In this document: positions 1 to 64,000 of the stretch, piece after piece
Layout: each line of letters begins with the position of its first letter
Position numbering within the stretch: the first letter of the stretch is position 1
Assembly (NCBI RefSeq): GCF_022539665.2
Contig: NC_081336.1
Location: forward strand, 4,666,221 to 4,730,220
Length of the DNA: 64,000 nt
From: Daphnia carinata
Taxonomy: Eukaryota > Arthropoda > Branchiopoda > Diplostraca > Daphniidae
Direction of reading: 5' to 3'
Notes under the pieces: generated by a model
The model's database searches: none
Told to the model about the DNA's origin: nothing
Seen by the model: the letters and a program-made list of their open reading frames with translations, nothing else
Made by a program: the position numbers and the translations under genes

Positions 1-11424
<11,424 letters not shown>

Positions 11425-14287
11425 GGAAGTGGACGTCGACTCGTCCTTCTCTTTTTCGAGGCTGTCACAAAATCCACCGGATACTTAATTTTGAGGATCA
11501 CACACGATTTTTTTTTTCTTTTCGTTGCCGCTCCAAGTTCAGCCACTCATGCAGATCGAGGATCGACCTATTGACGGCATTGGCAGTAACCTTCACCTTG
11601 ACATGCCCGAGGCAGTTTTCGGGGCATGTTTTCTTTTTCCCCTGCTGTGTCCTGCACTGTGTCTTGCATATATTTATATACCTCAAATCGGGCTATCCCT
11701 CTAACCCCTCTTTTTCGTCGTCGAAACAGAAGAGAACAGGGGAGGCAGAAAAAGAAGAGAGCCCCAGAAGAGAGAGGGAGAGAAAGAGAGAAAGAATGAA
11801 GAGGGAAAAAAAAAACCAAAAGTGCTATTTTATTTCCCAGTCATCCCCCAACAGAAGTGGAAGTAGAGGGAGAGAAACGTAAGCTGAACGAGCTCTGGTC
11901 GAAGAGTTGTTAACAAACAAGTTATTCAACGTTTAAAACAAAAAAAACAGCAAGGCTAAATTTAGCCGGGACCAAGGATGTTTATGCACTGGAGATGGGT
12001 TTTGACAAAATACACTCGATATTCGGTGTTTCTTCTGACGCTTTACACGTCACTCTCAGTTGTTGTATATCACCGGTGAGGACACAACACTTGGGCACTA
12101 AACACGGTTGGCAGCAATGCACACAAGCACGTTAATTTAAAAAAGGATCGATAGAGCAGCACATAAGTTGTTGTCAGCTTCTAGCTGAACGACCACTGTC
12201 GAGTGTCGACTCTTCTGTTAACTGAGCTTAGGGAAGCTGTCTCGTCCTACACAAGGCGCGATCTGCACTGGTCGAGAATTGCTTCTGCCAATGACTAGAT
12301 GGCAGGCCTAGATGGCGCTCGGGAGCAGATACTTCTGAAACGTTATGGCATTAAATATTAAAACATTTTAATCACCAAAAAAAATTTAAATCATAAAACA
12401 AGCTAGAATTAACAGGTTACTCATTCTAAGAAAGGTAATAAACTGCATTCATTTTTAGTTTCACCTACTTAGACATATTTGTACTTTACAACGTTAGATG
12501 GCGAGCTCAGGATAATTACAATTTTTTCGACAGACGACGTAGCATTAAATTAGTTAACCAAGTAAAAATTCAGTTGCGTAAATTGCAAACTCAAAAATAA
12601 ATTAGCTAATCGTGAAATTTAGCAGTTTATAAAAAAAGCCATTGTTTACATTGAATTTTCCACAATCAATAAGGAAAAAGGGACTATTTTCCTTGTTCGA
12701 TTAAACAGAAGGGAAACACTGTGGTTTTCGGGGCGGGGCTGTTCGAAAAAAGGGAATCTGATTTCCCCCCGCCAATCTGGGTGCCTTATGGGGTTCCCCG
12801 ATCAGCCACGAGAGGATCAAGCATGCTCTTGATGCCAGTTTTGATGGACAAACCGGGTCTGCCATTTTAAAAAATGGCGGCACGAATAGCATCAAGTAGA
12901 AAAAAGAGCCTTCCAAAAAATGTTTGTTTGTACGCCATCTTTTGGCTAACATTGTAAAATCTTGGCAAAATTTCAGAGTAATGAATCGGGGAATCGGGGT
13001 AAAACGCGAATTTCAAACCGGGTAATGGAACTGATTTTGGCTGTTTATTACCCCACACAAAAACAACCGAAACGTTACCCATCGGATACAATTTTTAAAC
13101 AAGAAAACCTATTACACGTACGGCCCAAATGGCATGTTGCAAATTTGGCTTTTTTGTCGTATAATAACGAAGTTTAAAAAAATTAATAGTTAATCACAGG
13201 GTTTTGCAAGATGTGTTGCGACATTGTTTTTTGAAGAAATTGCAAAGAAGATCTACAAAACTATCTAGGAAAAAGTGCAGTAATAGGGAGGGCTTGGAAA
13301 GCCACATTCTGACTATAAACATTTCCACTATTACGTTCTGGATATATTGTACATTCCGCAATTACCCCTGATAACAACCTCGAATAAGATAACTGCAGCT
13401 AATAACAAAGATTGGCTTGCTTTCAGCACGGCAATCGTATTGATATTATATCATGAAACGACGGAAATGTAGCCTAGTTCTTTTTTGATCGATTTATAGC
13501 TTTGGAATCTGAAAAGGTTTTGTAATGATTCGCTTCGGTTTTCCGCGTTCATTTGGTCAACCTCGTCTGCTGTGATTGAAGTAGACGAGCGTTGGCATTT
13601 TGTTTTAAGTAATTGTCAACCAGTCATATGTACAGAAAAAAGAGCGGAGGAGGGGGGCTGATTTATTGCTAGTGGGTAGTAGTGGCTGCTATACTTGATG
13701 AACCCTTATTTTACCTTTATTTAAGAAATCTACCCGTTTTATCAATCAAAACCTCATTTCACCCTGGAACTTTTCGAAAAACCTTAATAAACCTAAACAA
13801 TGGCTGCTTTAAATTTCCATCTTCCCATCGCGTCACGCTGTCGAACCGTTGTTACGTTCATTAAATATATTTTAGTTGATTATAGTTATCAGAAATTACT
13901 CTTACTCTAACTTTTGTTCTTGACATGAACATCTTCATGCCAACTGGAAGTGATCGAGGGCGCAATCTCTACTGGTTTTAACATCTTGAAAGCACGGTGG
14001 TTGGACTATTATGTACATACTATGATGTATGGTTAGTATGATTTGTATGATTCTTACTCATGTAATTTGATGCATAGGGCCCACTTCATTTTGGAACCTT
14101 GCGAGTTGCGATAGCTAAATACGCCATCTGGGATCTGGTTGATTAGCTCACTTGCAGACGAAAATCCTCCATAAAGGATACTACGGCTGTTTATTTGGCT
14201 AACAGATTTCAGGTGAGCTTTTAGAAATCCAAAGAAAAACGTTATATAATTTTTCATGTAGATTGTTTTTTCAATTTATCATTATAG
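11425..14287. other. Upstream region of the LRP1-like gene and intergenic DNA
   Basis: No convincing coding exon is seen. About 11730-11820 is a purine-rich tract on the plus strand (pyrimidine-rich on the coding strand of the LRP1-like gene), followed by sequence that could hold its 5' UTR and promoter. From 12300 to 13900 the DNA is AT-rich without recognisable genes. A short 5' UTR exon of NDUFB3 probably lies near 14100-14230, because a splice acceptor (ATTATAG) occurs at 14281-14287, just before the NDUFB3 start codon. Confidence 0.4.
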
Positions 14288-14289
14288 AC

Positions 14290-14688
14290 ATGGGAGGTGG
14301 TCACGCTCACGGACATGACCATGGTCATCACCATGGAATTAAAGTTCCTGACTATAGGCAATATAAGGTTGAAAATGCCCCAGAGTTGGTACAACTTAGA
14401 ACTCTTCTTGCACAGAAAGGCCTTTCCGACCCATGGATAAGGTAAGCAATCTTTTGTTGGTTGTTGAATGTGTTTTACTTCTTTTGCTGTCCAATTTTGC
14501 TTTGCAGAAATGAAGTCTGGCGTTATGACCCAAAGGAATTCGGAACCACAGCTCAGCGTTGGAGGCTTGCTGCTTTCAGAGGATTTAAATGGGGATTTGC
14601 TGCTTTCTTAGCTACCATAACTATTGAGAAAGGACTGGAACTAGTAAACCCATCAGCAAGTAACCATCATGGTACATCCCACCATTGA
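14290..14688 (+). CDS. NDUFB3: NADH dehydrogenase (ubiquinone) 1 beta subcomplex subunit 3 (complex I B12)
   Basis: Accessory subunit of the membrane arm of mitochondrial complex I. Two exons, 14290-14441 and 14508-14688, join in phase 2 and give 110 residues, close to the family's usual 98-110. The N-terminus is histidine-rich (MGGGHAHGHDHGHHHG), as in animal NDUFB3. It is followed by the conserved PDYRQYKVE, a DPWIRNEVWRYDP block spanning the splice junction, and the FRGFKWGFAAF start of the single membrane helix. The start codon follows two bases after a splice acceptor, so a 5' UTR intron is likely. A possible polyadenylation signal AATAAA is at 15076-15081. The nearest gene downstream, ANKIB1, converges from the other strand. 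Confidence 0.93.
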
Positions 14689-15600
14689 AAATAACACATA
14701 ATATGTAAGATTCAGAAGACTGTAATGGTATATTGTAGAGAAATACAAAGAGGGAAGAAGAATCTGTAGTTATAGGTAGAGGTTTGATGTTGGTCCATGA
14801 GCTGAGAAATACCTTTGAAGACCTTGAGAGGTATATGATATGAGAAATGTGGCTACATGTATAGGCATAGCAGTTACATCCCATTGATATTAAATGAAAA
14901 AAAAGGAAAAAAATTACAAAAAATACACCCAAGCAGATGGATTCCAAATTAGTCACAGTTAAACATCTACCATAACTGACCATGTAACAGTAACATTAAC
15001 ACAATTGCTTATAGAATTTCATCTCGAAATGATAGAATTGACTAGACTAGCGTATAATTAATGCCATAGGCTAAAAATAAAGTATATTAAGAATGACATC
15101 GAACACTTGATTGGTCAATTTAAATTCAAATAAAAAAACAGTTAAAGAAACTTGTTGCGCTCAAACTTTTGGTGCTTTCTGACAAACGTAAACGTGATAA
15201 CAACAAACAAATGACCAGGTAGGACATGACTATAAACGTTACGACTTTGTCAGCCACTATTTTTGGGCCCAGATCGATCCGCGTGCACCTCACAAGCACC
15301 ATGTTTTGAGAGATCGGCTGGTACTGATGTAGCAGCTGAATTGGCTAGGGTTTTTTTCGAGCGCTTACGTTTCTGTTCACGAGGAAGAAACAGGGCCTCG
15401 TGAAAAGCGTCACGCTGATTACAATCTCTTACCAATAGTACGGTGCTCAATTGACTTTCAGTGGGTGACTTTGGGAATTGAAACACCTACAAATAAAAGT
15501 TAGTGTTATGTCCAACAACAATTAAAAATGCGTAACGTTTGCAGATATCTCGAACACAAAAACAAAAACACGATAATAATTTTATACATTGAAATTTGAA
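14689..15600. other. Convergent 3' region between NDUFB3 and ANKIB1, with an unplaced minus-strand open frame
   Basis: This holds the NDUFB3 3' UTR and what is probably the ANKIB1 3' UTR. On the minus strand, 15487 to 15250 is an open frame of about 78 codons behind a good acceptor (TTTGTAG at the 15490 side). It would have to follow the last assigned ANKIB1 exon, but the phase-1 donors visible there lead to an early stop in this frame. It could be an alternative last exon or non-coding sequence. Confidence 0.35.
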
Positions 15601-18600
15601 TTAGTAAATACATGCCTCTTTGTCGCGTTGTGGTTCACATGCCGACCGCGATATTATACGTGGGGATGGCGAGGGAAACGGAGAAAACGACGCCTCACAG
15701 TTATCTGGAGAAAATCAAACACATACATATCTAACTTAGTTGGATTACATTATTTTAACATCTTGACAGGGTCGCATGTTCCAGGGCGATGCTTGGTTAC
15801 ATGGGTATTAGACTATAAGGGTATTATCTACCAATATTGTTCACGGTAGTTTGGCAGTAGTAATAATGGCATAATGTAATATATTCATTGAATACTTCAA
15901 CTCTCAGTGGGAAAAGATCAAAAACAAAACAAACAAAAAAAAACACGTGTTTGTTAGTGTCAAAAGAGAAATAAAAAATACCTGAGCAAAGCAGAGCTGG
16001 CATAGTCAATCGCCGAATGTCATGACGGCGTTTCTTTGGTCGGCAACTGCCATCCTTGGCGACGTAATTGTTAACACTCAGACGACCGGCAGACTTGGAT
16101 AAACCTCGTTCCAGCGTGTGGTTTTGAAGCATGCCCGGAAGTACGGCGGTTGTTAAACTTGAAGAACGATTACCTCTGCCAGATTTTATGGATCTATCCA
16201 ATACGCTCTGGTTTGAATGAGCACCAGGTTCAGGTGTGCGAGAGATGGCTACGCCACTGATGTATGTTGTTGTGCAGTATAGAGTGGGTGAATGTTTTCG
16301 GACCTAGAACGGGAAAATGTTAATCGTGATGAAAGTAGCAACAGGTAGAGAAGAACAGATGACCAACAGGCATAGGCAGCTTAAAACTCTACCTGGTGAT
16401 GAAGATCACCATTACGGTGGTTCTCGTCTGTCACCGCAGACAACATGTTTTCGGAATTAAAAGAATCCAATTCCAAAAGAGGGAACTGGTTGCAAGACGT
16501 GTGTGCGGACCGGAAGGTGTGCGATATTTCCGTTTTACCAGAAACGTTCGATTGGCGGACAAGTTTTGGCTTACGCATCTTCTTGGCAAAAAACAAAACA
16601 AAAAATCAATCAATCAATCAATTCAATAAATAAAAACAATCAACGAACAAATTGTAAAATAATAATAAATTAAAACACAGGAGACGTAATTCGAAACAAC
16701 TTTCCCGAATCACAACATTTAACCTAAAACTCAACTGTTGGTATCGGTATCTCATCCTCTCTTGCATGCGCATTGTCTTCAGACGACGTGCAAGTTCCAA
16801 ACTCATCGCTGCCATAATCCGTTCCAAGGCTTTGAAGGCGAAGGAGCGTGCGGGTCGGGGGACCTTGTGAAATGCCTTCCACCAGTTCGTGAATGCAATC
16901 GTGAGATTCGAGCTCCAACGACGGACAGCGTACATGAACTCCTAAACCAGCAATAGAAACATAATGGAGAAGGAAACAAGTGATAGACGATGGATGAGCA
17001 ACAAAAGGCGTAATAAACTAATTGAAAATAAAATAAAATAATACGAAAATAAAGCTAACCGGTTCGTATGTCACAAGCCGAATGCGACCTTTTAGGGAAA
17101 GGAAGAGAAGATACAGCGCCATCGGAGACGGTATCGAGTTGTTGATCTTCACAAAGAGACGAGGAAAAAAAACCAGCATTCTGATGGAGTTCCGATATTT
17201 CAAAACGGCCTTCACTTTCGCCGTGTTTATCAATTGGTGCTGCGTATCGAATTGAAATCGCTATCAATGGATCTTACCAATTCCTGCCAAGAGAAATCTA
17301 AATTCTTAAATTCTTGTTACCCGAATCACGTTGATCTAGGTGATAGTTTTCCGGTGAAAGTTCTTGATTATTAGCTAAGGTTTTCATAAAGTTTTCGACA
17401 GACGATTCAGTCGTTTGACAAGCTGCAGCCGCGCTCGCTTCCGTGGCCAATTTCCCTGATTCTTCCAGTGACAAAAAAATTGCTAGACGTAGTTGGGCGT
17501 CTTCCGAACAGCTTTCCATAGAGGGCAATTCAAACACGGTGTTGCGAGATGCCGTCTGTTCCTGGTTTTGTTTGCGAACTTCATCTTCTATCAGCTGAAG
17601 ACGTGACATCTCCAACGCAATGACTAGATCCATCGCAAAATCAGCCGTGGCTATCGACGGCTGATCTAGCGATTCGCTCCGACTGCAGCGAAGACTACAA
17701 AATGGATGAATTTTCCCATTTCTTGGATTCCGGGCTCGAGGTCGTCCGCAGCCTTGGCGATCACACACACCTAATAGACTCACTGTCAAAGCCTTTGAAA
17801 TCGAAGGGAGATATCAATGGTAGACCAATTGTTTTTATGTCATACGCTGTTTCGGTTTTACTTGATTTATATCGGAGTCTTCTTCATCCGAATTCGCATC
17901 AGGCCAATCGTAGATAGCACTCAGGTTGGTGTGTCGGCCTTGACTGTCTTTTACCCACGGGTTATTAGGGTCTAGTTGGCGTAGTGATATAGCTATCGCC
18001 TCAGTTATTTGGTCCTACAAATGTGAGAAAATGCACCATAAAACGGGAAAACTCTTTAAAGATTTTTTTTTTTTTTAATTGTCGCTACATCTTCCATTGG
18101 ATCCATTCCCATAAGACCAGGAAATCTTCTGCGACGCACTCGCCGTAACGCGGGCGGAGTCTCGGGTGGTATTAACCCTAGAAGAAACATTATATGATAT
18201 GGAGATAATTTCGAATAGCAGCATTTAAAGATGTTGACAGCTAGTTGCCGCGATACATTTTTTAAATTGCGATAGGCGATCAAATGCTTATTGTGATCAT
18301 TTCTCAAATAATTTTTTTTTTTACAGATATACCAGGTATAAATTGATCACCGAATTGATTTGATTGCCAATTAGTATTTCTTATTGCGACCGTAATCACG
18401 ACCGAAATTTTTTGTGACTAATGGTAAGCTTGATTGACAGTTTTCCATTGGCCAAATTTATATACTTTGTTGTTCACTTTCAAAATTCATGATAACTTAT
18501 AATAAATAACCAAGTTGTCAATAAAAGAAAAGATTCCATAAAACATAAATTAGTTAAATAAAGAATTTCACCTTTCGAAACAGCGCGGATGAATTCGTGG

Positions 18601-21600
18601 CGTTTCCGTCGGACTCTCAGCGTCATGTTTACGATTGTGGAACGAGGTCTAATAAAATTACAATGATTTACATTACTGTCCACTCAAACCTTAGCCAGAA
18701 CGCGAAACGTACGTGCGCAAGTAAGGACGCGCAACCATCTCTGATAATTTTTCGGTTAATGACTCCAACTCATTCTAAAAAAAACAAAGCAAAAACAAAC
18801 ACATACAATCATTGAACTCGTTTGTGTAAGTGCTCAAGAATTTTGTTTTCATTACCTGCATGAATTCAAATATTGTTTTATTGTAGCCGTTGTCTTCCAG
18901 ATAGTATCCTATAATGACACGATGATTAGTTAAGCCAAATGTAGTGCATGTTGAAATATGCAACCAACCGTAAACGTATGAACCACACAATATTCTTCTG
19001 GCTTTCAGCAATTCCCGAATGCCTTCTTCGATAAATCTCGTGCATGCTGGCGCGCTAGGAAGACCACTTAAAGAAGGGCGATAACCGGTAACACCTTTTG
19101 AGTCATAATGCCCCAGAACAGGACTACGGGCCGCCGGCAATGACGATGCTAAGAGTTCCATTTTCCTGCGAGCAGAATGCAGCAGCGGCTCCTCTAGAAG
19201 ACGTGAATTTTCATGGTTTTTAAAACGGGTGTAGAAATGAATAAACCGATTTAATTCCTGTAAAAAAAAAATAAATAAAAAGATAAATAAAAAATAAATA
19301 AATAAACAAAGTTGAAGGTCCAATAATGCCCGTTAAAGTGTATCACAGCTAAATACCTGTAATTGTTTGTTGCGCTGTCCAGCTTCGCTTATCATTGAAC
19401 CTTGCTTTTCGTCTGCCTTGTGCATGGCTTCATAACGATTACAGCGAAAATAGCCACCCTTTTAGAATACAATGCTATAGTTTTTTAAAAAGATAATAGG
19501 ACGAATAAAATTTCCGCACCGTCGCAGAACTATGTTTTTTCCAAGAATCGAGACAAACCCAACAAAAATCAAATTTGCATTTTGAGCATTTCATATGATT
19601 GCATCCTTCGTTCTTTTGGATGGGGGACTTGCAACTTGGACAAGCTTTACAATTCGTCACGAGCCAGTAGCAGTTGGCTGCATCTTCGCTCTCAGTACAC
19701 GTAGATTTGAGTTCCTCGGGGCGAACTTCTGCTACCTTCTGCAACCACTGAAGCCACTGTTCACAACCTAATTTTTTTTTTCAAAGCGTCGCGTTAAATA
19801 TAGGAAAGTTGTAGAAATGCTTGTTCTTAACAAACAGATGGGTATTTATTAAATTTTTTTTTACCTGAGGGCGCATGAGCATCACCGAGACATTCCCAGC
19901 AAAAGAAATGACCATTTCCACAGTCAACTGAATGGGAAGTGCGTGGTGGAGCTCTAGGAGAAAATATGTTAATTGTGTTTGGTTGTCCCTTTAAAATAGA
20001 AAGGATAAGTGAATAGTTAATGTTTGAAATTAACATTAACAAACCTGCTCGGATTCGGGCAATCGAACGGCAAAACCGCAGCCAGTACCAGGGCACCACT
20101 TAATAGACGGATTAGTTGCGACAAACGAATTAAGATCGAAATGTAAATATTTTCTAGCTGTTTCTTTCGACACTAGACTTTCAATGAGCTCGACAGGAAC
20201 TAACATCGAACAGCCAAGTGCTGGACAAGTAACATGGTGCGCATCACCTTCAATGATTTTCAAGGTAAGGTAGCTTGACCAACATCGGCGACAAAATGAG
20301 TGATCACAAGGAATATAGACCCGAGAAGAATTCTGCTCTAGCATTTCCAAGCAAATGCCGCAACACTCGTCACGGAAATCTTCAACTTGATCGGAAATTC
20401 TTGATCTGCAGGGAGACGTCGGAGGTGCCTGGATTTAGGGAGAGAAATAATTGAGTTTAACTTATGAATGGCTCTGAATAATAACAATGTAATTTCATTC
20501 ACAAAAAAAAAATAAATAAATAAAAAAATCATTAAAAAATAAAATAACTAAACAAAAAAAAAAGTAAAATTTAAAAAATTGCAATAATAACAGAATCATA
20601 AACAATCAATAAAGTAATAAATAATAAGGTTTTTTTTTTTTACCTCGAGGTATTCCAAGCTGGCCTCAAGGATGTTAGTAGATTCACATGGCAACAAATT
20701 TCGGAAACGAAGTGCTGATAATGGTGTCTGAAGTCCCATTGATTCACAGCAAAGAACTGGATCAGTCATCCATTTTTCAAGAAGCAGTTCTCGAGACCAC
20801 TCTACATACTCCGAAAAGGAAAGCTGAACAACAAAAGGTATAATTTCTAACCTTAAAATCTTACCGTTATCTCTTAGCAGGGCTTCGGCTGTGAAAAGCG
20901 GTATATGAAGCATGTCAGCAGTTTCCACTACCAACTGGTCTTTCGCCTCTTGCAAATCTTGCGCTCGAAGTCCCGTGTAGACTTCTTCTGTATCCAGAAG
21001 AGAAGGGCCAACAACAACTGACGCGGCACCCCGAACGTAATTCGGTTCTTCTATTAAATCAGTTCCCATCTCAACTGGTGCATCGGCCTGTAAATTGAAT
21101 TTCGGTTACAGCGGGAGACGAATAGGACAACCTAACGATTCCTTACGAAAACCATGCGCGATTCCAAGAACAGAGCAATATCGTGGAAATTCGCTTTCAT
21201 TGCTACGTCACAAGGAGTAGATCTTTCATAATTTTCAAGAAAGAGAGGAGCACCATGGGAAACCAATAGCTCAACTATTCGATCTAATCCAGATCCAGCT
21301 GCTAAGTGTAAGACTGTATTCCCATTCTAAGAACAAAGATATAAGTACCATTATAGAGAAAAAGGGGAATAAAAATTGAAGTTCTACTGTTTCTTGGGCT
21401 TTAAGATCAGCCTGTTCAATGCCTCCTAGAGCAGAACTGAATCCTCCTTTCCACTGCAAGATGAGCTGAGCACATGCTAGTCGCCTGTCTTGTGCAGAAG
21501 GAGGGGCATTTAGGGACAGTTTACAGGCAAGATGAAGTGCTGTTTCATTTCTAGCATTCTGTTTGTTTGGATTTCCATACAAATCTGTCAAAAAAATTCT

Positions 21601-21910
21601 GGAAAACATAGTTGAAAATGATATGTAAAAGTTTGCAGTTTCATTTTTGTGATAATACCTCAGCAGGTGCTTCATTCCATGTTTTGCAGCGTAGTGCATA
21701 GCAGTGTTATGTTGATGGTGTTCCCCATAACTTAGGTTGGGATCAAGTGATTTTCTTAGTTCAGGAGAATTGTGATAAACCTATTCCATTTGAAGAACTT
21801 CAAATAAAAAGCTACCAAATACTGACTGAAACCTCATTTCATACTTGCATTGCTGCATATTCATCTCCATGTTGGATGTGTTTACGAAATTTGGAAGAAG
21901 CACTTCCCAT
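15601..21910 (-). CDS. ANKIB1: Ankyrin repeat and IBR domain RBR E3 ubiquitin ligase (ANKIB1)
   Basis: RING-between-RING ubiquitin ligase of the Ariadne/ANKIB1 group. Exon 1 (21845-21910) encodes [13 protein letters not shown]; Gly2 with Ser6-Lys7 is a classic N-myristoylation context. Exon 2 (21659-21780) and the exons to about 21147 carry ankyrin repeats ([12 protein letters not shown] and [13 protein letters not shown] motifs). An exon at about 20643-21093 has the [19 protein letters not shown] block. RING1 ([19 protein letters not shown]) is at about 20425-20040, IBR ([24 protein letters not shown]) at about 20100-19870, and RING2 ([19 protein letters not shown], with the presumed catalytic Cys before NHM) at about 19740-19500. 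The Ariadne-like helical region (FYTRFKNHE) is near 19230. The C-terminal part contains ubiquitin-interacting-like helices ([16 protein letters not shown] near 17480; [14 protein letters not shown] near 18000). The C-terminus after about 16000 is uncertain; I end it at a TAA at 15601-15603. Confidence 0.9.
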
Positions 21911-22410
21911 ATTCCGATTGTATGATTAATTCTCAAAAAATATATCTTCTTCATAAAGACTGAAAAATAGTTTACTAGCAAAAAATTTGGCTCCAACGAA
22001 CTTCTATTTATCCTCTGGCGTATACAATACGTGATGGTATTACATATGTGAAATCAGCTACATGAATACCTCCTGGTTCTTTTGGCACATTTTAAACTGA
22101 GCTCTTTCAACGTTGAAGAAACACCTTCTTCATCAACATTGGCAACACAAAAACAAAACAAACGCTTTTACGTTTGACATTTCGGCACCGACTATACCGC
22201 GTGCTTGGACCGTGGAATGGTATACCATGGGAATCCTGATAATGGGTAGAGCCTACGAAACTTTTTTAACGGTTTCCAGATTTTACCAAAGATTTTACCT
22301 TGCGTGGTTTGTTTAGTGTTTTGGACATGGATTTATGGGGACTTGCGACGACTAGTTTAGTTCATGACTTTGTTTATTACGTAAATTTGTGTTGATACAC
22401 GAACCTCAAA
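21911..22410. promoter_or_regulatory. Divergent promoter region between ANKIB1 and TMEM65
   Basis: The start codons of ANKIB1 (minus) and TMEM65 (plus) are 500 bp apart, so this stretch must hold both 5' UTRs and promoters. I see no TATA box I would defend and no other gene. Its regulatory role is inferred only from the head-to-head layout. Confidence 0.5.
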
Positions 22411-23344
22411 ATGTTGCGAACGACAATGCTAATTAGTTTTATCAAGAGGAATGCAACTTTGGATTCGTATCGTGTTTTCGGTGGTGATCTCTTAACACGT
22501 TAACTCGTTTAAGCTATAGCATACTTTATCGTACATATTTAGGTAGAAAATGCCAGCTCAAAATAAGCAGACTTGAATTTGCAAAGAATTTTCAAACTGA
22601 GCCTCCTAATACAAGTGACTTGACCCAACAGAAATACACCACAAAAATTGAAAAGTGGGTTGCAAGTTTATCACCTGCGCAACACAGTATTCTCCTGTCT
22701 GTGCTGTTAAAGCAAACAGAAGGTAGATAAATTACTATATTGAAAAGTTCTTGATAGCAAAAGTGTTATTATTACCAACAGTGCCTAAAGACAGTTTACC
22801 ACCACTGCCTTTAACAACATCACAGCTTCTTCATGGTAAATCAATAATATTAACTTTTCTTAAATTTTAATTACATTTCCACTTCCTCACATTTCAGTTG
22901 GAATACATTACTCCCTTCCTTTCATTGGGTTTGGATTTTTGGATAATTTCATCATGATTATTGCTGTTAGTTAACACAAAGTGAAATGAAAAATGTAAGT
23001 AATCTAAATGTGTGGTTGATTTTTTTTCTCAGGGTGACTACATAGATTTAACGGTTGGAAGTATGCTTGGAATTTCTACAATGGCTGCAGCTGGAATAGG
23101 GAATGCAATATCAGATGTTGCTGGAGTTGGATCTGCTCAGTTTGTTGAGTCTTTTTCACAAAAATTAGGTATTCCTCAACCAAAGCTTGAGCCTCAGCAG
23201 TATGCTTTTCCATCAACGACCTGGGCGATTAATATCGGGCGTGCTGTTGGTGTTGCTATTGGATGTTTACTTGGGATGGTACCACTTCTGTTTTTGCCTA
23301 CATCAGATAGCAAGAGGCATTCACAAGATGCTAGCCATGTGTAG
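22411..23344 (+). CDS. TMEM65: Transmembrane protein 65 (mitochondrial inner membrane)
   Basis: Five exons (22411-22480, 22543-22722, 22782-22835, 22898-22965, 23033-23344) join in consistent phase to 227 residues; human TMEM65 has about 240. The N-terminus (MLRTTMLISFIKRNA) is basic and lacks acids, as expected for mitochondrial import. Exons 4-5 carry the family core: GFGFLDNFIMIIAGDYIDL, LGISTMAAAGIGNAISDVAG, and the C-terminal helix GRAVGVAIGCLLGMVPLLF, giving three membrane segments. The family is linked to mitochondrial sodium-calcium exchange (established for mammalian TMEM65; inferred here). A polyadenylation signal AATAAA is at 23594-23599, facing that of COPS5. The exon 4 donor (GTTAGT) is weak but required by the frame and the family sequence. 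Confidence 0.93.
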
Positions 23345-23666
23345 TTGGAGGGTTGCTGATTGGTAAAAATATTTTGGATACGTATCCTAGACACATTTTA
23401 CTATCCGATCCGTGCATTGGACATTTTAAAAATCATTCCTGTGAGCTTTTGCTGAGATTTTAAATGTTGAGTCATCACATATTGATTGCAGGCATCAACC
23501 GCATGTTGTATTAAATATGAACTTTGGGGGAGAACCATCCCCTAATACTGCCAACTCCGTAGATTTTATTCTAGCATAGTTGTCACCTTGAGAAATAAAT
23601 GAAAACTAAAACCCGTTTGAGTAATCCATTTTTATTAAGATTCTTCGGTGTATATTACGACACAAC

Positions 23667-24939
<1,273 letters not shown>

Positions 24940-27900
24940 CTTCGATCCGAAACACGAAAAACCTCAATTCGTTACTTTAACTTTTTGATTTCAGACCTTT
25001 GCCTTTTGCAAATTAGAAATATATAGTCAGCGGTGAACTAGTCAATGAACGGCTGACTAGACAGTAAACACCACACAACCTCCACCCGAGAACGCACAGT
25101 TCTGATCTCAACTGGTCAATAGCACAGCCTACAAAATATTAAATAAAGACGAAATGTACAAAGCAGAAGAATGGGCTGGAGCTATGATCGGCCTCATCGC
25201 TAGAGGTCAGGTCATACTACTGTGAAAAATTTCTATTTTCCTTTTACCATAATGATTACGTGCTTCCCACATACGGGTGTTGGCGGGTAACCTATTTCAT
25301 TTATTGAAGTTAATTTTAAACTATAATTTTCTATTACCTTTCCCAATGACCCATAAATAAATTTCTAAGATTCCTAGAACGTTTAGCTGTTAATTTGTAG
25401 AGTCTTATTTTACCCAGAAATGCCGCTCTGATCGATTCTTTGGTCATGATCGGCGATCCGATCAAACTGTGGCAACATGGTCTCCGCAAGTTGACTCGAC
25501 CGTTCGGGTTCCCAGCGGCACCCCCACTCTTGCGTTTTGATTGGCTCTCCAGCTTCGATGCCAGTGGCAACCACCACTGAAAGAAAGCAAGCTGTTGATG
25601 TGTCGTCTGCTTGTGCCGTCTGCGTGTCGTCTGCATCGATTTTAATTTTCAAAATAATTCAATTTTCAAATCACAAAATTACTAATCAAAAATCATGAAA
25701 CGTTCCTGATATCAATACTGACATCTTTTACTACAACCCCTTGGATTCGACGGCAAGCGACTTTTTTGTTTCCGGTGAACCATGATAATGTAAGTAGTTG
25801 TAATAATAATGTAAAGACTGTAAATATTTGAATATGAAAATAAACCGAATGAAAAATTGTCTTTTTTTTGTATTATAATAACAATAAGCCTATACAATAA
25901 GATAATATAGAATCGTAAAACTGTTTTTGAATTTTATTTACGCTGATAATAATAGAAAATTTAAAAATTGCGCCTAAAAATAATGGCACCCGTTTTCTCA
26001 ATTGTGATTGGTTGTTTGTAACTTAGTATTTCCTTAACTAATTTGATAAATTTTTGTTGTTTAATACCCACGAAAACATTCCTCGTGAAACAAGGAATCG
26101 AGGTAATACCTTAATAACATATCATAAGCCTAAAGAATGCCTAAACGAAGGGCCCAAAGTTGTCGATTTTTCGTAGTTTCCCCTCCTCCCATACACCGTC
26201 CAAAAATTAAATATTTATTAATGGAAAAACTATCGGTCTGAAATGAATTATTTTCATTTAACGAATAGCTCTTAGTATGAGCTTTCTAATTCTGTAACAT
26301 TAAAAGTAGGATTTCCGTAACCAAAAAATTTCTGGAACGAAAGATTTTTTGTCGTTTTATCGTTTGGGTCTATTACATCTTTGGATCGCAAAGCTTTGCA
26401 AATAATTTTTTTATATTTTTTTGTGATGGAAATACTGCATTAAATTTTATGAAAATCGAAAGCCCTTACAATGGGCTATTTTTTGCAATTAGAATTATTC
26501 TTTTTAGACCAATAGTTTGTCTATTAATAAATATTTTATTTTTGGACGGTGTATGGGAGGAGGGGAAACTATGAAAAACCGAAAACTTTTCATTTCTTAT
26601 GGTGGTTTTCGTCTGACATTTTTTTCCACCACGGTCGCAGTGTTGTCCAAGAAGTGGGGGATCATTTCTACAAACAGATTATCCCGCTTCTTTTAGACTC
26701 GTGACAATATTATAGAACTTATGGAATTGTATTTACATCGTAATGTCCGGCGTTTGTCCATTGAATAAGTATTTAGTTAGATTTTGGTTCACCAAAAAGG
26801 ACCAAGACTTGGAGTATGCGACAACAAAATACTTACCAAAACGACGGATTTCTTTTAACGTAACTAGAAGAGTGAAAGATGTCGCTGACAAAACTGATTT
26901 TATTAGTTTTGAGTTCTTAAAAAGTTATACACCTGTAACGTATGCTAAACTGCGTATTTTTGCAACCATGCTTATCCCGTCTGAGTTTTTTTTTCAACAT
27001 AAGTGCCATAGCGGAAACTTAAATTACAATCTTTAAATAGAGAAAATTGCCATAGTTCGGCATAATTTTTTAAATGAGATTTTCGACTTAAATACTTCAG
27101 ATTTTATACCAAACATTCAAAACCCCTCTTAACCTAACTGGCCTTGGAAACATACGGGAAGGATGATGTTTACATTGGAAAGCTTCAGCTGACAACTGAC
27201 TATTCACACTGATATATTGTCGGGGGGAAAAAAATCGCAGATGTTGCAATCTCTTCTATGAGACGCTAAAGCTGACGTCGTAACTGCGTATGCTGAAGCT
27301 TCCGGCAAAAGATGCTGTAACATACCTAGAGATTAACAAACCATTGTGTAGCGGTCAGTTCGAAGAATTTATGCAGCCTTAGGCAAGGTGCTTACACTTA
27401 TAATAGTGGGATAGAAGCCATCTTCCTCTCCCACTTTAGTTCTACCCGAGTTCTGCCTCAGTTCACACTTTCTCTTTTTCACTCCCTACAGGTTGTTCAG
27501 AAACATTAAGTAAATTCATTTGTAATTTTGACTTCCAATGCAGTGTGTTCGTTTAGGAGTAAAATACAATGTTTAAATCCAATGTGGCAATAAAGTGATT
27601 TTATTTACCTGTAGAGGTATTCGTTTCTAATTGGGTCATACTAACTATTAAAAAACGATTCTCTAGGCGGAATATTAGAAGATAATGAAGACACAGGATT
27701 TACGGCATTAATACTAGGGATTACGCACCGTGAAAAGGTACAGGACTACGAATTATTCCAACAAAAAACAGAATAAAGTCGCGACAATTGAAAGGGGTGT
27801 CTCTCCATGTCAAGTCGATCACGCCACATCCGGCGAGATGGGTCTGAGTTATATGAACGAAGGCGGTGATATACGAAGGTGTGACCGGATGGTGATCGGA

Positions 27901-28199
27901 TCCCAACCGGCAGGACGTGGGCTATCTATTGTATTGTAGAGAACTAGCCATATAAATTTTAGTTAGTATTTCTTGCACTGTTGAAGCGTATTGTAGCACA
28001 ATTCACCTTTACCCTCTTGAGTTGGTTGATAATCTTTGGTCGTTAGCGCGACCATAACTGGAACCAGTAAAACAAAAGATTGAGGAATTGGAATGCTTTA
28101 AAAAAAAAGTCGTGAACTACTCCTGAAAAGCTGCATGACAGCAGTTGCCTCCTAATGGAGGGCAACCATACGACACCCAACAATACTAGAACGGTAGCC
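24940..28199. other. Long intergenic, repeat-bearing region
   Basis: No gene recognised. The first part upstream of COPS5 should contain its promoter. Around 25410-25650 a minus-strand open frame of about 80 codons exists but has no recognisable motif. Around 25430-25470 GATC is repeated in a short stretch. A MITE-like element lies at 26156-26593. Around 26740-27035 there is a plus-strand open frame of about 97 codons of no recognisable family. The rest is AT-rich with nothing I can support. Confidence 0.4.
26156..26593. mobile_element. MITE-like element with roughly 90-100 bp terminal inverted repeats
   Basis: The two ends are imperfect inverted copies of each other. The left arm contains GTTTCCCCTCCTCCCATACA (from about 26177) and then an AT-rich ATATTTATTAAT stretch. 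The right arm contains the reverse complement of the same blocks (around 26520-26580). About 240 bp of non-coding AT-rich sequence lies between. There is no transposase frame, so it would be non-autonomous. Outer borders are approximate and no clear target duplication was seen. Confidence 0.7.
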
Positions 28200-28380
28200 G
28201 GAGAGATAGGACCTGGAGAAATAGGACCTGGAAATTTAGGACTCAAAATAGGACCCGGAAAATTGGGACCATTTTTGCCAGACAGTTCTTAACAAGTCCT
28301 ATTTCTTCATCATGGGGTTCCAATTCTCCATCATGAAGGTCCTAAATCTCCATCATAAAAGACCTATTTCTCCATCACAA
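28200..28380. repeat. Opposed short tandem repeats: 15-bp units facing inverted 22-bp units
   Basis: From 28200 to about 28270 about five degenerate units of about 15 bp occur (type GGAGAAATAGGACCT). From about 28294 to 28380 four units of about 22 bp occur in the opposite sense (types GTCCTATTTCTTCATCATGG and GGTCCTAAATCTCCATCAT). The cores are complementary, so many alternative hairpins can form. The same core recurs as a perfect hairpin at 44314-44356. No coding role is apparent. Confidence 0.75.
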
Positions 28381-28799
28381 GATCGATACTAACAAGGGGA
28401 ACCGAACGTAATTTCTTTGTTTCAATTCATACTTGTAAAGTTTTTGCATGATTATCCCAGACAGCACAGTTTTGTCTTTAACACGTTTTTTGTACTAGTC
28501 AACGGGACTGCGCCTACCGTATTAAAAACGTCCCAGAATGGTCTGATAGGTGACTAATTCTGGTTCTTATGTCCGCCAAACCAGGGATAAAAAAGGGCTT
28601 TTGTAGGTTTTTTGTACGGGGACTTGGGCCTAAAGACGTATTTTGGTTGGGCCAATAAACGTCTTTTTTCGGTATTTGTGGTCCCAAACAGGGTTTCTTA
28701 TGGAATAATAATATACCTCTTCTTATTTGATTGATTTGTTGACGCATTTCGCAATATAAAATAAATGAACAATCGAAATACAAAACTGAATTCTTGTTT

Positions 28800-29850
28800 A
28801 TTTAGATATGGAACGAATTGTTCGCCGCCATTAAAAAAAGAGACAGTGCCCCGACCATATCGAATTAAAGATGACTTGTGGTTCTACGACAAAATCGTGG
28901 ACGACGGACGACTTTTAAAATTGTGTGTGCCTCAGCCATCTAAGGAAGAAGTCATGCGCGGACACTTAGGATTAACGCGTACTTTAGCAAAAGTGCGAGC
29001 GCGTTATCATTGGTGGGAAGTGGCCGAAGGCATAAGCGAATTTGTTCGTGGTTGTAGAGAGCGCCAATCTCGCAAACCCGTGTACCAGCAACCCGCAGGA
29101 TTTATGGAAGTGTTAAGAGCTGAGCGCCCGTACGAAAGACTAGGAATTGATATCCTAGGTCCATTCCCACCATCGAATAATGGGAAACAGGCACGTAATC
29201 GTAGCTGTCGATTACATGACAAAATGGGCCGAAATAAAGTCGCTTCCGACCGCTGACGCAAATGAAATAGCAGTCTTCCTAGTGAAAAGTATCTTGTTAA
29301 GACATGGAGCGCCACGTCAATTAAAAACAGATGAAGGCCGCTGTTTTACTGGAGGAGTGACAAAAAAGTGATACAGGCGCTAGAACGAATCATCGTACCA
29401 CGACCGCTTACCGTGCGCAAGCCAACGGAAAAGTGAAAAGACTAAATCATACATTGGCAGACACGTTATCAATGTATGTGTGCGCTGACCATCTTGATTG
29501 GGACTAATCGTTACCATTCGTAACATTCGCATACAACACCACACGGCACGAAACTACGGGAAATACTCCATTCTACTTGGAATATGGAAGAGAAGCTATA
29601 CTTTCGATAGACGTAACTTTGAGCGCAGACCCAAACCTGATACCACCTGTTAATTACGATTACTCGGAATGGGCAATTCAACGTCTGCAGCAATTAGGAA
29701 CCGCCACGGTGCAGCAAAAGCAAAAAGAAATTTACGACGAAAATAAAAGAGAAGCAACAGTGTACCTACAAACGAAGAGGTACTGGTCTACAGACCCATT
29801 AGAAAAGTGGGCAAATCTGAGAAACTTCTACACCGTTGGTTTGGACCAGG
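28800..29850 (+). pseudogene. Decayed Ty3/gypsy-type integrase fragment
   Basis: Three broken reading frames cover the integrase of a gypsy-like LTR retroelement, related to but clearly distinct from the intact element at 30446. Visible remnants: the zinc-binding region (GHLGLTRTLAKVRARYHWW; one of the expected CxxC cysteines is replaced, GCRERQ), ERLGIDILGPFPP of the catalytic core, then a frameshift near 29180 into VIVAVDYMTKWAEIKSLPT and LKTDEGRCFTGG. Further stops and frameshifts follow to about 29850, where a KSEKLLHRWFGP-like C-terminal remnant ends. No LTRs were found around it. Confidence 0.85.
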
Positions 29851-30445
29851 CTTGCCGTGAGCGCGCACAATATTTGAGCGAATTTGAGCTCCGCTTAAGT
29901 TTTTAAGCGGCCGCTTAACGGCATTTGAGCGTGATTGCCGTTACGCTAAAAAAAAAATGTGCGATGAGTACCCGCTCAAAACGTGTCATTACCAAAGAAA
30001 ATAGCGCCACCTAACGGTTGATACCATAACTATTTTCTAATTTATTTCAGTCGACGCTTTTAAAAACAACTAGCCATGCACACACTAGTCATGCCAGTAT
30101 CGTTCCCTAGGCAACCGCGGGGATGTAGTGCAGACTTCAGATGCACCAGGTGCATATAAAGCTTTCACTCACTGATGGACAAGTTAGTCACTCAATATAA
30201 TTTAGAATGTCAGACTGTAAGTTTTTCGATATGAAAGTGTTGACTCTGGTGACCCCATTAATGAAAATTGTAGTAGTGGAAACGTCAGGTAATACAAAAT
30301 ATGCTTCATGTGTAACGAATCGTCTAGCAAAGCCCCTTCTTACTCCCTTTTTCAAATACACTAGAGTTTTATACCTGTAGCCCTTTTATTTAAAGCCTTC
30401 ATTTACTAACCTAGTTTAAAACTCCTTTAAAAATGTTATAAATAA
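29851..30445. other. Spacer between integrase relic and LTR retroelement
   Basis: Nothing coding is recognised. The region is AT-rich, with short runs resembling gene-free flanking DNA. It ends in ATAA (30442-30445), which is the left copy of the target-site duplication of the downstream element. Confidence 0.5.
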
Positions 30446-30831
30446 TGTCGCGAGGGGAAAATAGCATTGTGATCGCCATTTCTGGAAAGGGGCGTCAACC
30501 AACATTTAATTGTGTGCAGCACTGCTTCCCTTGAAAAGAGGCGCTGCGACACGCCGATAATTAGTAAAATGTGGCATTCCCTAGAATTCGTTCAACCCTA
30601 GGGATGGGGCGTATATCCTTCACGAGGGTATAAAAGCCCATACATTTTTTACCCTAAGTTAGTTCTTGTTAGTTCCTGATAGATCTTAAGTCCTACTCAA
30701 GTTCTCAAGTAAGTTCTCTTCACGTTCCTGTATTTCAGTCAAGTAAAGTGTAGTTATTCCTCCTTTCTGTTATGCATTGTATTTTCCCCTTTTAATTCAA
30801 TACAATTCATTAAGTAAAGTCCAGTGTGACA
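30446..30831 (+). repeat. 5' LTR of copy A
   Basis: 386 bp, TG...CA ends, same sequence as 38950-39335 by eye. It contains a TATA box (TATAAAAG, 30629-30636) followed by repeats of TTAGTTC-like initiator sequence. It differs from the LTR of copy B (40132-40517) by scattered substitutions and small indels, roughly one in twenty positions. Confidence 0.95.
30629..30636 (+). promoter_or_regulatory. LTR TATA box
   Basis: TATAAAAG in the 5' LTR, embedded in GAGGGTATAAAAGCCC. It is conserved in the LTR of copy C and present as TATAAAAGC-type sequence in copy B. Transcription of the element probably starts about 30 bp downstream. Confidence 0.7.
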
Positions 30832-30833
30832 AT

Positions 30834-30851
30834 TGGTGGAGATGCAGCTCG
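30834..30851 (+). other. Putative primer-binding site
   Basis: TGGTGGAGATGCAGC begins two bases after the 5' LTR. A TGG start complements the CCA end of a tRNA, the normal arrangement in Ty3/gypsy elements. I could not assign the tRNA species. Confidence 0.5.
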
Positions 30852-30893
30852 TTACCCGTTGTTAACGAATTAGTGCTGCTTTAAAGATAGTCG

Positions 30894-33800
30894 ATGCAGA
30901 AGAAGAATAGCTCACGTTTACCTAGTTGCCCCCGGGATCCAAGTAGACGATTGCACCCGCTTCGTGACTTGCCCACCGCGCTGTCTGGTAACGAGACCAC
31001 AGCGACTAACGAGGCACAAGATTCTGAAATTTCTACGTCAAGAGAAGATTTGGCGACCTCAGGTTCAGAGACGAATCGCCAGAGAGGGTTTGAAAATCCT
31101 GCAAGACAGTCAGAATCAAGTTCTGACTCCGAACAAGATTTAATAGAACCCACCCACCCGGTTGTTCCTCCGATAGGACAACACATTGTTGGACCTCCAA
31201 GACAATTGCAAGAAACAGTCATGGCGGCTGTGAGAAAGTTTATAAGTCCACCTATTTTTCGAGGTAGCCCAACGGAAGACGCTCGTCAATGGTTAGAGCG
31301 CTACGAGACTATCTCTACCCACAACGGTTGGGGCGATGCGGACAAAAGAAATAACTTTTGCATGTATTTGGATGATGCCGCAAGAAATTGGTTCTTGTGT
31401 GCAAGAGTGCCAAACGACTGGCAAGATGTGGCAGCACAGCCGGCTGCCGGAGAAAATCAAGCAAGACCTGCAGTGCCTGGTCTACGTTCGGTATTTTTGA
31501 AAGAATTTCAGCCTAATTCCTATGGTCTTTTTCAAGAAACTAGACTAAGAAGTAGAACCCAGGGAGTGGATGAACCAACCACCAGGTACTACTACGAAAT
31601 TCTTAATCTTTGCAGACTGGTCGACCCAAACATGTCGGAAGTCCACCGGCTAGAGCATCTTTTTAGAGGTCTTCGACCAGCACTTTTTAGAAAGATCTAT
31701 CCTCAGAAGCCACAAACGTGTGAAGAATTCCTAGAACTGGCAAAAGTCTATACGGAGACATCGATGATGTCAGAAGCCAGAGGATGGAAGGACCCCATGG
31801 CAGAATCACAAAAGTCGTCTGAACAAGTTCCGAACCTTTCAGTGGTCTACCCGGAGCAACAAGCTGATCTTTTAAAGACGATGCGTGAAGTCATTCAAGA
31901 AACTTGTGAAAAATTGTTTAAGCAAAGCAGTCAAGAGCAAGCGAAACCTAAAGGGCCGTTCAGACCCAAGGGACGCACAACAAGCGGTAAACCACAGTGT
32001 TTTTACTGCAAAAAAGCAGGGCACATTGCCCGAAGCTGTTTCAGAAATCCTGAATCAGAGAATTACAAAGGCCCGGCAAAGGACGCTGGGGCAGGAACAA
32101 GCTCAAAAGAAAACCCATCCGTAAACTCGGTGGTTCAAGAACTGGTGATGCCAGAAGAAAGCAAAGGTGGTTCAGAAGACTACATTTTGAATTTGAGCCC
32201 TGCGAGATTGATTAAAGAAAAAGTGAAGTGCGGTAAAGAAACTGCAACAGCTTTAATTGATACAGGAGCCGCAGTCACAGTGATTTCTCCTGAATTGTTG
32301 AAAAAAACGGGGTTCGTGGAAAAACCCCGGAGTGGACCGAAAATACGTCTTGTAAACGGCCATACTCTGTCCCCACAGAGTACAGCTGATATTGTAGTAA
32401 CCCACAAAGGCAAGACTATCAAAGGAAACGCGATAGTAATGCCAATGTCAGGTTTTGAACTACTATTGGGAAATGATTTCCTACAACAGTTTCAAGCCAT
32501 TCACATTGACTATGAATCTCAGGAACTGTCGTTTACGACAGGGAAGTCACCACTTCCGGAAATTTCGGCTATTCAAACAGAAGAGGTCAAGGACAACAAG
32601 CTGGTTACAAGAGATCGTCAAGAGATACCAGCATACTCAATTAAGCAGATTTCAACAACAGCTTCCAGTAAGATGGAAGGTTCCTGCATTGTGACACCCT
32701 CGGAGTCATTGTTAGCGACCAATAGCCTATCGACCGGTCATGCACTAGTCCAAAAAGATTTAGAAAAAATTCCTGTTGCTAACTTGTCTCCGAGAACGGT
32801 TTGGCTAGAAAAAGGAGTGACCTTAGGAACGTTAGAAGAACACCCTGAGGCAAAAGAGACAGAAGCGAGCCAAGAAGTCCTAGCAATCGACACCTCAGTC
32901 GAGGAACAAGATTTGAATCAAGATGAGAGCCAATTGTTAGAGCACCTAGAAGAAAGAATTGCAAAGGATCTAACAAAAGAAGAAAAAGAGGAAACATTAA
33001 AAGTCCTCAAGCAATTTATTCATTGTTTTGCACTAAATGAAGATGATTTGGGATATTGTGCAGTAGTCAAACACGACATTAACACGGGAACTACTGCCCC
33101 AATACATCAACTCCCTTACAAGAGTGCTTGGAAAGAAAGAGCAGTGATCCAAAATCAAGTGGAAGGAATGCTACGTCGAGGAGTAATTGAACCGTCTGAC
33201 AGCCCTTGGTCTTCTCCAGTGGTTCTGGTGAAGAAGAAAGACGGAACTTGGCGTTTTTGTGTGGACTATCGCAAGCTCAATGCGGTAACAGTTAAAGATT
33301 CCTATCCTTTACCGCGCATAGCGGATACACTGAGTCGCCTAGAAGGGGCGACGTTCTTTTCAAGCATGGATTTGCAAGCAGGATACCACCAGGTTCCAGT
33401 GGTTAGCAGTGACAGACCGAAGACAGCTTTCATCACTGCAGATGGATTGTACCAGTTTCGCACTCTTCCGTTTGGTCTAACTAATGCCCCTGGCACTTTT
33501 CAGAGAGCCATGGACATTATTTTGGCTGGACTTCGCTGGACAACATGCCTGATCTACCTAGATGACGTCATAATTTACTCAGCAACTTTCCAACAACACT
33601 TGGAACGTCTTCGCTTAGTGCTGAGTTGCCTTGTGAAAGCTGGTTTGAAACTAAAGTGGTCAAAATGCTCATTCTTGGAGCACACTCTAAAAGTGTTGGG
33701 ACATGTGATTTCAAAAGATGGTGTAGCACCAGATCCTGAAAAGCTCGAGGCAGTCTCGAACTTCCCATCACCTAGTGAAGGCTATTCTACAGCAAACAAA

Positions 33801-36800
33801 GTTAAACGAGTGCAAAGTTTTTTGGGCCTATGTTCGTACTATCGACGTCATATTCAAGGTTTTGCTTCAATCGCTCGCCCACTCACGTCACTCACGAAGA
33901 AAGAAATTTCGTTTGTGTGGGGAGAAGATCAGGTAAACAGTTTCGTTGCCCTGAAAAAAGCGCTAACTTCAGCTCCAGTGTTAGCCCATCCCAACTACGA
34001 CTTGCCAATGGAAATTTTTCCTGACGCCTGCGGATACGGGATTGGAGGTGTGTTAGCCCAGCGTATTGATGAGGCAGAACGTCCTATCGCATACGCAAGC
34101 CGTTTACTGACTAAATCGGAAGTGAACTATTCGATAACTGAAAAAGAGTGTCTTGCATTAGTGTGGTGTCTCTCCAAGTTTAGATGTTTTGTGTGGGGCT
34201 GCAAAGTGAAAGTCGTCACAGATCATCAAGCACTGTGTTGGTTGATGAGCAAAAAAGACCTAGCAGGTCGTTTAGCACGTTGGAGCTTGTCGCTACAAGA
34301 ATACGATATCACGATCGTATACCGCAGTGGAAAAACGCACGACAACGCAGATTGTCTTTCAAGAAATCCATTACCAAAGACAGAGGAGCAAGAAGACGAC
34401 CGCTGTGTCGTCATAGGGGCACTAACTGATGACCTAACACTCGCTGAAGAAGAAAACGAGTCCCTGGCAGACAAACAAAAAGCCTGCAGTAATTGGAATC
34501 AGCTAATACAAAAAATCCAAAGTGGAAAAGCAAGAGTGAAAAATTTCGTGATCAACGATGGCAAACTCTACAAAGAAACTATAAAGAATGGAAAAAGTTA
34601 TAGAAGATTGTGCGTACCTGTAGAGTATCGTGAAAGAATCCTATACGCCTACCATGACGACATCGTTTCCGGTCACCTTGGAATCAGTCGCACTCTGCAA
34701 AAAATTAGTGATCGTTACTACTGGCCGAAGATGACACTAGACATAGTACGTCATGTACAGAGCTGCGTACACTGTCAGAGCAGAAAAGGAGTCCCAGACA
34801 AACCTCCAGGACTTCTACAATGCATTAAAGTGGAAAGACCGTTTCAAAAAGTAGGAATGGACCTTCTAGGGCCATTCCCGCTCTCCACAAAAGGAAACAG
34901 AATGATTATAGTGGCAGTAGATTACCTGACCAAATGGGTAGAGTTGAAAGCTATGCCCACTGGAAAGGCAGATGACGTGGCAGAGTTCTTCGTTCAACAA
35001 ATCTTTCTACGCCATGGGGCTCAAGAACAAATCATCACGGATCGGGGAAAGTGCTTCGTCGCCGACCTAACTCAAGCTGTCGTCAAGAAACTACTCACCA
35101 ACCACAAGACGACTTCCAGTTACCACCCCCAGGCAAATGGAGCAGTGGAAAGAATGAACCATACATTGGCTGCAATGCTGTCCATGTACGTCAGCAGTGA
35201 TCAACGGGATTGGGATGAAACCTTGCAGTACGTGTGCTTCGCATACAACACGGCTAGACAAGAGTCTACGGGGTACTCACCATTCTTCCTCCTCTACGGA
35301 CGTGAACCAAGACTTCCCATTGACTTGGAGTTGGAAGCAGACCCAAACCCGTTGTTGGAAGAAGAAGAAGCGGCAGTGGGATATGCAGATCGTTTAATTG
35401 CCGACTTAGCAGCAGCTAGAGAGAAAGTGAAAATTAGAATGGAGAGTGTGCAGCAAAAGCAAAAAGAAACTTACGATGCACGTCATAGAGAACTGACATT
35501 CAAAGAAGGAGATTTAGTGTTGATTTACAAGCCTGTGCGTAAAGTGGGAAAATCAGAAAAACTTCTTCATCGTTGGCTTGGACCATTCAAAGTGTTAAGA
35601 CAAACCACTCCAGTGAACTATGAAGTGGTATCGGCAACCGGCCGAGGTAAAACGGATATCGTTCACGTGGTTCGGATGAAATCATTCCATGAAGCTGTGT
35701 CAGGTCCTAACATCACCGAAGAAGCGGCAGAAAAAGAAGATGAGAATCATCTAGAAGCAGAAACACAAGAAACACCTGCTTCAACTGATCCACAAGCTCA
35801 GGCCGACTCAGAAGAAGCACCAATTGAGCAGAGTAATCCGTCATCAAGCACCGAGGAAAACGACGTGGTCACGCCCGCTCCAGAACCAATCACGCCAGCT
35901 TCAACGAGAAGACCCACTCGTAGCAGAAGACCTCCGGCCAGATATTTAACTCTATTGGTGCCGTTCCTCATTTTCCTGATTGGGCCGCTGTCAACCAACT
36001 CGCTGATCCTGAGAGAAAATGCAATTTTCAAACAACAAACTGATGTGGCGTTCAGTGAATCATCATGGACCATCGTAACAGACCTTGACTTGGGAGTAGC
36101 TGATACAGCAACAGCATACTTGAAGCAGAAGATAACCCAGCAGCAGGAAGTAGCACAGAAGTGGAAGAATACAGGGTCACGGCCACAACAAATAGCAGCC
36201 AGAAGAATCGCTAGCAGAACAGAAACAATCCTAAGAGGAATGGAAAATGTAGCAGACCGATTGACAAACATCAGAAAAGCATTGAATACTAACCAAAGAA
36301 GTCCTCGAAGCCTTGTCGACGGTGGAGGGTCAATCCTGAAATGGCTGTTTGGAGTTTCAACACAGAAAGATTTAGAAGAATTAAATAATCAAGTACAACT
36401 TGTTGCTCGAGATCAGAGAGAAGTAATTCACATCATCGATAAGCAAGCAACAATTGTAAATGAATCACTTTGGGAATCCAGAACAAACGCAAAACTCATC
36501 AGAGAACTGCGAGGCCAGTATTCCATGCTAAGCAATGTGACAACAAACCTCATGGACAGAGTGGTGAAGATGGAAGAGTTAGAACTAAATCACTTCGAAT
36601 ATTACATCCAACTGGACGAAACATTTGAAGCGATGAATCAGATCTTGCAGTGGCTACAACATTTGGCCGATAGTCTCGACGTCGGCTTCAGTCTGTTGGC
36701 CAACGGACATTTGGCACCACAAATTGTTTCGCCAGCAAGATTCAACAAAGTCATTAAAATAATAAACGAGAAATTACCAAGAGGATGGTCTATCTCCAGC

Positions 36801-37811
36801 GAGGAGCTTTGGGTCGCCTACAGAGAATCAACCGTCACGGTGGCGGCCATGGAAAACTCGTTTCGCCTCTTCATAAATGTTCCCATCTTCGATCACAGCC
36901 AGCAGTTCAAGCTTTTCGAAATAATCAACCTTCCGGCAGCTACAGACAACGGAACACATGGCGTCTCGCTCGGAAATCTACCAGAGTACCTTGCTGTGTC
37001 CGCCGACCTCGAAACGTATCTGGAACTATCCAAAGAAGATGTTAAAGATTGCAGCAAAATAGGAAGACCGTTGTGTAAATTTCATACCGGAATTAGCAAG
37101 AGAACAACCCGAAAGTCGTGTGCAATGGCTGTCTTCTTAAACGATTCGGCCCGAATCAACACACAGTGTAAAAAGAAATTCACAGACTGGCGTGGACCTG
37201 AAGTGGTTTACATGGGATCCAATCAATGGGTCTATTCCGCAACAAAGCCGCACGAGATTGTGTTTTCGTGTCCAGCGGGAGGGGAGCAGCCACCTTTGAG
37301 AACAACAACGTTACCAGCTGTAGGAATGTTTGAAGTACCTTTGGGATGCACCGCTCGAACAGAAGAATGGGTATTCCCAGCCAGCATGGAAGGAAGTGTA
37401 ACAGCGCCAAAACTACAAGCAATTGTGCTTCCAACAGTGAAAATCTTTGCACAAGATGTCCAAGAAACCGAAGGAAAAAAGCACAATTTCGTCGAGCTTC
37501 CACGAGAAAACAATACGTCGGTAGACATAATCAGTCAGCTGCTCCATCGCAACGCTCAAGCAACGTTGTCGTCTGAAATGACGGGAGAGCAAATTCAAAA
37601 TTTAATTTTGGAAAAAGAAAAACAAAAAGAATTTTACCTTACTCGTTACCCTTACGAGTTAGTGGCTTTCAATATTTTCCTAACGTGTGGAATAGTGTTC
37701 TTAGTGCTTCAATTCTACATGTTACACAAGCGTCTTATTGCTCATGAACAGTGTGAAGACGCTCCACCCGGAGACCCCGGGAGGGACGAAATGGAGACTG
37801 AAAATCTCTAA
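30894..37811 (+). CDS. Gag-Pol-Env fused polyprotein of LTR retroelement (2305 aa)
   Basis: One uninterrupted frame. Gag occupies about residues 1-350, with a CCHC knuckle (CFYCKKAGHIARSC) near 375. Protease follows with LIDTGAAVTVIS near 455. Reverse transcriptase has YLDDVIIYS near 890, and RNase H has DACGYGIGGVLAQ and TEKECLALVW. Integrase has an HHCC finger (GHLGISRTLQ through CVHCQSRK), the core D in GMDLLGPFP, D in TDRGKCF, and E in ANGAVERMN. A hydrophilic linker leads to a hydrophobic signal-like segment (YLTLLVPFLIFLIGPL) and an Env resembling gypsy Env/baculovirus F: an Arg-rich RSPRS cleavage-like site followed by a glycine-rich segment ending LKWLFG, and a C-terminal membrane helix near residues 2260-2280. 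Gypsy normally shifts frame between gag and pol and splices env; here all are in one frame. How Env is released is not evident. Confidence 0.95.
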   Translation: MQKKNSSRLPSCPRDPSRRLHPLRDLPTALSGNETTATNEAQDSEISTSREDLATSGSETNRQRGFENPARQSESSSDSEQDLIEPTHPVVPPIGQHIVGPPRQLQETVMAAVRKFISPPIFRGSPTEDARQWLERYETISTHNGWGDADKRNNFCMYLDDAARNWFLCARVPNDWQDVAAQPAAGENQARPAVPGLRSVFLKEFQPNSYGLFQETRLRSRTQGVDEPTTRYYYEILNLCRLVDPNMSEVHRLEHLFRGLRPALFRKIYPQKPQTCEEFLELAKVYTETSMMSEARGWKDPMAESQKSSEQVPNLSVVYPEQQADLLKTMREVIQETCEKLFKQSSQEQAKPKGPFRPKGRTTSGKPQCFYCKKAGHIARSCFRNPESENYKGPAKDAGAGTSSKENPSVNSVVQELVMPEESKGGSEDYILNLSPARLIKEKVKCGKETATALIDTGAAVTVISPELLKKTGFVEKPRSGPKIRLVNGHTLSPQSTADIVVTHKGKTIKGNAIVMPMSGFELLLGNDFLQQFQAIHIDYESQELSFTTGKSPLPEISAIQTEEVKDNKLVTRDRQEIPAYSIKQISTTASSKMEGSCIVTPSESLLATNSLSTGHALVQKDLEKIPVANLSPRTVWLEKGVTLGTLEEHPEAKETEASQEVLAIDTSVEEQDLNQDESQLLEHLEERIAKDLTKEEKEETLKVLKQFIHCFALNEDDLGYCAVVKHDINTGTTAPIHQLPYKSAWKERAVIQNQVEGMLRRGVIEPSDSPWSSPVVLVKKKDGTWRFCVDYRKLNAVTVKDSYPLPRIADTLSRLEGATFFSSMDLQAGYHQVPVVSSDRPKTAFITADGLYQFRTLPFGLTNAPGTFQRAMDIILAGLRWTTCLIYLDDVIIYSATFQQHLERLRLVLSCLVKAGLKLKWSKCSFLEHTLKVLGHVISKDGVAPDPEKLEAVSNFPSPSEGYSTANKVKRVQSFLGLCSYYRRHIQGFASIARPLTSLTKKEISFVWGEDQVNSFVALKKALTSAPVLAHPNYDLPMEIFPDACGYGIGGVLAQRIDEAERPIAYASRLLTKSEVNYSITEKECLALVWCLSKFRCFVWGCKVKVVTDHQALCWLMSKKDLAGRLARWSLSLQEYDITIVYRSGKTHDNADCLSRNPLPKTEEQEDDRCVVIGALTDDLTLAEEENESLADKQKACSNWNQLIQKIQSGKARVKNFVINDGKLYKETIKNGKSYRRLCVPVEYRERILYAYHDDIVSGHLGISRTLQKISDRYYWPKMTLDIVRHVQSCVHCQSRKGVPDKPPGLLQCIKVERPFQKVGMDLLGPFPLSTKGNRMIIVAVDYLTKWVELKAMPTGKADDVAEFFVQQIFLRHGAQEQIITDRGKCFVADLTQAVVKKLLTNHKTTSSYHPQANGAVERMNHTLAAMLSMYVSSDQRDWDETLQYVCFAYNTARQESTGYSPFFLLYGREPRLPIDLELEADPNPLLEEEEAAVGYADRLIADLAAAREKVKIRMESVQQKQKETYDARHRELTFKEGDLVLIYKPVRKVGKSEKLLHRWLGPFKVLRQTTPVNYEVVSATGRGKTDIVHVVRMKSFHEAVSGPNITEEAAEKEDENHLEAETQETPASTDPQAQADSEEAPIEQSNPSSSTEENDVVTPAPEPITPASTRRPTRSRRPPARYLTLLVPFLIFLIGPLSTNSLILRENAIFKQQTDVAFSESSWTIVTDLDLGVADTATAYLKQKITQQQEVAQKWKNTGSRPQQIAARRIASRTETILRGMENVADRLTNIRKALNTNQRSPRSLVDGGGSILKWLFGVSTQKDLEELNNQVQLVARDQREVIHIIDKQATIVNESLWESRTNAKLIRELRGQYSMLSNVTTNLMDRVVKMEELELNHFEYYIQLDETFEAMNQILQWLQHLADSLDVGFSLLANGHLAPQIVSPARFNKVIKIINEKLPRGWSISSEELWVAYRESTVTVAAMENSFRLFINVPIFDHSQQFKLFEIINLPAATDNGTHGVSLGNLPEYLAVSADLETYLELSKEDVKDCSKIGRPLCKFHTGISKRTTRKSCAMAVFLNDSARINTQCKKKFTDWRGPEVVYMGSNQWVYSATKPHEIVFSCPAGGEQPPLRTTTLPAVGMFEVPLGCTARTEEWVFPASMEGSVTAPKLQAIVLPTVKIFAQDVQETEGKKHNFVELPRENNTSVDIISQLLHRNAQATLSSEMTGEQIQNLILEKEKQKEFYLTRYPYELVAFNIFLTCGIVFLVLQFYMLHKRLIAHEQCEDAPPGDPGRDEMETENL

Positions 37812-37898
37812 AAAGGAAATCGTTAGTGATAAAGAAGAAAAATAACTGCTGTGTGAAAAAGTGAAAAAGTTTATTATCACAGAACAAAAAATGTACAA

Positions 37899-38438
37899 TT
37901 ATGCTCCTCGGTTAACGGAATAATCCAAAAAATTGTGGGCTTCAGCTTCGTGATCTTCAGCTTCAGCATTCAAAACTTCAAGCCAAACAAGCCGAGCATC
38001 TACTCTGGCTTGCATCTCGGCTTGAGTGACTTCCCTGTAGAAGTCGGAGCGGCGAGGAGTTGGATGGTAGACGTCCTGATTTGACTCAAACCACCAAAGG
38101 AGACGGGCGTGAAAATGACAAAAGTGATCCCGGTATTTGGCATACCCAGGATATGTGCTAAAAGAAAAGAGAAACGTTAGTGTGGAACTAAAAAACCAAC
38201 CAAAGAAGGGTACTTACCTGTAGTAGTAATCGTTTATCCACGGAGCATTAACGATTAGGGGAGAACCCAAAACTACGTTGTCATTGGTTACTTTTGTTAA
38301 AATCACCAAAAACTCCTGATAGTCATGCGGATTTAGGCGAACGAAAGGGCTCCTAAAACTGGAAAACGCACTCGCGAAACTCACAAGCGCACATTCCACA
38401 AAACGCAGATTTTCAAGAACAAACTGAAGAGTAAACAT
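37899..38438 (-). CDS. Antisense two-exon accessory gene inside copy A (159 aa, unknown function)
   Basis: Runs opposite to the element between env and the 3' LTR. Exon 1 is 38218-38438, starting MFTLQFVLENLRFVEC. A 60-bp intron with clean ends (AG/GTAAGTAC and CTTTTAG) follows, then exon 2 at 37899-38157 ending NRGA and TAA. Together they make 159 codons with no stop. An antisense AATAAA sits about 25 bp after the stop (near 37870), so the unit looks like a complete small gene convergent with env. The predicted protein has a hydrophobic N-terminal half, an aromatic patch after the junction (DYYY, LLWWFE) and an acidic Ala/Glu-rich C-terminus. I recognise no family. The same two-exon layout occurs in copy B (41025-41565). 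Antisense extra ORFs are known in some plant gypsy elements (for example Grande, Retand); whether this is related is unknown. Confidence 0.75.
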
Positions 38439-38522
38439 TTTTTTGTCAAAAGCAAGAAACGAACTAAAGACGGAAGGCAGCAGTTGAATTTCTTATGCAT
38501 CATAATGTCGTAGTTTACCTTT

Positions 38523-38544
38523 TTTCACACCTTTAGGTGTGAAA
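38523..38544. repeat. 22-bp palindrome upstream of the antisense gene (copy A)
   Basis: Half-site TTTCACACCT facing its inverted copy around a TT/TA centre; one central mismatch here, perfect in copy B at 40923-40944. It lies about 85 bp upstream of the antisense start codon, a position suited to a regulatory or core-promoter site. Confidence 0.7.
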
Positions 38545-38590
38545 TGCTAATTATAGTCGTCTTTATTACGTTTGTAGTGCTAGAAAATTC

Positions 38591-38820
38591 CTTTTCGATA
38601 AAAGCACATTTCATTGTATGCTCGACTCCTATTGTAGTCGTTCTACTACCTCTCTAAAGCGACCACGCTTTACCGTATGCCTGTCTTCTACTATAGTTGT
38701 CCCTTCACCTCTATAATGCGACCACGCGCTTTTGTACGATTGACCTTTACTGTAGTTGTCCCTTCACCGTACTAAAGCGACCTCGCTCTATCGTATGCTT
38801 TTTTATTACTATAGTTACTC
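38591..38820. repeat. Tandem array, 59-bp period, about four units (copy A)
   Basis: Each unit contains a TACTATAGTTGTCCC-like segment and a small inverted repeat of the type AAAGCG-N4-CGCTTT. The counterpart in copy B has exact 59-bp spacing. It lies between the antisense gene and the 3' LTR. Fixed-spacing repeats with a dyad suggest protein-binding sites such as an enhancer or insulator; that is inference. Confidence 0.85.
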
Positions 38821-38935
38821 ACTCTCTATTAGCCTTGGGGTTATTTTGAAAATTACGGGTATCTTTTCCTAATAGTTTGTTCATGTCCGTGATCACCTTT
38901 TTAATGATTGTTAGTACAGTCGGGTCGCCTGTCTT

Positions 38936-38949
38936 GAAGAAGGGGGACC
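38936..38949 (+). other. Polypurine tract before the 3' LTR
   Basis: AAGAAGGGGGACC directly abuts the TGTCGCG start of the 3' LTR, the usual site for plus-strand priming. The same motif abuts the LTRs of copies B and C on the opposite strand. Confidence 0.85.
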
Positions 38950-39335
38950 TGTCGCGAGGGGAAAATAGCATTGTGATCGCCATTTCTGGAAAGGGGCGTC
39001 AACCAACATTTAATTGTGTGCAGCACTGCTTCCCTTGAAAAGAGGCGCTGCGACACGCCGATAATTAGTAAAATGTGGCATTCCCTAGAATTCGTTCAAC
39101 CCTAGGGATGGGGCGTATATCCTTCACGAGGGTATAAAAGCCCATACATTTTTTACCCTAAGTTAGTTCTTGTTAGTTCCTGATAGATCTTAAGTCCTAC
39201 TCAAGTTCTCAAGTAAGTTCTCTTCACGTTCCTGTATTTCAGTCAAGTAAAGTGTAGTTATTCCTCCTTTCTGTTATGCATTGTATTTTCCCCTTTTAAT
39301 TCAATACAATTCATTAAGTAAAGTCCAGTGTGACA
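38950..39335 (+). repeat. 3' LTR of copy A
   Basis: 386 bp, reads as identical to the 5' LTR. Followed by ATAA (39336-39339), the right copy of the target duplication. Confidence 0.95.
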
Positions 39336-39339
39336 ATAA

Positions 39340-39578
39340 CGAAGACATGTCCCGGCACGTCGGCTAAAAATAGATTTATTTCGGTTGGTCTGAGATTGCC
39401 TGAAATGGCCTAAAACCGCCCAATCGACTTTTAACTATCGTCCAAATTCGTTCGATACCGCCCGAATTTGCCCGCGTATACCTCCCCATCGCTCCCAAAA
39501 TCGCCCGATACTGCCCGATATTGCCGCCTATCCTTTAACACTGTGCCGTATGGCTCTTACAGTCGATGGCTAACATAT
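39340..39578. other. Spacer between copies A and C with short degenerate repeats
   Basis: About 240 bp of host-like sequence. The middle (about 39400-39530) repeats variants of CGCCCGATACTGCCCGATAT with loose spacing. No coding potential is visible. Confidence 0.5.
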
Positions 39579-40131
39579 TGTCACACTGGACTCTACTTTG
39601 TTAAATGAATTGTATTGTACGTTAAGGAAAAATACAAGACATAGCAGAGATAAAGAATAACTATACTTTGTACTTAACTTGACGTGAAGAGAACTGTAGG
39701 GAAACTTTTAAGAGTTGAAGAACTGAACTAGGGTTAAAAATGTGGGGGCTTTTATACCCTCGTTAAGGATAAACGCCCCATCTCTAGGGTTACATAAATT
39801 CAGGGAATAACTAAGTGTTAACAGATGATTGGCGTGTTGCAACTTCTTTTCAAGAGAAGCTGCATTGCACGCCATTGGATCGTTGGTTATCACGTCATTC
39901 GCAGAAATGACAACCATATCGCTTTTCCTTCGCGACAGGTCCCCCTTCTTCAAGACAGGCGACCCGACTGTACTAACAATCATTAAAAGGAAATCAAGGG
40001 CATAACAGACTATTTGGGAAACCCGTGATTCTCGAAAATCGTCAAAAGCTAGTAGGGAATGAATAACTATAGTAATGAGAAAGCATACGATAAAGCGCGA
40101 TCGCTTTAGAGAGGTAGAGGGACAACTATAT
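39579..40131 (-). mobile_element. Copy C: older LTR plus short 3' internal stub
   Basis: In reverse orientation: a diverged LTR at 39579-39937 (about 359 bp, TGTCACAC to CGCGACA), then the complement of the polypurine tract and 3' internal sequence, including one repeat unit of the 59-bp type. It is cut at 40131, inside that unit, by the LTR of copy B. Many differences from LTR A indicate that it is the oldest of the three. Confidence 0.85.
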
Positions 40132-40517
40132 TGTCACACTGGACTTTACTTAATGAATTGTATTGAATTAAAAGGGGAAAATACAATACATAAGAGAAGG
40201 GAAGAATGACTACACTTTACTTTAACTGAAACACAGGAGACGTGAAGAAAACTTACTTGAGAACTTGAGTAGAACTTAAGAACTTCAGAACTAACAAGAA
40301 CTAACTTAGGGTAAAAAATGTATAAGCTTTTATACCCTCGTGAAGGATATACGCCCCATCCCTAGGGTTGAACGAATTCTAGGGAATGCCACATTTTACT
40401 AATTATTGGCGCGTCGTAGCGCCTCTTTTCAAGGGAAACTGTGCTGCAAACAATTAAATGTTGGCTGACGCCCCTTTCCAGAAATGGCAATCACAATGCT
40501 ATCTTCCCCTCGCGACA
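40132..40517 (-). repeat. 3' LTR of copy B
   Basis: 386 bp, same ends and layout as the LTRs of copy A but with scattered substitutions and small indels. It is followed on its inner side by GGTCCCCCTTCTTC, the complement of the polypurine tract. Confidence 0.93.
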
Positions 40518-40651
40518 GGTCCCCCTTCTTCAAGACAGGCGACCCGACTGTACTAACAATCATTAAAAAGGTAATCACGGGCATGAACAAAATATTAGGG
40601 AAAGATACCCGTAATTTTCAAAATAACCCCAAGGCTAATAGAGAGTGAGTA

Positions 40652-40880
40652 ACTATAGTAATAAAAAAGCATACGATAGAGCGAGGTCGCTTTAGTACGG
40701 TGAAGGGACAACTACAGTAAAAGTCAATCGTACAAAAGCGCATGGTCGCATTATAGAGGTGAAGGGACAACTATAGTAGAAGACAGGCATACGGTAAAGC
40801 GTGGTCGCTTTAGAGAGGTAGAAGAACGACTACAATAGAAGTCAAGCATACAATGAAATGTGCTTTTATCGAAAAGGAAT
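40652..40880. repeat. Tandem array with exact 59-bp spacing (copy B)
   Basis: Units begin with ACTATAGTA, ACTACAGTA, ACTATAGTA and ACTACAATA at 40652, 40711, 40770 and 40829, exactly 59 bp apart. The first three contain a GCG...CGC dyad (for example AAAGCGTGGTCGCTTTA) and the last is degenerate. Homologous to 38591-38820. Confidence 0.9.
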
Positions 40881-40922
40881 TTTCTAGCACTACAAACGTA
40901 ATAAAGACGACTATAATTAGCA

Positions 40923-40944
40923 TTTCACACCTATAGGTGTGAAA
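40923..40944. repeat. Perfect 22-bp palindrome (copy B)
   Basis: Half-site TTTCACACCTA followed directly by its inverse complement. It lies about 80 bp upstream of the plus-strand start codon of the antisense-gene copy at 41025, matching the place of the near-perfect version in copy A. Confidence 0.85.
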
Positions 40945-41024
40945 AAAGGTAACGACGTTATGATGCATAAGAAATTCAACTGCTGCCTTCCGTCTTTAGT
41001 TCGTTTCTTGCTTTTGACAAAAAA

Positions 41025-41565
41025 ATGTTTACTCTTCAGTTTGTTCTTGAAAATCTGCGTTTTGTGGAATGTGCGCTTGTGTCTTTTGCGAGTGCGTTTT
41101 CCCATTTTAGGAGCCCTTTCGGTCGCTTAACTCCGCATGACTATCAGGAGTTTTTGGTGATTTTAACAAAAGTGACCAATGACAACGTAGATTTGGGTTC
41201 TCCCCTAATCGTTAATGCTCCGTAGATAAACGATTACTACTACAGGTAAGTACCCTTCTTTGGTTGGTTTTTTAGTTCCACATTAACGTTTCTCTTTTCT
41301 TTTTAGCACATATCCTGGGTATGCCAAATACCGGGATCACTTTTGTCATTTTCACGCCCGTCTCCTTTGGTGGTTTGAGCCAAATCAGGACGTCTACCAT
41401 CCAACTCCTCGCCGCTCCGACTTCTACAGGGAAGTCACTCAAGCCGAGATGCAAGCCAGAGTAGATGCTCGGCTTGTTTGGCTTGAAGTTTTGAATGCTG
41501 AAGCTGAAGATCACGAAGCTGAAACCCACAATTTTTTGGATTATTCCGTTAACCGAGGAGCATGA
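41025..41565 (+). pseudogene. Copy B version of the antisense accessory gene, broken by a nonsense change
   Basis: Same two-exon structure as in copy A: exon 1 at 41025-41245, a 61-bp intron with GTAAGTAC donor and TTTTTAG acceptor, and exon 2 at 41307-41565. The frame is preserved except for TAG at about 41223-41225, where copy A has TGG (after IVNAP). The terminal TAA has become TGA. A few further amino-acid changes occur in both exons. The intron and its signals remain intact. Confidence 0.85.
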
Positions 41566-41652
41566 TTGTACATTTTTTGTTCTGTGATAATAAACTTTTT
41601 CACTTTTTAACACAGCAGTTATTTTTCTTCTTTATCACTAACGATTTCCTTT

Positions 41653-43276
41653 TTAGAGATTTTCAGTCTCCATTTCGTCCCTCCCGGGGTCTCCGGGTGG
41701 AGCGTCTTCACACTGTTCATGAGCGATAAGACGCTTGTGTAACATGTAGAATTGAAGCACTAAGAACACTATTCCACACGTTAGGAAAATATTGAAAGCC
41801 ACTAACTTGTAAGGGTAACGAGTAAGGTAAAATTCTTTTTGTTTTTCTTTTTGCAAAATTAAATTTTGAATTAGCTCTCCCGTCATTTCAGAAGACAACG
41901 TTGCTTGTGCGTTGCGATGGAGCAGCTGACTGATTATGTCTACCGACGTAGTGTTTTCTCGTGGAAGCTCGACGAAATTGTGCTTTTTTCTTTCGGTTTC
42001 TTGGACATCTTGTGCAAAGATTTTCACTGTTGGAAGCACAATTGCTTGTAGTTTTGGCGCTGTTACACTTCCCTCCATGCTGGCTGGGAATACCCATTCT
42101 TCTGTTCGAGCGGTGCATCCCAAAGGTACTTCAAACATTCCTACAGCTGGTAACGTTGTTGTTCTCAAAGGTGGCTGCTCCCCTCCCGCTGGACACGAAA
42201 ACACAATCTCGTGCGGCTTTGTTGCGGAATAGACCCATTGATTGGATCCCATGTAAACCACTTCAGGTCCACGCCAGTCTGTGAATTTCTTTTTACACTG
42301 TGTGTTGATTCGGGCCGAATCGTTTAAGAAGACAGCCATTGCACACGACTTTCGGGTTGTTCTCTTGCTAATTCCGGTATGAAATTTACACAACGGTCTT
42401 CCTATTTTGCTGCAATCTTTAACATCTTCTTTGGATAGTTCCAGATAAGTTTCGAGGTCGGCGGACACAGCAAGGTACTCTGGTAGATTTCCGAGCGAGA
42501 CGCCATGTGTTCCGTTGTCTGTAGCTGCCGGGAGGTTGATTATTTCGAAAAGCTTGAACTGCTGGCTGTGATCGAAGATGGGAACATTTATGAAGAGGCG
42601 AAACGAGTTTTCCATGGCCGCCACCGTGACGGTTGATTCTCGGTAGGCGACCCAAAGCTCATCGCTGGAAATAAACCATCCTCTTGGTAATTGCTCGTTT
42701 ATCGTTCTAATAACTTTATTAAATCTTGCTGGAGAGACAATCTGTGGCGCCAAATGCCCGTTGGCTAACAGACTGAATCCGACATCGGGACTATCGGCAA
42801 ATTGTTGTAGCCACAGCAAGATTTGATTCATTGCTTCAAGTGTTTCGTCCAGTTGGATGTAATACTCGAAGTGACTTAGTATTAGTTGTCCTATGTTCCC
42901 CTCCGTCTCCATGAGGTGTGTTTTGGCATTGTTTAGTTTGGAATACTGGCCTCGCAGCTCTCCGATGACTTTTGCGTTTGTTCTAGACTCCCAAAGTGAT
43001 TCATTCACTATTGTTGCTTGTTTATCAATAAAGTGGATTACTTCTCTTTGATCTCGAGAAACAAGTTGCATTTGACTGTTTAATTCTTCTAAATCTTTTT
43101 CTGTTGCTACACCAAACAGCCATTTCAGGATTGATCCTCCACCGTCAACGAGACTTCTGACGGTTTCTTTGGTTAGGATTTAAAGCTTTTTTGATGTTTT
43201 CCAATCGGTCTGCTACATTCTCCATTCCTTTCAGGATTGTCTGCGTTCTGCTGGTGACTCTTCTGGCTGCTATTTG
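41653..43276 (-). pseudogene. Truncated env of copy B
   Basis: From about 43071 to 41653 a 472-codon frame matches the C-terminal Env of copy A, including the membrane helix and the end GRDEMETENL. Upstream, around 43150-43180, a one-base length difference from copy A shifts the frame near the Arg-rich cleavage-like site, and the element is truncated at about 43276. Similarity is uneven: the last 330 or so residues are almost identical to copy A, while the preceding 130 differ at many positions. Confidence 0.9.
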
Positions 43277-43730
43277 GAAGTTCAACATGCAACATGACAA
43301 GCTGGCAGACAATCTCGGGGAAAGACTGGGACATCATCGAAGACGTGACAGATCATCCTCAACGAAACAATCGACCTGCGAACGACGAATGGAAGCGAGT
43401 CCGCCAGCCTAGCGGACTTTCGCTCCCCGCCGTAGGAACTGGGAAAGTTCCTCACCGACGATGACCTGGGCGAATACTTTATGAACAGGAATGCACAACC
43501 AAGCGTCATCCACGACGCCAATGGACTCCCTAACAGGGAAAATTTATTCGCCTTCAACCGCTACGTAGAGAGACTGCAGCAGCCAGGAACCAGCGAACGG
43601 CAGTGGACGCCGTTCAACCCTCATGGGACAGCATGGCCGTCGGTATCTTACAGTCGGATGTCGACTCGATTGCAGCAGACCCCACTACCCACCAATCCTC
43701 TGGCACCAAACAACGGCCAAGAATGAATTT
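43277..43730 (+). other. Unidentified open frames adjoining the truncated end of copy B
   Basis: Two overlapping plus-strand frames with coding-like composition. One (about 43283-43440) is rich in charged residues (KDWDIIEDVTDHPQ). The other runs from about 43450 to 43726 (LTDDDLGEYFMNRNAQPS, FNRYVERLQQPG) and ends at a TGA. A frameshift near 43450 would join them. No family was recognised. It may be part of a different mobile element or a decayed host exon. Confidence 0.35.
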
Positions 43731-44313
43731 CCACAACCATCTTATGTATGCGAATGTTTCAACTTTCAATCATGCTAGCTTACAGCGCATTTCTTAGTAG
43801 CACAGCTTGTTTACGACATTCTATGGACGTAGTTCAATGCGCCAACATCCATAGGACGTCCCCAAAACGAGCTAGGCTACTAGGATAATTTATTTATCGC
43901 ACTAGAAACCAGTGTGTAGTACGCGGAGACTGAACTGCCACTTACCGACACAAATTAATTTACAACGTGCTATGAATGTTATTTCAAAATCTAACTACAT
44001 CCGGTTAAGTTATTATCACAAAATTCTCATATAATTTTTCTGTAATAGAGTAAAATTAACTTTCAGAGGTTTAATAAAGCTAATTCTTTCCGAGAAGAAC
44101 CATAACAAATATTTTCAATATGTATGGCAACGTATCTGATAGGTATATTATGGTACCACGTCCGTAACGATTTAGCTTGCTTTAATTAGTCAGCTTATTT
44201 TTACCAACCCAACTAATTGCTATCGGTTTGGGTGCTTGTCGTCTGTTATAGCCTACTGCCAAAGGGCAGGAAAAATAAGAATCGTTCAAAGATGAGATAG
44301 GACTAATGTCATA

Positions 44314-44356
44314 GAGAAATAGGACTGCTTTTTCACTTAAGGCAGTCCTATTTCTC
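44314..44356. repeat. Perfect hairpin with the AGTCCTATTTCTC core
   Basis: GAGAAATAGGACTGC (44314-44328) and its exact inverse complement (44342-44356) are separated by 13 bases. The core matches the opposed repeat array at 28200-28380, on the other side of the retroelement cluster. Confidence 0.85.
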
Positions 44357-44628
44357 CAGTCTTATTTTGTTCTAGTCCTAGACCACCGCCTGCCGATAAT
44401 GAAATTGCATTTACCTTGGCGTCGCAAATTTTTCGTAAACTAATGTTTTCCAGTTTCTACGACCCACCCAATGGCTTTTGTTTTTGTAGATCTCTTTGTT
44501 TCTAAGTTCTGCTAAGCATGGGTTATAAACAAGAAATAGACTTCCAAGAACGAATTTTTAAAACTGGTTCATCGTTGTGGTCTTGTGTCAGGCGCGATGA
44601 TAACAACGGTAACTGGCAGGGAAAAAAA

Positions 44629-44660
44629 TTATATATATACTGTATATATATATATAATAA
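44629..44660. repeat. AT microsatellite
   Basis: Alternating TA runs (TATATATATAC, GTATATATATATATA) around 44630-44660, flanked by non-coding sequence. Confidence 0.8.
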
Positions 44661-45079
44661 TTCACACACGAAATAAAACGTTTTACATACAGCTTAAACA
44701 ATTAACTTTCGTTACCATGATTTATGTTCGGTTTTAACGGATAACAAACCTTTTCCTCATTATTTTTGTTGTTTGATTTAGTTTTCTTTTAAACGAATTA
44801 TTAATTTTTACCCTGGTAATTTGTGGTATAATACTTGTTCAAAAAATGTACCTGGAATAAGGGTCACCATAGTTTCACTTCAGGCTTAATTCTTCAACCA
44901 CTCCGCTCTAGTTTATACGCCCGCCTTTCAATGGATGATACAGCGAAAAATAGCGTTGAGAAACACGCGGATTCAACCAATTTGCACTTTGACCACCCTA
45001 AAACAAATTCAAGTTTCCTGAGACCCAACAGAACCTTCAAGCGAATAAAAATATAAAGTAGCTGACTATACTCATAAGC

Positions 45080-45985
45080 AAATACAGGTATAAAATATAC
45101 CGTAATGATGGAATGAAGAGTCCTATTAAGCAAAACCATGCGAGCATGTGCAATAAAGTAACTGCACGCTGATCCCATTCAAACAGCCAGTTGATAGGCC
45201 ATGAAGCTAGGGCCAAGCACCCTAAAAATAAGGACAAATTAAACACAGTTTACAACCAAATTATCTCCTAGGCAATCATCTCAGATCTCACTAGTAATTT
45301 GGGACAGGCTCGATAATGAATCTGCTGGCAACCAATGCGATTATTAGCGACGGATAGCGAATGATCCTTTTTTTTTAATAGACATGCGGTAAATATGAGG
45401 TAAGACTGCAAATGCCGACCTCCGGCAGCTCTCGGTCATTAAAAGCCTTGACCAGAATAAAATCTTCTGCAAAATAACCAAAAGCTTTATGATTGCCAGC
45501 GTCAACCAGTACCTTTTGCAACCCTGTGCTGCAGTTAACATCTGAGGAATTCACTGCAAGGCATATGCAGGCATGGGCTGTTTCAAATCATATCTAGTAC
45601 CATAAAGAGAGATGACATGATGAAAAAATTTTAGTAATTTACATCAATTACGTTGTTTCAACAAGTTGGTGTGTTACTAATTTGCTCTACACTGTGGATG
45701 TGGGAATCATAGAACACGAAACAAGTTGCTTAAAAAACACTAATTACCTTCCCTAACAGCTGGGAGCTGCAAGACTTCACAATCGCAAATGTATGGTATG
45801 TGGTGAGGAGCCCTCCTTATTCCTCCATTTCATCTACCATGTAAATTTGTGCATTCTTTCACTACAATTAAATTCAATATTGCACAAGTTAACACAATGT
45901 TTAAAATGCAGTATAGAGAAGGCTACTTACTGCAGATATCACTATCTATATCGTCAGCAATTCACACTTGGCAAAGGTAGCCTAT
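45080..45985 (-). pseudogene. Decayed ceramide glucosyltransferase (GlcT/UGCG)
   Basis: Glucosylceramide synthase transfers glucose to ceramide in the Golgi. Pieces in gene order on the minus strand: AKCELLTI, then a frame break before a DSxI remnant (about 45980-45925); MVDEMEE followed by a stop, then a PYICD-like stretch in another frame (about 45850-45760); FETAHACICLAVNSSDVNC and DAGNHKAFGYFAEDFILVK (about 45600-45420); IIEPVP in another frame (about 45300); and PINWLFEWDQ with LHMLAWFC behind an acceptor-like TTTTTAG (about 45225-45120). Their order and spacing match the family region from the DxSGI motif to the C-terminal membrane segments, including the AED element. Stops, frameshifts and a deletion after NCSTG show it is dead. 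Remaining intron-like gaps suggest a duplicated, non-processed copy. The N-terminal third was not found. Confidence 0.75.
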
Positions 45986-47763
45986 ATCGAAGGTGAACAT
46001 ATTAATCTTCGGATAAATGCCTACCATTTTACGGTCTGGAATAACGTATGTAAAATGACGGCATTTTGCAACGCGATGTGAAGATGTATAAAAAAACAAT
46101 TCAACTACTAAACAATCATACGTCTACGTTGAATACCGCCCCTTTAATTTTTTTATGCCAGTCTCATCGACATATCATCGTTGTCACAATGGTCGCAGTA
46201 ATAGGGAATGATATTTCATAAACAAGTGTTTGCAGTTATTTTCTTTTCATGAATTAGCTCCAATGATCGCTAAGTACCGCTTCGTGTGGAGAATAAACGA
46301 AGCTTTTTCGTGTTTTTCTTATGGTTTTTCTTGAATCTTGGACCTCACCTCATCACCACCTCTCATTTCATTAACGGCCCAGGGTTAAAGTATGCTTCAG
46401 ACCGAAGGCTCTGCTCCACGTTGGTTGTCAGATTTTTCATCGATTCGATGTGGTGAATTTTTTTTTCGAATGCGGTAAATATCGGTGCTCAGAGCCGTCC
46501 TCGGTTTCAATGCAAGGCAATTCCCTGGTAAAACATTGTGGCACCGCTTTCTGCCTCGAAACTTCCCTATTGTTAAAGCGGAATTTGTCTTGTTTATCCC
46601 TTTTAGGAGATGCTATGCAAATCATACGCAGACACTGAACTTACATAAATATTACTATACCCACATTTCCATTTACAACATTTTATTTATATATTATATT
46701 GTCACGGGCAGAAAGGGAACATTCACTAACACGACTAAGTTTAATACAACTACACCTCAATATGACGGTTCTTCACCAATAATGGTGAAACAGGTAGTTG
46801 CTGTGTCGATGACAAACAATTCACTGTCTTACCACTAATGGCAAAATGCACTACCAGTAGTTTGTTAGTACAAAAAGCACACCAAACAACCATATTACCT
46901 ACACCGCATCCAATCTATATTCAACTGAAACGAAACGATTCCACACAAATTACACAAATCGTAATAACTACGTTCTTGATAGACTTAGTAAGGGAAATTC
47001 TAAGTAAAACATGGAGAAGGTTTTTCTTGGTACTTAGTACTTAGTTCTCAGTACTAAAGCATAGCAACATAACAACTTTTTCCACGGAATGGACCCGAAA
47101 ATCCATCTGTCGTCGACCTTGCCAAAGGCACAACGGTAATAATTAAATATTACAAACTTAAAATCGCGACAATATTATATTTAAGTCACACATGTGTGCG
47201 CTCATAGCATAGCTTACAATAAAAACTGAAACGGGCATTTTGTCCCACAAAAAAGTCAATTATTTCTTGCTTGCTTACAATAAAAACTGAAACGGGCATT
47301 TTGTCCCACAAAAAAGTCAATTATTTCTTGCTGTTACCAGGAGAGGTAAAACGCAAAACAAAATATAAACGTTCAAGTAAGTAACTCCAACCCTAAGTAT
47401 GAGACAACAACTTGAAAGTGGGAATTACCCTGCAAATTGGGCGAACGTGTTCGAGCCTTATTCAAATCTGAGTGGTTTTTACACAAATTATTGGTTTATC
47501 CGGGTTACGAAACGCCAGCAACAGCAAATAAAAATAAGGAAAAATATGAAAATTGGGATCAGAGTTCCTTTAAATACTAAAACTCTTTTAAAACAAACTA
47601 ATTTTTAAAACGCCAAAACTATTTTTTCTGTGATATTTACGTTATTTCTTTTTACGTGGGTGTTTTAGACTTAACTGACAACGTCTAAGAGACACCCGTT
47701 CTTATGAGTGTAAAAAAATGTAGACGAAAAAGTATAGAGGTTTAAAAATTGGTTTTTCACAAC
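45986..47763. other. Intergenic region upstream of POLG
   Basis: No recognisable gene. Open frames near 46437-46838 show no motif. A 61-bp tandem duplication lies at 47212-47332. The POLG promoter must lie in the right part. Confidence 0.4.
47212..47332. repeat. 61-bp perfect tandem duplication
   Basis: Two adjacent copies (47212-47272 and 47273-47332), each beginning GCTTACAATAAAAACTGAAA and ending TTATTTCTTGCT, read as identical. It is probably a recent slippage or duplication event, about 430 bp upstream of POLG. Confidence 0.9.
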
Positions 47764-50700
47764 ATGTTTTCGTTTCAAGCATGGCAAATTAAGCACAGCT
47801 ACCGTCGTAGAACTTGTTGGAAAGTAACCAAGTTAGGTGTTCAGAAAAATATTGGACAAGATTTTTCAAGGAAAAATTACCATGTAACTGATGACTCCTC
47901 TTTGGAATCGACGTTATCTAACCAAAATATTATTAATCCATGTGGCATACAAATGCTACCAAGATCAATTCATCGCCAGATATTCTCAAAGAATGACAGT
48001 AATACAATATCTTCGGAGACTATCAGAAAGATTCAAGAACATTTGTCTATTCATAAATTACATGGTAAATCAGTCAGCAGGCTCCCTGACATTGATTTAA
48101 AACTTCCGGTGTTACAAGGCCAAAATATTGCAGAACACTTCAAAAGAATTGCTGAAAAGCAATGTGGAAATTATTTTACAAAATTGTTAGATTTTGTGTC
48201 ACATGGAATTCCAGAAATTCCCAAAGTTTGGAACTTTTCACCTGGTTGGACGAGATATAGCATTAGTGGTGAAACAGATTGTGTTGATTTCCCAGATGAC
48301 GAAGCATATGTCTTTGATGTGGAAGTCTGTGTTAAAGAGGGTCACTTACCAACGTTAGCTACGGCAGTTTCTAAAAATTATTGGTACTCATGGTGCAGCA
48401 GTCAGCTCTTTGAAGAGAAAAAGGTTTCTTTTAGTTTATGAATCACATAACTGTTCAACATTATTTGCCCTTTTTATTTTGCTGCATATACAGGTGCAAG
48501 ATTCTATGCTGAGAACTATGGGAAGCATTTATGAACTGAAAGACTTGATCAATTTGGAGTCGAAAAGGGAACAAGATCGTTTGATTCTCAAGGATCAAAA
48601 AGAGCGTATAATTGTAGGACATAACGTTAGTTATGACCGTTCACGCATAAAAGAGCAGTATTTCATTGAAGGAACAAAGGTTCGATTTCTTGACACCATG
48701 TCTTTACACATAGCAATAAGTGGCATTACTAGTTTTCAAAGAAATATGCTTATCGCCGCAAAATCTGGTACCAATGATAAACCTATGAAAAATCAGCAAA
48801 TGCGGAGCAAGTCGAGCAAAATGGAAGAGATTCTGGAATGGCAAAATATTAGTTCATTTAATGGTTTAAGCGATGTGCATAAACTTTATTGCGGCGGATT
48901 GGGTTTAGATAAAGAGAAGCGGAATATCTTTGTGACTGGTACGGTGTCAGATATAATAGAAGATTTTCAACAGTTAGCTACGTATTGCGCAAGGGATTGC
49001 CTAGCCACATATGAAGTATTATGTGCTCTCATTCCTGAATATCAAAAGCGTTTTCCTCATCCAGTCACTGTAAGTTGTTTATTTTTATAATACTTTTAAT
49101 TATTTGTTTTTTTTCTAGTTTGCCAGAAATCTGTTGTCTTAATTTTTCCTTTCGTCCTCTAAGCTAGCTGGAATGTTGGAAATGAGCACTGCTTATTTAC
49201 CTGTGAATCGCAACTGGCAACGATACTTACAAGACTCTGAAGATACTTATCGTGATTTAGAGAATGAACTAACGCAAAGCTTAAAAAGAGAGGCCGACCG
49301 AGCAGCCCACATGATTAAAGATAAAGCGTATGAAGGGGACCCCTGGCTTTGGAACCTTGATTGGTCGACTAAGCCACTGAAAGTGAAGAAAGCCGCATCA
49401 CTCGTGAAAAAAAAAAAAAAAAGCGGCCAATGATGTTCCTTCCATGATTGTTAACGTAGAAGAAGAAGATGAAATAAATGGAGATGAAGCTGGCCTACGT
49501 GAAATCAAACGACTAAAACAGCAATTTCAAGAATTGTTTGACACTAAAAACCATTTGTTTAAACGTAATTCCTTCTTACCTGGGTACAACAGATCTTACA
49601 CTATATCAAGCTTTTTTTTTTAATCTAAATAAAAAATATATGTGTTTATTTTTCTCTTTAAATATAGTTATCCAAATTGGTATTGCTTATTATGCGACCG
49701 CGTTCAGGATGGTTTGGTTGGTCCGTCTGAAGTTTCAACATCAGCACAAGTAGTACCAAAGCTGCTTAAATTGACGTGGGATGGCTACCCACTTTTTCAC
49801 AGCCGCGAACTGGGCTGGGGTTATCTAGTTCCTGGAAGACCTCTAGATTTATCTCGCCAAGATGAAAATGTAATACCTTTTCCGTTGAGGGAGGCATTTT
49901 CCCTTTTCCCTCCTCGAATTGCCGACCAAAATGTATCAACTCAAGGAATTATCACGGCTGAAGAAGCCCTTGTGCAGCTCGGTCAAATGACGGATCTATC
50001 AACTGATCCTCTTGAATTGGCTGTTCATTGGCAGGTAGGATTAAATTGTAAAGCTGCCTATCCTCTTATGTTATGTTTACAATTTGCAGGCTATACGACG
50101 TGGTCTAAATAATAATATGGAACACCAGAAAGATGCATTTCCAGTATGTAATCAATCTCAGAAGAAGCACAGCAATTATTTGACTTCAGATCGGCCCGCT
50201 TGGCACCTGGGAATAGGACCATATGATGTCGGTATCCCGGGCTGTTGGTTTTTTCGCCTTCCTCATAAATCTGGCGTTGATAACAATGTTGGAAATCCGT
50301 TAGCGAAAGACTATTTGAACAAAATTGAAGACGGAACTCTTAAAGCTACTTCAAGTTCTATCGCCGAACATATTTTAAAACTAAATCGCAATAGTACTTG
50401 ATTAAATTATACATTTTATTGTTCGTAAGTGTAATGTATTATTTTAATAATTTCTTTTTCCACAGTCATCTACTGGAGAAATGCTCGTGATCGCATTATC
50501 TCCCAAATGGTCGTGTGGCTTCGACAGTCTCAACTTCCGCGGAACGTAACGAATTCAAATAATTTTGATGCGTCAAATAGGTATGGAGCCATATTACCAC
50601 AGGTCATTACGTCTGGCACGCTCACGAGAAGGGCAGTTGAATCCACATGGTTAACTGCTTCAAATGCGTATAAGGTAATTCAGTTATTGGCCTGAGGTAA

Positions 50701-51945
50701 TAAACTTATCAACCTAAAGGTAAAAAATATTAAGTTGCTAAAAAATTTCGTTATTTTTAGGATCGATTGGGATCAGAGTTGAAGGCTATGATCCAGTGTC
50801 CGCCCGGTTTTAATTTTGTTGGTGCAGATGTTGATTCTCAAGAACTTTGGATAGCCTCAATCATCGGAGATTCGTATTTTGCTGGTCAGCACGGATCGAC
50901 GGCGTTCGGTTGGATGACACTACAAGGCAAAAAAAGTGACGGGACAGATATGCATAGTCGAACAGCTTTAGCCGTCGACATTAGTAGAGACCAAGCAAAA
51001 GTATTAAATTACGGCAGGATATATGGCGCTGGTGAACGGTTCGCAAAAACTTTATTGATGCAATTTAATCATCGCTTGACTGAAAAAGAGGCTGCAGAAA
51101 AGGCCCGCAAAATGTACTCGATGACAAAGGGAAATTCAGTTTTTAAGCTAAATAGTCGCGGACGGCAATTGGCGTCTGCTCTTGGATACCCATCAGACGA
51201 AACAGTCACGCCAGAGCAATTAAATAACATCAGAAAGAACGCGAAAAAAGAAAGTAAACTGGCACACTTGGCTAGTTTGCCAACCGAACATTTAACCGAG
51301 CGTCGTATGTGGTCTGGAGGAACCGAGTCTCACATGTTCAACAAACTGGAAGAAATCGCTCAATCGCAGGCGCCAGAAACACCGGTGTTGCATTGTCGTA
51401 TTAGTCGTGCTCTGGAACCCTGCAACGTCGGTAACGAATTTATGACGAGCCGCGTCAACTGGGTCGTTCAGAGTTCCGCTGTTGACTACCTTCATTTAAT
51501 GATTGTGGCAATGCGATACCTTCTTGACGTGTACAAGTAAGTCTGCCCGTTCATGTGTTGTTTAAACAAATTCTTACTTTTTTTTTGTGCTGAACGGTTT
51601 CTTTTTAGAATTGAGGGTCGATTTTCGATTAGCATTCATGATGAAGTGCGATACATCATAAAGGAAGATGATAAATTCCGTGCAGCATTGGCGCTACAAA
51701 TCGCAAATCTTTGGACTAGATGCATGTTTTCATACCAAATGAATCTATATGATCTGCCGCAGGCTGTTGCATTCTTTTCGTCCGTGGATATAGATACGGT
51801 GTTGCGTAAAGAGACAAATATGGACTGCCAGACACCTTCAAATCCTTACGGCCTCAAACAAGGATACCGAATAGACTTCGGCTGTAGCTACGACATTTAT
51901 CAAATTTTGGAAAAGACCGGTGGTTCTCTTGATTCAAATCGCTAA
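47764..51945 (+). CDS. POLG: Mitochondrial DNA polymerase gamma, catalytic subunit
   Basis: Replicates mitochondrial DNA (family A polymerase with 3'-5' exonuclease). Eight exons: 47764-48423, 48494-49069, 49164-49583, 49668-50034, 50090-50393, 50466-50674, 50761-51536 and 51609-51945; about 1215 residues (human 1239). The start [17 protein letters not shown] is a basic presequence. Exo I is [11 protein letters not shown], Exo [17 protein letters not shown] and Exo III YCARD. Polymerase motif A is [13 protein letters not shown], motif [16 protein letters not shown] and motif C HDEVRY, with the catalytic aspartates present. Exon 3 contains an A16 run at about 49405-49420. Fifteen A would keep the frame into [10 protein letters not shown] and the correct phase at the exon 3 donor; as written the frame breaks there. 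AATAAA is at 52114-52119. FITM starts only 268 bp after the stop. Confidence 0.95.
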
Positions 51946-52212
51946 AATTTCATTTGAATATTTAATTGATGTGTCCGGCTTCACTAGATCCAGAAGGTTG
52001 CAAAAAAACGTGCTTTAGCAATCCATTGAATATATCACCGGTATCACTCATGTTGTGTATGAAAACAAATTTGTTGTCGTCTGCTAGGCATAAACAGTGT
52101 CACTGGCTCTTGAAATAAATACTTCATTAGAGATATTTTTTTTTTGTATTCTCCTCTGTCCTAGTAAGGACATCATTTCTTATTAAATAGAGCAACAAAC
52201 TTAGCGCAAAAA
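51946..52212. other. POLG 3' UTR and short FITM upstream region
   Basis: Carries the POLG polyadenylation signal (52114-52119) and a T-run. FITM transcription must begin within or just upstream of this 267-bp gap on the same strand. Confidence 0.5.
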
Positions 52213-53564
52213 ATGGTTAAAAGTATTTCTGCCCTAAATTTCCGCCCCTCTGTCGAATCAAAAACAGGTGAAAGAAAGGGAACAAAACCTCTTCCTGAAC
52301 CGACGTCGATTCAACAAGTACTGTTGTTAATGGTAGTACACTTGTGTCGGAAGATTTTGTTTATTGATCCCAATATCAAAGTTGGAATATATATTATGCT
52401 TGTTTTCTTTGGAAGTATATTGGGTGATGTCTTACCTATTCCCAATTCTTATTTTTCCCGGAAAGACAACATATTTAACATCTATTTTGTTAAGTTAAGT
52501 TGGGGTATGTAAACAGTATTACAAGTTTAAAATAAGAAGCTCTGCTGAAAATTTTTGTATTATTTTGTTTTTCAGGTTGGACTATGGTGTTTGTTGGCTC
52601 CTTTGTGTACCTGACAAGTTCTGTGTACTCCTGTGGTGATAAAACTAAAATTCGAAAACATATGCTACGATTACTTTTTGCAACATTTATGTGGTTCTTT
52701 TGGACCAAATTATTTGTGACAATTGAAGAAAGGTAACTTAAAGTTTTAACAAGTTTCCCCATCTGTTTGTTTGATTAAATCATTGTAATTTAAATTTCTA
52801 GCTATGGTTACTGCAGCAAGCCTATTGTTCGGTCTTCTAATAGCCGTAAACAATGCCTTTCAAAGGGTCTTTCATGGAACAGTTTCTCCATATCAGGCCA
52901 TACATTCATTTTGATCTACTGTACTTTAATTATTATGGAAGAAGCTAAGGCACTTGTTTGTTGGGAAGCAATCAAAGATCATTTAAGAAATGAAGAGCAC
53001 AACAGAACTAGTGAAGAAAGCGGATCGGCAACCCCATTGGATTGTCTGAGTGCCGAACAACTTCTGTTTGTTCGGGACAAGTATGAAAAGTTTACTCCAT
53101 ATATTAGATTGTCGTTTATCGCAATGGCTATGTTGGCATTACTTTGGGACATCATGCTTATGGTTCGTATTGCTTTCAATTTCAGTCTTAATATATCGGA
53201 GATAAAGCTATGGTTTTTGTTTATATTTTTTCCAAATGTTCAGGCAACGATCATCTACTTCCATTCAACCCCGGAAAAATTTGTTGCGAGTGTAATTGCA
53301 GTTCTCTTATGGTTCTTCAGCTACCGCTTCCTTTTCAGTCGTCGGTTGTTGGGAGTACCTCTTCCAGGCGAAGGGACTTTTCGCTACATGAATCCCGTCC
53401 AACCTCTACAGATGTTGTACATGCGGCGGGCGTCCTTGATTACAAAAACTGAAAAAACTTCAAGTTTCATGGGCATGCCACTTAGCCCCCCGAAAGTGGG
53501 AGGAGATGTCAGTACTGGTAAATCTGCTTCTTTTCTTGAAACCTCACGACCGGCTCCTCGTTAA
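52213..53564 (+). CDS. FITM: Fat storage-inducing transmembrane protein (FIT family)
   Basis: ER multi-pass protein needed for lipid-droplet budding; FIT2 has fatty acyl-CoA diphosphatase activity (established for mammals). Four exons, 52213-52504, 52576-52732, 52802-53162 and 53244-53564, join to 376 residues. The two family histidines are visible: the SGHTF motif in SFSISGHTFILIY (exon 3) and TIIYFHSTPEKFV (exon 4). Family context is also present (YGYCSKPIVR, GDVLPIPNSYF). Several hydrophobic helices run through the protein, for example QQVLLLMVVHLC and WTMVFVGSFVYLT. Intron 3 is 81 bp and in frame without a stop, so its retention would insert 27 residues; the family match supports splicing. 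It sits close behind POLG on the same strand, without functional connection. Confidence 0.93.
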
Positions 53565-55199
53565 AGAATATTCAGAACATCCTTGAAATCTTAAAAGGTT
53601 GAGGCCTGCATTATTAGCCAAGTGCTGGCCATTACTCTCTTGAATTAACAAAAAGTGTTATTTTTGTGTTTTCTAAATGGAAAGAAAAGAAATTGATTTT
53701 CTTTCAGAAGTAAGAAGCAGTTGAGATTTAGATTGTTAAGCCCTCGTGTTCTTTTACAAAAAAATAACCTCTGCATGTTAAAGTGACGTAGAAATAGCAA
53801 ACTCACCCAGAATTTATTTTCGAACATGTTTCTCCCCACTGAGTGAGGTAACAGATGAAATTGAAATAAAAATTAATGAGTAGGGATTGCTCGCCAACAT
53901 TATGGCTTTTCATTGTTTGAAATTCAATCTAGATAGTATGATTTCTTTAAGATTAAATTCAGTTGGTTTGACAAGCAAGTTAACTTTGTTGTAGCCTACC
54001 TATTGATCAACTGCCGTCTCACTATTTCCAGGAGATGTAGTGTAAATGGTAAACTATAAACTAAAAATTATCTTTGAGAACTAGAATTTTGGTTTGCTTG
54101 TTCGTTATGGTAAATCTTTGCTACGTTGTATAGATATAGATTTCTGGACTACATCGATTCTGAGTTCTATAGATTCTGGGTCAAAAGCTGCAATTCAACC
54201 CGATGTTCATTGGGGTAAGCATCTCTGTACAACAAACCGGATGACGAATGCTAAACGTATGGTTTTCTGGAAATGTTGTGGCGATGTATATTGCGTGCTT
54301 GGTGGTAGAGGAGTATGCCATGGAAACTTCGTTGTCGAAATGAAATAGTTCATTAAACCGAAAAATGTAAGTATTGCCTTATACCTTTTGCTCTTGTCCC
54401 ACAAAAGAAAAAACAATTTCAATATGTTACATAGGGCTCGGCCATGGACTACTCTTAAGTAAAGAGCGGGACCCTTTCCCTACTTCGCCATGTTAAAGCT
54501 TGTTGGGTTCGCCTTTTTTAGGAAAAAAATAAGCAAAGATCAATAATAGAGTTTTGAAAGGCGATTCTACCTAAACACAATATTCTTCATAAAAATATAA
54601 CTTAAGAATATATTTTGATTTTTATTTAGAAGGCGAAGGAAAAGGGCGAGGCGCCGGTGCCATCAACCAGCCAAAAGACCGTCAGCTCTTACAAGTTGAA
54701 AAGTTATAACTAAGCAACGTGCATGGCCTGAACAACACGGTCTCCGCGGGAGTTACAACTAAGAAACGGCATATTACAGACGTGATAAAAGTTTCTCCGC
54801 AAAATAAAAATACGCGATAAAAAAATGTATAAAGTAATATAAAAACAAACAAAACAAAAAAAAACGCGCGAATTCAATTGTCAAATCAATTGTGAACCCT
54901 CCTTCGAAAAGTAAAAACCCGTCCGCCAAAGGTGACGGACCTCAAGTCCAATATGGCGTTGACCAGCATTGAATCCAACCTGACACCGATTTTCATGAAG
55001 CAAGACGATGGAAAATCGTTCAAATAAATGAACACCATTGAAATAAGAAAAAATTCCAGGAACTAGAATGCAATGTAGGGAGGAGGAACAATGCAAGGTG
55101 TATGTCAAAAAGAGGGAGTGATTGTCGCTTCCGTAGATGACCTTTTCATAAGACCGACGACTAAAGAACAACAGATACTACTATTAAAATTTTTTTCAT
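53565..55199. other. Intergenic region with possible remnants
   Basis: FITM 3' UTR at the left. About 54080-54350 has a short open frame without recognised motif. From about 54880 the sequence may be the decayed start of the non-LTR gag relic that follows. Nothing else is supported. Confidence 0.35.
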
Positions 55200-55863
55200 G
55201 CCTTCAAAAATTATGACTGCAAAGTGAATTCAGTTTAGCGTTTTAAAACAGACAGAGGTTCAGAGAGAATATCAACACCCACAGTAGCCATTGAATTCGA
55301 CGGCGGCACACCAAAGGAAATTTTCCTAAACGAATTTGCGTTTATACCAAGACTGAACATCCCAGGTCCATCAAGATACTCCAAAGAATGCCAACGGCTT
55401 GGCCATACCAGCAAGAACTGTAGGGATGAGGAACGACGCAGCAAATGTGATAATAAACATGAAGATTTGCCAAACTGCACAGCTGCATCTCGCTTTATAA
55501 ACTGTGACCGAAAACAACTAGCAAGTTCGTCAAGCTGCCCTAAGTTCCAGAGGATGAAACTGGCAATCAGAGAGTGACTATCAGATAAAAAAACAGAAAA
55601 AGATAGGACAAATCCCCAGCACCCGCAAACAAGCAGACAAACCTATAGCAAGGTACGAAATGAAAATGGAATTACACCAGTTGTCAAGCCTGAAACGGAA
55701 ATTATGGATGGAAAAATAGAAGCCATGCAAACCGAATTCAAGCAAATTGAGCTCTCCAAATTTCGAGCATTAGTGACAAAAATGGCAAAGTTACAATCGA
55801 CAGTAAGCCAAGTCGAAAGTGCATTCAGCACCCTAAAAAGACTGATTCAAATCAATTTTAATT
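55200..55863 (+). pseudogene. Non-LTR retrotransposon (Jockey/I-like) ORF1 (gag) relic
   Basis: One frame from about 55240 reads TVAIEFDGGTPKEIFLNEF, then NIPGPSRYSKECQRLGHTSK and further Cys/His spacing (NCRDEERRSKC, HEDLPNC, INCDRK, SSSCPKF), the zinc-knuckle region of Jockey-type ORF1 proteins. The first expected knuckle Cys is missing (YSKEC where families have CxxC). A TGA at 55574-55576 interrupts it, and the same frame continues in coiled-coil-like sequence to about 55863. No reverse transcriptase follows, so this is a truncated, dead piece. Confidence 0.75.
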
Positions 55864-56148
55864 GATTCTGGCGATATTTGGGGGGGTTTTAATTGTTGGG
55901 TTTGCTTTTTTCCAATCCGATCCGATTTCAAATTGATTCGGACGATCACTGAATTAACCGATTACTTAATCGAATCAGCGTTCAATTTTGAGTAAGCCGT
56001 CGGATTTTTGTCGAATTCCAATAGACGTTTTTTTACAGATTTTGACAAAAGTAGGAAGGCTATCAGTGATCGGCCGAATCAATTTGAAATCGGATTGGAA
56101 TCAAACCCAACAATCATCCCCCCCCCCAAAAAAAATAGCCAGAATCAA
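55862..56148. mobile_element. Second MITE-like element with about 90-bp terminal inverted repeats
   Basis: Ends TTGATTCTGGC and GCCAGAATCAA. The left arm (G-run, GTTGGGTTTG, TTCCAATCCGA, GATTTCAAATTGATTCGG, GATCACTGA) is repeated inverted on the right (TCAGTGATCGG, CCGAATCAATTTGAAATCGG, TTGGAATC, CAAACCCAACAATCATCC). About 110 bp of non-coding sequence lies between. It starts exactly where the gag relic ends. No clear target duplication. Confidence 0.8.
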
Positions 56149-56492
56149 GTAAAGGTGATTCTGTGTGTAAACTGATTCTGCCGATCAATGGTTCGCGATG
56201 CACCGACTTTGGAGTAATGATCGGGGTAAACCGTTAGAGTAACCCACAATTGGGGCCTTCATGGAGAAAAATTCGATCAGTTTTGTTTCTGCCAGTTGGT
56301 TGCAATCTGGGTTAAAACCCCGATTGATTCCAGGTAGACCCCTACCAGGCGTGGCCGGGTAGTCGGAGTCGGACTGAAAATAATAATAAGGCAACTCCGC
56401 CGTGCTCGTAAGTTGCAATAGCCAGTTGTGACAGTTGGAGTGCCTCGTACCGGGAGGTGTAATATATATTACCTTTATTTTTTTTTTATATA

Positions 56493-57631
56493 ATGGATAC
56501 CTTACGTAGTGCTCCAACTCCAAAATTTTCTGTGGGGATAAAAGAAAGACATTCCAGGATAAAGCGCGTTCTAGCCGAGATTAGAAGAGAAAAACCTTTA
56601 GGAAAGTGCCCCTTATTTAAAATGACACTTACATTTCCCTCTTTTGTCTGGTCCCCCATTATTGATTCTGTATATTCCTTCCGTACTGAACAAAATTTGG
56701 ATAATTTAAAAGCTACAGTTGCCGCTCCAAAAAAGCCATTACTTAGATCTCATAGTACGAGCTCTTTGAAATCCACTACAAGTCCTGAAACTCAGGCAGT
56801 CATACCCAAGAAAGTGAGTCATATCAAGCTGCATTATTTATAAGAAATTTCACAATCTATTTTTTCCCAGACTGAACGAAAAGATGTAATTAGGTTAAAT
56901 ATGTTGGCAAGAGTTGCAAACTCTGCAATTAAAATGAAAACTTCAGTTGCAAGATCTCACCATAGTGAGTTAGCAACCCAAAGAAGTCATAAATTAGGAG
57001 CTATTCCAAAGTATGTAATGAGTTTTATTTCTAGGTTTACCATAATTCAAGAGTTTTGAGTCCATGCCTTTATTATTTGCTAGTAAAAATTTGGCTATTG
57101 AATTTAAAATAAATGCATGAGCCCAGTTTTAAATCTTCCTATTTATAGGCAAACTGAAAAAAACATACTTCAAAATGAGCTATTGAACAAGAGTGAAGTG
57201 GACTAATAGGTCATATTAGTTTTAATCTGAATATTGTTCTAGATACCTTACAAGTCGAAAAGCAGAATGGGCACATCTGGAAGAAGAAAAATTGAAGAAC
57301 ATGCCAGATCCTGATTGTCCAATTGGGCATGTTATTATGCCTGAATCTGAAAGACTTGAAACCTTAAGTAGACTCCAAAAAAGTATAATCATTTGATTGA
57401 ATTTCCAACCAATTTATACACTACTAAGCTAAAAATTGTTTATTTTTTATTTAAAAAAAAAAAATTCCAGGTCAATTAGAATTGAATGCAGAGTTTAACT
57501 GCCTCCCACTGAGCAAGGACAGTTTGACAATTCGCCGAAAGAAAGAAGATCTTGAAAAGCAACTCATTAAAGTTGAAGAAGGAATTCGAGTTCTTTCTAA
57601 GCCAAAAGTATTTGTCAGACTTGATAGGTAA
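56493..57631 (+). CDS. ENKD1: Enkurin domain-containing protein 1
   Basis: Microtubule- and cilium-associated protein. Four exons (56493-56813, 56871-57010, 57243-57382, 57471-57631) join in consistent phase to 253 residues, shorter than vertebrate ENKD1 (about 346). The C-terminal enkurin domain is clear: IPKYLTSRKAEWAHLEEE, PIGHVIMPESERLETLSRLQ, then the LEKQLIKVEEGIRVLSKPKV helix end. The PxGHxxMPExxRLETL segment and the FVRLD C-terminus fit ENKD1 better than enkurin itself. The N-terminal half is basic and low-complexity. It is convergent with NME6; the two stops are 147 bp apart. Confidence 0.88.
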
Positions 57632-57777
57632 ATGATTGAATGTCCAAAACTAGTAAATATAATTTCGTCAAGTCAAGGGTAGGATAAGGAATAAAATTCC
57701 GATTTAACGTATTTTGCATAGTTGACAGTCACTAATGTATTGGTTTGCTTGCAAGTTTTTACTTACAACCCTAACTT

Positions 57778-58493
57778 CTATTTTATGGTGTGGGTGAAGG
57801 TGGAGTAGTCAATACTGCATACTCCTTTTCTAAACATTGGCTCCTGCTTTTCTAACCATTCCTCATAGTTGAATTGGGGAAAGAAAAACTGAATCTCTCT
57901 CATGGCTGATGTTTGAGAATCTTCACAATAAATTGGTATAAGATTTCAGCATTGCCTAACATCTCACTGCAGGAAACTTACCAGAGCCATGAGTACAATT
58001 TCTTGTATCAGTAAGGCCAAACGATCCTCTAATGGTGTCTGGGGCTTCATATTGTGTTATAAACGATTTTGTAGGTCCCATTATCTTACGCCACAATTGA
58101 ATAGCTTCAGGATGAGCTAGTATATGTGCATGAATAGGTCCACTATTTCATCAGAAATAAACTGACATTTAACTAACACCACAACATATCTTACTTAGAT
58201 GGTAGTTATCAACCTTTTCATGAATGTTACAAGTCGTTTATGGAAAAACCTTCCAGCGTGTTCACTATAAAAATTCTCAACTTGCTGACGAGAAAGGTTT
58301 ACAGTACGGCTTTGGATTATGTAGAAGCCAGCTGTTAATATCTTCCTGCGGATTTCCTGAATGGGAAGATAGAGCGCAATAATGTCAAATGTTACATTAG
58401 CAATTGAATTTAGTCATATACCTGTAGAGTAAAAGGAACTTTCACTACGTCCGGTTTTATAATAGCTAACGTTAGGTTAAGAATATTTTTCAT
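57778..58493 (-). CDS. NME6: Nucleoside diphosphate kinase 6
   Basis: NDP kinase-family protein; vertebrate NME6 is mitochondrial. Four exons (58422-58493, 58214-58356, 57982-58142, 57778-57920) join to 172 residues, near the 186-194 of other NME6. Motifs: LTLAIIKPDVVKVPF at the start, FYSEHAGRFFHKRLVTFMKSG, LAHPEAIQLWRKIMGPT, and SIRGSFGLTD-type TIRGSFGLTDTRNCTHGSD with the catalytic histidine of the NxxHGSD motif. After this comes the NME6-like C-terminal extension (FFFPQFNYEEWLEKQEP). No long presequence is seen. The start MKNILNLTLAIIKPD places the fold at the very N-terminus. Confidence 0.92.
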
Positions 58494-59270
58494 AGTCGAT
58501 TATTTTTCAAACGCTTGGCGTTTAAAACAGTTCTTTTACAGAAAACCACTTGCAAGTTAATAAATTGATGTAATTTGATTGTGTGGTAAAAATTTCAAAT
58601 TATTCGCGAACTTAAATTATGGCGAAGCAGACGACAAACGAGATGGCTAAAAAGAGAAATTGGAACGCGAAACATTTTCTTCTAAAACGCGGAGCTAAGT
58701 ATGGAACCAAGGTTTTTGTGCTGCTGTTTAGATGCTTGTAGCTAGCCTTGCCGCGATCGGCAAAGCAAATGATCGGGAAAAATGATCAGCAAAATTCGAT
58801 CGACGATCCGATCACCAGAGATTGATCGGATCTGCTATTTAATGATCCATTGATGGGATCGGGTGATTCGAGGATCCAATGATCGGATCACCGATGAAGA
58901 TAAAAGAATTGATAGGAGCGGCAAGTCTAGTTTCAACTACCCACACTCCCCGCTATAAAATATATTTCACACTTTATACGTGTATCCTCTAGTTTTATTA
59001 ACTATAGTACCCCTTTAATTCCCGGTAACAGCCTGCAGTAATCACAAAACATAAGTTATAATGACGAGTTCCACACATAACGAGCAAATAATCTTATTAT
59101 ATACCTAACTGGTAAACATTAATATTCAAATCTAAGTACGATTCGCGGTGACAGCAATTCCATCAGGGACATCTAGTGGATAAAACTTCAAGCGAACGAT
59201 GATCTGGCTTTTCCATAACCATAACAGCGGACGATTTTAACCTAGATTCTACATAGAGAAGTGTTTTATT
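58494..59270. other. Intergenic region between NME6 and the Rab-like gene
   Basis: At 58619 a plus-strand 40-codon frame begins MAKQTTNEMAKKRNWN, with a possible splice donor (AA/GTATGG) before its end; it may be an orphan first exon. From 58768 to about 58900 twelve GATC sites crowd into some 130 bp. No other gene is visible. The right part should contain the promoter of the GTPase gene. Confidence 0.4.
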
Positions 59271-60036
59271 ATGACAACACTTAAAATACCAGAACAAAAA
59301 GTAATCTTGTGTGGAGAATATGGAGTTGGAAAGAGTTCTTTATTCAGAAGATTTACATCTAATAGTTACACAACAGCAACTGATCGCCAGTCTACTTTAG
59401 GATTGGATCATTATAGTAAACGTTACCATGTAGCTGGAAAAGACATAAAGGTTTGTCGAAATTTTATAGTTTGAGAAGTCAACATACATGAGACTAAGTT
59501 CACTAACGTCCTTCTACATAAAGCTTCAGCTATGGGACACAGGAGGAATGGAACGAGTCGCCTCAATAACCTCTAGCTATTACAAGTTTGCAGACGCTGC
59601 AATACTTGTGTTCTCTTTAGATTCACCTGAATCATTCAACATGGTGTCACAACATTTGCTTGATATTGTTTCATATGCTGAAAATGCAAAAATATATCTT
59701 TGTGGCAATAAATCGGATCTTAAGTCTCTGATTCAAATAACAGACAGTGACATGGAAGCCTTCTGGTGTGTAAATTTGTTTCATAGGTTAATATTGTATT
59801 ACCTAATTCCTAAATCTCAAATTAATTCAAGTGAGCAGTGCCATACCCTTGTAGCTGGGACATTTACATTATCCTGCAAAACTGGTGAAGGAGTTGATGA
59901 AATGTTCTCCTGCATTGCACTACAACTGGCAGAGAGTAACCGATCAAAATTTGAACTGGAAAAATTGACAGAGAACAATGGGCTACAACTGTCACAGCAA
60001 GAGGACAATGAAAATTTAAACAAATGTTCCTGCTGA
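59271..60036 (+). CDS. Atypical Rab-family small GTPase
   Basis: Three exons, 59271-59450, 59524-59765 and 59832-60036, give 208 residues. The P-loop is GEYGVGKSS, the switch I region STLGLDHY, switch II LQLWDTGGMERV, G4 GNKSDL and G5 SCKTGEG, and the C-terminus ends KCSC (CxC prenylation type). In switch II the usual AGQ is GGM, so the catalytic glutamine is absent and hydrolysis is probably slow without help. The 66-bp second intron is in frame and stop-free, so a retained form would add 22 residues. I could not place it in a named Rab subfamily. Membrane association is inferred from the CxC end. Confidence 0.88.
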
Positions 60037-60327
60037 ATGAATCAGTGACTGTGGTATAGTGTATTGAAATAATCTACTAAATATACTTTTTAAGGAATCA
60101 AGTGTAATTATTTGCATTTAAAAATTTTCTTAGTTTTCATAAAAATACTTTTATACCCTGTGATGGTTTCCTGTGTATTGTTTACATTTTTATTTTGCTT
60201 GTGTTTTGTTTTTAGCAAACATAAGATATTTAAGGGATGAAAGAAAATAAATTTGTTACATAGGGAACAGTTATGTTTATGGACAAAATTCCATCAAACA
60301 GATGAAATTGCCCAAAGGAATCATATT

Positions 60328-61135
60328 TCACTGTTTCACTGACTGCACTTCTATGATGTGAACCAATTTCTCAATCTCAGCCAATTTCTGTGAAACATCA
60401 TTAACCTATTAAAAAAGGATTATAGTTGCTCAAATTGTGATTCATAAAGATCAGAAAATGTATGAAATTAACTTACAAAATTGCTGTAGTATTTTATTAG
60501 TGCACATGTATCATCAGAGAGACTCAATACTTTTTTTTCTTGGGTTTCTTGGTGTAATGAAATTTTATTAATTTTATCTTCTAGATGAGGAACATCTACT
60601 TTGGCGAATAAAAAAAGCTTCATTTAAAATTTTAAAATATCAATTTGTAAAAGTTTTTACTGCACCTTTAATTGCTTGACTGTCAAGTACCGATTTAATT
60701 GCATTTAATTTCTGGAGGTGTCCAAGTGCATCTTTTATATCCCCTTCTTTAGAGTGAAGGAGTTGAAGCTTGACATTGTCAGAAACGAATCCATCACATT
60801 CAGCAAATAGAGGATCAGCATATTTTTTTACTTCATCAGCTGAAAAAAATATGTTTGGGTTAAACCTTAAAAAGTTTCATGTTTTCTTTTACCTCTTTTC
60901 AACGCAGAGGAAACTTTCTCGTTTTTTGAAACAACACTGGCCAATTTTTCGGAGACTCCCAATAATGTGTCTATAAGCTGTATGGTAAACAATTGTTATT
61001 ATAAATTTTATAAAAATATAAAAAATTTTTTTTGGTACCAACCTTCTCTTCACCATGCTCACTAGCACCCTGCCCTAGAACAAATTTTTCTAATCGTGTG
61101 ATTCTCTTTTCAACTAAATCTAGTTCGGTACTCAT
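60328..61135 (-). CDS. DCTN3: Dynactin subunit 3 (p22/p24)
   Basis: Shoulder component of dynactin, the dynein activator. Five exons (61043-61135, 60893-60977, 60666-60839, 60477-60598, 60328-60405) join to 183 residues; human DCTN3 has 186. The N-terminus LVEKRITRLEKFVLGQG corresponds to the family's LExRVxxLExxVxG segment. It is followed by coiled-coil-like sequence (KKYADPLFAE, KLQLLHSKEGDIKDALGHL, LDSQAIK, DVPHLEDKINKISLHQETQ). Low sequence conservation is normal for this family. The call rests on length, alignable blocks and helical pattern. Head-to-head with the nucleoside transporter gene, 366 bp between start codons. Confidence 0.85.
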
Positions 61136-61501
61136 TATTAATTGTTATCTCTGAACTATCTCCGGCGGGCGACTACCTACAGGCACCTCCCATCCCGTTC
61201 ACATGGAACGTGGAAAAATTGGGGACCGAGCCTCTAGCCGTTTAGCGGTATGACCGGATATTTCGCGTAGTCAGAACGTGGAACATGGAATGGTATTTCG
61301 TTACTCCTTGTCATGGAAATAATCGAGGGAATGGAAGGAGTGTTATAGCAAAGACTCTCTTTCAGATTAGAGCAAGTCTAATTGCACGAAAGCGCTTTGT
61401 AAATTTAGACCCCACGTAATGTTTTAGAAAATTTCATGTAAACCTAGTCGTAGAATTTACACCACGATTTTGCATCCTTTTTCTTGGAGTTATAAGCTGC
61501 C
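61136..61501. promoter_or_regulatory. Divergent promoter region between DCTN3 and the nucleoside transporter
   Basis: 366 bp between two start codons facing away from each other. Both 5' UTRs and promoters must lie here. No motif is assigned. Confidence 0.5.
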
Positions 61502-63776
61502 ATGCCCAAAAACAATAGCTGTGGAAATGGGGCACACCAAGAAGATACAGACCTACTAGTTGATACTGATTTTATTGAAAATTCTGTAAATAACGATGGA
61601 AGGATAGTGTTCTCATCAACTGGTTCGATTCAAGACGAGGAAAATGATGTTCTTATCAACCATAGTGAACCTGTGGACAGGTCTTCATCATACATATTTG
61701 ATATTTTGGCAGAATGTTTAAAAATATATGTCTTCTATTTCCTTTTTGCAGGTATTTTGGTGTGTATATTTTGTTCTATTTGCTTGGAATGGCTACTTTG
61801 TTGCCATGGAACTTCTTTATTACAGCAAACGGGGTAAACTTTAGTTCAAAAGTATCCCAATCTACACTGATTAATGATGTTTGCTTTAAAAACAGTATTG
61901 GATGTATAAACTTAGAGATTTAAACACAACTTCTTCTGGGAACACATCTCATCTCTCTCCACTGCAACTAGGATTTACCTCCTACTTATGTGTTACCTCA
62001 CTGGTCCCTAGTACGGTGGTTCTTGTTCTAAATGCTTTTGTGGGACACAAGTAAACAAATAATAGTTCTTCCCAAAACTCATTTCTAAGCAGCGTAAAAA
62101 TATTGGCTTGTAAAAATGTAAATGTTTTCAGGTTTTCTTTCAAACTCCGCATTGCTGGTGGTTTGTTGGGTGTAGTTTTGTTGTTTACTTTTACAACAGC
62201 ACTTGTTGAACTGGACACAGATCCATGTAAGTGGTTACTTTTTTTTTTTTTTTTTTTATCCCTCTAGCTTCCCAAAATATTTTTATTGTTTTATAATAAA
62301 TTTGCAACTTTGTCTTATAGGGCAGATGTCTTTCTACTTCATAACTTTAGTAAGCGCCTTCTTCATTAACGGTAAAATACTCAAACATTATCCTGTCTTT
62401 GTCTCGGTATTCGGTCATTCTTAAATGGTTCATTTGCAGTTGTCAGCTCCATATTTCAAGGTGGCGTATGTGGTCTTGCTGGAAAGTTCCCTAGCGGTTA
62501 TGTTAATGCAGTTATTAGCGGTCAAGCTCTAGGTGGGTCAAAAAATAAAATTATGCACTTTAAAGTTCAGTTGCTACAAAAGCACCCAATTAATGCACAA
62601 AAAAAAAATTTTATTTTTTCAGGTGGTATATTTGCCTCACTTGCTAACATAGTGTCTATCGCCGTCGGTGCATCTCCTACTCAAAGTGCGTTCTTATACT
62701 TCATGGCAGCGGATTTTACTCTTGTTTTATCATTCTGCTTGTATATGGCTCTTTCATCGACAGTAAGCAAGCTTTGCTATTTGTTTTTTGACGATTTCTG
62801 CAACTTTCTTTAAAATTTCCTCGATAGAAATTCTTTGTCTTTTACTCACATTGTGAAAGAACACCTTCCAGTCAAAGTGATCCGTTGAAAGCAAGTGATC
62901 TCGTGGAAGACCAGGAAGACGAAGCGCTCATCGTTGACACAGGAATTTCTTATCGTAGGATTATTGTACAGGTGAATTATTAGGACCATTGTTTCCTTTG
63001 GTTTCTTGCATCGTACACTAACCTGGAATTTTTTGCCAGATTTGGCCGTATCTCTTCTCAATTACGTTAGTGTACATCGTTACGTTGTCACTATTTCCTG
63101 CCGTAAGCGTATTAATCCGATCTGCAAGCTATGATCAGGGCTTTATCTGGAATGGTATGTATATCACGTGATGCATAGAGAGGAAGCGCTTCTTGAAATC
63201 TACCTATTAATCGAGCATATTTTTGGCATTAATAGATGTTTATTTTACTCCCGTCGCGTGTTTCCTACTCATGAGTATTGGTGATTACATTGGACGTACG
63301 TCAACAGGAATCATACCAATGGTATGTTATATAGTACAAGAAATGAAATGACGCTGTCATATACATTTGTTTACATTAATTTTCCCATTAACATAGCCAT
63401 CGAACGTTAAAATGTGGACATGCATACTCTCTGTTATGCGATTGGCATTCATCCCTCTGATGATAATGTGCAATGCCCAGCCTCGATTCCATTTGCCTGT
63501 TTTGATTCCAAACGATGCTGGATTTGTACTTGTTATGGCTCTTTTTGCATTTTCGAATGGTTACCTCAGTGTGATTCCGTTTGCACAGGCCCCAAGGTAT
63601 CGGCCTTTCAAATAACTGTGATAAGCCAGTTACTCGATTACTGATGCTACAATTGATTTTACAGGTGTGTAGACAAAAAAGATCAAGAAACGGCCTCTTC
63701 TCTGATGGCTGCCGGACTCGGTATTGGTTTGGCAGTTGGCGGTGCCCTCAGCAGTGTTATTGTTCGAATTCTGTGA
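61502..63776 (+). CDS. Equilibrative nucleoside transporter (SLC29 family)
   Basis: Carries nucleosides across membranes. Twelve exons: 61502-61680, 61752-61833, 61896-62050, 62132-62226, 62321-62371, 62440-62532, 62623-62762, 62828-62971, 63040-63154, 63236-63321, 63397-63596 and 63665-63776; 483 residues in consistent phase. Family signatures: LGMATLLPWNFFITAN in helix 1, YWMYKLRD after it, FQGGVCGLAGKFPSGYVNAV with SGQALGGIFAS, an acidic central loop (VEDQEDEALIVD), GDYIGR, and LFAFSNGYLSV near the end. The protein is hydrophobic throughout, with about eleven helices. The N-terminal 60 residues are hydrophilic and acidic, with an NHSEP segment and a possible dileucine (DTDLLV). Which paralogue (ENT1/2/3-like) cannot be decided by eye. 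Confidence 0.93.
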
Positions 63777-64000
63777 TGTTACATTCGTTGCCTAGTATTC
63801 TGTGGCCGTTGGTGGACATCATGATCGGTCCCTTTCATGTAGCCTACGGCAAAGCACGGGCATCATAGCCAGAGCCTCCTACGTCTAATTATGACATTAT
63901 GGCTCTCCCTCCTTTTTTGGGTTTTTTTTTTTCGTTGTGTATGTGTTTGGGTTCTCTCCTGTTCCTTCTGTATGAAGTCCGTTCTCTTTTTCTCTTCTTT
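63777..64000 (+). other. 3' UTR of the nucleoside transporter, continuing past the window
   Basis: Non-coding, T-rich towards the end (about 63915-64000). No AATAAA is seen before the window ends. Confidence 0.5.

What the first reader, a model, noticed from the sequence alone, without database searches (positions are those of the whole stretch)
37899..38438. Antisense, intron-containing accessory gene inside an env-bearing LTR retroelement
Seen: on the strand opposite gag-pol-env, two frames of 221 and 259 bp join across a 60-bp intron with textbook splice ends to 159 stop-free codons, followed by an antisense AATAAA. Copy B preserves the start, intron, both frames and the downstream layout. 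Known: antisense extra ORFs occur in some plant gypsy elements and antisense genes such as HBZ in some vertebrate retroviruses. A spliced antisense gene in an arthropod env-bearing element is not something I know of. An intron on this strand could not survive reverse transcription as a removed intron, because the genomic RNA is of the other strand; this explains its persistence. Function unknown; a host-facing or silencing-counteracting role is speculation.
Basis: partly seen in the sequence, partly recalled or inferred. Interest (0 to 1): 0.88.

Follow-up and report, generated by a model that had tools for sequence, protein, structure and literature searches.

The report
Spliced backwards gene in animal retroelements
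Virus-like jumping genes in an arthropod-like genome carry a small extra gene that reads backwards, appears to contain an intron, is preserved by natural selection, and seems to be swapped as a unit between elements.

Summary
The gene structure holds at the stated coordinates and is one copy of a large family in this genome: of 142 gene places, 110 lie antisense just past an env C-terminus. Three env groups are involved: a baculovirus-F type and two lineages with ricin-B-lectin matches. In 42 aligned copies ATG is kept in 39, GT in 41, AG in 38; in 39 distinct ones the splice dinucleotides agree with copy A in 145 of 150 cells, the rest of the intron in 1281 of 1824. The frame is under purifying selection: median dN/dS 0.22 over 144 pairs, env 0.16 over 86. 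Least expected: the gene behaves as an exchangeable cassette. Elements with env dS 0.014 carry genes at dS 0.38 and 1.67, and two elements with env dS 0.38 share a gene at dS 0.02. One lineage with long open frames lacks it between conserved flanks. Copy B is not intact. No expression data and no homologue of known function. Best reading: a real spliced antisense accessory gene of Ty3/gypsy-type endogenous retroviruses, perhaps host-facing (inferred). New variant of a known kind.

The parts
38218..38438 (-). exon 1 of the antisense gene (ATG to AG|GT donor), 73 codons plus 2 nt
   Evidence: 44 matches of its protein in the own genome
38158..38217 (-). 60-nt phase-2 intron, GTAAGT...TTTTAG; an in-frame TAA closes read-through
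37899..38157 (-). exon 2 of the antisense gene, ends in TAA
37870..37875 (-). AATAAA, 24 nt past the stop codon (12 of 30 copies examined have AATAAA within 150 nt; 2.6 expected from shuffles)
38523..38544 (.). palindrome TTTCACACCTAAAGGTGTGAAA upstream of the antisense ATG, T-box-like (motif identity recalled)
   Evidence: half sites in part of the baculovirus-F clade only
38648..38816 (.). tandem repeat, period 59, 2.9 copies, between the gene and the 3' LTR
30891..37811 (+). single open frame gag-PR-RT-RNaseH-IN-env of copy A (stop to stop, 2306 codons)
   Evidence: Pfam on pieces
36510..37748 (+). env, Baculo_F match (PF12259, E 6.2e-23)
30446..30833 (+). 5' LTR of copy A: 388-bp exact match to the 3' LTR (the last 2 bp are probably shared flank; ATAA direct repeat outside, read by eye)
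38950..39337 (+). 3' LTR of copy A
41025..41563 (+). the same gene in inverted copy B: ATG, splice ends and exon 2 kept, exon 1 broken by a TAG

Best explanation
It is a functional, protein-coding, spliced accessory gene on the antisense strand between env and the 3' LTR of Ty3/gypsy-type endogenous retroviruses. Shown at the sequence level: the gene structure, its conservation as coding sequence with an intron, its usual place and orientation next to env, exchange between elements as a unit, and its absence between conserved flanks in one lineage. Inferred: host RNA polymerase II transcribes it from the region upstream of it; the spliceosome removes the intron; the intron persists because the packaged genomic RNA is the other strand; exchange happens by template switching between co-packaged genomes; and the protein (159 aa in copy A) acts in trans on a host target rather than on its own LTR or env. 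Sub-confidences: real coding spliced gene 0.93; cassette exchange 0.85; host-facing action alone 0.4. The confidence given is for the gene, its splicing and its exchange together with some trans-acting role, not for the host target.
For: 132 exon-2 and 44 exon-1 matches in the own genome. 110 of 142 gene places lie antisense 41-1465 bp (median 384) past an env C-end, in three env groups. In 42 aligned copies: ATG 39, GT 41, AG 38. In 39 distinct ones: splice dinucleotides 145/150 against 1281/1824 for the rest of the intron, p 1e-15; read-through closed in 24 of the 26 with exon 1 in frame. Median dN/dS 0.216 over 144 of 153 pairs of 18 copies with open exons; differences by codon position pooled over six pairs 152/105/269, p 2e-18. 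A vs L010: gene dS 0.383, env dS 0.014, flank 0.008, LTR 0.029; A vs L040: gene dS 1.67, env dS 0.014; L037 vs L039: gene dS 0.02, env dS 0.378, LTR 0.19; abrupt steps at the gene's edges in A/L040 and A/L010. The deepest gene-tree split separates copy-A-like genes from those of lectin-env elements, support 100/99. The gene is missing between conserved flanks in L075. One gene version sits with diverged LTRs and envs, and very different versions with similar ones, which argues against a factor that must match its own LTR or env.
Against: No RNA or protein data. No significant match to a family of known function: Pfam, NCBIfam, PHROGs, PDB. The best PDB profile match (heat shock factor, E 0.21) is not significant, and the single-sequence fold was poor (pLDDT 63, pTM 0.35, helical). 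23 of 39 distinct copies are broken somewhere. 27 of 142 gene places had no listed env within 2.5 kb and 5 did not fit the layout. The poly(A) signal is not general (12 of 30; none of the 8 loci L067-L074) and no promoter was shown. The exchange rests on few events: the nine pairs with similar env and different gene are A against L010-L013 and L040 against five others; the reverse case is one pair. Strong purifying selection is not the usual mark of an arms race. Gene dS near or above 1 is close to saturation.
Confidence: 0.6

Rival explanations
1. Regulator of the element's own transcription or latency, like HBZ of HTLV-1 or the role proposed for plant antisense ORFs: the antisense product tunes LTR-driven expression.
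For: Same side and strand as HBZ/APH and plant aORFs (passages read); tandem repeats beside it as in about half of Retand elements.
Against: The same gene version sits with LTRs differing by 0.19 (L037/L039) and very different versions sit with LTRs differing by 0.03 (A/L040), so it is not matched to its LTR; no DNA-binding family found.
Confidence: 0.25
2. Self-limiting or superinfection-exclusion factor that caps copy number (like Ty1's truncated Gag, recalled), spread by exchange.
For: One lineage with long open frames and many near-identical copies lacks the gene.
Against: No Gag or env family matches the product; purifying selection is hard to explain for a purely self-limiting gene.
Confidence: 0.12
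3. The selected product is the antisense RNA (masking, or feeding small-RNA pathways) and the frame is incidental.
For: 110 of 142 gene places lie antisense to the adjoining env.
Against: dN/dS 0.22, codon-position bias, splice-site conservation: selection acts on protein and splicing.
Confidence: 0.06
4. The divergence spike is not exchange but accelerated evolution in place.
For: Gene dS exceeds env dS in all 14 comparisons of copy A that had env data.
Against: Synonymous sites and the intron rise together, dN/dS stays at 0.13-0.36, and the reverse case exists (same gene, diverged env: L037/L039).
Confidence: 0.1
5. Chance open frame or decaying fossil without function.
For: 23 of 39 distinct copies carry at least one defect.
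Against: 38 of 20,000 neutral simulations intact at 25% divergence against 16 of 39 observed; the intron place recurs in distant members.
Confidence: 0.02

Closest known systems
Antisense additional ORFs (aORF-3R) of plant Ty3/gypsy elements: Grande gene23, RIRE2, Retand/TRP28 (PMC7264820, PMC11963269; found passages, which include parts of the abstracts)
   Same: Antisense gene between the last sense gene and the 3' LTR, conserved across a lineage, own promoter reported for Grande, tandem repeats in the same region in about half of Retand elements, function unknown
   Different: Here in env-bearing animal-type elements; no TRP28 or other significant Pfam domain; a conserved phase-2 intron (no word beginning with 'intron' occurs in either main text); exchange as a cassette between elements
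HBZ / APH antisense genes of deltaretroviruses (PMC10186651; found passages)
   Same: Spliced antisense gene at the 3' end of an env-bearing retroelement
   Different: HBZ is expressed from the 3' LTR and is a bZIP protein; here ATG, intron and both coding exons lie inside the internal region, no bZIP match, Ty3/gypsy-type element
Insect endogenous retroviruses with Env-F (errantiviruses; PMC12992720, 12 of 26 found passages shown)
   Same: gag-pol-env with a baculovirus-F env; recombination between variants is reported there
   Different: The passages shown mention no antisense gene; here relatives also have ricin-B-lectin matches in env and an ankyrin ORF. That paper argues against env-F exchange between lineages, whereas here a non-env cassette is exchanged
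Bdelloid rotifer LTR elements with captured extra ORFs (PMC5408684; found passages)
   Same: Modular extra genes shared among retroelements
   Different: Those are env-like, GDSL or DEDDy genes in the ORF3 place; the only uses of 'antisense' and 'reverse orientation' concern small RNAs
Cer1 CERV of C. elegans (PMC10309623; abstract, and a word search)
   Same: Novel accessory protein of an animal LTR element made from a spliced mRNA
   Different: Needed for export of genomic RNA; the word 'antisense' does not occur in the main text

Membership tests
Ty3/gypsy-type env-bearing endogenous retrovirus (errantivirus-like) | gag, aspartic protease, RT, RNase H, integrase domains between LTRs | tested here: met
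   (the gag model itself, PF03732, scored 20.1 bits, below its cut-off of 24.1)
Ty3/gypsy-type env-bearing endogenous retrovirus (errantivirus-like) | Baculovirus-F type env | tested here: met
   PF12259 E 6.2e-23
Ty3/gypsy-type env-bearing endogenous retrovirus (errantivirus-like) | RT tree placement within the gypsy/errantivirus clade | not tested
   no RT tree was built; the Ty3/gypsy label rests on domain order and is otherwise recalled
Plant aORF-3R / Retand | conserved antisense ORF between the last sense gene and the 3' LTR | tested here: met
   110 of 142 places lie antisense just past env; LTR beyond the gene checked in copy A and by alignment in its closest copies
Plant aORF-3R / Retand | TRP28 domain (PF04195) | tested here: not met
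   not among matches at E<=1: two exon pieces of copy A and 22 exon-2 members
HBZ/APH deltaretroviral antisense genes | antisense, spliced transcript | tested here: inconclusive
   splice sites conserved, but no RNA data
HBZ/APH deltaretroviral antisense genes | transcription start in the 3' LTR | not testable with these tools
   needs 5'-end RNA data
HBZ/APH deltaretroviral antisense genes | bZIP domain (HBZ) | tested here: not met
   no such Pfam match

The most novel reading that the evidence does not exclude
A genome-wide pool of divergent alleles of one antisense, intron-bearing accessory gene is shared by several families of env-bearing animal retroelements and moves between related elements as a cassette, each backbone picking up new alleles while the protein stays under purifying selection: an exchangeable counter-defence (or identity) gene that keeps its intron only because it is antisense to the packaged RNA.
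Probability: 0.5. Interest if true: 0.87.

Novelty: new variant of a known kind. Interest (0 to 1): 0.75.

Why it matters
Antisense retroviral genes are known from deltaretroviruses and plant elements. A deeply conserved, apparently spliced one in animal Ty3/gypsy-type retroviruses, with several natural alleles on near-identical backbones, gives a ready-made comparison set for asking what such genes do. It also offers a natural case of accessory-gene exchange among endogenous retroviruses, and shows how an intron can persist in a retroelement gene.

Tried and rejected
Heat-shock-factor DNA-binding fold: profile matches at E 0.21 and 0.44, not significant; the single-sequence fold of exon 2 was low-confidence and helical: dropped, no fold search made. 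T-box palindrome as a general promoter: palindrome or half site in part of the baculovirus-F clade, none in the distant loci examined, so it cannot explain expression in general. General poly(A) signal: 12 of 30. Relatives in viral metagenome contigs: 31 pattern matches, none confirmed. No eukaryotic genome other than the window's own could be searched, so spread to other species is untested. Copy B as independent support for intactness: rejected. Positive selection on the whole protein: not seen (pairwise dN/dS 0.13-0.36; no site-by-site test was made). Literature: (listings and starts of abstracts from open-licence PMC) and found passages or abstracts of seven papers showed no description of a spliced antisense gene in an animal Ty3/gypsy element; this speaks for those searches only.

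Rows dropped before counts: one search used 131 of 132 rows (one was the second piece of a gene), 11 places not, 72 of 72 rows, 47 of 135 rows (the others, judged by eye, lie at loci that one search lists) and 122 of 132 rows (ten small end pieces left out). The env searches scored only part of their candidates (69 of 353, 135 of 404, 117 of 432), so 'no env nearby' is an upper bound. Among those env rows 116 had no gene within 3 kb; several are pieces of one env.

Full report
What is there. The intron is phase 2 and opens with an in-frame TAA, so the frame is only continuous if spliced. No other frame of the stretch is open.

More than chance. In the window's own genome the exon-2 query has 132 matches, the exon-1 query 44, the DNA query 41. 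In 42 aligned copies the ATG is kept in 39, GT in 41, AG in 38. Among 39 distinct ones the four splice bases agree with copy A in 145 of 150 cells against 1281 of 1824 for the rest of the intron (p 1e-15), and 16 of 39, copy A included, are fully intact; a neutral simulation with substitutions only, started from intact copy A, gives 38 of 20,000 at 25% divergence and 1425 of 20,000 at 10%. Eighteen copies with open exons (one of them, L013, lacks the AG) give 153 pairs; in the 144 with dS between 0.2 and 3 the median dN/dS is 0.216 (0.134-0.362), against 0.158 for env over 86 pairs. Pooled over six pairs, differences fall 152/105/269 on codon positions 1/2/3.

Depth. Members at 32-55% identity to copy A over exon 2 often keep an intron at the same place: in 10 of the 17 distinct distant loci fetched the script found a GTAA, GTGA or GTAC donor 57-76 nt before an AG that precedes the x-P/L-GYA start of exon 2; in the other 7 the donor is absent, altered or not safely placed. 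The exon-2 tree splits copy-A-like genes from those of lectin-env elements with support 100/99 (some branches are long, and lecA and lecB rows are not cleanly separated). So at depth the gene has travelled with its env type.

Place. Of 142 gene places, 110 lie antisense with their 3' end 41-1465 bp (median 384) past an env C-terminus: 35 next to the baculovirus-F env of copy A's kind, 29 and 46 next to two lectin-env lineages. The ricin-B-lectin match passes Pfam's cut-off in L067 and L073 and falls below it in L074. 27 places had no listed env within 2.5 kb. Five did not fit: three with the nearest listed env on the same strand about 1.9 kb away, two whose env match lies at a negative distance of 674 bp. 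The env lists were capped, so 27 is an upper bound.

Exchange. Against copy A, copies L010-L014 are 97.6-100% identical in the four env bins from 35900 to 37811, 98-99% in the 122 nt upstream of the gene and about 97% in the LTR, but 85-89% in exon 2, about 90% in exon 1 and 90-92% in the intron. In synonymous terms A vs L010 has gene dS 0.383 and env dS 0.014; A vs L040 has 1.67 and 0.014. Of 105 pairs with enough env, nine have env dS under 0.05 with gene dS over 0.3; they are A against L010-L013 and L040 against A and L010-L013, so they stand for about two events. One pair shows the reverse: L037 and L039, gene dS 0.02, env dS 0.378, LTR distance 0.19. In 60-bp bins the change of identity is abrupt at the gene's edges for A/L040 and A/L010; for L037/L039 the near-identical stretch reaches some hundred bases beyond the gene on both sides. 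Since dN/dS is low and the intron rises too, acceleration in place does not explain this; replacement as a unit does. Template switching between co-packaged RNAs is the expected route (inference; recombination between insect endogenous retrovirus variants is reported in PMC12992720); gene conversion at the DNA level is not excluded.

Dispensability. In L075, of a lectin-env lineage with frames of up to about 1390 codons and many near-identical copies, the gene is missing between conserved flanks and env is followed by a sense ankyrin-repeat frame. 116 listed env rows, including a baculovirus-F clade at 40-44% identity, have no gene within 3 kb. The gene is therefore accessory; that L075's lineage lost it rather than never had it is inferred.

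How it works. Shown: structure, selection, place, exchange, absence in some lineages. Inferred: expression from its own upstream region; splicing by the host; persistence of the intron because the packaged RNA is the other strand (40 of 42 aligned copies keep it). The product has no significant match to a known family (solubility and membrane segments were not tested). Because gene versions sit indifferently with similar or diverged LTRs and envs, a partner that must match LTR or env is unlikely; a host target is the simplest remaining choice (about 0.4), then an HBZ-like regulator with conserved targets (0.25), then self-limitation. A match to Gag or Pol of the carrier was not tested.

What it is like. 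Antisense ORFs before the 3' LTR are known from plant gypsy elements, where about half of Retand elements also have tandem repeats in that region (PMC7264820, PMC11963269), and spliced antisense genes from deltaretroviruses (PMC10186651). The present family shows neither the TRP28 nor the bZIP domain. I found no description of a spliced antisense gene in an animal Ty3/gypsy element in the searches listed under Tried and rejected. Hence: new variant of a known kind.

Noticed in passing
L067:36-2471, L073:11-1150, L074:2034-3215: Relatives carrying the same antisense gene have ricin-type beta-trefoil lectin matches (PF00652; L074 below the cut-off) in the env-position frame; a weak Baculo_F match, below its cut-off, lies further on in L070 and L073. 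One search for ricin, lectin domain, envelope and Ty3 returned no paper.
   Followed up: partly
L075:874-2301 and L073:3545-4000: A sense ORF with ankyrin repeats lies beyond env (L075) or beyond the antisense gene (L073) in the lecB lineage.
   Followed up: partly
window 30891-37811: Gag, Pol and Env share one uninterrupted frame of 2306 codons in copy A; some other copies show similar open frames over env (2306, 2312, 2473 codons). How Env is made from it is unclear.
   Followed up: no
window 38523-38544: A T-box-like palindrome (motif recalled) upstream of the antisense ATG; half site kept in part of the baculovirus-F clade.
   Followed up: partly
window 38648-38816 and 40651-40851: 59-bp tandem repeats in the gene-to-LTR stretch of both copies.
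   Followed up: no
window 36307-43157: Copies A and B stand tail to tail as a large inverted repeat, and short pieces near the LTR edge recur in and beside the spacer (39924-39988, 40504-40568).
   Followed up: no
window 26156-26589: Inverted repeat, two 103-nt arms, 88% complementary, 228 nt apart.
   Followed up: no
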